A stretch of 40,897 bases of DNA from Desulfurococcales archaeon. Lineage in GTDB: Archaea; Thermoproteota; Thermoprotei_A; Sulfolobales; Desulfurococcaceae. The DNA lies in the NCBI GenBank assembly GCA_015520735.1, contig WAPN01000017.1, positions 1 to 40,897 on the forward strand, given 5' to 3'. Positions 1-40,897 of this stretch are shown piece by piece. A program made the translations under genes and the position numbers. The notes beneath the pieces are model-generated. The model was not told where the DNA came from, did not search any database, and saw nothing but the letters and a program-made list of their open reading frames with translations. Numbering within the stretch: position 1 is the stretch's first letter; every line of letters starts with the position of its first letter.

Positions 1-2
1 CT

Positions 3-797
3 TCGACTGGTGCTAATGTTGTGATTTGTCAGAAGGGTATTGATGAGGTTGCCCAGCACTTCCTCGCAAAGAAAGGAATACTAGCAGTAAGAAGAGTAAA
101 GAGAAGCGACATGGAAAAACTAGAAAGAGCAACAGGAGGAAGAATAGTAAGTAGTGTCAGAGATCTGACACCCGAAGATCTAGGAGAGGCAGAACTAGTT
201 GAAGAGCGCCGTGTAGGAAACGACAAGATGGTGTTCATCGAGGGATGCAAGAACCCCAAAGCAGTGACGATCCTTATCCGTGGAGCAAACGACATGATCC
301 TTGATGAGGTAGAGAGAAGCCTCAAGGACGCATTAAATGTCCTCAGAAACGTAATGAGAGAGCCTAAGGTACTACCTGGTGGTGGCGCTGTAGAAGTAGA
401 ACTAGCGCTCAAGCTGAGAGACTTCGCAGCAAAGATTGGCGGCAAGGAACAATTGGCAATTGAAGCATTCGCTACAGCACTAGAAGAGATACCGATGATC
501 TTGGCGGAAACTGCAGGATTGGACCCACTTGAGGCACTCATGAAGCTAAGACAGCTACATAGCGAGGGCAAAGTGTATGCTGGTATTGATGTGATTAATG
601 GAAGGATAGTTGAGGATATAACACAGATCAATGTAGTGGAGCCATCCATAGTTAAGAAGAACGTGTTAAAGAGTGCGACCGAGGCAGCGACAACGGTTCT
701 CAAGATCGATGATATAATCGCGGCGAGTCCGCTAAAGAAGGAAGAAAAGGAGAAGGGCAAGAGTAGTGGAAATCTGGGAAAATTTAACTTCAAGTAA
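3..797 (+). CDS. Thermosome subunit (group II chaperonin), 3' part only
   Basis: Group II chaperonin that folds proteins with ATP inside a double-ring cytoplasmic complex. The reading frame is open to the left edge, so the N-terminal equatorial domain and ATP P-loop lie outside the window. What is seen begins with [20 protein letters not shown], the end of the apical domain, runs through the intermediate domain (ATGGRIVSS), and contains the equatorial signature [13 protein letters not shown] and the nucleotide-binding [13 protein letters not shown] stretch. The tail ends [12 protein letters not shown], not the Gly/Met-rich tail seen in some chaperonins. Several thermosome paralogues are usual in crenarchaea, so alpha, beta or gamma cannot be assigned here. 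T-runs follow the stop codon. Very sure of the family. Confidence 0.97.
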
Positions 798-807
798 GGG
801 AAAACAA

Positions 808-830
808 TTATTTTTGGAGCAACTTTTTTA
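808..830 (+). terminator. T-run terminator after the thermosome gene
   Basis: Two T-runs (811-815 with flanking Ts, and 824-829) begin about ten bases after the thermosome stop and precede the rpoK promoter. Archaeal RNA polymerase terminates on such U-tracts without needing a hairpin. Inferred from position and composition only. Confidence 0.5.
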
Positions 831-860
831 AAAGACCTATATCATCCCTATTGTCTAGAC

Positions 861-866
861 TTAAAA
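861..866 (+). promoter_or_regulatory. Probable TATA box of the rpoK operon
   Basis: TTAAAA sits about 44 bases before the rpoK ATG, between the thermosome terminator and the gene. A start of transcription some 25 bases downstream would leave a short leader carrying the ATAGGT just before the start codon. Position-based inference. Confidence 0.4.
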
Positions 867-909
867 GTGCTTTCTACATGCTATCGAACTATTTGATGGG
901 CTGATAGGT

Positions 910-1221
910 ATGAATAATAGCGAGCAAAAAATTTGGCCAAAACGTTTAACTCGATACGAGATCGCTAGATTGATCGGTGCAAGATCTCTACAATTATCTC
1001 TTGGTGCCCCGCCTTTGATCGATCCAAGCGAAGCCCCTGTTAGAGATCCCGTTGCAATAGCAATAGTAGAATTATTAAGAGGCCTATTACCCATGACTAT
1101 TCTCAGGATGAGGCCCGATGGAAGCAAACAAGCAATCCCAGCAATTAGGCTCCTCGACGAAATTAATAGAAGATATCTTGAAACCACTCTTAAGAGCTGG
1201 ACTCTCCATAGAATTTATTAA
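910..1221 (+). CDS. rpoK: DNA-directed RNA polymerase subunit K (Rpb6/omega homologue)
   Basis: Small assembly subunit that clamps the largest RNA polymerase subunit. The core LTRYEIARLIGARSLQLSLG followed by APPLID, and then DPVAIAIVELLRGLLPMTI, is the family signature; the conserved basic tail PDGSKQAIP follows. At 103 residues it is a little longer than usual, because a 15-20 residue extension (about residues 86-103) follows the conserved core. That extension lies in the stretch that can also be read as the start of the next gene in another frame. It is first gene of a plus-strand set with the M50 protease and topA. Assignment is very secure; whether the last residues are conserved is not known. 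Confidence 0.96.
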   Translation: MNNSEQKIWPKRLTRYEIARLIGARSLQLSLGAPPLIDPSEAPVRDPVAIAIVELLRGLLPMTILRMRPDGSKQAIPAIRLLDEINRRYLETTLKSWTLHRIY

Positions 1222-2242
1222 TGAACAGACTATCAAAGGTACACCAGTTATAAATATATATGTCAACAGGAGCTTGGACGAGGAAGAATTCAACAATATC
1301 TATAGTATCTATGTATCAAAATATGGCTATATGCCTGTTCAGATAAAATATGAGCAACCAATAATACGACTCCTAAAAATCAACAAGAGAAAAAGAAGAA
1401 CAGTCCAGTTGTTTCTTTTATTGGTAACGTCTATCACCGTTTTCTTGACAGGCTTGGCATTATCCGAAAGTTTGTTCGATGCTGTGATCTACACAGCGTG
1501 TTTTTTAGGCGCTCTTGCACTTCACGAGATGGGACATATGATTGCTAGCAGGAGATACGAGGTAATTATTGATGGTCCTTTCTTCATACCAGCTCCTCCA
1601 GCCCAGCTAGGATTTATCGGAACCCTCGGAGCAGTTATTTCGATGAAAACACTTCCGCCTAGTAGAAAAAGCTTAGCTGTCATTGGAGTAGCAGGGCCGA
1701 TCTTTGGATTTATAGCGGCGACAATAGTTGGTGGAATAGGGGTTTATCTATCTCAACTAATAACGGTCGAGCATGCGGCAAGGCTCATACAAGCAAGACA
1801 AGCGGCTGAGCTCTCATTCATGCCATTAATGCTTCAAATAATAATAGCACTGAGAGGAATACCTCAGGGATATACTATAATGCTTCATCCACTAGCCTTC
1901 GCCTCCTTTATAGTATTCATTGTAACTTTCCTTAACCTATTACCTATAGGACAGCTGGATGGAGGCCATATAATTAGATCCCTAACAAGCCCTCGTACAC
2001 ATAATATGATCTCTTACATAGTAATAATAGGCGTACTACTAATAGGAACAGCACTGATAGAAATGGGCTCTCCGTCTTTAGGGTATTATTATACGTTCTT
2101 AGGTTTTATATTGATCTTATTTAAACTTGTATTTGGCAGGGGAATCCATCCAGGCCCAGCAAACCAGCTCTCGTCCGAGAAGCCGTGGTGGATACTACCA
2201 TTATATCTCGCTATATTAGTGTTGTCAATGCCCGTAATGTAA
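1118..2242 (+). CDS. M50 (site-2-protease-like) membrane metalloprotease
   Basis: Intramembrane zinc protease family that cuts substrates within the membrane. The zinc motif HEMGH is at residues 136-140 and the third ligand region NLLPIGQLDGGH at about 273-284, both inside hydrophobic helices; further membrane segments lie near 95-130, 185-212, 255-275, 295-315, 320-340 and 355-374. An N-terminal soluble segment of about 90 residues precedes the membrane part. The longest ATG start (1118) is preceded by GGATGAGG, a plausible ribosome site, but places about 104 bases of overlap on rpoK. A TTG at 1178 would shorten the overlap. Substrate is unknown. The stop lies ten bases before topA, suggesting one transcript. 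Family is sure, start is not. Confidence 0.9.
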   Translation: MEANKQSQQLGSSTKLIEDILKPLLRAGLSIEFINEQTIKGTPVINIYVNRSLDEEEFNNIYSIYVSKYGYMPVQIKYEQPIIRLLKINKRKRRTVQLFLLLVTSITVFLTGLALSESLFDAVIYTACFLGALALHEMGHMIASRRYEVIIDGPFFIPAPPAQLGFIGTLGAVISMKTLPPSRKSLAVIGVAGPIFGFIAATIVGGIGVYLSQLITVEHAARLIQARQAAELSFMPLMLQIIIALRGIPQGYTIMLHPLAFASFIVFIVTFLNLLPIGQLDGGHIIRSLTSPRTHNMISYIVIIGVLLIGTALIEMGSPSLGYYYTFLGFILILFKLVFGRGIHPGPANQLSSEKPWWILPLYLAILVLSMPVM

Positions 2243-2251
2243 GGGATACAT

Positions 2252-4420
2252 ATGTCTGCAAAGACAATACTTGATTATCTGAAAAAACACGGGAAAAAGC
2301 CTCAAGAGCAGATAAAGGCTACCGAAGAAAAAGAGAAGCAAGAAAAACAGGTGTCTCAAGAAAAAACCGCCTCTATTAGGCGAAGACCTGAACGGAAGAT
2401 CAAAATCTGGGATTTAAGAGGAAACATCTTAATCATTGCTGAGAAACCTAAAGCAGCAAGCAAGATAGCCTATGCATTATCGCCTAGGTTCATGAGGAAT
2501 AGGTGGAAGGGGATACCCTACTACGTAATAAGAAGTAATGGAGCTAATATAATGATCGCTAGCGCGGCTGGACACCTATACGGATTATATACGGATAAAC
2601 GGGGCTACCCGATCTTCCAATATGAGTGGAAACCATTATACATCATAGACAGTAAAGCTAAGCACACGAAGAAATTCATTGAACTACTCGAGAAACTATC
2701 AAGAAATGCCAACTACTATGTGAATGCTTGTGACTACGATATAGAGGGCTCAGTGATAGGTTATCTCATCATAAAGTTCGTGGGAGACACCAATAGAGCC
2801 TATAGGGTAAAATACTCGAGTCTAACACCAGCCGAGCTAAAACAAGCATTCAGAGAACTTACAGGACTAGACTATGAAATGATAGAAGCAGGTCTCTGCA
2901 GACACGAACTCGACTGGATATGGGGGATCAATATCAGTAGAGCACTAATGGACGCTGTGAGAAAGACTTCAGGCAAAAGAACAATCCTTAGCGCGGGAAG
3001 AGTTCAGACACCAACACTAAAACACGTTGTAGATCACGAGATCGAGAGAAACCTTTTCGTACCCCTCCCGCTCTTCATACCCGATGTAACAATCATCAAG
3101 AACGGAGAAAAAATACATCTAGAATATGTCTCCGGCTCTCTCGAAACAAGGAAAAAGGCAGAAGAGATCATTAAGAATATAAAGAAAGATGGATACCTAA
3201 TGGTGACCGAGTATACGGAGAAGACTATATATCTTAACCCACCACCAGCATTTAACTTGGGCGATCTACAGGAGGAAGCCGCGAGAATCTATGGGTTCAG
3301 TCCCTACAAAACCCAGGAAATAGCAGAGAAACTCTACCTTGACGCACTTATTAGCTATCCTAGAACTAATAGCCAGAAACTTCCGCCTACACTCAATTAT
3401 CGGGGAATAATGGAGAAGCTCGCGGGGATAGATAGGTATGGTCCTTTAATTGGTAGGCTCCTGAGGGAGACGCGGGGAATACTTGAGCCTGTACAGGGCA
3501 AAAAGGATGACCCAGCACATCCTGCCATTTATCCCACGGGATTAAAACCGGGTAAGCTGAGCAGTGATGAATGGAAGATATATGACCTAATAGTCCGCAG
3601 ATTCCTGGCGGCGTTCGCCGAAAAGGCGCTATTGATCCAACAACAGGCGCGCTTCAAGACTCACGAAGGTTACGAGTTCCGCGTATCGGGACAGAGGATA
3701 GGCAAGCTTGGATGGCTATATTACTACTATTTCTCCAAACCGAAGGAGAAAAGCATACCAGTTTTCATCAAGGGTGAACATGTGCCCATTAAAACAGCTA
3801 GGCTACAAAGAACATATACAAGGCCCCCTGAGCGGCTCACGAAAATAAAGATACTGAGATGGATGGAGAAAGTCGAAATCGGTACCGAAGCTACTAGGGC
3901 AAGAATAATAGAATTATTGTTCAGAAGAGGATATCTCGAGGCAAGGGGAGGCAAGGTAAACGCAACAGATCTAGGGCTTGGGATCATAGAAGTATTGACT
4001 AAGTATTTCCCCCAAATAACCAGTGTTGAAATGACCAGGTATTTCGAGGAGAAAATGGAGGCTATCAGATACGGTATAGCTAGACGCGAGGAAGTAGTTG
4101 AAGAAGCTCGCCAAACAATAGTTAAGCTACTACAAGAATTTGACAGGGTCAAAGACAAGATCGGATACCTCTTATCGATAAGACTTGGATACATTTCTCC
4201 GCATAGAAAATGCCTGGTATGTAATAGGGAGGAATACCGCATGGGGCTATGCTATTATCACTACATGGCATTAGAGAAAATAAGAGAAGCATATAATGAG
4301 TGGAACAGTAGAGAGGAGATCAAGTTTGAAAAATTCATATCATCAATCAAGAAGCTGAGATCGACGGGTAAATGGATAACAGAGATTATAGGAAATGATG
4401 AGATTCTAGCGAAACTATGA
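2252..4420 (+). CDS. topA: DNA topoisomerase I (type IA, archaeal)
   Basis: Relaxes negatively supercoiled DNA by passing strands through a transient 5'-phosphotyrosine break. The TOPRIM domain starts at about residue 58 with IIAEKPKAASKIA (E64) and has the metal-binding CDYDIEG at 160-166. The active-site tyrosine is Y369 in ALISYPRTNSQ. Later motifs include GTEATRARIIELL. There is a charged, Lys/Glu-rich N-terminal extension of about 50 residues before TOPRIM, and a single C-terminal zinc-cluster-like site C654-x2-C657-x9-C667-x2-H670 followed by a helical tail. There is no reverse-gyrase helicase domain. Length 722 fits the archaeal family with these extensions. It follows the M50 gene by ten bases; next gene is convergent. 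Confidence 0.96.
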   Translation: MSAKTILDYLKKHGKKPQEQIKATEEKEKQEKQVSQEKTASIRRRPERKIKIWDLRGNILIIAEKPKAASKIAYALSPRFMRNRWKGIPYYVIRSNGANIMIASAAGHLYGLYTDKRGYPIFQYEWKPLYIIDSKAKHTKKFIELLEKLSRNANYYVNACDYDIEGSVIGYLIIKFVGDTNRAYRVKYSSLTPAELKQAFRELTGLDYEMIEAGLCRHELDWIWGINISRALMDAVRKTSGKRTILSAGRVQTPTLKHVVDHEIERNLFVPLPLFIPDVTIIKNGEKIHLEYVSGSLETRKKAEEIIKNIKKDGYLMVTEYTEKTIYLNPPPAFNLGDLQEEAARIYGFSPYKTQEIAEKLYLDALISYPRTNSQKLPPTLNYRGIMEKLAGIDRYGPLIGRLLRETRGILEPVQGKKDDPAHPAIYPTGLKPGKLSSDEWKIYDLIVRRFLAAFAEKALLIQQQARFKTHEGYEFRVSGQRIGKLGWLYYYYFSKPKEKSIPVFIKGEHVPIKTARLQRTYTRPPERLTKIKILRWMEKVEIGTEATRARIIELLFRRGYLEARGGKVNATDLGLGIIEVLTKYFPQITSVEMTRYFEEKMEAIRYGIARREEVVEEARQTIVKLLQEFDRVKDKIGYLLSIRLGYISPHRKCLVCNREEYRMGLCYYHYMALEKIREAYNEWNSREEIKFEKFISSIKKLRSTGKWITEIIGNDEILAKL

Positions 4421-4909
4421 TTAGATAATGTTATGGAACCATATAGACACGTATCCCAAGTACGGTATCTTGAATACTGCTCCGTTTACATTGAAAACCT
4501 TCCCTACAACTCTCTGATATGGTACGCCGGGACCAGTAAATTCGAAGTAATCCTCAATAGGATTATTGTCGCCTTTTGTAACATAGTAATATTCTCCATC
4601 ATGTACTATAACCTTTATAACTCTGTGTATGATCAGCTTCCCGTCTATTCCGCGATAAATAATAATATCACCAACATGTATGTCCTGGGGCGAGCACTTG
4701 TATGAGAAAACTATATCACCCATTCGAAGAACGGGAAACATACTATAACCATCCACGACTGCGATAGGAGCCTGTGATCCGGTTACAACTGCTAGGATAG
4801 GTCTAGAGAAGATAGATAGAACGAGTACAGCTATTATAAGCGCATCCTTTACTATCTCGGCCCTAGTAATCTTGTTTTCAGCACTCTTTTTCCGTAAATT
4901 ATTTGGCAT
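4421..4909 (-). CDS. Signal peptidase I, archaeal Ser/His type
   Basis: Membrane protease (family S26B) that removes signal peptides from exported proteins. One hydrophobic helix (DALIIAVLVLSIFSRPILAVV) lies near the N-terminus and is followed by VVDGYSMFPVLRMGDIVF with the nucleophilic Ser in GYSM, then KLIIHRVIKV with the catalytic His that replaces the bacterial Lys, and VTKGDNNPIED with the conserved Asp. Start chosen at ATG 4909, which has AAAGGCG just upstream; an in-frame ATG at 4942 would add MISTRLCKGET and overlap the upstream zinc-ribbon gene by 14 bases. It is convergent with topA with no gap. Family very sure. Confidence 0.92.
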   Translation of the reverse strand: MPNNLRKKSAENKITRAEIVKDALIIAVLVLSIFSRPILAVVTGSQAPIAVVDGYSMFPVLRMGDIVFSYKCSPQDIHVGDIIIYRGIDGKLIIHRVIKVIVHDGEYYYVTKGDNNPIEDYFEFTGPGVPYQRVVGKVFNVNGAVFKIPYLGYVSIWFHNII

Positions 4910-4928
4910 GGTTTCGCCTTTGCATAAT

Positions 4929-5234
4929 CTAGTCGAGATCATCTATATCGATTACTATTTCTTTTACTCTCCTTTCTTCTTGTTCCTCCTCGCTGCCTAG
5001 AACCTTTTTGCCCCTGGTTCCTTCGACCTCGATGCTTGAGCCGCCAACCTTTAATTTGCTAACCACCCCTCTCCACTTGTAACTGCAATCTCTGCATCGA
5101 AGAGAACCCATAACTGTAATCGTTATGCGTCCCTTCTTATCCGGTAACGGCGCTACTAGTTGCCATGTCTTAATTACTTCTATATTCCCGGAGCCGCATC
5201 GAGGGCATTTGAGTTCCTTCTTTTTTCTCGGCAT
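4929..5234 (-). CDS. Conserved crenarchaeal zinc-ribbon protein
   Basis: A 101-residue protein with a classical zinc ribbon: KCPRCGS near residues 9-15 and LRCRDCSYKWRG near 45-56 give a C-x2-C / C-x2-C site. The segment KTWQLVAPLPDKKGRITITVMG between them is the most family-like part; a Glu/Asp-rich acidic tail follows the ribbon. Zinc ribbons of this type occur in transcription and translation proteins; the acidic tail recalls elongation-factor-type proteins such as Elf1, but I cannot confirm that. It lies directly upstream of the signal peptidase gene on the same strand and may share a transcript. Molecular role unknown. Confidence 0.82.
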   Translation of the reverse strand: MPRKKKELKCPRCGSGNIEVIKTWQLVAPLPDKKGRITITVMGSLRCRDCSYKWRGVVSKLKVGGSSIEVEGTRGKKVLGSEEEQEERRVKEIVIDIDDLD

Positions 5235-5251
5235 TTATCAACCCCTCATTA

Positions 5252-5593
5252 TCACCATATGAGCGAAGCTGTTATCGTGGTTATCAATAGTGACGCGGGA
5301 ACTATAAATGTATCATATCTCTCTAACTTGCCAAGCACCGCTTTAGCTAGGTAGTAGAAATCAATAATCAGGACAATAAGCAGGATAGAGATGCCGGTTG
5401 ACGTGTTGATTAATCTGGATCTCACGATGAGAACAATATTGAGGAGAGTAAGAATAGTGGTGCAGAAAAGAAGAAACAACCAATATCTTTTGATCCTATA
5501 TGATACGCAGGCATAGTATGCGGAAAGAACAACGAGCCCCATTATCGCCCAAAAACTGATCCAAGCATACATATTATTATCATCTCTACCCAT
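5252..5593 (-). CDS. Small hypothetical membrane protein, about four helices
   Basis: A 113-residue hydrophobic protein with membrane segments at roughly 10-30, 36-56, 66-86 and 96-113, and a basic loop (SYRIKRYW) between the first two. No recognised motif. It ends 17 bases before the zinc-ribbon gene on the same strand, so it may head that short operon. The ATG at 5593 is only 26 bases from the divergent enolase start; an in-frame ATG at 5572 would give a more comfortable divergent promoter. Being coding is likely because of its length, clean hydrophobic pattern and operon position, but function is unknown. Confidence 0.6.
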   Translation of the reverse strand: MGRDDNNMYAWISFWAIMGLVVLSAYYACVSYRIKRYWLFLLFCTTILTLLNIVLIVRSRLINTSTGISILLIVLIIDFYYLAKAVLGKLERYDTFIVPASLLITTITASLIW

Positions 5594-5618
5594 ATTCTTG
5601 TATCTAGGTGTATGGGAT

Positions 5619-6938
5619 ATGACGTACTATAGTTTTACCGCGGTTCCCGATGAGATATTCAAGATAAAAACAGTTCGCGCCAGAATGGTTCTCGATTCTA
5701 GAGGAAATCCTACAGTGCAGGTAATGGTGGTAACGGAGGCTGGCGGAGTAGGCATAGCTAATGCACCTAGTGGTGCCTCGACGGGAAAGCACGAAGCAGT
5801 AGAGCTACGTGACGGCGGAAAAGAATGGCATGGTAAAGGTGTAGGCAAAGCCGTCGAGAACGTTAACACCGTCATAGCCGAAGCGCTTAAAGGGATGGAT
5901 GTACGTAACCAGAGAGAAATCGATATGAAAATGATCGAGATAGACGGTACGCCCAATAAGAGTAGATTAGGAGGAAATGCTATTGTAGCGACGAGTCTAG
6001 CAGTAGCAAAAGCGGCTGCTGCGACCCTCGAAATACCGCTCTATCTCTACCTCGGCGGTAAATATGCTGACACTCTCCCTGTCCCAATGCTCAATATCAT
6101 TAATGGAGGAGCACACGCTGGCAATAAATTGGACTTTCAGGAGTTCATGATAGTCCCTGTAGGTTTCAAGAAATTCAGCGACGCGATCAGAGCAGCTGTC
6201 GAGACTTACCATGAGCTGAAAAACCTGCTTAAACAAAAATATGGACCCAGCGCTGTCAATGTTGGTGATGAAGGAGGCTATGCTCCACCCATGGAGATGA
6301 TTAGAGAAGCTCTTGATGCCTTGGTTGAAGCGATAAAGGCAGCTGGCTATGATCCTGGAAAAGACATAGCGCTAGCGATTGATGCTGCCAGCAGCCAGTT
6401 CTATGACGAGAAACGCGACGTATACCTTGTTGAAGGCAAGGAGTACAAGAGAGATGATATGATCAAGCTATACGAGGAACTAGTAGAAGAGTATCCAATA
6501 GTGATCATAGAAGATCCCCTGTATGAGGAAGACTTTGAAGGCTTTGCGGAAATAACGAAGGCGCTGGGCAACAAGATATTGATCGTTGGAGACGATATTT
6601 ATACCACAAACCCGGAGAGATTCAGAAAAGGTATTGAGATGGGCTCGTCAAACGCTATACTTGTAAAGGTAAACCAGATCGGTACATTGACCGAGACCCT
6701 AGAAGTAATAAAGATGGCCCACCGCAAAGGACTAAGAACAATAATCAGTCACAGAAGCGGAGAAACAGAAGATACAACTATAGCAGATATTGCTGTAGGC
6801 TTTAATGCTGGATTGATCAAGACTGGCGCCCCTGCTAGGGGAGAGAGAACCGCCAAGTACAATAGACTGCTCGAAATAGAGCTAGAGCTTGAATCACCGT
6901 ATTATCCGGGAATAGAGATGTTCTTGAGGAAATTCTAG
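5619..6938 (+). CDS. eno: Enolase (2-phosphoglycerate dehydratase)
   Basis: Converts 2-phosphoglycerate to phosphoenolpyruvate in glycolysis/gluconeogenesis; cytoplasmic, Mg-dependent. Start at ATG 5619 gives 439 residues, close to the family norm, with AGGTG ten bases upstream; a TTG at 5598 would add seven unlikely residues. Motifs: VLDSRGNPTVQV (24-35), SGASTGKHEAVELRDGG (51-67), catalytic E218 in GDEGGYAPP, metal ligands D254, E298 and D325, catalytic K350 within ILVKVNQIGTLTE, and SHRSGETEDTTIADIAVG. Monocistronic by context: divergent from 5593 and convergent with the next gene. A two-way T/A terminator follows. Confidence 0.98.
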   Translation: MTYYSFTAVPDEIFKIKTVRARMVLDSRGNPTVQVMVVTEAGGVGIANAPSGASTGKHEAVELRDGGKEWHGKGVGKAVENVNTVIAEALKGMDVRNQREIDMKMIEIDGTPNKSRLGGNAIVATSLAVAKAAAATLEIPLYLYLGGKYADTLPVPMLNIINGGAHAGNKLDFQEFMIVPVGFKKFSDAIRAAVETYHELKNLLKQKYGPSAVNVGDEGGYAPPMEMIREALDALVEAIKAAGYDPGKDIALAIDAASSQFYDEKRDVYLVEGKEYKRDDMIKLYEELVEEYPIVIIEDPLYEEDFEGFAEITKALGNKILIVGDDIYTTNPERFRKGIEMGSSNAILVKVNQIGTLTETLEVIKMAHRKGLRTIISHRSGETEDTTIADIAVGFNAGLIKTGAPARGERTAKYNRLLEIELELESPYYPGIEMFLRKF

Positions 6939-6949
6939 ATTATTTCATC

Positions 6950-6965
6950 GAAAAACTTTTTTATA
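6950..6965. terminator. Two-way terminator between convergent genes
   Basis: An A5-C-T6 block (6951-6962) lies just after the enolase stop and about 50 bases after the end of the convergent gene. It gives a T-run on both strands, so each transcript would meet a U-tract. Inference from composition and position. Confidence 0.5.
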
Positions 6966-7010
6966 ACAAACTATTCAGTATAAGCTGCTGATTTCTTAAA
7001 ACATACCAGG

Positions 7011-7274
7011 TTATGGTAGTATTATGCCTATCACTATCAGCGCAATAGCACTCAGCACTACAACTTTCAGAAACTGTGAAATAGTCATATTAGGCAACTC
7101 CCTAACGAGACGCACTAATACATATATACCGAACCCGACACCTATCACTAGCAGTATTCCTATACCAATAAGTACCAGTGCCGTTCCGATCCCCTGCAAC
7201 GCTGCACTACTAAATATGCTAGATAACGCCTTCGCAGTACTAGCCAGAGCCTCTAACCCCATGCTAATCACCAT
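7011..7274 (-). CDS. Small hypothetical membrane protein with two helices
   Basis: An 87-residue protein with two strongly hydrophobic segments: roughly residues 26-52 (GIGTALVLIGIGILLVIGVG and on) and 66-86, joined by a basic loop LVRLVRELP. The first 25 residues are small-residue rich and amphipathic. The GTG/ATG region at 7274 allows MVISMG or, four codons later, MGLEALAS. The plus-strand frame over the same bases is Thr/Ser/Pro/Ile-rich and looks like a shadow. Not recognised; it resembles small archaeal membrane proteins that may be pilin- or holin-like in size only. Function unknown. Confidence 0.55.
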   Translation of the reverse strand: MVISMGLEALASTAKALSSIFSSAALQGIGTALVLIGIGILLVIGVGFGIYVLVRLVRELPNMTISQFLKVVVLSAIALIVIGIILP

Positions 7275-7327
7275 CTATTTAATCAGGCTTGGATAACTAG
7301 ATAAACCCCAAGACCCATAGCACACGA

Positions 7328-7410
7328 ATGATGATGAGGGTTAAAAGCGTGGCAGCCCTGCAGTCCTTTGTAGGCGGGGCAATGCCAGGTGCCAGGCTTC
7401 TGATTTGTCC
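7328..7410 (+). ncRNA. Candidate structured RNA upstream of cdvA
   Basis: The 200-base gap between 7274 and cdvA contains a GC-rich hairpin in otherwise AT-rich intergenic DNA: GGCA-GCCCTGC at 7351-7361 pairs with GCGGGGC at 7374-7380 and TGCC at 7383-7386, leaving an AA bulge and a 12-base loop. A perfect box C consensus ATGATGA (7331-7337) lies before it and a box D CTGA (7400-7403) after it; a T-run (7415-7420) follows. This could be a C/D-like guide RNA with an enlarged middle, another small RNA, or a regulatory hairpin. At 76 bases from C to D it is longer than most archaeal C/D RNAs, and no D'/C' boxes are clear. Confidence 0.3.
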
Positions 7411-7476
7411 ATTATTTTTTAAGCTTTCCTTGAACCCATAGACTGTTGGAAACTCATTTGATGGAGGGGTTCCCGG

Positions 7477-8166
7477 GTGTCAGATCTGAAAGTCGAGAAT
7501 ATAGAAAAATACCTTGGCAAACCAGTAAACGACCCTTACGGTAGAAGACTAGGTCACATAGTCAGCTTCTATAGCGATGCTGATGGAAATGTGACGCACC
7601 TAGAGGTAAGCCTTGGAGAGGTAGAGTTTAAGCAGATCCCTATAGACAGATTCATTTTCAAAGATGGCGAGGCGATCCTAGTACCTCAGTGGGAGTACGA
7701 AGCCAAAGTTGTTGAAGGGAGACTCGAGAGGCTGAGGAAGAGGAAGATCGCATTAGAAGACCTATACGCTAAGAAGGAGATACCCCGTCACGCCTACGAT
7801 ACCTTCAAGAAGAAACTAGAAGAGTCTCTAATGAAGGCTAAGGATGAGGCCAAGAAGGTAAAGGATCTACTCAAGAAGAGACAATATGAGCTCGAAGACA
7901 TTATCCTAGAGCTAGAGAAAGCAATGACTAGCCTCAAGGTCAGTTACATGGCTGGGGAGATACCGGATAAGGCATACAAGACAGCAGCAGATCAAGTTAG
8001 GAAGCATCTAGACCATGCACAGCTAGAGAAGGAAAGCGTAAAGAAGCACCTTGAGAAGATCGAGGCATTAGAGAAGGAGCCAATAGATATTGGGCCAGTC
8101 AACAAGACCGAGGAGCAGGTTCCATCATCGGAGCAGCCTCTACCAGTAGTAGTGCTGGAAGGATAA
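7477..8166 (+). CDS. cdvA: CdvA, crenarchaeal cell-division scaffold protein
   Basis: CdvA binds membrane and DNA at mid-cell and recruits the ESCRT-III protein CdvB. Residues 1-75 look like the N-terminal PRC-barrel-like domain (YLGKPVNDPYGRRLGHIVSFYSD). About 75-195 are a long charged coiled coil. The C-terminal tail after a linker ends EQPLPVVVLEG, the place and style of the ESCRT-III-binding (E3B) peptide known in the family. Length 229 fits. GTG start at 7477 with GGAGGGG seven bases upstream. The downstream cdvB and cdvC confirm the assignment. A possible TATA (TTTTTTAAG near 7415-7423) lies about 60 bases upstream of the start. Confidence 0.93.
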   Translation: MSDLKVENIEKYLGKPVNDPYGRRLGHIVSFYSDADGNVTHLEVSLGEVEFKQIPIDRFIFKDGEAILVPQWEYEAKVVEGRLERLRKRKIALEDLYAKKEIPRHAYDTFKKKLEESLMKAKDEAKKVKDLLKKRQYELEDIILELEKAMTSLKVSYMAGEIPDKAYKTAADQVRKHLDHAQLEKESVKKHLEKIEALEKEPIDIGPVNKTEEQVPSSEQPLPVVVLEG

Positions 8167-8176
8167 GGTATTTTCC

Positions 8177-8217
8177 AGGTAGTACCTTGTCAGGTGTTTA
8201 AAAACATGTTTTTGAAC
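8177..8217. promoter_or_regulatory. Two palindromes at the cdvB promoter
   Basis: In the 92-base gap between cdvA and cdvB lie AGGTA-G-TACCT (8177-8187, perfect 5-base arms) and then a 22-base palindrome (8196-8217) with 11-base arms and no spacer, which has one mismatched pair (position 4 against its partner). Its left half contains TTTAAAAAC, which reads as a TATA box at a suitable distance (about 55-60 bases) from the cdvB start. A protein bound here would compete with TBP. This is operator-like, but no binding factor can be named from the sequence. Confidence 0.45.
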
Positions 8218-8258
8218 CACAAGATAAACGGGTTCAATAACACGAGGGGTGCAATATA

Positions 8259-9062
8259 GTGAGCCTAGCAATACGGAATGTCAGGGGTTTATTCTCGCGG
8301 ATATTTGGATTCAAGAGCAGTAGTGATCCCATAAGGAAAACGATAGCGGAGGCTATCGCACAGATAGATAGAATGCTCCTCAACATAGAGGGCACGATCA
8401 ATAATCTTAAGGAGATGCAGGAAGAACATAGTAGAAAAGCCGAAATGTTTGCAAGACAGGGCAAGAATGAGTATGAGAAAATATTCCTAGACGAGCTCAC
8501 TCACATAAGTAAGCTTCTCTCAATATTCGATCTTGTAAGAATAGATCTCGTTCGTGTGAAAGTCAGGCTTAAGACTCTGACCCATGTAGAGGAGCCTCTA
8601 AAGCACTTACCCGAAATAATCCAGGAGCTCGAGATGATAAAGCCAAAGATCGAGAAAATCGCTCCCGATCTAGCGATGGCTGTGATGGAAATCGAGAGAA
8701 AGGTATCCAGTATAATGACAAGCACCAATCTCTCAAATTCCCCATTACCCGAAATACAAAGTTCATCCTCAATTAACACAGCGATAAATAAAGCGGAGCC
8801 TTTAAAGAAAACGCTGCCTCCCTTACCACCGGAGGGAGAGCCAATAGGATCAGCCCAACTAGTCATGGCTCCGAAGAAGACTTCCATGAATGTGAGAGCC
8901 TCAATAGATCTCATCAAGACATGGCTTATCGAAGAGATAAAGTCAACCGGTGGTGTATTAGATATATCTTCATTCTGTAAGAAGTATGGTGTGACAAGAA
9001 GTCAGATCTTCATGGCTCTGCAGATGCTTGAAAGAGAAGGTAAAATAAAGCTTTCTAGGTGA
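8259..9062 (+). CDS. cdvB: CdvB, ESCRT-III-like division protein
   Basis: Polymerises at the division neck and constricts the membrane. Residues 1-150 form the helical ESCRT-III core, starting with an amphipathic basic helix (RNVRGLFSRIFGFK). A linker of low complexity follows, then the proline motif TLPPLPPEGEP (185-195), which matches the MIM2 peptide that binds the MIT domain of CdvC. Residues 213-267 form the winged helix known to bind the CdvA tail. GTG start at 8259 has a strong GAGGGGTG ribosome site eight bases upstream. This full-length form with winged helix is CdvB proper rather than the shorter CdvB1/B2/B3 paralogues. Its end overlaps the frame of the next gene's upstream extension. 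Confidence 0.95.
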   Translation: MSLAIRNVRGLFSRIFGFKSSSDPIRKTIAEAIAQIDRMLLNIEGTINNLKEMQEEHSRKAEMFARQGKNEYEKIFLDELTHISKLLSIFDLVRIDLVRVKVRLKTLTHVEEPLKHLPEIIQELEMIKPKIEKIAPDLAMAVMEIERKVSSIMTSTNLSNSPLPEIQSSSSINTAINKAEPLKKTLPPLPPEGEPIGSAQLVMAPKKTSMNVRASIDLIKTWLIEEIKSTGGVLDISSFCKKYGVTRSQIFMALQMLEREGKIKLSR

Positions 9063-9118
9063 GATTCTATCTAATTGCCTTCTCACCTAATCAATCATCT
9101 ATCGGGGTAGATGATAGT

Positions 9119-10261
9119 ATGCCTTCACAGTATCTAATAGAAAAAGGAACTGAATATGCCCATTTGGCTGTGGAAGCAGATAGGAAGGGTGATTATGAAA
9201 AAGCGATCAAATACTATAAGGCAGCTATCGAAATGTTTGTAAGATTCCTTAGACTATATCCTGACAGCTCCATGGCAGACTTCTACGCAGCCCTTGTTAA
9301 AAAATACAGGTTAAGGATCAAGAAACTAGAGCAACATCTACAAAAAGTTAGTGTGGGGGGAAGGCCAAGGGAGAAAGAAAATGTTGACGAGATAGAGGTA
9401 ATCTACCCGAATCAGAGGAACCCGATTAGGTTCAATGATGTTGTGGATCTTGAGCATGTGAAGCTAGCTCTGAAACGTGCAGTGATAATACCCACTCTTC
9501 ATCCTGAATTATTTCCTCTAGGTTGGCCCAAGGGAATACTTTTGTTCGGTCCGCCGGGCTGTGGAAAGACGCTTATTGCATATGCTCTCGCAAATGAGAT
9601 CAATGCTGCGCTGATAGATGTTAGCCCGGCGACTATAATGTCGAAATGGCTTGGTGAGGCTGAGAAGAATGTGAAGAGGGTGTTTGATAGAGCCCGCCAG
9701 ATAGCGTCAGAGGGAACGCCTGTATTGATTTTTATTGATGAGGTTGATGGTCTTCTGCAGCAGTATAGTGATGAGGTTGGTGGTGAAAAGCGTGTGCGTA
9801 ATCAGTTTCTAATGGAGATGGATGGGCTTAAGGATAAACAAAATAATCGCGTACCAGTATTCGTTATCGGGACAACCAACAAGCCATGGCAACTCGATAT
9901 AGGATTTATTAGGAGATTCGCGAAAAGGATCTATGTTCCACCACCTAATAAAGATGTAAGGAAACAGTTGTTCCAGCACTACATAACTAAACTTGCAGCA
10001 GTATATGAGGTAGCTGATATTGATCTCGATAAACTAGCTGAGTTAACAGAAGGATATAGTAGCTCCGATATTGAGACTATAGTTAAAGAGGTACAGTTCA
10101 ATGTAGCCCAGGAACACTTCGAGAAAAACAATGGAATAGGGAAGCCACGCCCCATTACAGTTGATGACTTCATAAAGGTGATCAAAGCCCACAAGCCCAG
10201 CATAAGTCCGGAGATGCTCAAAGCATACGAGTTATGGAACGATAAGCATGGGACAACATGA
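9119..10261 (+). CDS. cdvC: CdvC, Vps4-like AAA ATPase
   Basis: Remodels and recycles CdvB polymers with ATP during cytokinesis. From ATG 9119 the protein is 380 residues, near the family norm. Residues 1-75 are a MIT domain (LAVEADRKGDYEKAIKYYKAAIEMF) that would bind the CdvB proline motif. The AAA module has Walker A GPPGCGKT (144-151), pore-loop region around SKWLGEAEKNV (175-185), Walker B LIFIDEVD (203-210), sensor GTTNKPW (251-257) and arginine-finger region FIRRFAKR. An in-frame GTG at 9059 would add 20 residues unlike the family, so ATG 9119, preceded by GGGGTAGATGAT, is preferred. It lies 56 bases after cdvB, probably on the same transcript. Confidence 0.95.
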   Translation: MPSQYLIEKGTEYAHLAVEADRKGDYEKAIKYYKAAIEMFVRFLRLYPDSSMADFYAALVKKYRLRIKKLEQHLQKVSVGGRPREKENVDEIEVIYPNQRNPIRFNDVVDLEHVKLALKRAVIIPTLHPELFPLGWPKGILLFGPPGCGKTLIAYALANEINAALIDVSPATIMSKWLGEAEKNVKRVFDRARQIASEGTPVLIFIDEVDGLLQQYSDEVGGEKRVRNQFLMEMDGLKDKQNNRVPVFVIGTTNKPWQLDIGFIRRFAKRIYVPPPNKDVRKQLFQHYITKLAAVYEVADIDLDKLAELTEGYSSSDIETIVKEVQFNVAQEHFEKNNGIGKPRPITVDDFIKVIKAHKPSISPEMLKAYELWNDKHGTT

Positions 10262-10276
10262 AAATGGAGCTATAAA

Positions 10277-10395
10277 CCCGGGAGCCCCGATGATTATCAT
10301 GGGGTCCCGGACCCGATGCAGAGAGTCATGCCAGAACGAATCGCAGATGTGTTCACCCCTGGGGTAGCTTAAGGGCCCGGGGCCCCTCCAACAGC
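10277..10395 (+). ncRNA. Candidate GC-rich structured RNA downstream of cdvC
   Basis: The gap of about 240 bases after cdvC is far richer in G and C than its surroundings, a known mark of stable RNA genes in AT-rich hyperthermophiles. The left part folds into a hairpin (10278-10310): CCGGGA with TCCCGG, CCCC with GGGG, ATGA with TCAT, two single-G bulges and a TTA loop. The right part has CCCC-T-GGGG (about 10356-10364) and GGGCC-CGG-GGCCC (10373-10385), then CCTCCAACA. No tRNA cloverleaf, SRP or RNase P signature is recognisable. Strand is a guess because palindromic hairpins read both ways. Confidence 0.35.
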
Positions 10396-10498
10396 TTCAT
10401 CATATCCATAAATATCAATTCTCCCGTCATGATACCAATATCTAAAAATCCGCAGATAGATATTGTTAATTAGCTTGGCAGGTAATTTGGTGAAAAGC

Positions 10499-11293
10499 AT
10501 GATCATACAGAGACCTATTAGGAGTATTAGCTTAGACAGGATCATTGTACATGAATATTATAATCCATATGAAGAGCCTACCCCAAAGTATCTTGTCCTA
10601 GGCTTGCCGGACGCCGGCTTGGTGGGAGCTATTGCTAGTAGATACTTAGTGACTAGCAAGAACATGAAACTTATCGGAGAGATAGATTCTCCGGCGCTGT
10701 TCCCGCCTGTTACGGTGGTGCACAGACACACCCCTATGAGCCCAATACAACTGTACATAAGTGATGATAGAAAAATATTGGTACTGGTCAGTGAAGCCCC
10801 CATACCCGCGCCAGCAATATATCCACTCTCATACGCCATAATAGAGTATGCCCGTGAAATAGGTATACATTATATTCTCAGCCTATCGGGTATAGCTGTG
10901 CCGAACAGACTACAGATAGCTAAGCCTAGGCTATACTACCTAGCAAGTAATGATAGGCTAGCCGAAGAAGCTGAAAAACTAGGGTTCAACAAACTGGAAG
11001 AAGGCTTCATCGCAGGGCCCTACGCGGTTATAATGAAGGAGTCGAGGAGAAGAAATATTAACAATCTTGCAATATTTTCTGAAAGCTTCTTTGACTTACC
11101 GGATCCAGAGGCCGCAGCAACAACATTGACAGGGCTATCAAAATTCATAGGGATAGAGATCAATGTTGACAAACTACTCGAAGAAGCAGAGCTCCTAAAA
11201 CTACAGACCAGAGAGCTCATGAGGCAAACCAAGAGGGCAATGACGGAGATGCAGAAACACTACGAGAAACAAATGCCTCTCATGTATCAGTAG
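10499..11293 (+). CDS. PAC2-family protein (proteasome assembly chaperone 2-like)
   Basis: PAC2 proteins share the fold of a eukaryotic proteasome assembly chaperone; archaeal members are widespread and mostly uncharacterised. Seen here: the N-terminal LVLGLPDAGLVGAIASRYL, then LYISDDRKILVLVSEAPIP, YILSLSGIAVPNR and the region LLGLS-like FDLPDPEAAATTLTGLSKFIGIEINVDKLLEEAELL near the C-terminus, all typical of the family, followed by a helical tail. ATG 10499 has GGTGA just upstream (10489-10493); a TTG at 10463 would add 12 residues. It is followed ten bases later by the hsp20 gene, so the two may be co-expressed, which suits a protein-quality-control role but does not prove it. Confidence 0.88.
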   Translation: MIIQRPIRSISLDRIIVHEYYNPYEEPTPKYLVLGLPDAGLVGAIASRYLVTSKNMKLIGEIDSPALFPPVTVVHRHTPMSPIQLYISDDRKILVLVSEAPIPAPAIYPLSYAIIEYAREIGIHYILSLSGIAVPNRLQIAKPRLYYLASNDRLAEEAEKLGFNKLEEGFIAGPYAVIMKESRRRNINNLAIFSESFFDLPDPEAAATTLTGLSKFIGIEINVDKLLEEAELLKLQTRELMRQTKRAMTEMQKHYEKQMPLMYQ

Positions 11294-11302
11294 GGTGAGA
11301 AC

Positions 11303-11710
11303 ATGAGTTTCGAAGAATTCTTCGAAAGAATTAGGAGGCGGATGAAGGAGATATTTGAGGAGATGGAAGAGGAGCTATCATCAACGAGGACTATGTGGAG
11401 TCCTGACGGAGTATTAGAACCACTTGTATCTTTCACTGCTTATCCCGAGCACTACGAGTTGGTTGTGGACTTGCCGTACGGTGATCTAAACGCCTTATCA
11501 GTAGAGGTAAGAGATAGCTTGTTGACTCTGAGATGCCAGCTTAAGCGCGAAATACGATTTGAAAAGTGGGGTGTATTTAAAGAGATAAAGTTTAGGAGAT
11601 ACGAGACGTGCGTTAGACTACCACCAGACGCTGATCCCTCCGGATTACGGGTTGAGCGTGATCACACAAGAAACATTATAAGGATAATCATACCCCGTGT
11701 AAGAAGATGA
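11303..11710 (+). CDS. Small heat-shock protein (Hsp20/alpha-crystallin family)
   Basis: ATP-independent holdase that binds unfolding proteins. An N-terminal charged helix (FEEFFERIRRRMKEIFEEMEEEL) precedes an alpha-crystallin domain at about residues 35-135: VSFTAYPEHYELVVDLPYGDLNALSVEVRDSLLTLRCQ, then FKEIKFRRYETCVRLPPDADPSGLRVE and the last strand IIRIIIPRVRR. The consensus G-x-L near the end is less clear than in classical members and there is almost no C-terminal extension with the oligomer-forming I-x-I beyond IRIIIP. ATG 11303 has GGGTGAGAAC upstream. The stop at 11710 is seven bases from the end of the convergent GTPase gene. Confidence 0.88.
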   Translation: MSFEEFFERIRRRMKEIFEEMEEELSSTRTMWSPDGVLEPLVSFTAYPEHYELVVDLPYGDLNALSVEVRDSLLTLRCQLKREIRFEKWGVFKEIKFRRYETCVRLPPDADPSGLRVERDHTRNIIRIIIPRVRR

Positions 11711-11717
11711 AACGTTT

Positions 11718-12896
11718 TTACCCTTTAACATGGATCTCCACAATATCACCATCTTCCAGTATATGTTCAAGCCCTGTTCTTTCCCCAGGATACTTTGCGG
11801 AAGGTCCCCAGATCCTAGCGTACCTAAAGTTTTTCACAAAGCTCTTATGGATGAGACGGGCGACGTCATATACTGTTGATCCTCTGGGAAGAACGAGAGG
11901 CTTATCTGCGACTGGGCCGTTTGGTTGCTTAGTATATACTCTTATAAGATCAAGCAGTTTGAACAGTATTTTACCTAGATCTTCAAATCCTTTTCCAAGC
12001 TTTGCTGAGCCTATAATTATCGGTGTTGAGGATGTGATCTCGTGAAGCCTATATGCTGCCTCCCTTGCCCTTGCTAGATCGATATCTGCCTTATTGATTA
12101 CTATTATACTTGGCTTATATACTCTGCTCTCGAAGATCGCTTGTTCGACATTGTCAAGCGATACTTCGCCATATATTTTGACATGAGCACTATATATCCT
12201 GTACTCCTCAAGTAGTTTCCGCACATCATCTATTGTCCCATCCAATAACCGCCCCATCAGAGTAACTCTTATGCCTGTCTTCCCAAGCCTTTCTTTTTCT
12301 ATGACGACTCTGCCTCGAGGCTTGTACAAGAGTATTCCGGACTCCTCAAACAGTCTTCTAAGCTCCAAGTAGTCTTTGACGGGATCACGTGTTACATCCA
12401 GCACTATTATGACGGCGTCAGCATTCCTCACAAGCCCTATAACCCTGTTGTTCCACGGCCCCCTATCACTTATAATAGGCGGGGTGTCGACGAGCTGGAA
12501 ATATATATCCTTATATTGGAGCATGCCGGGCACAGGAAACCTTGTTGACATGGGATAATCCGCTATACGTGTTCTAGCACCTGTAAGTGTTTTGACAAGG
12601 AAGCTCTTTCCGGTATTTGGCGGGCCAACAATCACTGCTTGTGCGGCACCTTCTTTTTCGACGAAGAAGCTGATTCCTCTACCGATCTTCTTCCGTCTCT
12701 GTTCTTCTATCTCTTCTCGGAGCTCCGCAAGTCTCCTCGTTGCCCATAGCCTAAGGTTAGCTGTTCCCTTGTGTTTAGGCACAGCTGCAAGAAATTCCTC
12801 AAGAGCCCTGATCTTCTCCTCGGGGGTCTTCGCTTCCATAACCTTTATCCATTTAGCTCTTGCCTCTGCAGGAAGATTTGCAGGCACTCGGATCAC
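11718..12896 (-). CDS. DRG/OBG-like GTP-binding protein with TGS domain
   Basis: Translation-factor-class GTPase of the DRG type, often ribosome-associated. A helical N-terminus (residues 1-75, charged) leads into the G domain: Walker A GPPNTGKS (91-98), the switch I/II area ADYPMSTRFPVPG and LVDTPP (135-140), and NKAD (268-271) after a helical insertion, then GSAKLGKG. Residues about 320-392 form a TGS domain (LPRGSTVYDVARLIHKSFVKNFRYARIWG and EDGDIVEIHVKG). GTG start at 12896. In the family the usual DxxG is kept as DTPP here rather than DTPG, a small departure worth noting. It follows the RNase HII gene on the same strand by about 15 bases. Confidence 0.92.
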   Translation of the reverse strand: MIRVPANLPAEARAKWIKVMEAKTPEEKIRALEEFLAAVPKHKGTANLRLWATRRLAELREEIEEQRRKKIGRGISFFVEKEGAAQAVIVGPPNTGKSFLVKTLTGARTRIADYPMSTRFPVPGMLQYKDIYFQLVDTPPIISDRGPWNNRVIGLVRNADAVIIVLDVTRDPVKDYLELRRLFEESGILLYKPRGRVVIEKERLGKTGIRVTLMGRLLDGTIDDVRKLLEEYRIYSAHVKIYGEVSLDNVEQAIFESRVYKPSIIVINKADIDLARAREAAYRLHEITSSTPIIIGSAKLGKGFEDLGKILFKLLDLIRVYTKQPNGPVADKPLVLPRGSTVYDVARLIHKSFVKNFRYARIWGPSAKYPGERTGLEHILEDGDIVEIHVKG

Positions 12897-12911
12897 CGAT
12901 TCCCATCTATG

Positions 12912-13643
12912 TTATTGTTTCGAGATAATGTAGTCAAGGATGCTTTTTTGGGCTGTTTTTCTTCTTAGAGGCTTGGCCTGTTTCTTAGTAAACCAGGAAG
13001 GTGCTAATGAGCTTAGCGTCGACCAGGTCCGTCTGATCATTCTAGGTGGCGGGCTCTCTTTGGTGTCGTATTCCAAGACTATCCATTCTCTGGTTCTAGG
13101 ATCAGATGGATAGCCGCTGCCAAAATCACCTAATAGTCTACGGGCCGGCTTAAGGTTTAGGTCTCTGATATGTTTGGCTACTATACTTGCGGCCGATACA
13201 ACGATGTATTTCGAGTCAGCCTTTGGCTCAACAATTAACTTAGCGTTCGGGGCTATCTCCTTGATCTTCTCCGGAAGGATTTTCTGCCAACCCTTTATTT
13301 CATCTATAATAATGCTTGTGATCTCTTTTCCTCCAGTAATTAATGATATGATCTTGAGAAGGTAAATTATTCTCTCAAGGAGGAGCCTGTTCAAGCTAAA
13401 ACTATCTATTTCCTCTGGGGTTATGTGGCTGGACACTATAGTTACACTATTTTTGATTATTGGGAGAAAGAGCTGAGCCCTTATATGGGGGTTAAGCTCC
13501 TTGCTGTCCTTAATTCTTAGTTCTTTGAGTTTTTTAATATCTTTGCTTTCAAATACTGCTGCGACGAGGATCATATCTCCTATTATTGGCCCTCTTCCAG
13601 CCTCGTCTATTCCTACGATCAGGCCATGTATATCTTTGCCCAT
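12912..13643 (-). CDS. rnhB: Ribonuclease HII with C-terminal PCNA-binding peptide
   Basis: Cleaves RNA in RNA/DNA hybrids and at single ribonucleotides in DNA. The catalytic GIDEAGRGPIIGDM supplies D13 and E14; IIIDEIKGW and EPKADSKYIVVSAASIVAKHIRD supply the remaining acids and family signature, followed by GSGYPSDPRT. The extreme C-terminus reads QKSILDYI (residues 232-239), a match to the PIP-box pattern Q-x-x-hydrophobic-x-x-aromatic-hydrophobic that docks enzymes on PCNA. Length 243 is typical of archaeal RNase HII. Its start overlaps the end of the upstream gene (13619-13643), implying translational coupling. Confidence 0.96.
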   Translation of the reverse strand: MGKDIHGLIVGIDEAGRGPIIGDMILVAAVFESKDIKKLKELRIKDSKELNPHIRAQLFLPIIKNSVTIVSSHITPEEIDSFSLNRLLLERIIYLLKIISLITGGKEITSIIIDEIKGWQKILPEKIKEIAPNAKLIVEPKADSKYIVVSAASIVAKHIRDLNLKPARRLLGDFGSGYPSDPRTREWIVLEYDTKESPPPRMIRRTWSTLSSLAPSWFTKKQAKPLRRKTAQKSILDYIISKQ

Positions 13644-14476
13644 GAAATCGCATCACCAATATTCTTAGCAATAGTGTTCAAATTAACCCTCAAATTCTTG
13701 CTCCTAAACACTTCAAACACTATGTTTTTCGGGCCTAGCTTCGATATTATCTTAAATATTTGTTTAAAGTCAAGAAACCCTTCACCTATAAGCAGGTGTT
13801 CACGGCCATGTTCGTCAACGTCATGTATATGTATAACGTGCACCTTGATCCCGCCTATGGACTCCACAACATCTTTTAGATAAGTATAGAAGTCCTCATA
13901 ATATTCTGAAAGATACCTCTTGTACCTACTTGCTAAATGACCTATGTCGAGACATAGGCCGACATGGTCAAGGCCTTCAATGGTTTCGGCTAGATCTCCT
14001 GGCTCAGCACCTATTCCTCCAACCAGGTTTTCAACAACGATCATTACGCTGTGATTATCGAGGTCAAGTCTCCGTGTAAGCTCCTTTATGTTTTCCCTGA
14101 ATTTCGATAATGCTTCCTTCCGGTTGTCAGATATATCGAGACGTTGCATAGTTAGAGGATGTACAACAATATACGAGGATACCTCATTGATTAGATCATT
14201 AACTGATCTTAATATAACTTCTATCGACGCTCTACCTATTTCTCCATAAGGCGACGCTAGAATAATGTCTCGCCATGGTGCATGGAGATTAATATGCATG
14301 TTATTCTGTTTCACTAACGCAATCAACTTTTGTAACTTGCACGATTCTTTGAATGGCCATGGATAATCGATAGATAGCTCTACCATATTAACCCCATATG
14401 CTAAGAGGCTGTTGAGACCGCAGACTAGATCTTCGCTTATGTTTCCTAACCATATAGGTATCCCGATGTTGATCAA
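13619..14476 (-). CDS. TIM-barrel protein of the AP-endonuclease-2 / xylose-isomerase-like family
   Basis: Member of the broad family that includes endonuclease IV and sugar isomerases; these bind divalent metals through His/Glu/Asp at the barrel mouth. Candidate ligands seen: INLHAPW (His early in the barrel), YIVVHP, VMIVVENLVGG (Glu), GLCLDIGHLA (Asp and His), VHVIHIHDVDEHGREHLLIGEG and FEVF near the end. Order and spacing fit endonuclease IV, so an AP-site DNA repair role is possible, and coupling to RNase HII would agree with it, but sugar-phosphate isomerase homologues look alike. Start is a TTG at 14476 with GGTGGTG upstream. Family sure, substrate not. Confidence 0.82.
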   Translation of the reverse strand: MINIGIPIWLGNISEDLVCGLNSLLAYGVNMVELSIDYPWPFKESCKLQKLIALVKQNNMHINLHAPWRDIILASPYGEIGRASIEVILRSVNDLINEVSSYIVVHPLTMQRLDISDNRKEALSKFRENIKELTRRLDLDNHSVMIVVENLVGGIGAEPGDLAETIEGLDHVGLCLDIGHLASRYKRYLSEYYEDFYTYLKDVVESIGGIKVHVIHIHDVDEHGREHLLIGEGFLDFKQIFKIISKLGPKNIVFEVFRSKNLRVNLNTIAKNIGDAISWAKIYMA

Positions 14477-14484
14477 TGGTTTTA

Positions 14485-14817
14485 TTACACCACCTTTTGT
14501 ATTTTGTTCTTCTTAGCTATACGTAATATATATTCGATAGGCTTAGAATTACCAATAACGATTACTCTGTCAGGCTTGTTCATCACAAAGAGTTTTAGAG
14601 CGTTTTCTTCGGGAGAGTTCTCATTGAACACGTAATATTTAATTTTGGGAGCAACTCTCCTTAAAGCCCCAATCATTCTACCTATGCTCGTTGCATTGAT
14701 TCGGTCCGTTATCACTACTATTTCAGAATTTTTGTGTGACAGTATTACTTTCTTCAATACATCATTTACATTATTTCCGCCTATCAATATCATTATCTTT
14801 TCATTCATGCGTGTCAT
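14485..14817 (-). CDS. Small hypothetical alpha/beta protein
   Basis: About 110 residues, alternating predicted strands and helices: IMILIGGNNVNDVLKKVILSH, EIVVITDRINATSIGRMIGALRRV, KIKYYVFNE, DRVIVIGNSKPIEYILRIAKKN. The glycine after the first strand and the overall rhythm look Rossmann-like or CRISPR-ring-nuclease-like (CARF-style) in outline, but no decisive motif is visible and no CRISPR locus is nearby. Possible starts: GTG 14820, ATG 14817 or ATG 14808, the last having GAGTGATG upstream. It ends eight bases before the TIM-barrel gene, so it probably heads the minus-strand operon that includes RNase HII and the DRG-like GTPase. Function unknown. Confidence 0.62.
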   Translation of the reverse strand: MTRMNEKIMILIGGNNVNDVLKKVILSHKNSEIVVITDRINATSIGRMIGALRRVAPKIKYYVFNENSPEENALKLFVMNKPDRVIVIGNSKPIEYILRIAKKNKIQKVV

Positions 14818-14927
14818 CACTCAATCGGTTTTCCTGGATAAGAGTGTATTTAAAAGCAACGTATTGAGAGATAGAAGTAATCTTTAATAAAACTCATTTT
14901 ACCGAAGAAACAATTAAGGGGAGAGCG

Positions 14928-15308
14928 ATGATAGACGAGCTCATAAAATTGCTAGAAGATAGAGACTTAGAGGTAAAAAAGCAGAAAGGAACCGTCAGGG
15001 CTACCCATCAATCACTACCCATAACATTGATTATAACGCTACGCGAGAAAAACAGGACCGCAAAGATATCGATCGAACCCAGCGATGAGCTATCAGATGT
15101 TCTAGCTGATCTCATTGAAGACGGTGAAGATGTAGAAATACTCGTAGATGATGTTTTGAGCGAGATCCGGGACATAGCCATCGAGGCAGGACAGCTACTG
15201 GAAAAGATGGGATATAAGGTTGAATGGGCAATAAGAGAAGGCGAGAATGATGTGAGAGATGCCCTTGAAGATGTGCTTGAAGAATATGAGTTCGAAGAGG
15301 AAGAATAA
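14928..15308 (+). CDS. Acidic conserved hypothetical protein
   Basis: A 126-residue protein that starts MIDELIKLLEDRDLEVKKQKG, has a two- or three-strand middle (RATHQSLPITLIITLRE, NRTAKISIEPSDELS), and finishes with a strongly acidic helix EYEFEEEE. The ATG has AAGGGGAGAG eight bases upstream, a good ribosome site. No catalytic motif is seen; the acidic tail suggests a partner-binding protein. It lies alone between a divergent minus-strand operon and the phosphohexomutase gene. Being a gene is well supported by start site, length and charged composition; function is unknown. Confidence 0.7.
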   Translation: MIDELIKLLEDRDLEVKKQKGTVRATHQSLPITLIITLREKNRTAKISIEPSDELSDVLADLIEDGEDVEILVDDVLSEIRDIAIEAGQLLEKMGYKVEWAIREGENDVRDALEDVLEEYEFEEEE

Positions 15309-15451
15309 ATGAAAGAAGTGTTTTAAGACTAATATGTTTTTGTGGTTAAATGTTAGGATACGAGTCATGTTTTTATTGGTAGATACATGATATACGTCCA
15401 TGGTAGTAACGATTCTTTGCTTTACAATACATTATTAAGAGGTGAATGATC

Positions 15452-16825
15452 ATGGGAAAGCTTTTCGGAACAGATGGAGTGCGCGGAATAGTTAACAAAG
15501 AGTTGACGCCGGAACTAGCCCTCAGACTAGGACGTGCCATAGGGACATTCTTCGGTCCCGGGAAAAAGCTTCTTGTTGGCAGGGACATTAGAGTAGGCGG
15601 AGAAATGATAAAGACTGCTGTAGTCTCTGGTCTTCTAAGTACTGGTGTCCACGTATATGATGCTGGTCTAGCACCCACGCCTGCCATACAATATGTTGTC
15701 AAAAAGAGAGGATTTGACGGTGGAGTGATAATAACGGCGAGCCATAACCCTCCAGAATACAATGGTATAAAAGTGATCTGGCATGACGGAATAGAGCTTC
15801 CAAGAGATATGGAGAGAGAAGTTGAGGAGATATGTTTTGAGGGAAGATTTAACAGCATCTCATGGCGGGAAGTGCCACGTGAAGTGAAGATATTCCCATA
15901 TGTTAACGACATATATGTTGATGCGGTCGTCAAACATGTAGATGCGGATTTAATAAGGAAAAGAGGCTTCACAATAGCTATCGATCCTGCGAATAGTGTC
16001 GGGGCATTAACATCTCCTAGAATAGCTCAGAAGCTAGGTGTAAAGGTAATTACAATTAATGGGGATCTTAATCCACTATTTCCCGGAAGAAATCCTGAAC
16101 CTACACCAGAAAATCTAGGATCAACTGCTGAAGCGGTAGCGTCTATGGGTGTGGATCTTGGCCTTGCCCATGATGGTGATGCAGATAGAGCAATAGTCAT
16201 CGATGATAAGGGCAGGGTACAATGGGGTGACAGAACAGCAATTCTACTAGCTAGATACCTGCTCGAGAAACACCCCGACATTCCGAGAAAAGTATACACA
16301 GCAGTGTCTTCAAGCACGTTGATCGAGAACGTTCTGAGACCCTATGGCGTGGAGGTCGTGTGGCTAAAGGTCGGCGCCGTAGACATTGCCAGAGAAATGC
16401 AGAGGCGTGGCGATGCGCTTTGTGGATTCGAGGAGAACGGCGGATTCATGTATCCGCCGCACCAGCTTGTAAGAGATGGTGGAATGACGCTGGCTCTGCT
16501 TCTCGAAATGCTAGCCAAGGATAAGAGAAAGATATCAGAACTCTACGACGAGCTACCACAGTGGCATCTGATAAAAACAAAGATACATATGGATAGACAA
16601 ACAGCTCTAAAGGTCGTAGAAAGGGTGAAAGAACATTTTAAGAATCATAGGCTCATAACAATCGATGGCGTCAAGGTAATTGCGGACGATTTCTGGCTAC
16701 TAGTAAGACCGAGCGGAACAGAGCCTTTGCTGAGAATAATGCTTGAAGCAAAGAATAAAGAGATAGCTGAAGAATTATTAGAAACGGTTAAATCCCTGAT
16801 CAGCGAGGTGCTTGGAAAACAATGA
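15452..16825 (+). CDS. glmM: Phosphoglucosamine mutase / phosphomannomutase (alpha-D-phosphohexomutase)
   Basis: Moves phosphate between C1 and C6 of a hexose or glucosamine phosphate, feeding nucleotide-sugar synthesis. From ATG 15452 it has 457 residues: FGTDGVRG (5-12), active-site phosphoserine S97 in TASHNPPEYNG, Mg-binding DGDADR (241-246), sugar-binding GFEENGG (325-331) and the phosphate-binding RPSGTEPLLRI near the C-terminus. Archaeal members are often bifunctional for glucose, mannose or glucosamine, so the gene symbol is a family-level choice. An ATG two codons earlier lies too close to the AGAGGTGA ribosome site, which favours 15452. Its stop overlaps the next start (ATGA), so the two are coupled. 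Confidence 0.93.
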   Translation: MGKLFGTDGVRGIVNKELTPELALRLGRAIGTFFGPGKKLLVGRDIRVGGEMIKTAVVSGLLSTGVHVYDAGLAPTPAIQYVVKKRGFDGGVIITASHNPPEYNGIKVIWHDGIELPRDMEREVEEICFEGRFNSISWREVPREVKIFPYVNDIYVDAVVKHVDADLIRKRGFTIAIDPANSVGALTSPRIAQKLGVKVITINGDLNPLFPGRNPEPTPENLGSTAEAVASMGVDLGLAHDGDADRAIVIDDKGRVQWGDRTAILLARYLLEKHPDIPRKVYTAVSSSTLIENVLRPYGVEVVWLKVGAVDIAREMQRRGDALCGFEENGGFMYPPHQLVRDGGMTLALLLEMLAKDKRKISELYDELPQWHLIKTKIHMDRQTALKVVERVKEHFKNHRLITIDGVKVIADDFWLLVRPSGTEPLLRIMLEAKNKEIAEELLETVKSLISEVLGKQ

Positions 16826-17247
16826 TGCGCTACTGGGCGCTAGACCTCATAAGATGCCTTGGCTGTAAACACTACCCTTTGGAAATAATTGTCTTTGAGA
16901 AAGAAATTCAAGAGAATATTGATACTTCCGATATTGAGAAACCTCTTTGCAAGAGCTATTGTGCATATAAGAGACAACCAGTAAAACCGGGCACAGAGTA
17001 TCCTTGTGACAAATGTTTGAAAATAGGGATAAAGACTGGCATTATCTATTGTCCAAAGTGTCTTAGATGGTATCCCATACGTGACGGCATACTCATAATG
17101 TTGCCTGATAAGAAGAGAAAGAAAGCATCTGATATTGAGTTCCTACGTGCATATGCTGGTAAGATACCGAAGTATATACTTCGAGAAGGAAAACCATATA
17201 ATTTGTCGTCCGAGACTAGTGTCGCCGTGAATGAAGAGACTCAATAA
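16822..17247 (+). CDS. Trm112-like zinc-binding protein
   Basis: Trm112 proteins are small activators of several tRNA, rRNA and translation-factor methyltransferases. Seen here: an N-terminal RCLGCKHYPLEI (C-x2-C), then LCKSYCAY, CDKCLKIGIKTGIIYCPKCLRWYPIRDGILIMLPD, whose last half is the Trm112 signature (CPxCxRWYPIxDGIPxMLP). At 141 residues it is longer than bacterial versions because of an extra Cys-bearing segment between the two zinc half-sites (residues about 25-55) and a C-terminal tail. It is coupled by a four-base overlap to the phosphohexomutase gene; no methyltransferase partner is adjacent. The nearest candidate in this window is the class I methyltransferase at 32610. Confidence 0.85.
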   Translation: MMRYWALDLIRCLGCKHYPLEIIVFEKEIQENIDTSDIEKPLCKSYCAYKRQPVKPGTEYPCDKCLKIGIKTGIIYCPKCLRWYPIRDGILIMLPDKKRKKASDIEFLRAYAGKIPKYILREGKPYNLSSETSVAVNEETQ

Positions 17248-17250
17248 CTC

Positions 17251-17262
17251 TTTTAAAGTATA
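17251..17262 (+). promoter_or_regulatory. Probable TATA box for the DUF2153 gene
   Basis: TTTTAAAGTATA just after the Trm112-like stop, about 45 bases before the chosen ATG at 17306. Such spacing leaves a short leader that includes GGTGC. Position-based inference. Confidence 0.4.
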
Positions 17263-17305
17263 CAGATAAGAAATCTATTACCTAAAATCATTTGTGGTGC
17301 AAATA

Positions 17306-17698
17306 ATGAGTGCGCCTTTTCAAAATCTTGAGGCATGGGTTAAGAGGCAGAAGGAGATCATTGAGAGCTTCAAAAAGGCTGAGCAAGGATATAAGGAAGC
17401 CGATAGACTCGAACTAATAATAATGACGAGGCAGGCCTTTCAACACATGATGAGAACAATTCAGGCATTCGACCAGTGGTTACAGGAGCCAATGGTTATC
17501 AGTCACATGCCTCGCGAAATGCTTGTGGAACTATGGAGTACTTTAAGGAACGTATTCTATGATCTCTTGGAACTAGATATCAAACACACATCCGAATTTG
17601 CGGAACATATCAAAAAGTTATCTGAGGAAGGAAAGCTCAACCCAATATTGACGATCGGGAAGACGGAGGAAAGGAGATTCTATCCAACATCGATATAG
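17306..17698 (+). CDS. DUF2153-family archaeal protein
   Basis: A mostly helical protein of 130 residues, matching by eye the crenarchaeal DUF2153 type: NLEAWVKRQKEIIESFKKAEQ, RLELIIMTRQAFQHMMRTIQAFDQWLQEPMVISHMPREML, then ELWSTLRNVFYDLLELDIKHTSEFAEHIKK and a short tail with PILTIG. No catalytic motif. ATG 17306 has GGTGC eight bases upstream; a GTG at 17294 overlaps that site and is less likely. It seems to have its own TATA box at 17251. Function unknown; helical dimer or adaptor is a guess only. Confidence 0.7.
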   Translation: MSAPFQNLEAWVKRQKEIIESFKKAEQGYKEADRLELIIMTRQAFQHMMRTIQAFDQWLQEPMVISHMPREMLVELWSTLRNVFYDLLELDIKHTSEFAEHIKKLSEEGKLNPILTIGKTEERRFYPTSI

Positions 17699-17789
17699 TC
17701 ATTATTTACTAAAATAATATTTATTTAGAGAAATATACAGATGTGGTGTGCTGGTAGGCTAGTAATGATCGTTTAACCCACTTCTAGCA

Positions 17790-18260
17790 TTAGAAAAGTC
17801 TTCTCCTTCTCCTACGAGGCCTAGACAACAACTCTACTTCGGCATCTATCGGCGCTATCTTGACTCGAAGCTCTTCAACGAGTTTTCTAATTTGGTCTTT
17901 CTCATCATCACCAATGTATTTGTCCCCATCTTTCTCTAGGAATTCCTTACCTAGACTTGTTACTACTAGTTTTCTCCTAGGATTTGTCTCTAGGAGGCCC
18001 ACGTACCTTAGCGCCAAGGTATCATTCAGGATCTCTTTGCTTGAGGGTGCCGTTCCAAGCATGACAAACTTGTATCCCAGATCATAGCCCCCCTCTTTCA
18101 TGTAGTAGAGGAGATACTGAAGAGCTTTTTCGCTTATTCCGCCGGTAGCGCTTATTATGTACAGGAGCTTCACTTTTCTTGGATCTTTCTTTATATCATC
18201 AATCGTTATCACGTGTCGTGTAATTATCTTGAGCTCCTTAGACTTTGAGGGTTTTGACAT
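17790..18260 (-). CDS. Hypothetical protein with winged-helix-like core
   Basis: 156 residues from ATG 18260, which has GGTGTGAAG upstream (a GTG two codons earlier is possible). The middle reads like a DNA-binding winged helix: GISEKALQYLLYYMKEGGYDLGYKFVMLG, then SKEILNDTLALRYVGLLETNPRRKLVVTSLGKEFLEK (helix, turn, wing). A Lys/Asp/Glu-rich helix follows, and the C-terminus ends in a run of six arginines (RPRRRRRRLF). The arginine run could bind nucleic acid. No family name is certain. It sits alone, convergent with the DUF2153 gene and preceding the membrane-protein gene on the same strand. Confidence 0.65.
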   Translation of the reverse strand: MSKPSKSKELKIITRHVITIDDIKKDPRKVKLLYIISATGGISEKALQYLLYYMKEGGYDLGYKFVMLGTAPSSKEILNDTLALRYVGLLETNPRRKLVVTSLGKEFLEKDGDKYIGDDEKDQIRKLVEELRVKIAPIDAEVELLSRPRRRRRRLF

Positions 18261-18336
18261 CTTCACACCCCATAAGCAAATCGCCCAGTCTTGTTTTAGT
18301 GATTAACCGAGATTCTATAAAGATATTGTTTAAAGT

Positions 18337-19278
18337 TTAAATAATCCCTTTCGAAAAGTTTTTTGCTTTGCTTATGAGGCGACTATATAGCTCATTAATT
18401 ACATCGTCGCGTTTCTTCCCGTTCATAACCATAACATTAATCTTGTACATTAGAAGCTCTTTCCCCTTATCTCCATATAATCTGGTGAAATATTTGGTTA
18501 GCTCTTCCAGCTTATATTTTACCTCGGACGACTCAAGACTCATAGGTATCTCCTCATGTATTTCTGTTGCTTCCTTTATGAGATTCTTTATTCTCGCCCT
18601 GTTATATTCGGAGGATGAAGTCCTTATAATATTGTAGTAGGAGAGGCTTACTGCTAGTAGGAGGAAATAGATAATGCTCGAGTATATAGTCTGGCTCGAT
18701 TCATTTAATGGATATAGTAAGTCTAACCATACACCTATGAGTCCCCCTAGTATTAGGGAATAGTATGCGAGTTTTAACCGGATAAACGAAAGTATAAATG
18801 TCGATAAAGCTAGAGCTGCGAGGAGAACAATGGGCGGGGTATCTTGACTCAACACCAATCTAGACAAAGCATCTGCAGCAAATATGAATACTCCGGTATA
18901 AATTGGTGTGAGAAGACCGATCATGGTCTTTAGTCTTTCTTTCTTGGTAATGGATTTGTACTCGATGAGTAATTGCTTGATATCAGCCAAAAGAGATAAT
19001 ATTTCATCTACACTGAGGCTTTCTGTCTTGACGATATATATTATGTTATTAATTTTTGTTAAGGTTCTAACTAAAACATCTATGTATGGCCTAGTTACAA
19101 CGAGCGGTGGACGTAGAAGTACGAGTTCTTTGTGGATTTTGAGGAGCTCGTTTTTTGATGTTCTCAATGTAGGGCTCTGAGAAGTAAAGTCGTCGAGTAG
19201 TTTTAGGAGTTCTCTAGATTTATCTATCAGAAGTCTATGTATGTATTCTAGATCGTCCGCAATTCTCAATAATAACAC
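18337..19278 (-). CDS. Hypothetical membrane protein with cytoplasmic helical flanks
   Basis: 313 residues. Residues 1-115 are amphipathic helices without membrane segments (possible coiled coil around LLKLLDDFTSQ and LLIEYKSITKKERL). Residues about 118-215 hold five hydrophobic stretches (LLTPIYTGVFIFAADAL, IVLLAALALSTFILSFI, LAYYSLILGGLIGVWLDLLY, YSSIIYFLLLAVSLSYY). A C-terminal charged helical region (about 220-313) follows. Layout is like type II secretion TadC/PilC membrane proteins in outline, but the conserved motifs are not obvious and no secretion ATPase lies nearby. Start is GTG 19278 overlapping its AGGTG, or TTG 19269. Function unknown. Confidence 0.6.
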   Translation of the reverse strand: MLLLRIADDLEYIHRLLIDKSRELLKLLDDFTSQSPTLRTSKNELLKIHKELVLLRPPLVVTRPYIDVLVRTLTKINNIIYIVKTESLSVDEILSLLADIKQLLIEYKSITKKERLKTMIGLLTPIYTGVFIFAADALSRLVLSQDTPPIVLLAALALSTFILSFIRLKLAYYSLILGGLIGVWLDLLYPLNESSQTIYSSIIYFLLLAVSLSYYNIIRTSSSEYNRARIKNLIKEATEIHEEIPMSLESSEVKYKLEELTKYFTRLYGDKGKELLMYKINVMVMNGKKRDDVINELYSRLISKAKNFSKGII

Positions 19279-19354
19279 CTGTTGTAATCAAATAGATATT
19301 CTGTAGAAAATAGGTAATGATATTTATTTCCTGCTGATAAACATGCTAAACTAT

Positions 19355-19424
19355 GGATGATGTTGAGAGTTTTGTATCCGAGGCCTTAGGGGCTGGGGCC
19401 TATGAGGTATTCAGCGGCGACTGA
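19355..19424 (+). ncRNA. Weak candidate C/D-type small RNA upstream of TIP49
   Basis: In the 236-base gap before the TIP49 gene, ATGATGT (19357-19363, one mismatch from box C) is followed by GC-rich GGCCTTAGGGGCTGGGGCC (a short GGCC-GGCC stem), a possible C' (TATGAGG) and box D CTGA (19421-19424). GC content exceeds its surroundings. The boxes are degenerate and the middle is too long for a normal C/D RNA, so this is a weak call. Confidence 0.2.
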
Positions 19425-19436
19425 CACTATAATAAC

Positions 19437-19447
19437 TATAATAAATA
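19437..19447 (+). promoter_or_regulatory. Probable TATA box of the TIP49 gene
   Basis: TATAATAAATA, about 70 bases before the ATG at 19515. Transcription would start about 25 bases later and give a leader with the GGGGGCGG ribosome site. Inference from position. Confidence 0.4.
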
Positions 19448-19514
19448 AGTTATCTTCTTCATAGATGAACCTCTTAAACCTCAATTGTTTTTAGGATATA
19501 TAGGGGGCGGAACG

Positions 19515-20864
19515 ATGTCGATCGAGATTAGAGTTGAGAGGCCAAAGAGAATAGGCGCTCATAGCCATATTAGGGGTCTTGGTCTGGACGAGAATGGCAA
19601 AGCGATCAAGGTTGCGGATGGCCTTGTAGGACAGTTGAAAGCAAGGGAGGCTGCTGGAATAGTAGTAAAGATGATAAAAGAGGGCCGAATAGCTGGCCGA
19701 GGAGTACTGTTCGTCGGCCCGCCTGGTACCGGTAAAACAGCCCTAGCTATAGCTATTGCTAGGGAGCTCGGAGAAGATACACCATTTGTAGCTATGAGCG
19801 GCTCGGAGATCTATAGTAGCGAGAAGAAGAAAACAGAGATTCTCATGGAAGCGTTAAGAAGAGCTATTGGGGTACGCGTTAGAGAAGAAAGAACAGTCTA
19901 TGAGGGAGTAGTAACTTCAATAAAGATTCGAAGGAGAAGACACCCCCTCGTCCCCTACATGGCTATACCGGCAGAGACTAGGATCACTTTACGCACGAAA
20001 GACGAAGAACTCACGCTCACTGTTGGCGAGGAAATAACAAGACAGATCCTCGAGCTCGGTATCAAGAAAGGAGACCTTATCTGGATAGATGCCGAAACAG
20101 GTAGAGTCAACCGTGTTGGCCGGGTGAAAGGAGTAGAATCAGCTAGATACTATGATATAGAGACATACAAATATGTCGATATGCCGAGCGGCCCAGTGAA
20201 GAAAAGAAAAGAAATAGTGCGTACTTTCAGCATACATGATCTAGACCTAGCAGTGGCTTCCCAGAGAGCACTAATAAGCTTCTTCGCCCTAGGGGTTGAA
20301 AGAGAAATACCGCCTGAAGTTAGGAAAGAAGTAGATGAAATGATAAAGAAGTGGGTTGACGAGAAAAAAGCAGAGCTCGTTCCCGGAGTATTATTCATTG
20401 ACGATGCACATATGCTCGACATCGAGGCGTTCAGTTTTCTCTCAAGGGCTATGGAGAGCGAGTTCTCGCCAATAATTATTTTAGCTACGAACAGGGGAAT
20501 AGCAAAGATCAGGGGTACCGATCTAGAGTCGCCGCATGGTGTGCCACTTGATCTATTGGATAGGCTATTAATTATTCCGACAAAGCCCTACGAACCCGAT
20601 GAAATAAGGGAAATCATAAAGATAAGAGCTAGTGAAGAAGGCATAAAGCTTGATGAGGGAGCACTAGAGGAGCTGGTTGCTGTGGGGAGTAAAACCAGCT
20701 TAAGATATGCTGTACAGCTCCTTGAGCCTGCACGAATAGTTGCTGAGCGGAAAGGAAGAGATACCGTGAGAGCAGAAGACGTCATAGAGGCTAGAGAACT
20801 CTTCATAGATTTGAAACAGAGTGTGAAGTATCTGAAGGAGTATGAAGAGAAGTTTCTCAAGTAA
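19515..20864 (+). CDS. TIP49 / RuvB-like AAA+ ATPase (RuvBL1/2 homologue)
   Basis: AAA+ ATPase related to eukaryotic RuvBL1/RuvBL2 of chromatin remodelling and snoRNP assembly; archaeal role not settled. 449 residues from ATG 19515, preceded by GGGGGCGG. Signatures: AHSHIRGLGLDE (15-26), Walker A GPPGTGKT (68-75), SGSEIYSSEKKKTEILMEALRRAIG, an OB-like inserted domain (about 125-235), Walker B region LFIDDAHMLDIEAFSFL (from 293), sensor ATNRG and RLLIIPTKPY. The second Walker B acid is Asp297 where the eukaryotic proteins have Glu. Gap of 15 bases to the decarboxylase gene, probably the same transcript. Confidence 0.95.
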   Translation: MSIEIRVERPKRIGAHSHIRGLGLDENGKAIKVADGLVGQLKAREAAGIVVKMIKEGRIAGRGVLFVGPPGTGKTALAIAIARELGEDTPFVAMSGSEIYSSEKKKTEILMEALRRAIGVRVREERTVYEGVVTSIKIRRRRHPLVPYMAIPAETRITLRTKDEELTLTVGEEITRQILELGIKKGDLIWIDAETGRVNRVGRVKGVESARYYDIETYKYVDMPSGPVKKRKEIVRTFSIHDLDLAVASQRALISFFALGVEREIPPEVRKEVDEMIKKWVDEKKAELVPGVLFIDDAHMLDIEAFSFLSRAMESEFSPIIILATNRGIAKIRGTDLESPHGVPLDLLDRLLIIPTKPYEPDEIREIIKIRASEEGIKLDEGALEELVAVGSKTSLRYAVQLLEPARIVAERKGRDTVRAEDVIEARELFIDLKQSVKYLKEYEEKFLK

Positions 20865-20879
20865 ATAGTTCCCTCAAAC

Positions 20880-22055
20880 ATGAATATAAGGCGGCCGTTA
20901 TTGAGAGAAATAGAGATCATTAGAAAATTGCTAGAAATATATAATAAAACACCAAAACATGATGGGGGATACATACTTGGCTCAATGACTACTAAGCCCG
21001 ATAGTATCGCCGTCTACGCATACAATCTTTTTATCCATACAAATGCGGGAGACACAAAAATCTTTCCTGCAATAGAGTACTTCAGCAAAGAAATTATAGA
21101 TTTTATGTCCAAATTATACGGTAAATGTACAGGTTTTGTTACAAGCGGTGGAACTGAATCAAACATAATAGCTCTCTACGTAGCGCGTGAGAAGACCCGA
21201 AGAAAACTCATAATAGCACCGGAGACCGTTCATCATTCTGTAATTTGGGCGGCTCATCTATTAGGTATGGAGATAAAAAACGTTCCGGTCAATGACAACC
21301 ATGTAGCAGATGCCAGGCTAATCAATCAGATAGTGAAGAATAAAAAAGACGATATAGCGGCAATAGTAATAACAGCGGGAACAACTGAATGGGGAACAAT
21401 TGATCCGATCGAAGAGGTTGCCAATATAGCGTATAGATACGGTATATACTTGCATATCGACGCGGCATATGGCGGGCTATTTATTCCTTCCTTTTATAGT
21501 AAGGGCTATATCAAAACCAATCTTAAGTTCTTTGATGGTGTTTCGAGCATATCTGTTGATTTCCATAAAAATGGGCTTTCCCCTATTCCTTCAGGCCTTA
21601 TACTGTTCAGAGATGAGGAGCTACTGTCCTATGCTAGAAGAGAACTACCTTACACTCTCGGTAAATACCAATATGGTCTTCTAGGCACGCGTCCGGGAGG
21701 CTCGGTGGCTGCAGTATGGGCTGTTATTAAGAAACATGGGCTAGAAGGATATACCACTATCGCCGAGAGATGCCTCGATACAGCACTATACCTATACGAG
21801 AAACTATCAAAAATCAACGATGTCATCGTATGGAAGCCTGTCCTACCCATAGTTGTGTTTAAACACAAAACCATCGACTCGGAGAACTTACTTGACAATC
21901 TTTTATCACACGGCTATTACATTTACAGGGCCCCCAGCATTGATGGGCTCAGAATAGTTGTTATGCCGCATGTTACCAGGGAACATATTGATAGATTCAT
22001 AGAGACCTTCATGAAGATCTTAAAAGAGGAAGCTGGACAGAATAATAATGGTTAA
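20880..22055 (+). CDS. MfnA-type pyridoxal-phosphate decarboxylase (tyrosine/aspartate)
   Basis: PLP-dependent amino-acid decarboxylase of group II. In archaea MfnA-type enzymes make tyramine (methanofuran) or beta-alanine from aspartate for coenzyme A; with no methanofuran in this lineage, the aspartate role is more likely by inference. Seen: GFVTSGGTESNIIAL (85-99), APETVHHSVIWAA (113-125), AGTTEWGTIDPIEEV, LHIDAAYGGL (191-200) and the Schiff-base lysine K230 in VSSISVDFHKNGLSPIPSG. Also GTRPGGSVAAVWAVI. Length 391 fits. Its final 36 bases overlap the end of the convergent NRAMP-like gene. Confidence 0.92.
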   Translation: MNIRRPLLREIEIIRKLLEIYNKTPKHDGGYILGSMTTKPDSIAVYAYNLFIHTNAGDTKIFPAIEYFSKEIIDFMSKLYGKCTGFVTSGGTESNIIALYVAREKTRRKLIIAPETVHHSVIWAAHLLGMEIKNVPVNDNHVADARLINQIVKNKKDDIAAIVITAGTTEWGTIDPIEEVANIAYRYGIYLHIDAAYGGLFIPSFYSKGYIKTNLKFFDGVSSISVDFHKNGLSPIPSGLILFRDEELLSYARRELPYTLGKYQYGLLGTRPGGSVAAVWAVIKKHGLEGYTTIAERCLDTALYLYEKLSKINDVIVWKPVLPIVVFKHKTIDSENLLDNLLSHGYYIYRAPSIDGLRIVVMPHVTREHIDRFIETFMKILKEEAGQNNNG

Positions 22056-23138
22056 CACGATCACTGTTACGAGAAGACCCACAAGATTAATGCCTATTAC
22101 ACGGTTCTTTGAAGCTGTATAGATATCAAAATAGTAAATGAGCAATGGATACATAGCAATAGTACTAATAATACCTATGAATGCTGAGCCAAATATTACC
22201 AGTTCTTCAAGTGCACTATGGCCTACATAGGCTATTACACATGACAGTATAAACATGAAGGCTACCACTGAGTAGAATACTTGGCTGATCTCTGATACTC
22301 TTGTCTTTAATACTTTGATGGAACCAGAAATAATTCTGCCAACCGTAACGAAGATAGTCGACATAGCTAAAATGGTGGTGGATATGAGGCCAATAATGAC
22401 GAGATATGAATAATAATAGTCTTGTGATGTAAGCGCTAATGCTCCTATGATGTTTGTTCGAATGTTGGTTATAGAGGCTATTCCACTTATCGAGAAACTG
22501 ATAATTATCGAAACAAGTAGTGATAGCCTTAGATCACTTAGATCATCATCGTCCTCTTGAACTAGCATTGAATAGGGACTCGAAGCAGCGCCCCAAAGAG
22601 CAATTATCATCAAGAGAGATGGAGTACTATAAGATAACATCCTATCTACAGAGCCGTGGAACAAAGAAATAATGAAAGTCACAAAGTAGATTAAAAGAAA
22701 TAATGATAAACCAGCAAGTATTCTCTCTATTGATCTACCGATACGAGAATTGCCTGGAATAAGTGATGCAACTAGAACTACCAGTAGCAGGTATGGTAGC
22801 CAGGATCCACCAAATAGATTACTTAGAAGCACAGAGATTATGATCGCGTTTACTAGCATTACCAGAAGCGAGCCAAAATATATTGTAACTAGGTAGAAAA
22901 CCCCTGTCTTTCTCCTGTGCGTGAGAAGATATGACGATGGCGTCGTGCCATAAAGTATCTTGGGCACAGTTATTGCCTCTTGGATGAATATCATTGGTAT
23001 AATACTTATTGTGACAAGTAAAACTCCTATTAATCCATATAGTTTCCCAAATAACATGTACATAAACACGTTTGTTAGCTCGATCCCCGATAAAACAGCT
23101 ATAAAACCAGGCCCTAGGTTCTTCATTATTTTCTTCAT
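22020..23138 (-). CDS. NRAMP-like membrane transporter lacking canonical metal motifs
   Basis: About eleven hydrophobic segments over 372 residues. The N-terminus MKKIMKNLGPGFIAVLSGIELTN matches the NRAMP opening (LGPGFLA...DPGN), but the metal-binding DPGN of helix 1 reads ELTN (20-23), and the helix-6 MPH reads SPY in WGAASSPYSMLVQE (187-189). NRAMP-type proteins move divalent metals with protons; here metal selectivity is in doubt. A cluster of acids EDDDDLSDL follows helix 6. Start uncertain: ATG 23138 gives the family-like N-terminus; ATG 23162 or 23126 are possible. Convergent overlap of 36 bases with the decarboxylase gene. Family membership is by eye. Confidence 0.7.
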   Translation of the reverse strand: MKKIMKNLGPGFIAVLSGIELTNVFMYMLFGKLYGLIGVLLVTISIIPMIFIQEAITVPKILYGTTPSSYLLTHRRKTGVFYLVTIYFGSLLVMLVNAIIISVLLSNLFGGSWLPYLLLVVLVASLIPGNSRIGRSIERILAGLSLFLLIYFVTFIISLFHGSVDRMLSYSTPSLLMIIALWGAASSPYSMLVQEDDDDLSDLRLSLLVSIIISFSISGIASITNIRTNIIGALALTSQDYYYSYLVIIGLISTTILAMSTIFVTVGRIISGSIKVLKTRVSEISQVFYSVVAFMFILSCVIAYVGHSALEELVIFGSAFIGIISTIAMYPLLIYYFDIYTASKNRVIGINLVGLLVTVIVLTIIILSSFLF

Positions 23139-23188
23139 ACACGTCCCGTAAAAGTATAACATGCGTATGGATTAAAAATGCAGGGCTC

Positions 23189-23437
23189 TTACTTGTTTGA
23201 GAGAATCCTCATTATCTCATTGATCTTCTTGTCATCTATCTCTCCCATGACAACAACTATTCTGTTGGAGCGTGGCTGGATATTTTTAGACCTGGTTTCG
23301 GAATTGGTCTTGTTTTCTACAACACGTTTTCTTGTACTCGCTTTTATCTTCGTATGATTAAACAGTAGTGGTATTGCTAGTATCGTCATATATGTTGTAA
23401 TCATTATAATGCCGATCACATCTATCATTAGCAACAC
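23189..23437 (-). CDS. Small hypothetical membrane-anchored protein
   Basis: 82 residues: one N-terminal hydrophobic segment (about residues 3-27, IDVIGIIMITTYMTILAIPLLF), then a basic, Ser/Asn/Arg-rich linker, and IVVVMGEIDDKKINEIMRILSNK at the end, which looks like one strand and one helix. Start GTG 23437 lies about 27 bases after a TTTAAAT TATA-like element (23461-23467), consistent with a leaderless transcript; ATG 23428 is an alternative. It is divergent from Rio2 and upstream of the NRAMP-like gene. No homologue recognised. Confidence 0.5.
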   Translation of the reverse strand: MLLMIDVIGIIMITTYMTILAIPLLFNHTKIKASTRKRVVENKTNSETRSKNIQPRSNRIVVVMGEIDDKKINEIMRILSNK

Positions 23438-23523
23438 CGCTAACCACTGCTTATCCGGTATTTAAATCGTCTATGGCCGTGTTTTTAAATGGGGGATAGG
23501 ATATTAGCGGGATATATCAAGAG

Positions 23524-23531
23524 TATATAAA
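23524..23531 (+). promoter_or_regulatory. Probable TATA box of the Rio2 gene
   Basis: TATATAAA, a near-ideal archaeal TATA element, about 75 bases upstream of the Rio2 ATG at 23606. It overlaps an in-frame upstream ATG (23531), which argues against that longer start. Inference from sequence and position. Confidence 0.55.
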
Positions 23532-23605
23532 TGTTTCTACACTCCAGTAATACAGAGTTAATCATAAAGTATCTAGAAAGAAGATTATACTTCCATGGTG
23601 ATTTA

Positions 23606-24502
23606 ATGGTAAAGATCGGGCTAATATATAAGCAACTAACACCACGAGATATTAAGGTACTAAATAGTATAGAGAGAGGGATGAAGAAATACGAGTATGT
23701 GCCATTAGAACTCATCGAAAAATACTCAAAATTGCCCGAGACACACATTGTCCTAATTCTCTCAAAACTCCACAGACTAAAACTTGTTAAACGGAAAACA
23801 ATTGCTGGATACAAGTCATTTCGATTAACATATTTGGGTCTCGACATGCTTGCATTAAACATGCTTGTCCGCATGAATGTGGTCGAGGCTATAGGCGATA
23901 AATTGGCTGTTGGCAAGGAGAGCGAGATATTCTGTGCCCTGGCACCTGGTGGTAAGCGAATTGCTGTGAAATTCATGAGGATCGGTAGGACAAGCTTCCA
24001 TATGACTCGTCGAGTAAGAGAGTGGGCTGATAATCCTCGATTAGACTGGTATAAGCAAGCCAAGATTGCCGCGGAGAGAGAATACAAGGCGACAAAAGAG
24101 ATCTACAGAGAGGGTGGCAGTGTTCCATCACCGATTGCATATAACAGGCATGCAGTTGTCACTGAGTTTATTGAGGGCATTGAACTGTATCGGAAGCCTG
24201 AAATACGGGATCCTTATGCCGTGTTGGTGAAAATTCTTGATACCATACGTATCGCGTACACAAAAGTCGGGATCGTGCATGGTGACCTAAGCGAGTACAA
24301 TGTATTGGTTGATCTCATGAAAAATAGGCCCTATATAATAGACTGGCCTCAGTATGTTTATAAGGATCATCCCCAATCGGAAGAACTATTGAGGAGAGAT
24401 ATAGAATATATAATCAGATTCTTCCGTAAGCAATACATGGTAGAGATAGACACTGTTAAAGCTCTTAAATATGTGCGGGGAGAAGATGAACAAATCGAAT
24501 GA
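23606..24502 (+). CDS. rio2: Rio2 serine/threonine protein kinase
   Basis: Atypical kinase/ATPase needed for maturation of the small ribosomal subunit. 298 residues from ATG 23606, with GGTGA just upstream. Residues 1-90 form the N-terminal winged helix characteristic of Rio2 (YEYVPLELIEKYSKLPE, KSFRLTYLGLDMLAL). Kinase features: AIGDKLAVGKESEIF (95-109), lysine K122 in IAVKFMRIGRTSF, the flexible-loop region RREVADNPRLDWYKQAKIAAEREY-like segment (134-160), catalytic HGDLSEYNVLV (225-235, D227) and metal-binding IIDWPQ (D246). The last 17 bases overlap the next gene, indicating coupling. Confidence 0.95.
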   Translation: MVKIGLIYKQLTPRDIKVLNSIERGMKKYEYVPLELIEKYSKLPETHIVLILSKLHRLKLVKRKTIAGYKSFRLTYLGLDMLALNMLVRMNVVEAIGDKLAVGKESEIFCALAPGGKRIAVKFMRIGRTSFHMTRRVREWADNPRLDWYKQAKIAAEREYKATKEIYREGGSVPSPIAYNRHAVVTEFIEGIELYRKPEIRDPYAVLVKILDTIRIAYTKVGIVHGDLSEYNVLVDLMKNRPYIIDWPQYVYKDHPQSEELLRRDIEYIIRFFRKQYMVEIDTVKALKYVRGEDEQIE

Positions 24503-26531
24503 TCAGAGAAACATAATCATAGTAGGTGTTGACATACTTCCCGGCTATAGCCCCTCATCATCTAATAAACAACCTCATTATGCAGTAGTATTTCTCAGAA
24601 ATGGTGAGGTTATAGACAGTTATGAAGACATTAGTTTTGCACGCATGATAAGACTACTCTGGGAATATAAACCCGATATACTGGCAATAGATAATGTCTT
24701 CGAGCTGAAAGAGACAGTTAGTGGTCTTTCCAAGCTGCTCACACTCTTCCCGCCTAATACTAGAATTGTCCAGGTAACAGGATGGGGCCCCGAAGCAGTT
24801 AATATTAAGACTGTTGCCCGAAATCACGGGATAGAGGTTCATGGCAAACTGTCTCCTCTTAAAACAGCTTATTTGGCAGCAATGATCGCATGGAAAGGTG
24901 GAGGGGCAACTCTTCGCCTCCTAGAAGAGAAGACAAAGATCATAGTCACGAAGGGTAGGAGTGTAAGCCATGGAGGTATGAGCTATAATCGGTTCATGAG
25001 AAGTATAAGAGCCTCTATCCTAGCGACAACTAAGGAGATCAAACGGGTACTTGATAGGAACAAGCTCGACTATGATGTAACCTTTAAGAAAAGCATGGGT
25101 GGCCTCGAAAGAAGCGTCTTCGTAGTGTATGCGCCACGCGAGAAACTCTATGGATTAATAAAGCCCATTAAGAACAAAAGTGTCCGTGTTATCATTAAAC
25201 CAATATATCGGGAAAAAATTGTTCTTGAAACACCACATAAAAAGCCAGGCAAGAGCCGCGGAATAATTATAGGATTAGACCCTGGTATCTACACCGGTGT
25301 AGCAGTTATAGATCTTGATGGTACCCCTCTTCTGACATTCAGTTCTAAGAACCTTGATAGAGCAGATATACTCGGAATGGTCTCTGGGCTTGGAAGAGTA
25401 GTAATGGTAGCCACAGATGTCTCTAAACCGCCGGCCAATGTTAAGAAACTAGCGTCAACCCTCAATGTACAACTTTTCATCCCTGATAGAGATCTTTCTA
25501 CTGAGGAAAAGCAAGAGATAGTACGAGGTATTAAGGCCAGATACCCGTGGATCGAAATAGATGATACTCATGAGCGTGATGCATTAGCTGCCGCATACAA
25601 AGCATACCTGACCATAAGAGATAAGATGATACAAGCCGAGGCCAAAGCCTCTGAAATGACTTTTCCGATCAACATTGATAGGGTCAAGATAATGGTTGCA
25701 ATGGGTGCTAGCATAGCAGAAGCTATTGAGTGCGAGATAGAGAAGGCCGTTACAATGGTTAAAGAGGAAGTAGAAACTCCTAGGAAGAAGCCTAGAAGGG
25801 TGCCGTCGTTTAGTGAGAAAGAGCTCATGGACAAAATAGATGTTCTATCCCGGAAAATCAAAGTGATCGAGGCCGAAAAGCATAGGCTTTTGGATCAGCT
25901 TAAACAATATAAAAGACGGGTTGAAGAGCTCGAGCTAGAGCTCAAAACACTGAAGCTCAGCCGCAACGGTAATGATGAGCTTGTTCGCCGCATCTATATA
26001 TTGGAGCAGGAAAACAGAGATCTATCGCAGAGATTGAAAAGGGCTCTCGAAGAACTACATCGTATTAAGGAGGAAAAGAAAAACCTTGTTGAGGTAGTGA
26101 AAAAGATAGTTCGCGGAAATTATGTAAACGTGCTTTCAACTGAAACGTTCAGTCCCAGTTTGATCTCATGGGTCCGGAACAGTGATTATCCTCCATTAAT
26201 TCATGTACGTAATCCCGGAACATTATTGGCTGAACATATATTATTGCTTAAACAAGAGAGGATAGGATTACTCCTCGAAAAACCTATTAGTGTCGATGGA
26301 GTGCCTGTTCTCGTTCTCAATAATTATGACCATGTATTCCTAGAAGATGAATTATTCGTCGAACCACGGGTTATCGATGACCTGGAGAATGTGTGGGAGG
26401 AGATCAGAAGAAGAGAGGAGGAAGATAAATTCACGAAAATAGTCAGGTTGATCGAGGAGTACAAGAAAGAAAGAAAGAAAAGATTGGGGCTGAAAAAAGA
26501 GCCGAGTCTCTGGGAATTCGACAAGTACTAG
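24486..26531 (+). CDS. DUF460 protein, predicted RNase H/RuvC-fold nuclease with coiled coil
   Basis: 681 residues from ATG 24486 (GGGGAGA upstream); ATG 24471 is possible. The first half looks like an RNase H-fold domain ([11 protein letters not shown] at 10-20, [10 protein letters not shown] at 65-74). A second, better-formed one starts at about 258: [20 protein letters not shown] (D265), [20 protein letters not shown] (D311) and [18 protein letters not shown] (358-375), with acids placed as in RuvC/YqgF nucleases. A coiled coil spans about 440-535 ([21 protein letters not shown]...[10 protein letters not shown]), then a C-terminal domain (540-681). The DUF460 family is archaea-wide and uncharacterised. 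It follows Rio2 with overlapping ends. Confidence 0.87.
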
Positions 26532-27754
26532 TATAGTGTCTCCTTTCCCTCTAGTATTAGATTGGTTATCTTCGTTATGTTGGCGAGCTCTTCATCCGCT
26601 ATGGCTGTGGCCTCAGATTTGATGTGAGCCGGTATTTCGTCGGTGTTGTTTGGCGGTATGATCTTTATGCTTGCCATGAGGGGTTTATCGATAGGTTTAC
26701 CTATCTGGCTAAGCAGCTCAACGTAAACATCTCTGGCGTAGTCGAGCTCCTTGTATATTCTCTCAGCTATTCTTCTAGCAACAATATTGTAGATCTTACC
26801 TACGTGGTTCACTGGGTTCTTGCCAGCTGTTGCCTCGAGGCTTATAGGCCTCATCGGAGGGATTAGGCCATTGGCACGATTTCCTCTACCTGTCGCGCCA
26901 TCATCTCCATGCTCAGCCGATGTACCGGTGACTGTTAGATAAACAATGCCTTTCTCAGGCATATCCGCAGTATTTACATATACCTTAACATCATAGTCTG
27001 GGACGAGCTTTGATGCCAGGTCTAGTATATCGTTAACTATCTGTTCTTTCACGCTTAGGTATTCATCCAAGTCTTTAACCAGCGAACCAATTATGGCCGC
27101 GGCAATCGTTAGGACTATACTCTTTTCCCTACGCAGCCCCATTACTTTTATGTCTTCGCCAACAGCAGGGTTTTTCTTCTTGTACTCGGGGGAGTTTAGG
27201 AGCTTCTCAGCATTATAGACTAGCTTCTCGAGAGGGGATAAGGGGGCGTATCCGACCCCGATGCTCGTATCGTTTGCAAGGGGAATACCTGTTCCTGCCT
27301 CGAACACGGAAACAAGGTCGGCGCTTCCCTTACGTACTTTATAATCGATAATCACATGAACGTCTGGATCGAGGAATCTCATGTTCTTTTTAAGCCAGTT
27401 CCTTACAGCTTCAACAATTATTCTACCATAAGGTATCTTCACAACACCATCCTCTGTCTTGACCTCTGTTGTTGCTCTACCGGCGACGACTATATAGATC
27501 GGTTCAAGTACAGTGCCTCCACCAAATCTTGGATTGGCTTGTCCTCCAACCAGCAATGTCTTGTCGAGGTTATGGTGGAGGACTACGCCGAACTCTTTCA
27601 AATAGTATTTGCTTAGAAGCCTTGATGCTTCTTCGCTTGCTGAATCGGCAATGTAGTCAGGATGGCCAAGTCCTTTACGTTCTACCAGCTCTACCTTCAT
27701 ATCGGTTACGCTCTCGAACTTTAATGTCTCGACAACAATGTTTCTTTCAACCAT
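26528..27754 (-). CDS. mat: S-adenosylmethionine synthetase, archaeal type
   Basis: Makes S-adenosylmethionine from methionine and ATP. 408 residues from ATG 27754, which is preceded by GGTGGTTAAC; an upstream in-frame start at 27775 adds MKLMVVN and is less likely. Archaeal MAT signature: [26 protein letters not shown] near residues 25-50, [95 protein letters not shown]. This class is unlike the bacterial/eukaryal enzyme in sequence. Ends overlap by four bases with the convergent DUF460 gene. Confidence 0.97.
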
Positions 27755-27857
27755 GTTAACCACCATTAGCTTCAAGTCTAAATACTTATGTTCTTAGAAT
27801 TTTCTAGTATGTAGAAAGTAATTTTAAGTGTATTTATCCATCCCTTGTTATTCCCAC

Positions 27858-27897
27858 TGATTGAAATCAACATATTTTGTTTGAAAACAAAAACTAA
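27858..27897. promoter_or_regulatory. Paired inverted repeats upstream of mat and after the Rqc2-like gene
   Basis: TGATT-GA-AATCA (27858-27869) and TTTTGTTT-GA-AAACAAAA (27875-27892) are perfect palindromes with the same GA spacer, six bases apart. On the minus strand the second one is a T-rich tract about 20-40 bases after the Rqc2-like stop, so it may act as terminator; it is also about 100 bases upstream of the mat start. Either role is inference. Confidence 0.3.
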
Positions 27898-27916
27898 AAG
27901 CGAGCATTGTTTATTC

Positions 27917-29881
27917 TCAATTATTATAAGTCTCTCCTTTATCCGCCTTTATTATGCGGGATGGCCCTGGGACTCTGTACATGATTTCCTCGCTGGTAAC
28001 AGACAAGGTAGTATTTGCTCTATTTCTAAGCACCGCCATTATCTTATCCGCTAATTCTTTTCCACGGTGTTCACCGGGTATAAGTACTACATAAGCTAGG
28101 CTTCGTTGTCTAACTAGGTGTTCGGGCCCAATAATAACTCTCTGATACACGCCATAGATAGGATCATCGATCTCCTCAATTCCTAGGGCGAGTTTCATCT
28201 CCACCCTGAGAAACCGTTTCTTACCGTAAACCATGAAGGCACCCTTAGCGAGATATTCACCACTTGGAGGCGATTTCGATACTTGGTCGCCCCTCACCCA
28301 GAATACATCGAGGGCCCCCACGCCTTCCTTCCAGCCTCTCGAATAGCATGCCGCTATGACTGCTGCCTCCTCGATACTTTTAATACCTGGATTCTTTCCC
28401 TGGGTCTTGATGACTGTGACAGGGCCACCGTGTATCTCTGCATGCAGGAATATATCTTCTGGTGACAGGTATTTTCTCACGATGGTCTCGTTCTGTCCTG
28501 CGTCTCTTCCACCAATGACGAGTAATCCCTCGCTGGTTATGAGCCAATGGTATTTTTCGTACCAGTGCTTAGGCCTTATGCCCTTAGTGATCCTGGTCTC
28601 AATTTTAGATTTCTTCTCCTCAAGCTCTCGGATTCTTTCCAGAAGTTTTTCTGCCTCTTTCTCTGCTCTCCTAGCTTTACCACGTAGCTCTCCCGCTTTC
28701 TTCTTAATTTCTAGGATGTTTTTCCACGCATTAAATCTAACATCTATCTCTACAGGTTCACCACGTACTTTCACCAGAACCTTGCCTTCACCGGGATTAA
28801 CTGAAACTATCCCGGGACACTTTGCCCTGATTTTCTTCCACCCACTCTCTTTTCTGGTCCGGTCTATGCATTCAAGTAGTTTTTCAAACAATGGATAATT
28901 TGCTTGTAGTATATCGGAGATCTTTTCCAGTTTTTCGGCCTTCGCCTTATATTCATCAATAGTTTTACATAATTTCTCATATGATTTCTTTAGCCTACTA
29001 ATTTCACTCATTATTCTTGATTCTTCTCGCTTTTCTGCAAACCTTCTCTCATATTGGGAGAAATACGGATCTAGAGCTTCATCAAGGGTATTCATTTCCT
29101 TGATTTCGGCCTCGTATAGCTCAGTATATAGAATGGGTTTGTATGCAGTTATTAGTTCGAGTCTATTATCTATGTAGATGAGATAGCCTTTTCCTCGATA
29201 GGCCTCAATAAGTAGTTCGTTCAACTTATCTCTTAATGTAGCGATGTCTCCGTCCGAGATTATGCTGGGCTTAGCGGATTTAGAATCGTATAGTCCTGCG
29301 CGGAGCAGCATTTCCTCAGCAATATATCCTGGAAGCCCCCATCCCTTCACGATGCCACGGACCAGGTCTTTTCCCTGGAGAAGCAGGCCTCGCAGCTCGT
29401 CGGTACTCATCCCTGTCGGGTTAGGTCTTAATGGTGGTGGGCGATATATTTGTCCCCTCTTGATCTCTCTATCTCTTAGTTTTTCAAATCTATTTGCATA
29501 TAGGATCTTATTGTCCTCATCAGTTATGACGAGAAAACCGCGAGGCATGATCTCATTATAAATTATTAGCACTTTATCATGACACTCAATCATGAGTTTG
29601 ATTATTCTTTCCCACCAAGGCATGTCGATTTGCTTTATTCTACATCCTCGTAAGTATTTCCTGAAGTATGCAGCGATGCGATCGATTCCTTTCTCTCTAG
29701 GTTCAACCATTGATAGATGTATTCTTATACTTGGTTCTATTTTGAGCAGCGTCTTGCCTCTATTAGGACATCGGAGCTTAAATAGCCAGTAATGACCACA
29801 CCAATAGATATTCTCGATTCTACATTCGCTCAAATTTTTCCCTGTATTTGCACACCAGCTTGTCAGGTCTATAATGTCCAT
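27917..29881 (-). CDS. NFACT-family protein (Rqc2/NEMF/FbpA homologue)
   Basis: Ribosome-quality-control factor family that binds stalled large subunits and peptidyl-tRNA. 654 residues from ATG 29881. N-terminal NFACT-N domain (MDIIDLTSWCANTGKNL, then IEPSIRIHLS, FRKYLRGCRIKQID), helix-hairpin-like region (TGMSTDELRGLLLQGKDLVRGIVKGWGLPGYIAEEML), a long coiled coil with central hinge (about 280-430), and C-terminal NFACT-R domain (HWYEKYHWLITSEGLLVIGGRDAGQNETIVRKYLSPEDIFLHAEIHGGPVTVIK, then GEYLAKGAFMVYGKKRFL). Alternative starts: ATG 29929 or TTG 29896; the latter has GGGTG upstream. Whether it adds C-terminal tails as bacterial RqcH does is unknown. Confidence 0.9.
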   Translation of the reverse strand: MDIIDLTSWCANTGKNLSECRIENIYWCGHYWLFKLRCPNRGKTLLKIEPSIRIHLSMVEPREKGIDRIAAYFRKYLRGCRIKQIDMPWWERIIKLMIECHDKVLIIYNEIMPRGFLVITDEDNKILYANRFEKLRDREIKRGQIYRPPPLRPNPTGMSTDELRGLLLQGKDLVRGIVKGWGLPGYIAEEMLLRAGLYDSKSAKPSIISDGDIATLRDKLNELLIEAYRGKGYLIYIDNRLELITAYKPILYTELYEAEIKEMNTLDEALDPYFSQYERRFAEKREESRIMSEISRLKKSYEKLCKTIDEYKAKAEKLEKISDILQANYPLFEKLLECIDRTRKESGWKKIRAKCPGIVSVNPGEGKVLVKVRGEPVEIDVRFNAWKNILEIKKKAGELRGKARRAEKEAEKLLERIRELEEKKSKIETRITKGIRPKHWYEKYHWLITSEGLLVIGGRDAGQNETIVRKYLSPEDIFLHAEIHGGPVTVIKTQGKNPGIKSIEEAAVIAACYSRGWKEGVGALDVFWVRGDQVSKSPPSGEYLAKGAFMVYGKKRFLRVEMKLALGIEEIDDPIYGVYQRVIIGPEHLVRQRSLAYVVLIPGEHRGKELADKIMAVLRNRANTTLSVTSEEIMYRVPGPSRIIKADKGETYNN

Positions 29882-29978
29882 TGATTTCTTGATCAATAAC
29901 AAACACCCACTGCTCGGATGCAACACCATATTAAATATAGATATGTTTTATCTAACTGTATTATCCTAGAAATCCCTG

Positions 29979-30278
29979 GTGCTGACAGCCTTGTTTAGCT
30001 ACAATAGAATAGATGATGAGATCGTTAAGATCAGGGGGTTGACGGGCTTGTTTTACGGGATCATAGCCTATATATTTTATAGGATTGGTTTGTGGGCTAA
30101 TCCGTTGTTATCCAGTATTATATGGGTATTATCGGTGGTTGTATATATAGGCACAATCTTGTTTGTAGTTAGAAAACTCGGTATCAATGACTGGTTCCAC
30201 GGATTTTTCAGGGGGATCGTTACTTATTACTGTACGTGGTTATTTATTCTTTTAATCCTCTATGATCTCGTCGGATAA
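29979..30278 (+). CDS. Small membrane protein, EMC6-like (tentative)
   Basis: 99 residues with three hydrophobic helices (about 21-37, 43-63 and 74-97) after a short charged N-terminus (NRIDDEIVKIRG). The pattern KIRGLTGLFYGIIAYIFY, then a loop, a second helix, and FHGFFRGIVTYYCTWLFILLILYDL at the end resembles by eye eukaryotic EMC6 (Rab5-interacting family), whose last helix reads [20 protein letters not shown]. EMC6 is part of the ER membrane-protein insertase; archaeal EMC6-like proteins would be inserted near Oxa1-type insertases. GTG start at 29979 has no ribosome site, suggesting a leaderless transcript. Divergent from the Rqc2-like gene. Alternative: an unrelated small membrane protein. 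Confidence 0.5.
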   Translation: MLTALFSYNRIDDEIVKIRGLTGLFYGIIAYIFYRIGLWANPLLSSIIWVLSVVVYIGTILFVVRKLGINDWFHGFFRGIVTYYCTWLFILLILYDLVG

Positions 30279-30869
30279 TATTTCCTTCAAAATATGATCT
30301 GGTATCCGCTTAGATAGGATGTACTCCTTTAGTCCTGGAGCCAATAATGGCTTATCGTCCTGGATAGGATATCGGAATGGCAAGAAGATGTGCCCCTCAT
30401 TAGTATTTATTTTCACTCCATCAACATATTTGAATCCATTCATAGAGCTATGTTTCCACAAATACACCACGTAATAAACAGCCCCATCGATACTGTATTG
30501 TCCATCCCCAATATTCCTCTTTAAAGCCCTAGGCGCTCTAGAGCTTAGCAACTCCCTAGTCCTACCACGTGGTGGATAATCGCCGAGTATCCCACCTATT
30601 ACCAGGTATTTGCTAAGGAGATCATCATAAGTTAATGATTTTTCGGCCTGGGGATCAAGGATTACGATCTTCTCCTGCGGCACAAGCTCTAATATACTCT
30701 TATCATATACTCGGCCGTACTTGTACAATATTTTCTTATATCTTGCTGGTATATTCGTAAACCAAAGCATATCTCTGTCTCCGACTATTAGGCCTGCATG
30801 CCTGTACTCAAGAAGTAACCATAAACCAATCTCAGGCTCAAGATGCTCGATCACTATTATGGGCTTCAT
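30252..30869 (-). CDS. SPOUT-type methyltransferase (DUF431 / Sfm1-like)
   Basis: Predicted SAM-dependent methyltransferase with a trefoil-knot SPOUT fold. The family signature LVIGGILGDYPPRGRTRELLSSRAPRALKRNIG (about 88-120) is very clear and holds the SAM-binding knot. Strands IIVIEHLEPEIGLWLLLEYRH and the end region HIFLPFRYPIQDDKPLLAPGL also fit. In yeast, the homologue Sfm1 methylates an arginine of ribosomal protein S3; a ribosomal target here is inference. 205 residues. It starts inside the end of the MBL-protein gene (32-base overlap, 30838-30869), implying coupling, and its 3' end overlaps the convergent EMC6-like gene by 27 bases. Confidence 0.88.
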   Translation of the reverse strand: MKPIIVIEHLEPEIGLWLLLEYRHAGLIVGDRDMLWFTNIPARYKKILYKYGRVYDKSILELVPQEKIVILDPQAEKSLTYDDLLSKYLVIGGILGDYPPRGRTRELLSSRAPRALKRNIGDGQYSIDGAVYYVVYLWKHSSMNGFKYVDGVKINTNEGHIFLPFRYPIQDDKPLLAPGLKEYILSKRIPDHILKEILSDEIIED

Positions 30870-31758
30870 CTCTTGTCCCCCGCCAAAGCTCTCTTCTCAG
30901 GGCTTCAAGCTGCTCTATTGGTTGTCCCATGTATTCGGCGGCTGTCAATACTTCTGCATTACGAAAGGCAGCAATTTCTATGATGTCTATGATCCTATCC
31001 TTATAATCTAAGTCTCTCAGCAAATGATGATCTACAATGATCGTCCTTGGTCCTTCAGCATTACCAGCTATTCTCATTAGATTGTATAAGCCCTTCTCTA
31101 CGTCTTCCCGCCTCATCTTTTCCCCCTCGAAATAGGTTGGGGGACCACTAATGATCAGTATATCGGGTCTTTTTTCTAGAATCCATTTGAGAGGTACCTC
31201 ACTTATTGGGCCCTGTACATCGCTGGCATGAAGTATTCTGTACCCGTTTATATCTATAAGAGTCATTATTACCCATCCCAGCTTGGTATCGTCGGGTCCA
31301 TGAGGCATTGGCGGTGAGAACAAAATCCTGATACCATCGTCTAAGACATATGAGTTCCCATCGGAATAGATTATTTTTCGGGCTAAATCCTGCACCCTCA
31401 TTTTCTTCAGCAATATATAGGCTCTAACCCTTTGGCTGTGATTGATCATTTGCTCCGGGTGTTTTATGTAGAGTGTCTTCCCCCGATAAAACTCATGTTC
31501 TCCTTCACGGTATAGATAGTGGTCTCTATGGTAATGGCTTATGATAACTATGTCTGTATCGGACATTTCATCATGTATGATCCCTAAGTGTTTCTCTAAT
31601 CTCTCAAGCTCTATAGGATGTGGTGGCAACCCATATCTTCTAGGGGCGAAACTAACGCCTGGATCGATGAAGATCTTATGTGAACCAGCATCAATTACTG
31701 TCGCCATGCCCCTGGTACCCATGCTATCAAAGCCGATCAGCTTTATTTTGGCCCGCAA
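30838..31758 (-). CDS. Metallo-beta-lactamase-fold protein (UPF0282 type)
   Basis: 306 residues with the zinc motif SHYHRDHYLY (H-x-H-x-D-H), an early IDPGVSFAPRRYGLPPHPIE that is typical of the archaeal UPF0282 set, HGPDDTKLGWVIM, LHASDVQGP (late Asp) and IVDHHLLRDLDYKD (late His). These fit a binuclear zinc hydrolase, most often phosphodiesterases or nucleases, but no substrate is known for this family. TTG start at 31758 (LRAKIKLIGF), preceded by AGGGGTAGGA. It is divergent from nucS with a 46-base gap and is coupled to the SPOUT methyltransferase gene. Confidence 0.86.
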   Translation of the reverse strand: MRAKIKLIGFDSMGTRGMATVIDAGSHKIFIDPGVSFAPRRYGLPPHPIELERLEKHLGIIHDEMSDTDIVIISHYHRDHYLYREGEHEFYRGKTLYIKHPEQMINHSQRVRAYILLKKMRVQDLARKIIYSDGNSYVLDDGIRILFSPPMPHGPDDTKLGWVIMTLIDINGYRILHASDVQGPISEVPLKWILEKRPDILIISGPPTYFEGEKMRREDVEKGLYNLMRIAGNAEGPRTIIVDHHLLRDLDYKDRIIDIIEIAAFRNAEVLTAAEYMGQPIEQLEALRRELWRGTRDEAHNSDRAS

Positions 31759-31804
31759 AATATATCCTACCCCTAGGTCTCTTCATAGTGAAAGAATTAT
31801 TTCT

Positions 31805-32635
31805 ATGCTTATTTACTTAGTTCTAAGCGGTTGCGATGGTGTTAGTGGCTTGAGGCTAGAGGTCATAGAGAAACCTAGCCTAGAAAAAGCATTTGCATAT
31901 ATCAAGGAATCCTTGATCAGCAAGGACTATCTGGTAGTCTTTGGAGAATGCTACGTAGAATACGAGGGCAGGGGCTCGTCAAGGCTGACCAGTGGCGAAC
32001 GTATGCTAATAGTGAAGCAAGATGGAGCAGTCCTCCTACATAGACCTGAAGGTTATTCTCCGGTCAATTGGCAGCCTTCAACCTCAAGTATTGAGATAAG
32101 GCTTCTGCATGATGGTAAACTATTGATAACTGCCATTAGATCTAGGCCACGCGAAATACTGAGAATATACTTCACAAACATTGAAGCAGTAATAAAGGGA
32201 CGCCTTAATGATAATGGAGAGTTCGTGATGTACCTCAGCGAAGCTGAGATAAGGGACATAATCTATGATAACCCAGAAATACTTGAGAAAGGCCTCCGAA
32301 TAGTGGAGAAGGAGAAACCCATAGATATAGGCTATATTGACCTGTTTGGATACGATATTAATGGAAACCCCGTAATCATAGAGCTGAAAAGAGTGCCCGC
32401 CTCCAAGGAGGCGGTGAGACAACTCTACAGTTATATTGTTCAATACGAGAAAAAATATGGTATCAAGCCGAGAGGCATACTTGTTGCACCGGCATTCTAT
32501 AAGTCGGCAATAGACGTTGCTGAAAAGATGGGTATAGAGTGGAAAGAGATCAATATACAAAAGCTGTGGCGGATGAAGAAAAAGAGGCATGAAAAGGAGG
32601 TGAGCACACTTGACCGGTTCCTTAAGCGTCGATGA
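31805..32635 (+). CDS. nucS: NucS/EndoMS mismatch-specific endonuclease
   Basis: RecB-like nuclease that cuts mismatched or branched DNA in archaea. N-terminal beta domain (about 15-130: EKPSLEKAFAYIKESL, HRPEGYSPVNWQPS, REILRIYFTNIEAVI), then the nuclease domain with NPEILEKGLRIVEKEKPIDIGYIDLFGYDINGNPVIIELKR: D179 and E193-L-K195 form the catalytic acids and the E-x-K motif, followed by SKEAVRQLYSYIVQY. The C-terminus reads VSTLDRFL (266-273), a degenerate PIP-box-like sequence; NucS is known to use PCNA. ATG 31805 gives a hydrophobic leader (MLIYLVLSG) that is not family-like; a TTG at 31850 (LRLEVIEKPSL) may be the true start. The frame is open far upstream but that part is a shadow. Confidence 0.93.
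   Translation: MLIYLVLSGCDGVSGLRLEVIEKPSLEKAFAYIKESLISKDYLVVFGECYVEYEGRGSSRLTSGERMLIVKQDGAVLLHRPEGYSPVNWQPSTSSIEIRLLHDGKLLITAIRSRPREILRIYFTNIEAVIKGRLNDNGEFVMYLSEAEIRDIIYDNPEILEKGLRIVEKEKPIDIGYIDLFGYDINGNPVIIELKRVPASKEAVRQLYSYIVQYEKKYGIKPRGILVAPAFYKSAIDVAEKMGIEWKEINIQKLWRMKKKRHEKEVSTLDRFLKRR
32596..32603 (+). promoter_or_regulatory. Full ribosome-binding site deciding a TTG start
   Basis: GGAGGTGA complements the archaeal 16S 3' end almost completely. It lies inside the nucS coding region and six bases before the TTG at 32610, fixing that codon as the methyltransferase start and implying translation independent of nucS termination. Confidence 0.6.
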
Positions 32636-33239
32636 ACTATACAATTTAACGTCGCGATCCTATGACACGCTCTATCGTGATGAACAGTATCAAAAGTATA
32701 GCACTATATTCGGGGTACTTGGCCTAGGCAGTCTCGATATAGTAGCCGATATAGGATGTGGCACGGGTCTCCTAATAGATTATCTCAAAGAAAAGAATAT
32801 ACACTACAATAGATATGTGTGTATGGACATTAGTGAAGGCATGATACAACGATCACAGGATAAACATAGTGATGATCCCAGGATAGTCTTCATATTAGCG
32901 GACGCTGAACAAATGCCTTTCCGAGACATGTTTTTCACCGAGATCTTCATGATAACCGCCTGGAATAATATCGGTAATAAGGAAAAAGCATTAAAAGAAA
33001 CATTTAGGATCATTGCTGAGGAAGGATTAGCTGTTGTGACTGCCCTCAAAAAAGCTAGGGACACGACTCCTGATCAGATAGATAGGAGATTTAGAGCGGT
33101 AGCAGAACATATCGATACCATATATGTTTACCGTGAAGCGAGGAGTATAATCAGACAATTCTTAAATACACCTAACTATATCATGGTAAAGCAGACCGGG
33201 AAAACCACTGAAGAGGATGAACCCCATGGTAGCAGCTAG
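32610..33239 (+). CDS. Class I SAM-dependent methyltransferase
   Basis: Rossmann-type methyltransferase. Motif [16 protein letters not shown] (about 45-59), acidic loop [14 protein letters not shown] with Asp for the SAM ribose, motif II-like [29 protein letters not shown], and a [20 protein letters not shown] segment as in UbiE-type enzymes. Residues about 155-209 are helical and charged and end HGSS. The catalytic target cannot be read. The TTG start is fixed by a strong GGAGGTGA. Overlaps nucS by 26 bases and the SmAP gene by 14-23. Small-molecule, RNA or protein substrate are all possible. A Trm112-dependent enzyme would be expected to have similar length, but this is not evidence. Confidence 0.85.
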
Positions 33240-33504
33240 AACCACTAGACCCTCAACGCCGCTCAAATATCTTAGGAGTGCTGTGAACCAGACCGTGCTA
33301 ATCAAGCTGAAGGACGGCTATGAATATATAGGCACATTAGAGCTCGTAGACCACACTATGAATGTTGTGCTAAGTGATTGTGAGGAGTACGATGATCAGG
33401 GCAACAAGGTAGCCCGCTATGGAAAAGTTCTGATTCGTGGTAGCCACATCTTATTTGTAAGCATAAACTATGGACAGGTAGCACCCGAAATAGCTCTGGG
33501 CTAG
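33226..33504 (+). CDS. Sm-like archaeal protein (SmAP/LSm)
   Basis: Small ring-forming RNA-binding protein that binds U-rich RNA. Sm1 motif: [38 protein letters not shown] (about 18-55); Sm2 motif: [19 protein letters not shown] (about 66-84), including the conserved IRG. 92 residues from ATG 33226; an ATG three codons earlier is possible. GAGGATGA sits about five bases upstream of 33226. It overlaps the end of the methyltransferase gene and precedes the first CBS gene by ten bases. Sure of family. Confidence 0.95.
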
Positions 33505-33514
33505 GTGTCATGCT

Positions 33515-33943
33515 TTGGCCTACACGTTGAAAGCCCAAGACATAATGGTTCCCGAGCTAAGATATGTGGACAAGAACACAACGATTAAGGAGGCTGCTCA
33601 ACGCATCATAAATGAGGGAATAGGTTCTCTCATTGTAACGGACCAGGGAAGCCCCGTCGGGATCGTTACGAAGAGAGACATAATTTGGGCGGTACTTTTC
33701 GAGAGGAGAGATGCTGAGAAAGAAACAGTCGATAAGATAATGTCCTCTCCACTGATAACTGTCAATGCCGATGATGAAATAGAAGTGATATTAGAGACCA
33801 TGCTTAGGAACAACCTAACACATTTACCTGTACGGATGGGGAATAAATTAGTCGGTATTATAACAGACAATGATCTGGTAATGCTTCTGCGTGATCTCCT
33901 CGATATCGTCAAAAAGAACCTATCATCAGAAGAAGAGAAATAA
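33515..33943 (+). CDS. CBS-domain pair protein
   Basis: 142 residues made of two CBS modules: first KAQDIMVPELRYVDKNTTIKEAAQRIINEGIGSLIVTDQGSPVGIVTKRDIIW (about 5-57), second VDKIMSSPLITVNADDEIEVILETMLRNNLTHLPVRMGNKLVGIITDNDLVMLL (about 73-125). CBS pairs bind adenosine-type ligands (AMP, ATP, SAM) or metals and act as sensors. TTG start at 33515 with GGTG seven bases upstream. No effector domain is attached. Gene lies ten bases after SmAP and is followed by two longer CBS genes; a 123-base gap with a TTTTATA near 33946 separates it from the next. Confidence 0.9.
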   Translation: MAYTLKAQDIMVPELRYVDKNTTIKEAAQRIINEGIGSLIVTDQGSPVGIVTKRDIIWAVLFERRDAEKETVDKIMSSPLITVNADDEIEVILETMLRNNLTHLPVRMGNKLVGIITDNDLVMLLRDLLDIVKKNLSSEEEK

Positions 33944-34066
33944 CCGTTTTATACATCTTGACAATGTAACACGTTGTTTCGCAGGACTTGAATTATTGGT
34001 AACTGTTTGTTCTTAGGATAACTAGTTAATCCTCTATAGACAAAGTACTAACTTAGAGGTGAGAGC

Positions 34067-35017
34067 TTGTCTAGGAGAGGATTAGGGCCATCAAGGGGGG
34101 TACCCCGTAGACCTGAGAGACATAGATGGCTTCGAAGCGATGGAAAACCAAACTTTGAAGACCGAATATACAAGAGCACCGAGGAAATGGAGATATTAGC
34201 CAAGAGACCCGTAGAGACGATATCTCCACAGTCACCGATCCTCGAAGCAGTCGAGAAAATGTCTATGGGATACAGAAGCCTCGTAGTAGAGCAGTCTGGA
34301 TATATTCAGGGTCTACTTCTTCTATCACATATAATCAACTATTTAGGAGGCGGTGATTACTACAACATAGTTAAGGAAAGATACAACTACAACATATACC
34401 AAGCGCTTAACAAGGAGAAAGTCGAAACACTAATGATTAAAAACCCTATCGCGGCCTACATCGATGAAAAGATTCCGGATGTGCTGGAGAAAATGGTTCT
34501 TAATGAAATAGGTGTCATACCAGTTGTACTCAGGGACGGTAAAGTATATGGTATCATAACGGAGCACGACTTACTAAAGTACTTTATAAGCGGGGTCAAA
34601 ATAGGCGTCATGGTATCCGATGTAATGTCATCTCCCGTCGTAACGATAGAGTCTGGTTCACCATTAATAGATGCGATGAAGAAAATGATCAAGTATGGTT
34701 TCAGACGTGTACCTGTCGTTGGAGGTAATGTCGTCCTAGGCATAATCACGGCCATGGATATAGTAAAGTACTTTGGTTCTCATGAGGTATTTAAGCATGT
34801 GCCCTCCGGCAACATTGAGGAAGCTCTATCGATACCTGTTGATGACCTCATGGTCAGAGAACTAGTGACCGCCAGACCAGACGAGGATCTGGGTGATGTT
34901 GCCCAGAGAATGGCTGAGAGAGATGTGGGCTCGGCCCTCGTGGTTAACGATAAAATGGAGCTCATAGGCATAATAACAGAGCGGGACATACTCTACGCTG
35001 TAACGGCTAAACACTAG
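34067..35017 (+). CDS. Four-CBS-module protein
   Basis: 316 residues with a basic N-terminal tail (RRGLGPSRGVPRRPERHRWLR, residues 3-22) then four CBS repeats: around 45-95 (AKRPVETISPQSPILEAVEKMS), 120-175 (VETLMIKNPIAAYIDEKIPDVLEKMVLNEIGVIPVVLRDGKVYGIITEHDLL), 183-240 (VSDVMSSPVVTIESGSPLIDAMKKMIKYGFRRVPVVGGNVVLGIITAMDIV) and 260-313 (DLMVRELVTARPDEDLGDVAQRMAERDVGSALVVNDKMELIGIITERDILY). The basic tail could bind nucleic acid. TTG start at 34067 with GAGGTGA five bases upstream. No catalytic domain. Sensor or regulator by inference. Confidence 0.9.
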   Translation: MSRRGLGPSRGVPRRPERHRWLRSDGKPNFEDRIYKSTEEMEILAKRPVETISPQSPILEAVEKMSMGYRSLVVEQSGYIQGLLLLSHIINYLGGGDYYNIVKERYNYNIYQALNKEKVETLMIKNPIAAYIDEKIPDVLEKMVLNEIGVIPVVLRDGKVYGIITEHDLLKYFISGVKIGVMVSDVMSSPVVTIESGSPLIDAMKKMIKYGFRRVPVVGGNVVLGIITAMDIVKYFGSHEVFKHVPSGNIEEALSIPVDDLMVRELVTARPDEDLGDVAQRMAERDVGSALVVNDKMELIGIITERDILYAVTAKH

Positions 35018-35037
35018 TTTAGCCGGGTGGTTCGTCT

Positions 35038-35880
35038 ATGGCAAGGACAGTTAATGATCTAATACGTGAAGACGTACCACGCATAGATAAGAACGACACA
35101 CTCTATCACGCATTTAAACTAATCGAGAAAAGCGGTATTGACAAAGTTATTGTACTAGAGAACAGGATGATATCGCCTGGCAAAGAGGTGAAATTAATTG
35201 CCGGTGTTATGACCAGTAGGGACATTGTACTCAAGCTAGCAACCCAGAGGCTAAGCAGAACCACGCCCGGTAGACTACACGTTGCGAGCTTTATGAACTC
35301 ACCCGCCATAACAATCAAGCGGGATAAATCCGTTTTGGAGGCCGCGAAGCTTATGATTAGCAAGAAAATCGGTATCCTACCCGTCATGAGCGGAGAAAAT
35401 ATCGTTGGCGCCATACTAAAAACAGATATAGCCAGGCTCCTCGAGCAAGACGATACCGAGGTAAGAACAATAATGGATGCATCACCAGTACTTGCAAGAA
35501 CAACTGACAGGGTAGTAAAGGTAAGGCAGGACATGTTAGCCACAGATACCAGCTTTGTACCAGTCCTTGACGAGAGCGATGAACTGGTGGGATACGTGAC
35601 GATATACGAGCTAGCATATGCCTTCATGAAATTTGAAGACATTGTTCCCGCGAAGTACAAGAAAGAGAGAATAACACATCTTATCGTTGAGGATATTATG
35701 AGGTTCAGACCGCCAAAACTTAGACTAACCGATACGGTATCGCAGGCTGTTGTAGAAATAATGAAGAAAGGTAGCAGAGGAGCCGTAGTCATAGATGAAA
35801 TTGGTAAAGTTGCTGGTGTTGTCACGATCGATATACTGCTGGAACACTTGGTAACTAATAAACAAGAGCTCCTGAGCTGA
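35038..35880 (+). CDS. Four-CBS-module protein, second paralogue
   Basis: 280 residues, ATG 35038 with GGGTGG upstream, 20 bases after the previous CBS gene. Four modules can be followed: RTVNDLIREDVPRIDKNDTLYHAFKLIEKSGIDKVIVLENR (about 3-60), ASFMNSPAITIKRDKSVLEAAKLMISKKIGILPVMSGENIVGAILKTDIARLL (80-135), VRTIMDASPVLARTTDRVVKVRQDMLATDTSFVPVLDESDELVGYVTIYELA (140-195) and VEDIMRFRPPKLRLTDTVSQAVVEIMKKGSRGAVVIDEIGKVAGVVTIDILLEHL (218-272). The first module has a short insertion (MISPGKEVKL). It differs from its neighbour enough to be an old duplication. Function unknown. Confidence 0.9.
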   Translation: MARTVNDLIREDVPRIDKNDTLYHAFKLIEKSGIDKVIVLENRMISPGKEVKLIAGVMTSRDIVLKLATQRLSRTTPGRLHVASFMNSPAITIKRDKSVLEAAKLMISKKIGILPVMSGENIVGAILKTDIARLLEQDDTEVRTIMDASPVLARTTDRVVKVRQDMLATDTSFVPVLDESDELVGYVTIYELAYAFMKFEDIVPAKYKKERITHLIVEDIMRFRPPKLRLTDTVSQAVVEIMKKGSRGAVVIDEIGKVAGVVTIDILLEHLVTNKQELLS

Positions 35881-35933
35881 TCAAGCTCGAACGTGCTTCT
35901 TTTCTAATAAACATATAGATTCGAGGTAATATT

Positions 35934-36458
35934 TTGGAACAAGCCAGATTCATCGTTGATTCTATGCTCGGAAACATTGCCCGATGGTTGCGCATGCTTG
36001 GCTATGACACTTTATATAACAAGGCGTACAGGGACTGGAAAATACTTTATCTCGCTGAGAAAGAAAATAGGATAATAATCACTAGGGACAGAGGACTCCA
36101 TCACCGGGCCATGAATAGAGGGCTGCAGAGCTTGTACCTCTACATGGATGATGTAGCTGAAAGACTAGCATATATTGCTTACCGTACAGGCATCAGGCTC
36201 TATATTGATCTAGATAAATCTCGGTGCCCAGTATGCAACGGAGAGCTAAAGAAAGTGGACAAGGAAGTCGTCAAAGGCCGTGTACCTAAGAAGGTCTATG
36301 AACTGCATTATGATTTCTGGGAATGCACTAGGTGTGGGAAAATATATTGGGTTGGCGGGCACTGGAAAGGAATAGAGGAGACACTGAGGAAAGCCCGGCA
36401 GGTTCTTGAGAAAATGAAAACAAGTGGGATTTTCCGTTTCATGGAGGGAGCAACATGA
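35934..36458 (+). CDS. Mut7-C (DUF82) RNase-like protein with zinc ribbon
   Basis: 174 residues. N-terminal PIN-like Mut7-C domain: [24 protein letters not shown] (6-29) with an early Asp, then [21 protein letters not shown], in which TRD supplies another acid; these are the expected metal-binding residues of PIN-type RNases. The C-terminal half holds a zinc ribbon C-x2-C ... C-x2-[12 protein letters not shown] and [19 protein letters not shown]. This arrangement is that of the common archaeal DUF82 protein. TTG start at 35934 with GAGGTAATAT upstream. The stop overlaps the AMMECR1 start by four bases (ATGA). RNA substrate unknown. Confidence 0.88.
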
Positions 36459-37138
36459 CCGCTCTCGTACATCCACGTGAGTTAAGCTTCGAAGAAGGAA
36501 TATACGCGGTAAAGCTTGCGAGAAAAGCGATTAAAGAGAAGCTCGTCAATGATGTAATGATAACCATACCTCCTGATGCGCCATTAATTTTCAAGAGGCC
36601 TGGAATGGTATTTACAACAATAGAAACTTATCATGGAGAAAACAGGACGGAGCTTCGAGGATGTATAGGTTTCTTAGCACCTATATATCCGCTTGCCGAG
36701 GCTATTATTAGGTCAGCTATTGAAGCCGCTATTAATGATCCTCGTTTCCCTCCTATGACGAGTGAAGAGCTAGACCATGTAGTTATAGAGGTCACGGTAT
36801 TATCTGAGCCTCTTCCCTTCGACATCAAGGATCGGAGAGAACTTCCTAAACACATAATTATCGGTAAGTATGGTCTTGTGGTGGAAAAAGCGTGGTTTAG
36901 AGGCACTCTCCTCCCCATGGTTCCTGTGGAGTATTGCTGGGACGAGGAAACCTTTCTTGCCGAGACATGTATAAAGGCTGGCTTAGAACCTGATTGCTGG
37001 CTGGACGACTCGACAAGGGTATATTATTATGAAGGAAGAGCCTTCAAGGAGCTTAGACCCGGCGGAGAAATTATTGAGAGAGATTTAAACCGTGAATATA
37101 TAGAGCTATGTAAGAAGGACTCAAATACTGGACGATAA
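36455..37138 (+). CDS. AMMECR1-domain protein
   Basis: 227 residues, archaeal homologue of human AMMECR1, a conserved protein of unknown enzymatic role. Hallmark [40 protein letters not shown] (about 68-107) with the invariant Cys of LRGCIG, then [61 protein letters not shown] (about 130-185), all typical. ATG 36455 overlaps the preceding stop. It is the last gene of the plus-strand run starting at nucS and overlaps the convergent next gene by 18 bases. The reaction, if any, is unknown. Confidence 0.93.
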
Positions 37139-37888
37139 TAGACAGACCGAGCCCTTATGGAGAATCCTATATTTTATGCCCGATAATTTTTCAAGTAGTA
37201 CTCTTATGAACTCACAATAAGTATCGCTTGGACAACCACATGTTATCTCAACGAATTGGGTACCCCTGTCGTACCACTTCCTGATAACCTTGCCAAGCCC
37301 AAGAACTGTTATTGTATCAATTAGTAGATCTCTGTCCTTAACATCCATTTCCAAGCGATTCCTAATTAAATCAAAAAGTGCATTGATAATAGTCTCTGCA
37401 TACTCCGGGTCTATTCTGCATAATGTCTTGAGAGGGATTAATGACATAGTCTCCCTATTTATCTCCACGGGAAAAAGCCAGGGATTTACAATATAACCGC
37501 GGCTTGAAGGTTCGGCGGCTTTGAGTACATCGATATACAGAAGATCGTTGAGAGACACGAGTTTATCCGTCAGGGCCCATACACTGTCTTTGTTTTTAGA
37601 TGACAAAATGCATGTGAGATAAGGACTTGATTTAAAACGTATGTAACAATCGATTAATCTTATGTTTTCGGCATCATTAATCATTTGTATTGCATTAAGT
37701 AGGGTCTCGATCTTTCCAACTAAGCGAATGCAGAACAGATTTTCATTACTCATTAGTAAGGGTGACGGTTTTTCAAAATATGTTGGCTTATAAACTGTTT
37801 TTCCGGAAACACCTTTAAGCCTTCTCTCCAAAAGTAATGATTCAACATAGTCTTTAAAACGATGTGTAAATATGCCTTCTTCACCCAT
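37121..37888 (-). CDS. Hypothetical protein, possible ACT-like plus V4R-like regulator
   Basis: 255 residues from ATG 37888 with AGGTGCCCACT upstream (GTG 37897 possible). Middle segment [60 protein letters not shown] resembles an ACT-type small-ligand domain in strand/helix order. The C-terminus, [51 protein letters not shown], has Cys spacing and a helix like a V4R sensor domain but lacks the usual last Cys. Both readings are by eye. It is divergent from nadE, with palindromes between them, which suits a regulator of nearby genes. No firm family. Confidence 0.55.
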
Positions 37889-37922
37889 AGTGGGCACCTT
37901 GTCTCAATATTGTATAGTTATG

Positions 37923-37935
37923 ACATAAGTTATGT
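37923..37935. promoter_or_regulatory. Palindrome upstream of the V4R-like gene
   Basis: ACATAA-G-TTATGT, six-base arms and one-base spacer, about 35 bases upstream of the start at 37888 and just beyond an AT-rich TATA-like stretch (about 37905-37915). Position suits an operator. Inference. Confidence 0.3.
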
Positions 37936-37994
37936 TTAAGTATAATTCTTGTCCTTTAACCTGCAGAGGCTATTATAATCCGTTCACCTCATAT

Positions 37995-38007
37995 TATCAT
38001 CATGATA
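37995..38007. promoter_or_regulatory. Palindrome at the nadE transcription start region
   Basis: TATCAT-C-ATGATA, a perfect palindrome with six-base arms, 21 bases before the chosen nadE start and about 25 bases after the TATTATAAT TATA box (37971-37979), so it would lie at the transcription start. A repressor bound here would block initiation. No factor can be named. Confidence 0.35.
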
Positions 38008-38028
38008 CTATACTGAGGTGTGTTTAAA

Positions 38029-38856
38029 TTGAAGCTCTCAATCAATGCATTGCTTACTTTTCCCGTAGAAAGAACAATCACCGAGATCACTGAATTTATA
38101 CGAAGATACGTTGAAGCCGCTGGCGCTAATGGTGTGGTTGTTGGTGTTAGTGGAGGCATAGACTCCTCAGTGGCTTTGGCATTAGCGGTCAAAGCTCTTG
38201 GAAAAGAGCATGTGACCGCCCTAATCCTTCCCGATAGGAGAACAACACCAAAACAAGACGTGGACGACGCGCTGACCCTGGTGAAGCTTTTCGATGTAAG
38301 ATATCATTTGATCTATATTGATGATATTATTGATGTGTTCTCCAAAATACCGTTCTTCGATCCTGACAACAATATAGCTACTGGAAATCTTAGAGCAAGA
38401 GTGAGGATGAATATTCTTTACTATTTTGCTAACAGGTTCAATAATCTCGTTTTGGGAACAGGTGATAGGAGCGAGATATTGATCGGTTATTTCACCAAGT
38501 ATGGAGATGGCGCAGTAGATCTATTGCCTCTCGCGTGTCTATACAAGACACAAGTTAGACATATAGCGCACTGGTTGGGCGTGCCCGAGCGGATAATAAA
38601 GAAGCCTAGTAGCCCGAGACTCTGGCCTGGCCATTTAGCCGAGAAAGAACTTGGCATGAAATACGATGATATAGACCTAATTCTCTATGGATTATTCGAT
38701 CTAGGATTAACAGAAGAACAATTATCGGAACTTGCGGGTATACGTCCAGAACTCATTGAGCGTGTGATAACTCTTCATAGGAGAAGTAGACATAAGCGGG
38801 GATTCCCACCATATCCTAAGTTAACATGGATCAGGGAACCATTAAAGGAGCTCTGA
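38029..38856 (+). CDS. nadE: NAD synthetase, ammonia-type
   Basis: Final step of NAD synthesis: ATP-dependent amidation of deamido-NAD. The ATP-pyrophosphatase loop SGGIDSS is at 41-47 of the TTG 38029 form (275 residues), followed by ALILPDRRTTPKQDVDDAL, NIATGNLRARVRMNILYYFAN and LVLGTGDRSEILIGYFTKYGDGAVDLLPLACLYKTQVRHIAHWLGVPERIIKKPSSPRLWPG. It lacks the N-terminal glutaminase domain, so it should use free ammonia or a partner glutaminase. The start is ambiguous: GTG 38020 overlaps GAGGTG, while TTG 38029 is eight bases after it and is preferred. Next gene is convergent. Confidence 0.95.
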   Translation: MKLSINALLTFPVERTITEITEFIRRYVEAAGANGVVVGVSGGIDSSVALALAVKALGKEHVTALILPDRRTTPKQDVDDALTLVKLFDVRYHLIYIDDIIDVFSKIPFFDPDNNIATGNLRARVRMNILYYFANRFNNLVLGTGDRSEILIGYFTKYGDGAVDLLPLACLYKTQVRHIAHWLGVPERIIKKPSSPRLWPGHLAEKELGMKYDDIDLILYGLFDLGLTEEQLSELAGIRPELIERVITLHRRSRHKRGFPPYPKLTWIREPLKEL

Positions 38857-38876
38857 CACGTGAGACTTTTTCATAA

Positions 38877-39410
38877 CTATAAACCGGTTATTTTGATTTT
38901 CACAGCATTCTTGTCCTGACAGATATCTAAATTTGCTCTCTCGACATACACCCATACTGCGGGAAAAGGCCACGTAATAAAGTTTATAATTGATTTAGCA
39001 TTTACTGTTATTACTGCCTTCTCTGATCTTATCTTTAAGTTATCATCTATGAATATTTGTACACTGTCCTTATCTCCCCATATTCTCAATTTTAAAGGAA
39101 TTAATACGGCTTTTATCTTCTCTTTCTCCTTGTTTATCTTCTTGAAGGTATCGTTGATTATCTTCTCATCTACATAATTCTTATCATAGACTATTATGGC
39201 TCCATTCTCTTCACTAATTTCCGGTAACCGGTCGAACAAGGCATTTAGACCTATACTATCACGGTAGATCTCTATAGACGCTCTGTCACAACCCTTTAGG
39301 TATGCATGACTAGTATGATAATCGCGCCCAGCTATGCTAATTCTCCCCTTCTCAACCTTAATATTTATACTAGCTTCCTCAATTTTCTTCGGCAGGAATT
39401 TCTTTTTCAC
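38877..39410 (-). CDS. Hypothetical protein
   Basis: 177 residues from GTG 39410, which has GGGGTGACAAGA upstream; GTG 39419 is also possible. Very Lys/Ile/Asp/Asn-rich, mixed strands and helices (IEEASINIKVEKGRISIAGRDYHT, AIIVYDKNYVDEKIINDTFKKINKEKEKIKAVLIPLKLRIWG, KSIINFITWPFPAVWVYVERANLDICQDKNAVKIKI). No membrane segments, no recognised motif. It lies between the converging nadE and the divergent metallophosphoesterase gene. Codon use resembles its neighbours, so there is no sign of recent transfer. Function unknown. Confidence 0.62.
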   Translation of the reverse strand: MKKKFLPKKIEEASINIKVEKGRISIAGRDYHTSHAYLKGCDRASIEIYRDSIGLNALFDRLPEISEENGAIIVYDKNYVDEKIINDTFKKINKEKEKIKAVLIPLKLRIWGDKDSVQIFIDDNLKIRSEKAVITVNAKSIINFITWPFPAVWVYVERANLDICQDKNAVKIKITGL

Positions 39411-39484
39411 TCTTGTCACCCCGAATAGATTTGTAGTCTAGCCTTAATACTCTATTCTACATTTCACTAGATAAGGGGAGCACT

Positions 39485-40147
39485 ATGAGAATTCTAGCAC
39501 TCACCGATATACATGGCAGGATTTCTAAGACTAAAAAGATTCTTGCTTCCGTTAGAGAAGTAGATGCAGTAATAGTGGCTGGAGACATAACTCATTTTGA
39601 GCCTTGGGAAAAAGCCGTTGAAATACTCGAGATACTACGGGAGTCTTCTAATGCTACGGTACTTTTTATACCTGGTAATTGTGACGATCCGGAGCTTTTG
39701 AATTATGAGGACGAAGATAATGAGATTATAAACATTCATGGCAAATCCTATGGCTTAAACAACTATATTGTGTTCGGTATAGGTGGAAGTAACCCAACAC
39801 CCTTCGGTACACCTATTGAGTTCTCTGAAGAAAAAATCTCGGAAATACTCGACAAGTTTGAAGAAGATGCAAGCGGACGTAACATCATTATGGTCACCCA
39901 TGCACCGATCCACGGTATCAACGATAAAATTATGGGTGTACATGTTGGCTCCAAAGCACTCCACGATTTCTTAGAAAAATATTCAGATAAGATAAGCCTG
40001 TGGATTACTGGTCATCTACACGAATACAGGTATGCTACAAACTATAATGATACGATCATAATTAATCCGGGACCTGCTATGCGTGGATACTATGGATTAA
40101 TCGAAATAAGCCATGAACGAGTAAAAGCATATCTAGGTAGTATATAA
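39485..40147 (+). CDS. Calcineurin-like metallophosphoesterase (YfcE/MPE type)
   Basis: 220 residues. Binuclear metal phosphoesterase motifs: LALTDIHGR (D8, H10), VIVAGDIT (Asp), IPGNCDD (the GNC variant of GN[HC]D), VTHAPIHG (His) and ITGHLHEY (H-x-H), in that order over about residues 5-180. Cys beside Asp in GNCDD is seen in YfcE-like and archaeal Dimanganese-type phosphodiesterases. ATG 39485 with AAGGGGAG upstream. Divergent from the hypothetical gene at 38877 and convergent with the HAD gene. Substrate unknown. Confidence 0.92.
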   Translation: MRILALTDIHGRISKTKKILASVREVDAVIVAGDITHFEPWEKAVEILEILRESSNATVLFIPGNCDDPELLNYEDEDNEIINIHGKSYGLNNYIVFGIGGSNPTPFGTPIEFSEEKISEILDKFEEDASGRNIIMVTHAPIHGINDKIMGVHVGSKALHDFLEKYSDKISLWITGHLHEYRYATNYNDTIIINPGPAMRGYYGLIEISHERVKAYLGSI

Positions 40148-40160
40148 GCAACAATTTGTT

Positions 40161-40897
40161 TTAACCAAAGAGCTCTGGATAATCATTTATGAATGAATAC
40201 AGATCCCTGGCTACATATGTTGGCGTATAAGGCGATGATTCAAGATCCTCTGGCTTCGAAGTGCCTGTCAGCACTAACAATGTATCCACACCAGCACGAT
40301 TGCCCAAGGCAATATCCGTGTCCAGCCTATCACCTATAACTAGGACTTCTTCTTTATTTGTAGATTTAATCGCGAGATCAAGTATCCAAGTGTTTGGTTT
40401 GCCAGCATTAAAATCTGGTTTTCTACCAGTAGCCCTTACTATCATCTCGACTATAGATCCAGCACCAGGATCAAGCCCATCTTCTACGGGTAATGTCGAA
40501 TCAGTATTTGCAACAACAAATACTGCTCCTCTGCTAATCATTCTTGAGGCTACTCTAACTTTACTATACGTTACGTGCCTATCAAGACCCACAATGACGT
40601 GATCGGCTATCATATCCTGTGATACAGGGATCAAGCCGTTGACTACCGCCTCATAATAAAGCCCTGCCTCGCCTACGATGAACACGAACCTGCCACCTTG
40701 TTCTCTAATCCATCTGGTTGCGGCATAGGCGGAAGTAATAACGTCATCTATACTGGCTTGCAGACCCAATTTCCTAAGAATTTCCACGTATTCTGGTCGT
40801 GACTTGGTTGCATTATTCGTTAGATACTTTATCTTAATATCTCTGGCGATCAGTTGATGTAATGCCATTATGTTCTGTTTTAATGATTTACCTCCCC
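40161..40897 (-). CDS. HAD-superfamily phosphatase (NagD-like), 5' end outside the window
   Basis: Phosphatase of the haloacid-dehalogenase superfamily, p-nitrophenyl-phosphatase/NagD group. The visible part has YLTNNATKSRPEYVEILRKLGL (motif II region, TNN), KYLTNN-type start of the cap, GLDRHVTYSKVRVASRM, NTDSTLPVEDGLDPGAGSIVEMIVRATG and motif IV ADVGDRLDTDIALGNRAGVDTLLVLTG-like VIGDRLDTDIALGNRAG. The nucleophile motif DxDGTL is not in the window. An in-frame ATG at 40868 is not the true start: the frame remains open to the window edge and codes for family-like residues just before it (GGKSLKQNIMALHQLIARDIKIK). A boundary artefact, not a truncation of the gene itself. Confidence 0.93.
   Translation of the reverse strand, partial: GGKSLKQNIMALHQLIARDIKIKYLTNNATKSRPEYVEILRKLGLQASIDDVITSAYAATRWIREQGGRFVFIVGEAGLYYEAVVNGLIPVSQDMIADHVIVGLDRHVTYSKVRVASRMISRGAVFVVANTDSTLPVEDGLDPGAGSIVEMIVRATGRKPDFNAGKPNTWILDLAIKSTNKEEVLVIGDRLDTDIALGNRAGVDTLLVLTGTSKPEDLESSPYTPTYVARDLYSFINDYPELFG

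Follow-up and report, generated by a model that had tools for sequence, protein, structure and literature searches.

Paired pseudo-palindromic boxes at a fixed distance from the cdvB TATA box suggest a regulated ESCRT-III promoter in a Desulfurococcales archaeon

The gap between the cell division genes cdvA and cdvB of a Desulfurococcales archaeon holds two palindromes, which raises the question of whether the ESCRT-III gene cdvB has a control site of its own and, if so, which of the two marks it. Our study addressed this question in a window of 40,897 nucleotides (the whole stretch of DNA analysed, one contig of a 1.53-Mb source genome that is 99.8 % complete) and in related genomes, where families and genera carry arbitrary rank labels (f1, g1 and so on). 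The gap, read directly from the cdvA stop codon to the cdvB GTG start at 8259, is 92 bp long, and cdvB orthologues were detected in 39 of 40 family genomes (E ≤0.001). The features of the locus are as follows.

7477..8166, + strand: cdvA, with a GTG start and a TAA stop at 8164-8166; Pfam CdvA 2.2e-42; NCBIfam cell_div_CdvA 1e-53, under the curated cut-off of that model
8167..8175, + strand: left box GGTATTTTC, family consensus GGTATTAYC from the cross-genus alignment
8176..8177, no strand: 2-bp spacer of the paired box, unconserved in the alignment; 8177 is A or G within the genus
8178..8186, + strand: right box GGTAGTACC, consensus RRTANYACY, the core of the small palindrome at 8177-8187
8187..8196, no strand: box-to-TATA interval of 10 bp, which holds any BRE; its length is fixed in 13 genera and its sequence varies between genera
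8197..8204, + strand: cdvB TATA box TTTAAAAA; cdvB promoters across the family keep TTTAAA or a close variant
8209..8213, + strand: T5 tract, which forms the core of the 22-bp palindrome at 8196-8217 together with the TATA-box A5
8244..8251, + strand: SD-like GAGGGGTG, assigned from the sequence and its 7-nt distance to the cdvB GTG
8259..9062, + strand: cdvB (ESCRT-III), with a GTG start; NCBIfam cell_div_CdvB 4.2e-18, under the model cut-off
9119..10261, + strand: cdvC (Vps4-like AAA ATPase); NCBIfam cell_div_CdvC 5.3e-142; Pfam MIT, AAA and Vps4_C; its mechanical open reading frame listing starts at 9059

Both palindromes were confirmed by direct reading. The small one, AGGTA-G-TACCT (AGGTAGTACCT), lies at 8177-8187, and the 22-bp palindrome GTTTAAAAACATGTTTTTGAAC lies at 8196-8217 with a single mismatched pair (8199/8214). 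The placement of a cdvB TATA box inside the long palindrome in the initial annotation was also sound, as TTTAAAAA (8197-8204), the SD-like GAGGGGTG (8244-8251) and the start codon (8259) follow one another. Four 22-bp palindromes with at most one mismatched pair were counted in the window, against a mean of 0.53 and a maximum of 3 in dinucleotide shuffles. Such a palindrome fell inside the 92-bp gap in 0.13 % of dinucleotide shuffles, an odd palindrome with 5-base arms did so in 12 %, and both kinds together in 0.03 %. Symmetry alone gave only modest evidence, and for this reason the relatives were examined; it is their conservation that provides strong evidence.

Comparison with relatives revealed a paired box of 20 bp, GGTATTTTC-CA-GGTAGTACC (8167-8186), whose right half is the small palindrome. 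The paired box is made up of two 9-bp pseudo-palindromic sites of the GTA-N-TAC type that lie 11 bp, or one helical turn, apart. It starts directly 3' of the cdvA stop codon, and 10 bp separate its end from the TATA box of cdvB, giving the order GGTATTTTC-CA-GGTAGTACC-TTGTCAGGTG-TTTAAAAA in the window. In the family layout at cdvB, GGTATTAYC and RRTANYACY are separated by two free bases, and TTTAAA follows after exactly 10 bp. The boxes of the window have diverged from it, the left one reading GGTATTTTC and the right one having G for A or T at its centre (GTAGTAC), whereas the canonical CGTATTACC is retained at the genome's own aCcr1 gene.

Among five genomes of the same genus (that of the window and four others, the comparison genomes being metagenome genomes), only 4 of the 51 columns in 8167-8217 vary, and two of these fall inside the box, at the free centre base and in the 2-bp spacer; cdvA and cdvB have 146 four-fold degenerate sites, of which 92 vary in these genomes. 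Loss of the palindrome from close relatives, which the initial annotation had named as evidence against it, was not seen: it is kept there, and its core is found in seven other genera. The cross-genus comparison was based upon oriented cdvB upstream regions from 40 family genomes. Of the 15 genera, 14 carry the paired box or a clear variant of it at cdvB, g15 being the one with no clear box. Between the right-hand slot, or its clear variant, and the TATA box there are 10 bp in 13 genera, a count that takes in the TTTTAAAC TATA form of g8 and the CTTAAAAG of some g14 genomes. In g9 the paired box stands 12 bp before the TATA box; the left box matches better than the right in g12 and g13. The CdvB proteins of the box-bearing genera are ~30–50 % identical to that of the window.

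Two further tests quantified this signal. A 20-bp matrix trained without the genus of the window ranked 8167-8186 first on both strands of the 40.9 kb, at 22.8 bits, with the next independent site in the window at 14.5. Within the 45 bp that precede the TATA box, the best matches to GTAWTAC summed to 12 mismatches over the 15 genera, compared to a mean of 31.8 and a minimum of 21 in 5,000 shuffle trials; the match is exact at cdvB of g2, g7, g8, g9, g13 and g14, and one mismatch (GTAGTAC) separates the window from it.

Genera g2 and g14, in which cdvB does not adjoin cdvA, still carry the box at the cdvB promoter. The box is therefore an element of cdvB, and an element of the cdvA 3' end or tail was ruled out by the same persistence. 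Within its own genome, RTANYACY-N10-TTTAAA occurs once, at cdvB. The family as a whole has 81 occurrences, of which 20 are at cdvB, compared to 14 of the reversed control, which indicates that the box-TATA geometry is enriched at other genes too. The shorter RGTAWTACC shows no overall over-representation genome-wide (84 strand matches against 102 for reversed-pattern controls), and 21 of its 65 distinct sites (32 %) were intergenic by rough gene calls, one of the 21 being a 16S rRNA stretch, against 16 % (same loci) and 7 % (window).

Several of these other sites cluster at individual genes. Four RGTAWTACC boxes occupy 180 bp 5' of an operon (L205, G000:C37:16218-16395) that by Pfam encodes Gar1 and a TFIIB-type transcription factor (gar1-TFB). 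Box clusters are also found at a gene for a 96-aa zinc-ribbon protein with no Pfam match (L206, G000:C37:30622-30697; L345, L348, L349 and L352); this gene displays the cdvB-like geometry of box, 10 bp and TATA box in same-genus genomes and in g5, and is a recurrent target in g1 and g5. Finally, GGTAATACC lies directly 5' of the anaerobic ribonucleotide reductase gene nrdD (L190, G000:C5:220986), which seems to contain an intein.

The sequence of the box points to ribbon–helix–helix (RHH) regulators, of which the genome encodes two candidates. The first belongs to the family of aCcr1, reported as an RHH repressor of cdvA in Sulfolobaceae (PMC12796447; PMC7617429). In our study the aCcr1-box was defined from its occurrence in Sulfolobaceae cdvA leaders and from other papers. 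The GTAWTAC(C) core of that box, which the cdvB box resembles, occurs in Sulfolobaceae cdvA leaders as GAGTATTACCATG and 3' of the cdvA TATA box in g13 and g16 (the Sulfolobaceae arrangement). Leaders of aCcr1-family genes carry it as well, in g1, g6, g9 and families f4, f6 and f8; as in the aCcr1 system, the aCcr1-family gene has a box in its own leader here. The aCcr1-family protein of the source genome (G000:C17:42201-42380) scores 61.2 bits against NF053762 (cut-off 60). Genera g2, g12, g13 and g14 keep the box and yield only weak aCcr1-family matches, none of them near the cut-off. Several genera and family f7 have a second conserved element, ATAGTTTCGG...CCTCCC (or ATACTTTC...CCCTC), 5' of the aCcr1 gene (L152-L169).

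The arrangement at cdvB nevertheless differs from that of the aCcr1-box, as here the sites are paired, 11 bp apart, upstream of the TATA box and at a fixed spacing. In every box-bearing genus the cdvB box stands upstream of the TATA box and never in the repressor position between TATA box and start codon. The cdvA promoter of the window, unlike that of Sulfolobaceae, has no box. The statement in the initial annotation that known regulators of this locus act mainly at cdvA holds for Sulfolobaceae, where aCcr1 is reported to repress cdvA (PMC12796447); a site at the ESCRT-III promoter would be a control point different from Sulfolobaceae cdvA.

The second candidate is a CdrS-like RHH protein (G000:C15:24527), whose orthologues are strongly conserved in most genera of the family (80–117 bits over about 57 aa). 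Its best NCBIfam match is CdrS (7e-9), although its score of 35.6 is far under the haloarchaeal equivalog cut-off of 100. According to PMC8406309, ftsZ1 of Haloferax has an upstream symmetric motif at −50 to which CdrS binds, apparently as an activator, and CdrS-type activator sites are symmetric, standing upstream of the promoter at −41 to −110 relative to the transcription start. The cdvB box, symmetric and upstream of the TATA box, would lie at ~−50 from a start predicted from that TATA box. That the CdrS-like protein, rather than aCcr1, binds the paired box is a choice within our preferred explanation to which we give less than an even chance. Its orthologues are also present in g2, g12, g13 and g14, which lack an aCcr1 match near the cut-off; CdrS acts from about −50 (PMC8406309); and both RHH types have the strand R-[VL]-[IV]-T-[FV]-K in common, so that similar target sites are plausible. 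Set against this are the low CdrS score and the tie of GTA-N-TAC to aCcr1 genes through their own leaders. Since aCcr1 matches near the cut-off are missing from four box-bearing genera, and the leader of the CdrS-like gene has no box in nearly all cases, neither candidate fits perfectly. If the CdrS-like protein does bind, CdrS-type control would span FtsZ- and ESCRT-III-based division.

Besides aCcr1, three known systems bear a likeness to this element. The likeness to CdrS consists of a small division-linked RHH protein, near-universal as a gene in this family, and a symmetric upstream site, here predicted near −50; however, the sites are likened by symmetry and position and not by motif letters, the crenarchaeal protein is well under the equivalog cut-off, and haloarchaeal CdrS controls ftsZ1 and the cdrS-ftsZ2 operon, whereas the target here is ESCRT-III. 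Arc/MetJ-type tandem RHH operators are composed of short sites about one helical turn apart on which two dimers bind; the cdvB boxes are likewise adjoining short sites about one helical turn apart, although the targets of Arc and MetJ are bacterial and metabolic or phage. SegB, an RHH chromosome-segregation protein of Sulfolobales, also pairs an RHH protein with a cell-cycle-linked palindromic site, but its motif TCTAGA-S-TCTAGA (PMC12284271) was not found in the cdvA–cdvB gap and the box is unlike it.

Within the long palindrome, the combination TTTAAAAA-N(1-4)-TTTTT occurs once in its own 1.53-Mb genome, at cdvB, and 16 family genomes from 8 genera have it at cdvB; the A5-T5 pair is thus a conserved, cdvB-specific feature, and its single occurrence rules out the palindrome as a general feature of promoters. 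The spacer between A5 and T5 is 2, 3 or 4 bp depending on the genus, so that the spacing of the half-sites is not constant, the outer arms are not kept between genera, and loci in which cdvB does not follow cdvA lack the T5 arm. An antisense promoter arising from the palindrome was considered and set aside: the reverse strand reads TTCAAAAAC in the window, and by eye most genera have no TATA-like run there.

The simplest reading of the 22-bp palindrome is a TATA box followed by a U-tract, which may end the cdvA transcript. U-tract termination is established in archaea. That T5 is a terminator of cdvA within the cdvB promoter, the palindrome arising where A5 (the TATA box) meets T5, has in our view close to an even chance of being correct; it covers the long palindrome only and is compatible with the paired box as regulatory element. 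A run of at least five T between the cdvA stop and the cdvB start was present in 12 of the 13 genera with adjacent genes (g9 excepted; g8 judged by eye), and 10 of 11 loci with relocated cdvB (g2 and g14) have no T-run near the promoter, the sole exception being one g14 genome with a run near the gene start. Because only two genera are relocated, this contrast is weak, being a correlation over few independent cases (p about 0.03 with relatedness ignored). In addition, the distance from T5 to the TATA box is nearly fixed in 8 genera, a spacing that a terminator alone does not need.

The initial annotation had instead taken the long palindrome for a repressor operator, on which a dimer covering the TATA box would block TBP. 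This now appears improbable. The overlap with the TATA box is real, 8 genera keep the symmetric A5-Nn-T5 core, found in this genome at cdvB alone, and only 2 of the 22 positions vary within the genus. However, a spacer that varies between 2 and 4 bp is a poor fit to one rigid dimer operator, the outer arms change between genera, the T5 arm is lost where cdvB is not behind cdvA, and the A5 arm is required as a TATA box regardless. Of the operator proposed for the ESCRT-III promoter, what survives is a conserved element specific to cdvB, with the small palindrome, as right box, appearing to be a stronger regulatory candidate than the long one. An ordinary promoter with chance symmetry and no regulator, in favour of which stands the odd palindrome seen in 12 % of gap shuffles, is hardly credible given the fixed spacing, the uniqueness in the genome and above all the conservation across genera that contradicts it.

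Outside the paired box and the long palindrome, an Rfam RNA search of the cdvA–cdvB gap returned weak, sub-threshold chance matches only. Just 5' of cdvA (7325-7404, + strand) lies a likely box C/D-type small RNA, laid out as ATGATGA-GGGTTAAAAGCGTGG, a hairpin and then ATGCCAGGTGCCAGGCTTCTGA, and kept in 11 family loci; the self-complementarity of the hairpin is kept although its sequence changes between genera. This candidate had no Rfam match at the gathering score in a search of the window. The C box and GGTTAAAAGC are likewise kept 5' of cdvA in Sulfolobaceae. In family f3 (L095-L106) cdvA and cdvB are divergent, compared to the tandem order elsewhere, and one g2 genome (L144, G002) carries an inverted repeat, ATTACACCTGG...CCAGGTGTAAT, 3' of the cdvA TATA box, which is possibly a different operator at cdvA.

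Taken together, we consider it fairly probable that the cdvA–cdvB gap is a compact, regulated promoter of cdvB, and probably of cdvC too, with the paired box at 8167-8186 as an RHH-bound element and the TATA box and U-tract downstream. The divergence of the boxes in the window, the imperfect fit of both RHH candidates and the lack of a clear box in g15 weigh against this reading. Most likely, two dimers of a small RHH regulator would sit side by side on one face of the DNA, ~50 bp before the expected transcription start, and would tune the loading of TBP, TFB and RNA polymerase. With its place upstream of the TATA box, the paired box looks like an activator-type site, and its placement at ~−50, as predicted from the TATA box and like that of Haloferax CdrS, favours an RHH regulator acting from upstream; an activator or a switch of cell-cycle timing would be more likely than a simple blocker. 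Downstream, T5 would be a U-tract close to the promoter at which the cdvA transcript may end, in which case cdvA and cdvB could be timed separately. A bolder version, which we regard as rather unlikely, has the near-universal CdrS-like RHH protein binding the paired box and activating ESCRT-III, with site and control having moved to cdvA and to repression by aCcr1 in Sulfolobaceae; if true, one type of regulator would be common to two unrelated archaeal division machines.

In summary, the class of site and the class of regulator are already known, and no paired, upstream form with fixed spacing at an ESCRT-III promoter was found in a limited check of the literature. What is known of the timing of archaeal division-gene expression comes largely from Sulfolobaceae and haloarchaea, and the fixed-geometry ESCRT-III site offers a concrete candidate control point, with two RHH candidates in the same genome. 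Our findings suggest an evolutionary shift within the crenarchaea between upstream, activator-like control at cdvB and downstream, repressor-like control at cdvA, and division control may act on ESCRT-III directly, not only through its partner CdvA.
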